Shown here piece after piece: positions 1 to 10,184 of a DNA stretch of 10,184 nucleotides. Origin of the DNA: Dehalococcoidia bacterium (GTDB lineage: Bacteria > Chloroflexota > Dehalococcoidia > GIF9 > AB-539-J10); assembly GCA_030627025.1 (NCBI GenBank), contig DAOUSX010000013.1, positions 1-10,184 of the forward strand, given 5' to 3'. A program made the translations under genes and the position numbers. The notes beneath the pieces are model-generated. The model was not told the origin of the DNA. It searched no databases and worked only from the letters and a program-made list of their open reading frames with translations. Position 1 is the stretch's first letter. Each line of letters starts with the position of its first letter.

Positions 1-745
1 CTTCCTCCTCCTCCTCTTCCTCCTCCGCAACAGCCATACCACCGTAATGAGGAAGCGTCACCTCAATTCCCCCCCACCTTCTTTTGCGCTGAGGCAAACT
101 GGCAATAGTTTCCCTCAGTTTGGAAAGTTGCTCCAGCGACCCTCCCGGAGGAACAACTATGCCATCCACGCCAGCTTCCCATAGAGTGCTAACATCTGCT
201 TTTGTCGGTGAAGCTACCTCGACCAAGATTGGCTTGGTTATCATTGACCCAAATCGTCGACACAAAAGTAAGTGCTCAATGGCGAGCACTGGCTCTCGAT
301 TAACTAGAACCACACCATCAACCTCAAGCTCGCCAATGGGTCTGATTAAATCGTACCCTGAGGACATCTCTACAGCGAGAAACTTCCCCAATCCCTTTAT
401 TTCCAGTGTCTCTACCGGCGCCTTCACATCAAAAACAACGAAGTCACAGCCCGAGGTAGCAATTTCAGCCACCTTATCGCTATTCCCCTCCCCCAGAAAC
501 ACACCTATCGGGATACTCCCTGTAGCCTCAGCCATTTGGCTCAAATTACCCATCTCCACCCGCTCGAATATCAACCCCGCATCCACATCGCTACTGGCTA
601 TTGCTTTAGCTCCAGTGACATCCCCATCTCTTATGCCGGCGATAAGCAACATCGTCGGCGCTGCTGATTCAGAGCTAGCAGGACGAAAGCCCATTTGGGG
701 AGAAGGCTTAGAAAAACAGCACAACTTATCGACCAATTTGCTCAT
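1..745 (-). CDS. Conserved hypothetical protein, TIM-barrel-like, C-terminus beyond window
   Basis: An open frame of about 248 codons starts at ATG (745-743) and runs off the left edge. A GGAGG at 754-750 lies 4 nt before the start. The protein opens MSKLVDKLCCFSKPSP and then alternates hydrophobic strands with helices: TMLLIAGI (res. 31-38), IPIGVFLGEG, GCDFVVFDV, VDGVVLVNREP, KPILVEVAS and GVDGIVVPPGG. This beta-alpha pattern with a late GVDGIVVPPGG turn resembles the phosphate-binding side of TIM-barrel enzymes, but I recognise no catalytic motif and assign no function. The visible end is a run of Glu codons (GAG/GAA, about positions 1-25), an acidic tail of unknown length. It follows tRNA-Thr so closely that the two probably share a transcript. 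No signal peptide or membrane segment is seen. The frame is surely coding; the function is unknown. Confidence 0.8.
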   Translation of the reverse strand, partial: MSKLVDKLCCFSKPSPQMGFRPASSESAAPTMLLIAGIRDGDVTGAKAIASSDVDAGLIFERVEMGNLSQMAEATGSIPIGVFLGEGNSDKVAEIATSGCDFVVFDVKAPVETLEIKGLGKFLAVEMSSGYDLIRPIGELEVDGVVLVNREPVLAIEHLLLCRRFGSMITKPILVEVASPTKADVSTLWEAGVDGIVVPPGGSLEQLSKLRETIASLPQRKRRWGGIEVTLPHYGGMAVAEEEEEEEE

Positions 746-755
746 TTCGCCTCCA

Positions 756-827
756 AGCCAGCGAAGGGATTTGAACCCCCGACCTGCGGTTTACGAAACC
801 GCTGCTCTACCACTGAGCTACGCTGGC
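756..827 (-). tRNA. tRNA-Thr, anticodon CGU
   Basis: The reverse strand folds as a full cloverleaf of 72 nt. The acceptor stem GCCAGCG pairs with CGCTGGC (7 of 7). The D arm is GCTC-AGTGGTA-GAGC. The anticodon stem GCGGT/ACCGC encloses the loop TTCGTAA, so the anticodon is CGT and reads the Thr codon ACG. The T arm GGGGG-TTCAAAT-CCCTT has two G-U pairs. The discriminator base is U, and CCA is not encoded, so it must be added after transcription. The downstream gene's GGAGG begins two bases beyond the discriminator. Confidence 0.95.
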
Positions 828-840
828 ATATTTTCCCCTA

Positions 841-846
841 ATTATA
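841..846 (-). promoter_or_regulatory. Candidate -10 box for tRNA-Thr and the downstream gene
   Basis: A perfect TATAAT reads on the minus strand at 846-841, 14 nt before the tRNA 5' end, the spacing expected of a stable-RNA promoter with a short leader. No good -35 is visible: TTGCTA at 873-868 leaves a 21-bp gap, which is too long. Confidence 0.4.
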
Positions 847-920
847 GCCCAAAATGGAGCACAGGGATAGCAACAGGAATTGCCACGCTCCCCTCTAACC
901 CCCGCTTCCCATGACAGACA

Positions 921-1044
921 AATCCAAAATGCCAAGCACTAAATCCTGAACAAACTCAAAAATCTAAGCTCAAAACTGTTTTGGGCACTTGAATTTTGAT
1001 CATTTGATATTATTTAGTATTTCGGATTTAGTATTTAGAATTTT
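921..1044. repeat. AT-rich imperfect palindromic repeat
   Basis: This stretch of the 828-1140 gap is built from short variations on AAATCC, ACTAAATCC, TTTAGTATTT and TTTGAATTTT. Its ends are inverted: CACTAAATCC at 938-947 mirrors GGATTTAGTA at 1024-1033. It has no start codon with a ribosome binding site. The composition differs sharply from the flanking genes. It looks like a decayed or low-complexity dispersed element. Upstream, 877-918 (ending CATGACAG) may be a further degenerate repeat half. Nothing else is seen in this gap apart from the promoters and the half repeat at 1052. Confidence 0.45.
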
Positions 1045-1051
1045 GTTTTCC

Positions 1052-1083
1052 GGGGATTGCCATGCCTTCGGCTCGCAATGACA
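1052..1083 (-). repeat. Half copy of the GTCATTGCGAG repeat
   Basis: On the minus strand this reads TGTCATTGCGAGCCGAAGGC followed by ATGGCAATCCCC. It matches the segment at 5360-5390 almost base for base (ATGG here, GTGG there). Only one arm of the palindrome is present. It lies upstream of the cmk promoter and does not overlap it. Confidence 0.75.
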
Positions 1084-1099
1084 TGCAGAGAAGGGACTC

Positions 1100-1126
1100 T
1101 TGACAGCTTACTTTGAGATATAAGAT
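1100..1126 (+). promoter_or_regulatory. Candidate sigma-70 promoter for cmk-plsC-ispH
   Basis: A perfect -35 TTGACA (1100-1105) is followed after 15 bp by TAAGAT (1121-1126), a 4 of 6 match to the -10 consensus. The spacer is shorter than the usual 17. Transcription would begin near 1133, giving a very short leader before the TTG start at 1141. Confidence 0.45.
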
Positions 1127-1140
1127 GATGAAATAGGAAT

Positions 1141-1809
1141 TTGAAGCCAAGATTAATTACTATAGATGGTCCCGTAGCAGCGGGTAAGAGCAGTGTAGGA
1201 CTCTTACTTGCTCAACGATTGGGCTATCTTTTCCTCGACACAGGCACTATGTATCGTGCTTTCACCTGGAAAGCAATCAATTCAGGCATTCCTCTGGAAG
1301 ACGAAGATAAGCTTTCCGGATTAGCAGGGATAACCAGGTTTGACTTTGTGCCCAACAATAAGGGGGGACTCTCCCCGCTCATTGATGGCCACAATGCCTC
1401 CGCTAAGCTAAACCAACCTGAAGTGGATGAAAACGTCGCCATAGTAGCAAAGGTAGCCGGGGTACGACGGGCAATGGTGGCAGCACAGCGAATGGTAGCT
1501 CAGCGAGGCGGAATAATAATGGCGGGAAGGGATATCGGCACGGTGGTACTACCGCAAGCTGAACTGAAGGTCTTCCTTACCGCTTCGGTCGAAGAGAGGG
1601 CTTCCCGTCGCTATAAGCAATTATCACAAAAAAGGGTTAACATAAATTATGAGAGTATACTTGCTGACCTGATAGAGCGAGATGAAGCCGACTTCACTCG
1701 CTCTATCTCCCCGCTTAAACCCGCCAGCGACGCTATAATCATCGATACCGAAAAACTCCCCCTGAAACAAGTGGTTGATAAAATATATTCCCTAGCAACA
1801 AAGCAATGA
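1141..1809 (+). CDS. cmk: Cytidylate (CMP/dCMP) kinase
   Basis: This enzyme phosphorylates CMP and dCMP to the diphosphates with ATP in the cytoplasm, in pyrimidine nucleotide salvage and supply. At 222 residues it has the usual length. Visible motifs are the P-loop GPVAAGKSS (res. 10-18), LDTGTMYRA (32-40, nucleotide-binding region), AGRDIGTVVLP (128-138), the VEERASRRYKQL segment (150-161) and the lid RDEADFTRSISPL (180-192), followed by DAIIIDT (197-203). The start is TTG: an in-frame stop sits at 1129-1131, and the P-loop begins only nine residues in, so no later start fits. An AGGA lies very close to it (1135-1138). The stop overlaps the plsC start as ATGA. A cmk-plsC-ispH order is also common in Clostridia, where rpsA often follows. 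The identification is secure. Confidence 0.96.
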   Translation: MKPRLITIDGPVAAGKSSVGLLLAQRLGYLFLDTGTMYRAFTWKAINSGIPLEDEDKLSGLAGITRFDFVPNNKGGLSPLIDGHNASAKLNQPEVDENVAIVAKVAGVRRAMVAAQRMVAQRGGIIMAGRDIGTVVLPQAELKVFLTASVEERASRRYKQLSQKRVNINYESILADLIERDEADFTRSISPLKPASDAIIIDTEKLPLKQVVDKIYSLATKQ

Positions 1810-2456
1810 CCCGATCTCAAAAGATTGCAGTAACCATCATTAAGCCTTTATATCATATTTTCCTCTCCTGGGAAGTTAGAGGCAGGAAAAACGTGCCTCC
1901 ATCTGGTCCACTCATCGTGGTCGCCAACCACGTGCATGTTATTGATGGCGAATTGCTGTTATTCGGCGTCTCCCGGTGGATAATTTACATGGCTAAAGAG
2001 CGGCTGTTCCATTATCCTATATTGAGGTCTCTCCTCCGCTGGGCAGGTGCTTTAGTAGTATATCGCCAGGGAACATTTAATGACACCAGAAAACTGCTCA
2101 AACAAGTTGAACAAACGCTGAACAAAGGTTCGGTTATCGGGATATTCCCTGAAGGGAAAAGAAGCCACCAGGGGAAACTTCAGGCTGGCAAGCCTGGGCT
2201 TGCTCTACTCGCCTCACGAATGCACATCCCCATCCTTCCCGTAGGCATCAGTGGCACGGATAAGATTCATGGGATAAGCTGGCTGTGGAAGCGTCCCCAC
2301 ATAGTCATCAACATCGGGAAGCCCTTCTATCTTCCCCAACCTGACGGCAGGCTAACCAAGCTGCAAAGGAAAACGCTAACCGATTTAATGATGCAAGAAA
2401 TAGCTACCCTCCTCCCCCATGAATATCAAGGTGTCTATACAGAACATGGAGATTGA
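1806..2456 (+). CDS. plsC: 1-acyl-sn-glycerol-3-phosphate acyltransferase
   Basis: The family transfers an acyl group to the sn-2 position of lysophosphatidate, giving phosphatidate for membrane phospholipids; it acts at the inner face of the membrane. The protein has 216 residues, near the compact end of the family. Motif I is NHVHVID (res. 41-47), the catalytic H-X4-D. Motif III is FPEGKRS (114-120), where the common Thr is Lys. The block IPILPVGISG (141-150) follows. No long transmembrane helix is obvious; the hydrophobic N-terminal stretch (res. 7-20) may be a membrane anchor. The start overlaps the cmk stop by 4 nt and the end overlaps the preferred ispH start by 11 nt, so translation is probably coupled. 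The acyl donor (acyl-ACP or acyl-CoA) cannot be told from sequence. Confidence 0.92.
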   Translation: MTRSQKIAVTIIKPLYHIFLSWEVRGRKNVPPSGPLIVVANHVHVIDGELLLFGVSRWIIYMAKERLFHYPILRSLLRWAGALVVYRQGTFNDTRKLLKQVEQTLNKGSVIGIFPEGKRSHQGKLQAGKPGLALLASRMHIPILPVGISGTDKIHGISWLWKRPHIVINIGKPFYLPQPDGRLTKLQRKTLTDLMMQEIATLLPHEYQGVYTEHGD

Positions 2457-3327
2457 AGTAGCTCGGGAAATCGGGTTGTGCTTTGGCATAAGGAGGGCAA
2501 TAAAGTTATTGACCGAAGCCGCAAGCGAATATGGAAAGGTGGAGATACTGGGGCCGGTGGCACATAACCAACGATTGGTGCAACAGCTCCACAAAGCAGG
2601 CGTGAATATGATAGCTAGCTTAGAGGAAACGACGGGGAAAGTTGTCGCCATACCCACTCACGGGGTGGGCCCTGATACGGTATTGCAAATGGAAGCACAC
2701 AAGCTCCACATCATTGACGCCACCTGTCCCATAGTCAAAAGAGCTCAATTGGCTGCCGCCAAACTGGCCCAGGCTGACTTTACCATCATTATCTTCGGAG
2801 AGGAAGAGCATTCTGAAGTAAAGGGACTGTTAGGCTGGGCACAGGGGAAAGGGATGGCTGCTCTCAGCATGAAACAAATTATCGTTCACACCCAAGGCAA
2901 TGTCATTGCGAGCGAAGCGAAGCAGTCTCTACTATCATCCCGCCTCGGCGTAATCTCCCAGACCACTCAAAGCAAAGCTTCTTTCACAGATTTCGCCACT
3001 CAGCTTGTCACTACCTTTATGCCGAAAACCGCTGAGATACGCATCATCAACACCCTGTGTCACGCAATACAGGCGAGGCTGGAAACAGCAACAAAGCTTG
3101 CCCGAAAAAGCCAGCTCGTCATAGTAATAGGAGGGCATGATAGTGCTAATACCAAACGACTTGCTGAAGCTTGCTCCTCCATTGTGGAAACTCACCTAGT
3201 GGAAACAGCGGAAGAGATAGCCCAATCCTGGCTTGATGGTAAGCACCGCATCGGCATTACCGCTGGAGCATCCACCCCTGATGAAGCGATACAAGAGGTA
3301 ATAGCAAAACTAAATTCCTTAGCTTAA
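2446..3327 (+). CDS. ispH: 4-hydroxy-3-methylbut-2-enyl diphosphate reductase (IspH/LytB)
   Basis: This is the last enzyme of the MEP isoprenoid pathway; it reduces HMBPP to IPP and DMAPP with a 4Fe-4S cluster. Numbered from the preferred start, the cluster cysteines are Cys12 (GLCFGIRRAI), Cys94 (DATCPIVKRA) and Cys205 (NTLCHAIQAR). Substrate residues are His40 (GPVAHN), His72 (THG), His122 and Glu124 (EHSEVKG), the TT of SQTTQS (173-174), Ser233 and Asn235 (HDSANTKRL) and Ser276 (AGASTPD). ATG at 2446 is preferred because MEIEVAREIGLCFG matches the family N-terminus and AAGGTG lies upstream at 2428-2433; ATG at 2419 would add nine residues and has no ribosome binding site. Residues about 152-161 (NVIASEAKQS) are encoded by an intergenic-type repeat, an in-frame insertion in a variable loop before SQTTQS. 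All catalytic residues remain, so the enzyme is probably active. Confidence 0.95.
   Translation: MEIEVAREIGLCFGIRRAIKLLTEAASEYGKVEILGPVAHNQRLVQQLHKAGVNMIASLEETTGKVVAIPTHGVGPDTVLQMEAHKLHIIDATCPIVKRAQLAAAKLAQADFTIIIFGEEEHSEVKGLLGWAQGKGMAALSMKQIIVHTQGNVIASEAKQSLLSSRLGVISQTTQSKASFTDFATQLVTTFMPKTAEIRIINTLCHAIQARLETATKLARKSQLVIVIGGHDSANTKRLAEACSSIVETHLVETAEEIAQSWLDGKHRIGITAGASTPDEAIQEVIAKLNSLA
2901..2928 (+). repeat. GTCATTGCGAG repeat half inserted inside ispH
   Basis: The first 20 bases, TGTCATTGCGAGCGAAGCGA, differ by one base from the intergenic copy at 9240-9259, and the similarity continues through AGCAGTCT against AGCAATCC. Inside ispH it is read in frame as NVIASEAKQS. Its length and frame have preserved the gene. 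Confidence 0.85.
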
Positions 3328-3361
3328 TATCCAGCCATCATGCTTGGTTCCCGGTCTACAT

Positions 3362-3460
3362 TGTCATTGCGAGCCACTTCTACGTCATTCTGAGCGTAGC
3401 GAAGCAATCCTGAGGCAAATAGCGATGAGATTGCTTCGGCCCTGCGTGCCTCGCAATGAC
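3362..3460. repeat. Palindromic repeat copy 1 of the GTCATTGCGAG family
   Basis: The gap between ispH and the HIT gene (3328-3623) consists almost wholly of repeats. This one begins with a truncated unit at 3362-3375, then a full unit at 3384-3460 with ends GTCATTCTGAG and CTCGCAATGAC. Inside, CGAAGCAATC (3400-3409) pairs perfectly with GATTGCTTCG (3429-3438) around a loop containing GAGGCAAATAGCGATGAG (3412-3429). No T-run follows, so it is not a standard terminator, although a transcript would fold here. Confidence 0.85.
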
Positions 3461-3493
3461 AATAAGAGGAGTTATGGCGAACGCCCTCCCTCG

Positions 3494-3608
3494 GTCATTC
3501 TGAGCCGAAGCTCTGAGCAAAGCGAAGAGGTAGCGAAGAATCTTATGACGCGCAACACAAGCCTCACAAATCAATCTGGAGATTTCCAGCCTTTGGCTTC
3601 AGAATGAC
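3494..3608. repeat. 115-bp MITE-like element with terminal inverted repeats
   Basis: The ends are inverted: GTCATTCTGA-GCCGAAG (3494-3510) pairs with CTTTGGC-T-TCAGAATGAC (3591-3608), 17 pairs with one G-T and one bulged T. The interior has CGAAGAGG and TAGCGAAGAATC sub-repeats on the left and sequence on the right not shared with the other copies. It encodes nothing convincing and lies 16 bp from the end of the HIT gene. Confidence 0.75.
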
Positions 3609-3623
3609 ACCTGGCGAAGAGGC

Positions 3624-3968
3624 TTAGCCAAGCTGGTCAGCTAACTTCCGGCCACCAAGGAGATGCAGGTGAAGATGGGGGATAACCTGTCCTCCTTCAG
3701 GCCCACAATTTATCGCCAGGCGATAGCCTCTATCAGCAATCTCTTCCTTCCCAGCTAGCTTCGCAGCTAACAATATAAGGCGTCCCATAAGCCCTTCCTG
3801 CCGTTCACCAACCCCGGCTAAAGATGAAATATGAGCTTTAGGGATGATAACAATGTGAACAGGCGCCAGGGGGTGGATATCCCTGAAGGCAAGAAAATCT
3901 TCATCCTGATAAATAATATCACTGGATATTTTGCCAGCAACGATGTCACAAAAAACGCATTTCTCCAT
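3624..3968 (-). CDS. HIT family nucleotide-binding protein (HinT-like)
   Basis: The protein has 114 residues, the usual size of bacterial histidine-triad proteins, which hydrolyse purine nucleoside phosphoramidates and acyl adenylates. The triad is HLHLH at residues 98-102 (VIPHLHLHLLGG). Other family marks are CVFCDIVAG (4-12, with Cys4 and Cys7, a possible zinc pair), the AFRDIHPLAPVHIVIIPKAHI core (27-47) and NCGPEGGQ (87-94). The start lies 5 nt beyond the stop of the CoA transferase gene. No strong ribosome binding site is seen, only TAGG within the end of that gene, so translational coupling is likely. Physiological substrate is unknown, and a link to the CoA transferase is not implied beyond co-transcription. 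Confidence 0.93.
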   Translation of the reverse strand: MEKCVFCDIVAGKISSDIIYQDEDFLAFRDIHPLAPVHIVIIPKAHISSLAGVGERQEGLMGRLILLAAKLAGKEEIADRGYRLAINCGPEGGQVIPHLHLHLLGGRKLADQLG

Positions 3969-3973
3969 CTTGA

Positions 3974-5185
3974 TTAACCTACTGCGCCTTCCTGTCGCAA
4001 TTTGTCAATCTCCTCCTTGGTGTAGCCCAAACTTGACAATATTTCATCGGTATGCTCACCAAGAAGAGGAGATAAGTTCCTCACTTTTCCCGGGGTGTCT
4101 GATAGCTTGGGCACTATGCCCAGTTGCCTGACTTTGCCTAAAGTAGGATGCTCCACGTCTACCACCATTTGACGATGAATTACCTGAGGGTCAGAGAAAA
4201 CCTCGTCCAGCGCATAAACTTTCCCCACAGGAATATCCTTTTCGGTTAGCAATTCAAACCACTCTTGTCTGGTCTTGGTCAAGAAAGTCTGCTCCAGGAA
4301 AGAGCGTATCTCATCCCATTTTTTATCCTCCGCCCTGCCCAGAATGTGGGTGACGGAAAAATGGTATGGGATAAAGTCCTCCCTACCAAATAATTTACAC
4401 AAGCTTTCCCAGAAATGAGGCTCAACACAGCCAATGGTCACATATTTGCCGTCCTTGGTTTCATATACTCCGTAATAAGGGTAGGCACCGTGGAGCGCCG
4501 TTTCCCCCCTCTTGGGAACCAATCCAGCAAGGAAATAGGCTACAGTAAACTCTCCCAGAAGAGATAAGGCTCCATCCATATAGGCCACATCTACATATTG
4601 CCCCTTGCCCGTTCTATCTCTGGCAAGCAAAGCCATCAGAATACCGATGACCCCGTATAAAGATGCTCCAGCAAGATCAGCAATTAGATTCATTGGAACA
4701 ACCGGCGGAGCCCCTGGCGGACCCATTAAGCCGAGAACCCCGGCCAGAGAGATATAGTTAATGTCGTGCCCCGAAAAATTACAATAAGGACCATCCTGAC
4801 CGTATCCACTAAGCGAACAATATACTATCTTAGGATTTGACTTGCTTACAGTGTCATAATCCACTCCTAAGTGCTTGACCACTCCCGGTCGGTAACCCTC
4901 GATAATAACATCTGCCTGCTGTGCCAAACGGTAGAATATCTGACGCCCCTTATCTGACCTGAGATTGAGCCCCATGCTCTTCTTATTGCGATTATAGGCA
5001 AAATAGGCTGCTTCAGCTCTCCTTTCTTCACCTTTTGGGGAAGGTCCTGCTCCAGCAAGGGGAGAAGGAGTAGGCATCTCAACCTTAATCACCTCGGCAC
5101 CAAAGTCTCCCAGTATCATGGTGCAAAAAGCGCCAGGCGCAAGCCCCGATAAATCCAGAATCTTAATCCCTTCCAAGGCTAACAT
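3974..5185 (-). CDS. CaiB/BaiF (class III) CoA transferase family, alpha-methylacyl-CoA racemase-like
   Basis: The 403-residue protein belongs to the class III CoA transferase fold, whose members exchange CoA between acids or racemise 2-methylacyl-CoA. Family marks are LDLSGLAPGAFCTMILGDFGA (10-30), NRNKKSMGLNL (65-75), the ADVIIEGYRPGV block (91-102), GHDINYISLAGVLG (139-152), NLIADLAGASL (166-176), GKGQYVDVAYMDG (193-205) and CVEPHFW (253-259). His140, Asp170 and Glu255 align by context with the His, Asp and Glu of mycobacterial alpha-methylacyl-CoA racemase; Asp141 could also match the transferase Asp. Substrate cannot be assigned. The start ATG at 5185 has AGGAGG just upstream (5190-5195). 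Residues about 38-55 (TPSPLAGAGPSPKGEER) form a Pro/Gly-rich stretch that looks inserted. The gene heads a two-gene operon with the HIT protein. Confidence 0.88.
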   Translation of the reverse strand: MLALEGIKILDLSGLAPGAFCTMILGDFGAEVIKVEMPTPSPLAGAGPSPKGEERRAEAAYFAYNRNKKSMGLNLRSDKGRQIFYRLAQQADVIIEGYRPGVVKHLGVDYDTVSKSNPKIVYCSLSGYGQDGPYCNFSGHDINYISLAGVLGLMGPPGAPPVVPMNLIADLAGASLYGVIGILMALLARDRTGKGQYVDVAYMDGALSLLGEFTVAYFLAGLVPKRGETALHGAYPYYGVYETKDGKYVTIGCVEPHFWESLCKLFGREDFIPYHFSVTHILGRAEDKKWDEIRSFLEQTFLTKTRQEWFELLTEKDIPVGKVYALDEVFSDPQVIHRQMVVDVEHPTLGKVRQLGIVPKLSDTPGKVRNLSPLLGEHTDEILSSLGYTKEEIDKLRQEGAVG

Positions 5186-5265
5186 CTTTCCTCCTGTTAC
5201 CTAGATTACTTCCTTCTGTTTTAGCTCCCCACTTGGCCATCCTAAACCTCAGTAAACGCCCAATG

Positions 5266-5295
5266 ATGATAACTTGATGAGGGACAAGTTGACAA
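5266..5295 (-). promoter_or_regulatory. Candidate sigma-70 promoter for the CoA transferase-HIT operon
   Basis: On the minus strand TTGTCA (5295-5290) is followed after 18 bp by TATCAT (5271-5266), a 5 of 6 match at each box. The start codon is about 80 nt downstream, and the AGGAGG site sits just before it. It lies outside the repeat cluster that begins at 5311. Confidence 0.5.
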
Positions 5296-5310
5296 CCTTC
5301 CGTATCGCCA

Positions 5311-5589
5311 GCCCTTTTGTGTCATTGCCTGCCCTTTTATGTCATTGCCACTTTTTTGTTGTCATTGCGAGCCGAAGGCGTGGCAATCTCTTTTAGACCC
5401 TTCGCTATCGCTCAGGGTGACAAAAAAGGATGTCATTGCCTGCCCTTTTATGTCATTGCGAGCCCTTCGCTCCTTGTCATTCTGAGGGAGCAAAGAGACC
5501 GAAGAATCTCGCTCAGGACAGGCTCCGCGAAGCAATCCCGAGGCAAATAGCGATGAGTTTGCTTCAGCACTAAAGTCCCTCGCAATGAC
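5311..5589. repeat. Repeat cluster 2 with 20-bp periodic GTCATTGC units
   Basis: This cluster fills most of the divergent gap 5186-5833. GTCATTGC recurs at 5321, 5341, 5361, 5432 and 5452, and GTCATTCTGAG at 5476. A 29-bp stretch at 5320-5348 is repeated exactly at 5431-5459. A sub-unit 5361-5421 is bounded by GTCATTGCGAG and CTCAGGGTGAC. A full hairpin unit follows: CGAAGCAATC (5528-5537) and GTTTGCTTCA (5557-5566) flank the loop GAGGCAAATAGCGATGAG (5540-5557), and the unit ends CTCGCAATGAC at 5589. Several units appear nested or joined. No plausible gene is present. Confidence 0.85.
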
Positions 5590-5659
5590 GGGGGAAGCGT
5601 GCCCGACAACGACAAGGAGGGAAGCCAATGTGCCATCAACCATCTCAAAGTAGAGGCTA

Positions 5660-5732
5660 TTGACGAATTTAAAAACATGTGCTACCCTTAAAGATTGCCA
5701 CCGACGAATGTAGCGGTGAGCTTAAATATAAT
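5660..5732 (+). promoter_or_regulatory. Candidate promoter region for the hydrolase-pan operon
   Basis: Two overlapping possibilities are seen. TTGACG (5660-5665) with a 17-bp spacer precedes TACCCT (5683-5688), which has the extended -10 context TGCTACCCT. Further on a perfect TATAAT lies at 5727-5732, but it lacks a good -35 (TTGCCA at 5695 is 26 bp away). Either would give a leader of roughly 100-140 nt containing the terminator at 5789-5825. A hairpin CACCG/CGGTG lies within 5699-5718. Confidence 0.4.
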
Positions 5733-5788
5733 AAGATTTGGCGGTATCCGCTCGGATCGGCAGTGACCGGGACGGTAAGAAAAAGTAC

Positions 5789-5825
5789 AAAAGGCCCTCT
5801 TGGTGTTGCCAGGAGGGCTTTTTTT
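5789..5825 (+). terminator. Intrinsic terminator in the leader, possible attenuator
   Basis: GCCCTCTTGG (5794-5803, preceded by G and A residues) pairs with CCAGGAGGGC (5809-5818) around TGTTG, a 10-bp stem with one U-G pair, followed by seven T residues (5819-5825). It ends only 8 nt before the ATG at 5834. The 3' arm includes AGGAGG (5811-5816), the only good Shine-Dalgarno sequence near the start, so folding would both stop transcription and hide the ribosome binding site. No complete plus-strand gene precedes it, so it is not an ordinary end-of-gene terminator. Confidence 0.75.
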
Positions 5826-5833
5826 GGTTGGCG

Positions 5834-6799
5834 ATGTATAACAGTATAACGGATGTCCCCGGAATCAAGGTAGGGCACTATACCGATAGAGAAGGAATGA
5901 CCGGCTGCACCGTTGTTCTTTGTGAACAGGGAGCGGTGGCCGGAGTCGATGTCAGTGGCTCAGCCCCGGGGACAAGGGAGACTGATGTGCTTCGTCCTGG
6001 AAACCTGGTGGAAAAAGTCCACGCCATTCTTCTCAGTGGAGGCAGTGCTTTTGGTTTACAGGCGGCTGGGGGTGTCATGAAATACCTTGAGGAGCGAGGA
6101 ATCGGTCACCAGACCGCTGCTGGCAAGGTTCCCATCGTTCCCGCAGCTATTATTTACGATTTAGTGGTGGGTGACCCAAAGGCGAGACCTGACGCTGATC
6201 ATGGCTATCAAGCCTGCCTCGCTGCCACTGATGGAGAAGTCCCTGAAGGATGCGTCGGCGCAGGAACTGGAGCAGCGGTGGGAAAGATTCTCGGCATAGA
6301 TAAAGCCACCAAAAGTGGCTTGGGAACCGCCAGTCAGAAACTAACCGATGATGTTATAGTGGCTGCCCTGGCAGTGGAAAACGCCGTTGGCGACGTTATT
6401 CACCCCAAAACAAGGGAAATCATCGCTGGTCCCCATCGCTCTGATGGAGACGGTTTTTGGAGCACTTCAGAATTGTTGAAGGGCGCGCAATTCAAAGGAG
6501 CAGGCCTCTTGCCCAACACCACAGTCGCTGTAGTAGCTACTAACGCTCAGCTTGATAAAGCACAAGCGAACAAGCTGGCGCAGATGGCAGTAGCAGGCAT
6601 AGCCCGCACTGTTGACCCTTACCTTACCATGTTTGATGGCGATGTAATCTTCACCCTTTCCCTGGGAGAAAAGAAATGTGACATCACCTTACTCGGCTTG
6701 GTAGCCGCTGAGGTGATGTCCACTGCAATAGTTAGAGCGATAACTAAATCCGAGACGATGGCAGGCATATCTGCCAGCAAGGTGGCAACATCATGTTAG
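5834..6799 (+). CDS. P1/DmpA-family (S58) autoproteolytic peptidase or amidohydrolase
   Basis: From ATG 5834 the protein has 321 residues, typical for the family. Recognisable blocks are SITDVPGIKVGHYTD (4-18), HAILLSGGSAFGLQAAGGVM (63-82), GCVGAGTGAAVGKI (139-152), LPNTTVAVVATNA (226-238), MAVAGIARTVDP (251-262) and FDGDVIF (267-273). Members of this N-terminal nucleophile family cut themselves before a Ser or Thr, which then becomes the catalytic residue; here Asn228-Thr229 is the expected site. Known members include the aminopeptidase DmpA, beta-alanine-releasing BapA and the pantetheine hydrolase ThnT. Being first in a pantothenate operon, it may supply beta-alanine or pantothenate (inference). 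A longer TTG start at 5738 would translate the terminator hairpin and is rejected. TTG at 5828 (MAMYNS) is possible, being 10 nt from the AGGAGGG. The stop overlaps the next gene by 7 nt. Confidence 0.88.
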   Translation: MYNSITDVPGIKVGHYTDREGMTGCTVVLCEQGAVAGVDVSGSAPGTRETDVLRPGNLVEKVHAILLSGGSAFGLQAAGGVMKYLEERGIGHQTAAGKVPIVPAAIIYDLVVGDPKARPDADHGYQACLAATDGEVPEGCVGAGTGAAVGKILGIDKATKSGLGTASQKLTDDVIVAALAVENAVGDVIHPKTREIIAGPHRSDGDGFWSTSELLKGAQFKGAGLLPNTTVAVVATNAQLDKAQANKLAQMAVAGIARTVDPYLTMFDGDVIFTLSLGEKKCDITLLGLVAAEVMSTAIVRAITKSETMAGISASKVATSC

Positions 6800-7512
6800 A
6801 GATTGGCTTTATTGGCACAGGAACCGTAGGAACAGCTCTGGCAACAAGGCTCTCCCGGAAAAGGGCCAGAATAATTGCAGTATCCAGCCGGAACTTAACC
6901 TCAGCAGAAAGGCTGGCTAGTTCCCTACCTCATTGCCGTGCCTATTCATCGCCACAGGAGGTAGCTGATGCCGCTGAGTTAATCTTCATCACCACCCCTG
7001 ACGATGCCATCCCGGAAGTGATTAATGAAGTCCACTGGCATCCCGGTAAGAGTGTGGTGCACTGCAGTGGCGCTCATTCACTTGATATCCTCAAGCCAGC
7101 TGAGCAAGCAGGCGCTAATACAGGCTCCTTCCATCCTCTACAAACTTTCGCAAGTATTAAACAAGCTGTGGAAAACCTCCCTGGCTCCACCTTCGCCCTC
7201 GAAGCTGAGGAACCTCTTCTATCAACGCTAAAAAAACTGGCTTCCCTCCTGGATGGCGAGTGGATAGTACTTAAGCCAGGAGACAAGGTGATTTATCACG
7301 CCGGAGCTGTGTTTGCCTGTAATTACATGGTAACTTTGGTTGAGCTAGCTATAGATTTATGGCAAACCCTTGGAGTGCCCCCGGAAAAAGCAACCAGAGC
7401 CCTCATCCCCTTGCTGCAAGGAACAGTGAACAACATCGATAATATCGGTTTGCCCGATTGCCTCACCGGGCCTGTATCCCGCGGTGATTTGGGCACTATA
7501 AGCAACATCTAA
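6793..7512 (+). CDS. Rossmann/DUF2520 NAD(P)-binding oxidoreductase, frameshifted near the C-terminus
   Basis: The N-terminal Rossmann domain shows GFIGTGTVGTALA (5-17), SSRN (31-34) and FITTPDDAIPEV (65-76). The C-terminal DUF2520 domain shows CSGAHSLDIL (91-100), GSFHPLQTFA (111-120), YHAGAVFACNYMVTL (168-182) and LTGPVSRGD (224-232). The frame stops at 239 residues just after RGDLGTIS, where the family normally continues for about 50 residues. That continuation is present in another frame from 7503 to 7661. Adding one base near 7502 restores a 289-residue protein, the normal length. The substrate is unproven. Its place between the hydrolase and panD, in a locus with panB, panC and panD but no panE, makes ketopantoate reduction a plausible role. 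The break could be a real mutation or an assembly error. Confidence 0.85.
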   Translation: MLEIGFIGTGTVGTALATRLSRKRARIIAVSSRNLTSAERLASSLPHCRAYSSPQEVADAAELIFITTPDDAIPEVINEVHWHPGKSVVHCSGAHSLDILKPAEQAGANTGSFHPLQTFASIKQAVENLPGSTFALEAEEPLLSTLKKLASLLDGEWIVLKPGDKVIYHAGAVFACNYMVTLVELAIDLWQTLGVPPEKATRALIPLLQGTVNNIDNIGLPDCLTGPVSRGDLGTISNI

Positions 7513-7661
7513 CTGCCCTTGAAGCTATGAATTCCTCGTTGATTGGTACTTACAAAGCGTTAGGACTTCAGACCATTCCCATCGCTCTAAAGAAGGGAAA
7601 AATCGACGAATATAAAGCTAAGGAACTAAAGGCTCTGTTTACAAATGGTACAGGGAGGTAG
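7503..7661 (+). pseudogene. Detached C-terminal part of the DUF2520 protein, shifted frame
   Basis: From 7503 the frame reads QHLTALEAMNSSLIGTYKAL, then 32 more residues ending FTNGTGR before TAG at 7659-7661. QHLTALEAM directly continues the family's usual sequence after RGDLGTIS. Ending 3 nt before panD, it has the spacing of a normal operon neighbour. The region shows no slippery heptamer of the X-XXY-YYZ type, so programmed frameshifting is unlikely. It has no ribosome binding site of its own at the junction. Confidence 0.75.
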
Positions 7662-7664
7662 CCA

Positions 7665-8054
7665 ATGAGAACTATGTTGAAAGGCAAAATCCACCGCGCC
7701 CGGGTTACCCAGGTCGATGTTGATTATGAAGGCAGCATTACCATAGATAAATCCCTCATGGAGGCAAGCGACATTTTGCCTTACGAGCAGGTAGAGGTGC
7801 TGAACATTAATAATGGCGCCAGGTTTAATACCTATGCCATTGAAGCTGAGCCAAATTCAGGAACAATTTGCATTAACGGAGCTGCCGCCAGGCTTGCTGC
7901 TAAAGGAGACATAATTATCATCCTCTCTTATTGCCATGTCCCCGATAATGAAGCGATAAATGTAATCCCTAAGATGGTTTATGTCGATGAAAATAACAGG
8001 ATTGTGGAGACGAAAGGGAAAGAATGGGTAGAAGACCTGCTAACTATGAAATAG
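7665..8054 (+). CDS. panD: Aspartate 1-decarboxylase (pyruvoyl enzyme)
   Basis: PanD converts L-aspartate to beta-alanine, one of the two substrates of PanC. The proenzyme cleaves itself between Gly23 and Ser24 (YEGSIT), and Ser24 becomes the pyruvoyl cofactor. The start [14 protein letters not shown], with Lys8 and His10, matches the Escherichia coli protein closely. [13 protein letters not shown] (about 46-58) carries the conserved Tyr, and [17 protein letters not shown] (about 70-86) is the central conserved block. At 129 residues it has normal length, so it is the bacterial short form. A strong GGGAGG (7653-7658) lies 6 nt before the ATG. panB follows after 13 nt. Maturation may need a helper (PanM/PanZ) in enterics; none is seen here. 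Confidence 0.96.
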
Positions 8055-8067
8055 AAGGAGTGACACA

Positions 8068-8898
8068 ATGCGAGTTACTATCAGTGAAATAAAAGCAATG
8101 AAACAAAGGAAAGAAAAAATACCCATGCTTACTGCCTACGATTATATAACTGCTAAAATCATTGATGAAGCAGGTGTACCTTTAATACTCGTTGGGGATA
8201 GCCTGGGAATGGTGATGTTGGGCTATGAGTCAACTATCCCGGTAACCATGGACGACATGATTCATCACATCAAAGCTGTGGTCAGAGGTGCTAACAAAGC
8301 CTTGATAGTGGGCGATATGCCATTTATGACCTACCATACCAGTGTAGCCGATGCTTTGCATAACGCTGGAAGACTTATCCAGGAAGGTGGTGCACAGGCA
8401 GTTAAGCTCGAAGGTGGTGAAGTTATTGCTGAGGTTGTAAAACGCCTCGTTGATTGCGGCATACCAGTTATGGGTCATATGGGTCTTACCCCACAATCCA
8501 TGTACCAGCTTAGCGGTTTTAAAGTGCAGGGGAAAACCCCTGAGACAGCAAGGAAGCTGTTTAGAGATGCTCAAATATTAGAGCAGGCGGGTGCTTTTTC
8601 CATCGTTTTAGAATGCGTGCCGGCACCTCTTTCCAAGTTAATTACGGAGACAGTATCCATCCCTATTATCGGCATCGGTGCTGGACCTGATTGCGATGGT
8701 CAGGTTCAGGTAAGCAGCGATATGCTCGGGCTTTACTGCGACCTCGTTCTTAAACATGTTAAACAATATGCTAAATTAGCTGATAGCATAAAAACCGCTG
8801 TCACAGACTATGTGACCGAGGTTAAGTCCAGTAGCTTCCCCACTATGAAACAGAGCTACACCATGGACGAACGCCTCCTCGAGTCTCTCCAGAGGTAA
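8068..8898 (+). CDS. panB: 3-methyl-2-oxobutanoate hydroxymethyltransferase
   Basis: PanB transfers a one-carbon unit from 5,10-methylene-tetrahydrofolate to 2-oxoisovalerate, giving ketopantoate. The 276-residue protein is of normal length and has the family blocks: PMLTAYDYITAKIIDEAG (19-36), LVGDSLGMVMLGY (41-53, metal-binding Asp44 and substrate-binding Ser45), VGDMPFMTYHTS (81-92, metal ligand Asp83), AVKLEGG (111-117, Lys113 and Glu115), VMGHMGLTPQS (134-144), IVLECVPA (179-186, catalytic Glu182) and IGIGAGPDCDGQVQV (201-215). AAGGAG (8055-8060) precedes the ATG by 7 nt. The stretch after SSDMLGL (CDLVLKHVKQY) differs somewhat from the common PKFVKRY version, without losing catalytic residues. 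Transcription from the upstream operon promoter is likely. Confidence 0.97.
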   Translation: MRVTISEIKAMKQRKEKIPMLTAYDYITAKIIDEAGVPLILVGDSLGMVMLGYESTIPVTMDDMIHHIKAVVRGANKALIVGDMPFMTYHTSVADALHNAGRLIQEGGAQAVKLEGGEVIAEVVKRLVDCGIPVMGHMGLTPQSMYQLSGFKVQGKTPETARKLFRDAQILEQAGAFSIVLECVPAPLSKLITETVSIPIIGIGAGPDCDGQVQVSSDMLGLYCDLVLKHVKQYAKLADSIKTAVTDYVTEVKSSSFPTMKQSYTMDERLLESLQR

Positions 8899-8937
8899 TT
8901 ATGTGTCATTGTCAACGAGAATTCCCCCTCCTTCTAA

Positions 8938-8960
8938 CTCCCTTCCGCCAGGGGAGGGAG
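8938..8960. repeat. Hairpin downstream of panB
   Basis: CTCCCTTCC (8938-8946) pairs with GGGGAGGGAG at 8952-8960, nine pairs with one U-G, around a 5-nt loop. Only a short T-run follows after several bases, so it is at best a weak terminator. Its composition resembles the CCCTCTCCC repeats at 8972 and 9274 and it may be a decayed relative. Confidence 0.5.
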
Positions 8961-8971
8961 AACTATTTTGA

Positions 8972-9010
8972 ATTCCCTCTCCCTTGACGGGAGAGGATCA
9001 AGGTGAGGGT
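8972..9010 (+). repeat. CCCTCTCCC hairpin repeat, copy A
   Basis: This 39-bp unit matches copy B at 9274-9312 in 36 positions. CCTCTCCC (8976-8983) and GGGAGAGG (8989-8996) form a perfect stem around TTGAC. A GGTGAGGGT tail follows that resembles a ribosome binding site, but no gene starts there. Confidence 0.8.
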
Positions 9011-9048
9011 AAACATACAGCTAATAAACACAATCGCCGCCTCCCCCT

Positions 9049-9268
9049 GTCACTGCGGGCAAAGCGAAGCACCCCCGAGGCAAATAGCGATGAGATTGCT
9101 TCGGCATTCCATGCCTCGCAATGACAATGAGGGAAGTCATTGCCAGCACCCTCCCTCTGTCATTCTGAGGGAGTACTTCGTTTTTGGTCATTCTGAGCGT
9201 AGCGAAGAATCTGGTGCAGCTCAGGGTGACAAAAAAAGATGTCATTGCGAGCGAAGCAAAGCAATCCC
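9049..9268. repeat. Repeat cluster 3 between panB and panC
   Basis: The 8899-9322 gap holds no gene. A full unit at 9049-9125 has ends GTCACTGCGGG and CTCGCAATGAC and the loop GAGGCAAATAGCGATGAG (9077-9094); its left inner arm is decayed. Next come GTCATTGCC (9136), GTCATTCTGAG (9159), a 44-bp unit 9187-9230 with ends GTCATTCTGAG and CTCAGGGTGAC, and a half unit 9240-9268. From 9077 to about 9170 it parallels the ispH-side cluster 3412-3505, indicating that these two clusters descend from the same composite. Confidence 0.85.
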
Positions 9269-9273
9269 ATTAG

Positions 9274-9312
9274 ATTCCCTCTCCCTTGACGGGAGAGGGC
9301 CAGGGTGAGGGT
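9274..9312 (+). repeat. CCCTCTCCC hairpin repeat, copy B, abutting panC
   Basis: CCCTCTCCC (9277-9285) pairs perfectly with GGGAGAGGG (9291-9299) around TTGAC. The tail GGGTGAGGGT then extends by another GAGGGTGA, which ends 2 nt before the panC ATG. With copy A it brackets repeat cluster 3 as direct repeats. Confidence 0.82.
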
Positions 9313-9322
9313 GAGGGTGAAA
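9311..9322 (+). promoter_or_regulatory. panC ribosome binding site derived from repeat tail
   Basis: GAGG (9313-9316) lies 6 nt before ATG 9323, and GGTGA (9316-9320) lies 2 nt before it. The sequence is an extension of the GGTGAGGGT tail of repeat copy B. GTG codons at 9305, 9311 and 9317 are in frame and are alternative starts, but ATG 9323 best fits the family N-terminus. Confidence 0.55.
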
Positions 9323-10165
9323 ATGCAAGTAGTAAAGACCGTTACCGAAATGAGAAAACTAAGGCGCCAGCTCAATGAGCCTGTCGGCTTCGTGCCTACC
9401 ATGGGCTATTTCCACGAAGGTCACCTAAGCCTGGTAAGGCAGGCGAGGAAGGAAAATTCCACAGTTGTGGTCAGCATCTTCGTCAATCCCACCCAGTTCG
9501 GACCTGGTGAGGATTTCCAAGATTATCCTCGAGATCTTGAGCGTGACCTTGAACTACTGGAAAGGGAGAAGGTGGATATCGTCTTCGTGCCCTCTGAGGA
9601 GGAGATGTATCCATCGGGATTTAGCAGTTGGATAGACGTAGAAGGGGTAACCGAAAGGCTTGAAGGTGCATCCAGACTAGAACATTTCCGCGGAGTGATC
9701 ACAGTTTGTGCCAAGCTATTCAACATCATCCAGCCAACCAGAGCCTACTTCGGTCAGAAGGATGCCCAGCAAGCAGTGGTGATCAAAAAGATGGTGGCTG
9801 ATTTAAGCATGAACCTGGAAATCACAGTTGTGTCCACAATTAGGGAGAGCGACGGCCTGGCTATGAGCAGCCGCAATACCTACCTCAACCCTGAAGAACG
9901 CCAGGCAGCTATCGTCCTATTTAGAGCTCTTTCCCTTGCCAGGGAATTATGGCAAGGTGGGGAGAAAGACGCCGATAAAATTCGTCATGAGATGACCTCA
10001 CTCATCCAGAAAGAACCACTAGCCCGAATCGACTATGTCAGCATCGCCGATGCCAACACCCTGGAAGAGCTAAAGGCAATTAACCGCCCCGCCCTAGCCT
10101 CTTTAGCCGTCCGTATAGGCAAAACGAGATTGATAGATAACGTGCTTCTAAAAGGCGGAAAATGA
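9323..10165 (+). CDS. panC: Pantothenate synthetase (pantoate-beta-alanine ligase)
   Basis: PanC joins pantoate and beta-alanine with ATP through a pantoyl-adenylate, in the cytoplasm. From ATG 9323 it has 280 residues, normal for the family. Motifs are VPTMGYFHEGHLSLV (24-38, the HIGH-like box with His31 and His34), VNPTQFGPGEDF (54-65), YPRDLERDLELL (68-79), EHFRGVITVCAKLFN (120-134), YFGQKDAQQ (142-150), and the KMSKS-like SDGLAMSSRNTYL (176-188). The C-terminal domain ends with RIDYVSIAD (235-243) and TRLIDNVLL (268-276). A start at GTG 9305 would add six residues read from the repeat; it is not needed. The gene is separated from panB by a 424-nt repeat cluster, so it may depend on read-through or on its own promoter, which I do not see. 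Confidence 0.97.
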   Translation: MQVVKTVTEMRKLRRQLNEPVGFVPTMGYFHEGHLSLVRQARKENSTVVVSIFVNPTQFGPGEDFQDYPRDLERDLELLEREKVDIVFVPSEEEMYPSGFSSWIDVEGVTERLEGASRLEHFRGVITVCAKLFNIIQPTRAYFGQKDAQQAVVIKKMVADLSMNLEITVVSTIRESDGLAMSSRNTYLNPEERQAAIVLFRALSLARELWQGGEKDADKIRHEMTSLIQKEPLARIDYVSIADANTLEELKAINRPALASLAVRIGKTRLIDNVLLKGGK

Positions 10166-10184
10166 GGATAGGCAAGCATCATTA
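10162..10184 (+). CDS. Start of a further gene, truncated by window end
   Basis: ATG at 10162 overlaps the panC stop as ATGA, an arrangement like cmk/plsC. AAGGCGG at 10152-10158 lies just upstream. Only MRIGKHH is visible, so no function can be given. Confidence 0.4.

Follow-up and report, generated by a model that had tools for sequence, protein, structure and literature searches.

The window, that is, the whole stretch of 10,184 nucleotides of Dehalococcoidia DNA considered here, contains an ispH gene, coding for 4-hydroxy-3-methylbut-2-enyl diphosphate reductase, within which a piece of repeat DNA is read in frame (Table 1). This piece, GTCATTGCGAGCGAAGCGAAGCAGTC, differs at 2 of its 26 bases from a copy located between genes of the same window. 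A sequence-only reading of the DNA had claimed near-identity to an intergenic repeat at 9240-9268 and an in-frame reading as NVIASEAKQS within an intact gene; both observations are confirmed, and extended below. The segment, then placed at 2901-2928, is as described, but 2901 is the last base of the asparagine codon and the codons start at 2899. A 110-nt piece around the ispH copy matches 28 places in the genome by BLAST (E <= 0.001), itself included, and its best match outside its own locus reaches E 1.8e-8.

Table 1. Position of ispH, of the repeat within it and of related repeats in the window
Feature	Position	Strand	Remarks
ispH (4-hydroxy-3-methylbut-2-enyl diphosphate reductase)	2419..3327	+	intact 302-aa ORF with the insert; start codon putative
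26-nt repeat copy	2902..2927	+	one mismatch to the pattern form of the 26-mer, GTCATTGCGAGCGAAGCGAAGCAATC; in-frame reading VIASEAKQ(S)
NVIASEAKQS codons	2899..2928	+	residues 161-170; low-confidence loop (residues 159-168, pLDDT <50)
Intergenic copy of the 26-nt repeat	9241..9266	+	24/26 identical to the ispH copy
Intergenic full-length element	3360..3466	+	inverted ends TGTCATTGCGAG ... CTCGCAATGACA; 83-nt piece z -3.20
Second intergenic full-length element	9049..9169	+	82% identical to 3384-3504
Arm of the same repeat family	1055..1083	-	97% complementary to 5360-5388
Intergenic composite repeat	5452..5538	+	frame-1 translation matches the P0047 IspH loop at 27/29 residues

Elsewhere in the window, a tRNA-Thr (anticodon CGT; 756-827, minus strand) is the sole Rfam match at gathering scores. 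By eye, ORF 6793-7512 (plus strand) seems to run on in another frame as far as about 7661, a sign of a frameshift near 7500, whether real or due to assembly. A second repeat family (ATTCCCTCTCCCTTGACGGGAGAGG...) has copies at 8972-9010 and 9274-9312, 92% identical, which flank the repeat cluster ahead of ORF 9305-10165. In the CoA-transferase-like ORF 3974-5185, PTPSPLAGAGPSPKGEERR (5018-5077, minus strand) resembles a repeat from a different family in translation and is perhaps a second in-frame insertion of repeat DNA in the window.

The enzyme was also said to be intact and to keep all its cysteine and substrate residues, and so it does. It matches TIGR00216 with 229.8 bits (cut-off 187.85), and Pfam LYTB spans residues 12-298. 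Cys21, Cys103, Cys214, His49, His81, His131, Glu133, Thr182, Ser242, Asn244 and Ser285, whose predicted catalytic roles are those of Escherichia coli IspH, are all present and invariant in 61 aligned sequences. The AlphaFold model (61 aligned sequences) has a mean pLDDT of 90.4, with residues 159-168 below 50 and partly drawn as helix ends; in that of P0073, an IspH with a composite insert, the mean is 85.9 and residues 154-191 fall below 50, the remainder being high. Foldseek retrieves IspH structures with the window model (best 3dnf_B, E 2.6e-29; TM-score of about 0.85 with 3szu), and sequence alignment with 3dnf puts the insert in a variable stretch ahead of the strand leading to QTTQ. From W to RLG, the loop with the insert has 38 residues in the window, 35 and 65 in the congeneric genomes G006 and G004, and 26 in the commonest unfilled forms; the net gain is therefore 12, 9 and 39 residues, respectively, and not the ten first proposed. 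In 54 window-type IspH, mean pairwise identity is 0.788 over the ten insert columns, 0.840 over the rest of the loop and 0.944 over the 230 columns outside it, 24 of which are conserved less than the insert's mean. This lower conservation than in the remaining IspH suggests that the insert is tolerated rather than functional; as a point against, it is only somewhat less conserved than its loop neighbours.

The loop in related IspH proteins

ispH was found in three of the four genomes of the genus (those of the window, G004 and G006), and not in G005, which is 61% complete. Among 39 family IspH rows read from genomes (L012, not read there, is excluded), these three have the VIAS..AKQ insert and the other 36 are without it in that frame. 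The segment DNA of the window and of G006 is identical at 25 of 27 nucleotides, against 0.81 for the flanking codons, and the G004 insert begins with the same letters before becoming composite. Diverged DNA at this place in all close relatives would have spoken against an insertion; in the congeners it is instead near-identical. The other objection, that relatives without repeats might have an equally long loop of related sequence, falls for the most part: where the repeat is lacking, loops are mostly shorter and of unrelated sequence, and longer ones elsewhere are often repeat-like, but a few (P0091, P0093, L026 and L033) are long, without a recognised source. On the whole, the first reading of the segment as an insertion is supported.

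Even very close relatives can differ in having a filled, an unfilled or an enlarged loop. Among the best 120 of 5035 IspH protein matches, dozens have a window-type loop with the insert, P0075-P0090 lack it (MKQPPPARLG or VKQPLPSRLG), and in four (P0047, P0050, P0056 and P0073) the insert is much longer. As a case in point, P0059 and P0060, which are filled, differ from P0078, of the MKQ form, at 1 of 269 positions outside the loop. The P0090 (VKQPLPSRLG) and MKQPPPARLG alleles can be read either as unfilled sites or as deletion remnants; we set aside the view that MKQPPPARLG loops are plain empty sites, as P0090 and the K-Q that ends the repeat peptide are compatible with remnants of a deletion.

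Loops were scored against the repeat in 270 of 305 rows, the other 35 having no readable loop; with a match taken as a score of at least 25 and a shuffle p <= 0.01, 83 loops match frame 1, 9 frame 2 and 178 neither. The frame-1 matches include six short MKQ loops, as well as six rows outside the genus clade (P0096, P0099, P0100, P0102, P0103 and P0173; protein level only), which leaves uncertain how old the frame-1 insertions are and how many there were. Other genera have SLRAERSNL or a similar peptide in this IspH loop, a frame-2 reading of the same repeat. The corresponding DNA is present in G019 (L012), G016 (L014) and G017 (L016), with a shuffle p of 0.002 each in a test of 15 loci, the copies of L014 and L016 being partly decayed; L017, L020 and L023 are borderline in this test (p 0.044-0.052). 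At the DNA level, 5 of the 39 family loci read pass at p <= 0.01; L012, which is not among these 39, passes in the 15-locus test. Fifty further loci, at least one of which (L108) is of the same family, comprise 31 without a readable loop and 19 readable ones, none matching the repeat DNA. The repeat is thus present there in a second frame in three genomes from two other genera, so that insertion at this loop is, to judge from the sequences, recurrent. The loops of P0114 and P0115, two IspH from outside the genus clade, end in PHxPLLGRGRLG and may contain a different repeat family at the same place.

A tree of 110 IspH rows, built with the loop columns removed, counts only for its coarse picture, because it is a quick tree with 49 of 106 inner branches open and its outgroup does not form one side of a branch. 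The genus of the window forms a clade of 41 rows (SH-aLRT 96), all of the frame-1, composite or MKQ type, and in the window's sub-clade all 20 tree rows have the insert, short or composite. The six loop states need at least 26 changes over the 110 rows. The composite is found in three separate sub-clades; in P0056, its own clade's 5' residues, DNVTAS, still precede it. A similar composite lies between genes of the window: its translation agrees with the loop of P0047 at 27 of 29 residues and with that of P0050 at 26 of 29. In the ispH of G004, the first 61 nt of the insert region match window positions 5450-5510 at 60 of 61, and the end of the insert matches 5517-5537 at 20 of 21, the middle having no match to that intergenic copy. 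It is possible that the composite arose by new insertion or by exchange with other copies.

The repeat family and its other host proteins

At up to three mismatches, the 26-mer has 32 copies in the window's genome (G000), 39 in G004, 20 in G005 and 48 in G006. The reversed pattern has none in any of the four, which rules out chance similarity. The exact 26-mer is present in 6 of 151 sampled Chloroflexota genomes, the window's own among them, and 14 copies lie in a single genome from a different family of the order. The unit is about 27 nt long, TGTC- or CGTC-ATTGCGAGCGAAGCGAAGCAATC, the base ahead of the copies examined being mostly T and in some cases C, and longer forms add an inverted second arm or a further unit. 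A palindrome had been claimed in ispH. The 29-nt unit taken from the gene folds no better than shuffled sequences (z 0.28), which rules out the 27-nt unit as a hairpin by itself, and the 116-nt composite gives z -0.42, while the 83-nt intergenic form with its inverted second arm does fold better (z -3.20; 0 of 200 shuffles). The 27-nt segment in ispH is thus a single arm of the palindrome. As for the mover, a RAYT transposase finds no support: among the four genus genomes (61-94% complete), Y1_Tnp (PF01797) is absent from G000, G004 and G006, and G005 has the sole match, a partial one (31.3 bits, cut-off 23). A plasmid search returned two Novosphingobium records (NZ_CP017076.1 and NZ_CP039697.1) with 73-75% matches to the full-length intergenic element, a hint of such repeats in other phyla.

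The guess that these repeats are a general source of peptide insertions holds. Of 139 copies in the genus, 113 were inspected (32/32 in G000, 48/48 in G006, 23/39 in G004 and 10/20 in G005); about 10 of 32 in G000 and 10 of 48 in G006 lie in frame inside conserved proteins, the others being intergenic or unassigned. In G000, the hosts are IspH, Mfd, ProS, RuvX, an ECF transporter component, a solute-binding lipoprotein (N-terminal region, frame 2, with a putative start), two methyltransferases, one read in the antisense frame as LLRFARND and the other, pterin-binding, in frame 2, and a double ABC ATPase with two copies in its linker. Those of G006 are IspH, a HAD hydrolase, PheT, a pterin-binding methyltransferase, CarA, a lipoprotein, and two ABC proteins sharing four copies; the methyltransferase and the ABC proteins were placed by alignment to G000 rather than by Pfam, and the lipoprotein, whose left flank is too short for the flank filter, was counted from the copy list. 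Further hosts in G004 are PyrC, hit at two sites, HisC and a phosphotransferase-like protein whose Pfam score is below the cut-off. Three reading frames are in use, one of them antisense. A DUF429 protein (L064, L181 and L066) was left uncounted because the repeat may precede its true start, and L205, without a Pfam match, was left out as well.

In alignments with solved ProRS, PyrC, HisC, methyltransferase and PheT structures, the peptide appears as extra residues at or beside gaps. The same positions are often occupied by different peptides. Of the 20 genomes for which there is a PheT row, only G004 and G006 are filled at site 1. Site 2 could be read in 17 of them: repeat-like inserts occupy it in G000, G005, G006 and, in another genus, G042 (VIASEAKQS), while G014 and G015 have unclear extra residues and the other 11 have nothing; this second insert reads VIASPSSPSLRGAQATKQS in G006 (L077/L262), VIATPSS... 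in G000 (L263) and differently in G005. Repeat-like peptides that differ between genomes sit at one position of ProS (all four genus genomes), of Mfd (three) and of CarA (three); one TAA also falls within the ProS matches of G004, G005 and G006. In the CarA linker, the same repeat is read in different frames, as VIASAAKQS in G006 (L187) and SLRAERSNL in G004 (L070), and RuvX of G004 has a shorter, related-looking peptide at the corresponding spot.

Origin, turnover and parallels

What best accounts for these observations is, very probably, a non-autonomous palindromic repeat family that inserts in frame into IspH and other proteins. In this Dehalococcoidia lineage, such repeats would enter the chromosome, moved presumably by some agent, and a stop-free arm landing with a length divisible by three in a surface loop or linker would leave a working protein, the copy surviving because the arm has no stop in five of its six frames. 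In ispH, the insertion that gave the loop its VIASEAKQS would date back to the base of the window's genus or further, and the same loop would have been hit in other genera in the second frame. Afterwards the copy would drift, grow into a composite in some lines and be absent in some very close relatives. Selection would mostly just remove harmful insertions, and exchange with other chromosomal copies or repeated insertion would drive the turnover.

Several other accounts have to be weighed, some of which are compatible with this one. An assembly artefact is so improbable that we regard it as ruled out: the window's genome (1.18 Mb, 66% complete, 204 contigs) is indeed a fragmentary metagenome assembly, but dozens of protein clusters, drawn from ncbi, ena, jgi and lgn, contain the insert, as do the genomes of three species. 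It is also very unlikely that the peptide was retained for helping IspH, for example in partner binding or stability. The filling of all 20 tree rows of the window's sub-clade would fit such a role, but the insert is less conserved than the remainder of the protein and modelled at low confidence, some rows have a longer peptide in its stead, and near-identical relatives in the sister sub-clade lack it. Whether certain loops are hit repeatedly is an evenly balanced matter. Different repeat-like peptides at the same spots of ProS, Mfd, CarA and PheT site 2 in congeners, and the two frames at the IspH loop, argue for such hotspots, although a preference for the target and the survival of insertions only where loops tolerate them are indistinguishable with the present data.

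Turnover by recombination, in which loop alleles are swapped or enlarged through gene conversion with other copies or strains, is compatible with the repeat-insertion account, and we give it a little less than an even chance. The composite found in three separate sub-clades, with P0056 retaining DNVTAS, the two ends of the G004 insert matching an intergenic copy of another species, and L040, which joins a filled 5' side to the PPPARLG 3' side of an unfilled allele, all point that way; but the shared ends are short (about 11-13 nt) and the middle of the G004 insert is unmatched. Third codon positions, summed over nine pairs (the CarA pair, read in different frames, is excluded, as are the two comparisons involving the second ABC gene of G006), are identical at 83 of 84 in the element at nine shared sites versus 1268 of 1549 in the flanks, a contrast that is only a hint, because both copies were found by the same 3-mismatch pattern and the comparison is biased accordingly. 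Moreover, separate insertions account more easily for the differing frames seen in the IspH of other genera and between the CarA proteins of G004 and G006. More tentatively still, and with rather more doubt than belief, one may see the loops as standing exchange slots where repeat peptides are inserted, enlarged, removed and swapped by recombination with the chromosomal pool, in several frames. If this were true, core enzymes of one species population would carry interchangeable loop segments.

Repeat insertion of this sort has close parallels in the palindromic elements of Rickettsia (RPE-1 to -3 and RPE-4, -6 and -7) and Wolbachia, short repeats which are likewise found both between genes and in frame inside conserved protein genes. 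Excerpts of three papers (PMC3767692, PMC2229807, PMC10969869) place RPE inserts at solvent-exposed places of conserved proteins; here too, low pLDDT and alignments with structures point to tolerated sites of predicted surface type in intact host proteins. For RPE-4/6/7, PMC3767692 reports different repeats at the same locus in orthologues, names PheT as one of the hosts and describes a frequent ATGAC motif; it leaves open the choice between hotspots and one diverged origin. The present unit ends with GTCAT, the complement of that motif, a comparison made at the motif level only. There are differences. RPE measure 105-146 bp (excerpt of PMC2229807), or 68-192 bp in the gene table of PMC3767692, whereas the usual coding insert here, in the window as in G006, is a single arm of about 27 nt and only composites are longer. 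The host lineage belongs to the Dehalococcoidia and is known from metagenome-assembled genomes, three frames are used, one of them antisense, and filled and unfilled forms occur among near-identical proteins. By analogy, the family appears to work like RPE; we do not claim membership among RPE proper, because its unit is about 27 nt long instead of 100-150 bp and the sequence comparison covers the motif only.

Other known repeats offer further parallels. The CGTC-tagged REP superfamily, as excerpts of PMC3733652 describe it, consists of small palindromic repeats with CGTC at one end, its CGTC-1 and CGTC-4 families including RPE-6 and RPE-4; these excerpts list CGTC repeats in Proteobacteria, Chlorobi, Bacteroidetes, Spirochaetes and Thermotogae, and Chloroflexi with GTAG rather than CGTC repeats. 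By contrast, the present unit mostly starts with TGTC and only sometimes with CGTC. ERIC, YPAL and other bacterial MITEs are non-autonomous and can fuse in frame with host genes (excerpt of PMC2229807); the units named there measure 127 and 168 bp, set here by description against one of about 27 nt.

In the excerpts of PMC2229807, PMC10969869 and PMC3767692, the in-frame palindromic repeats described come chiefly from Rickettsia and Wolbachia, and the excerpt of PMC10969869 calls such a mechanism in other prokaryotes conceivable. The open-access literature, most subscription papers being outside its scope, yielded nothing on in-frame palindromic repeats in Chloroflexi or Dehalococcoidia, and a text search with the first 11 letters of the repeat gave matches unrelated by title. 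Dehalococcoidia provide a documented case of such a process beyond Rickettsia and Wolbachia, and here the process reaches enzymes of isoprenoid, pyrimidine and histidine synthesis, of tRNA charging and of DNA repair. For annotators, peptides resembling VIASEAKQ, SLRAKRSN or LLRFARND can mark repeat DNA. Because filled and unfilled forms coexist among near-identical proteins, the entry of a repeat into a gene, its cost and its possible loss can be studied directly in this lineage.
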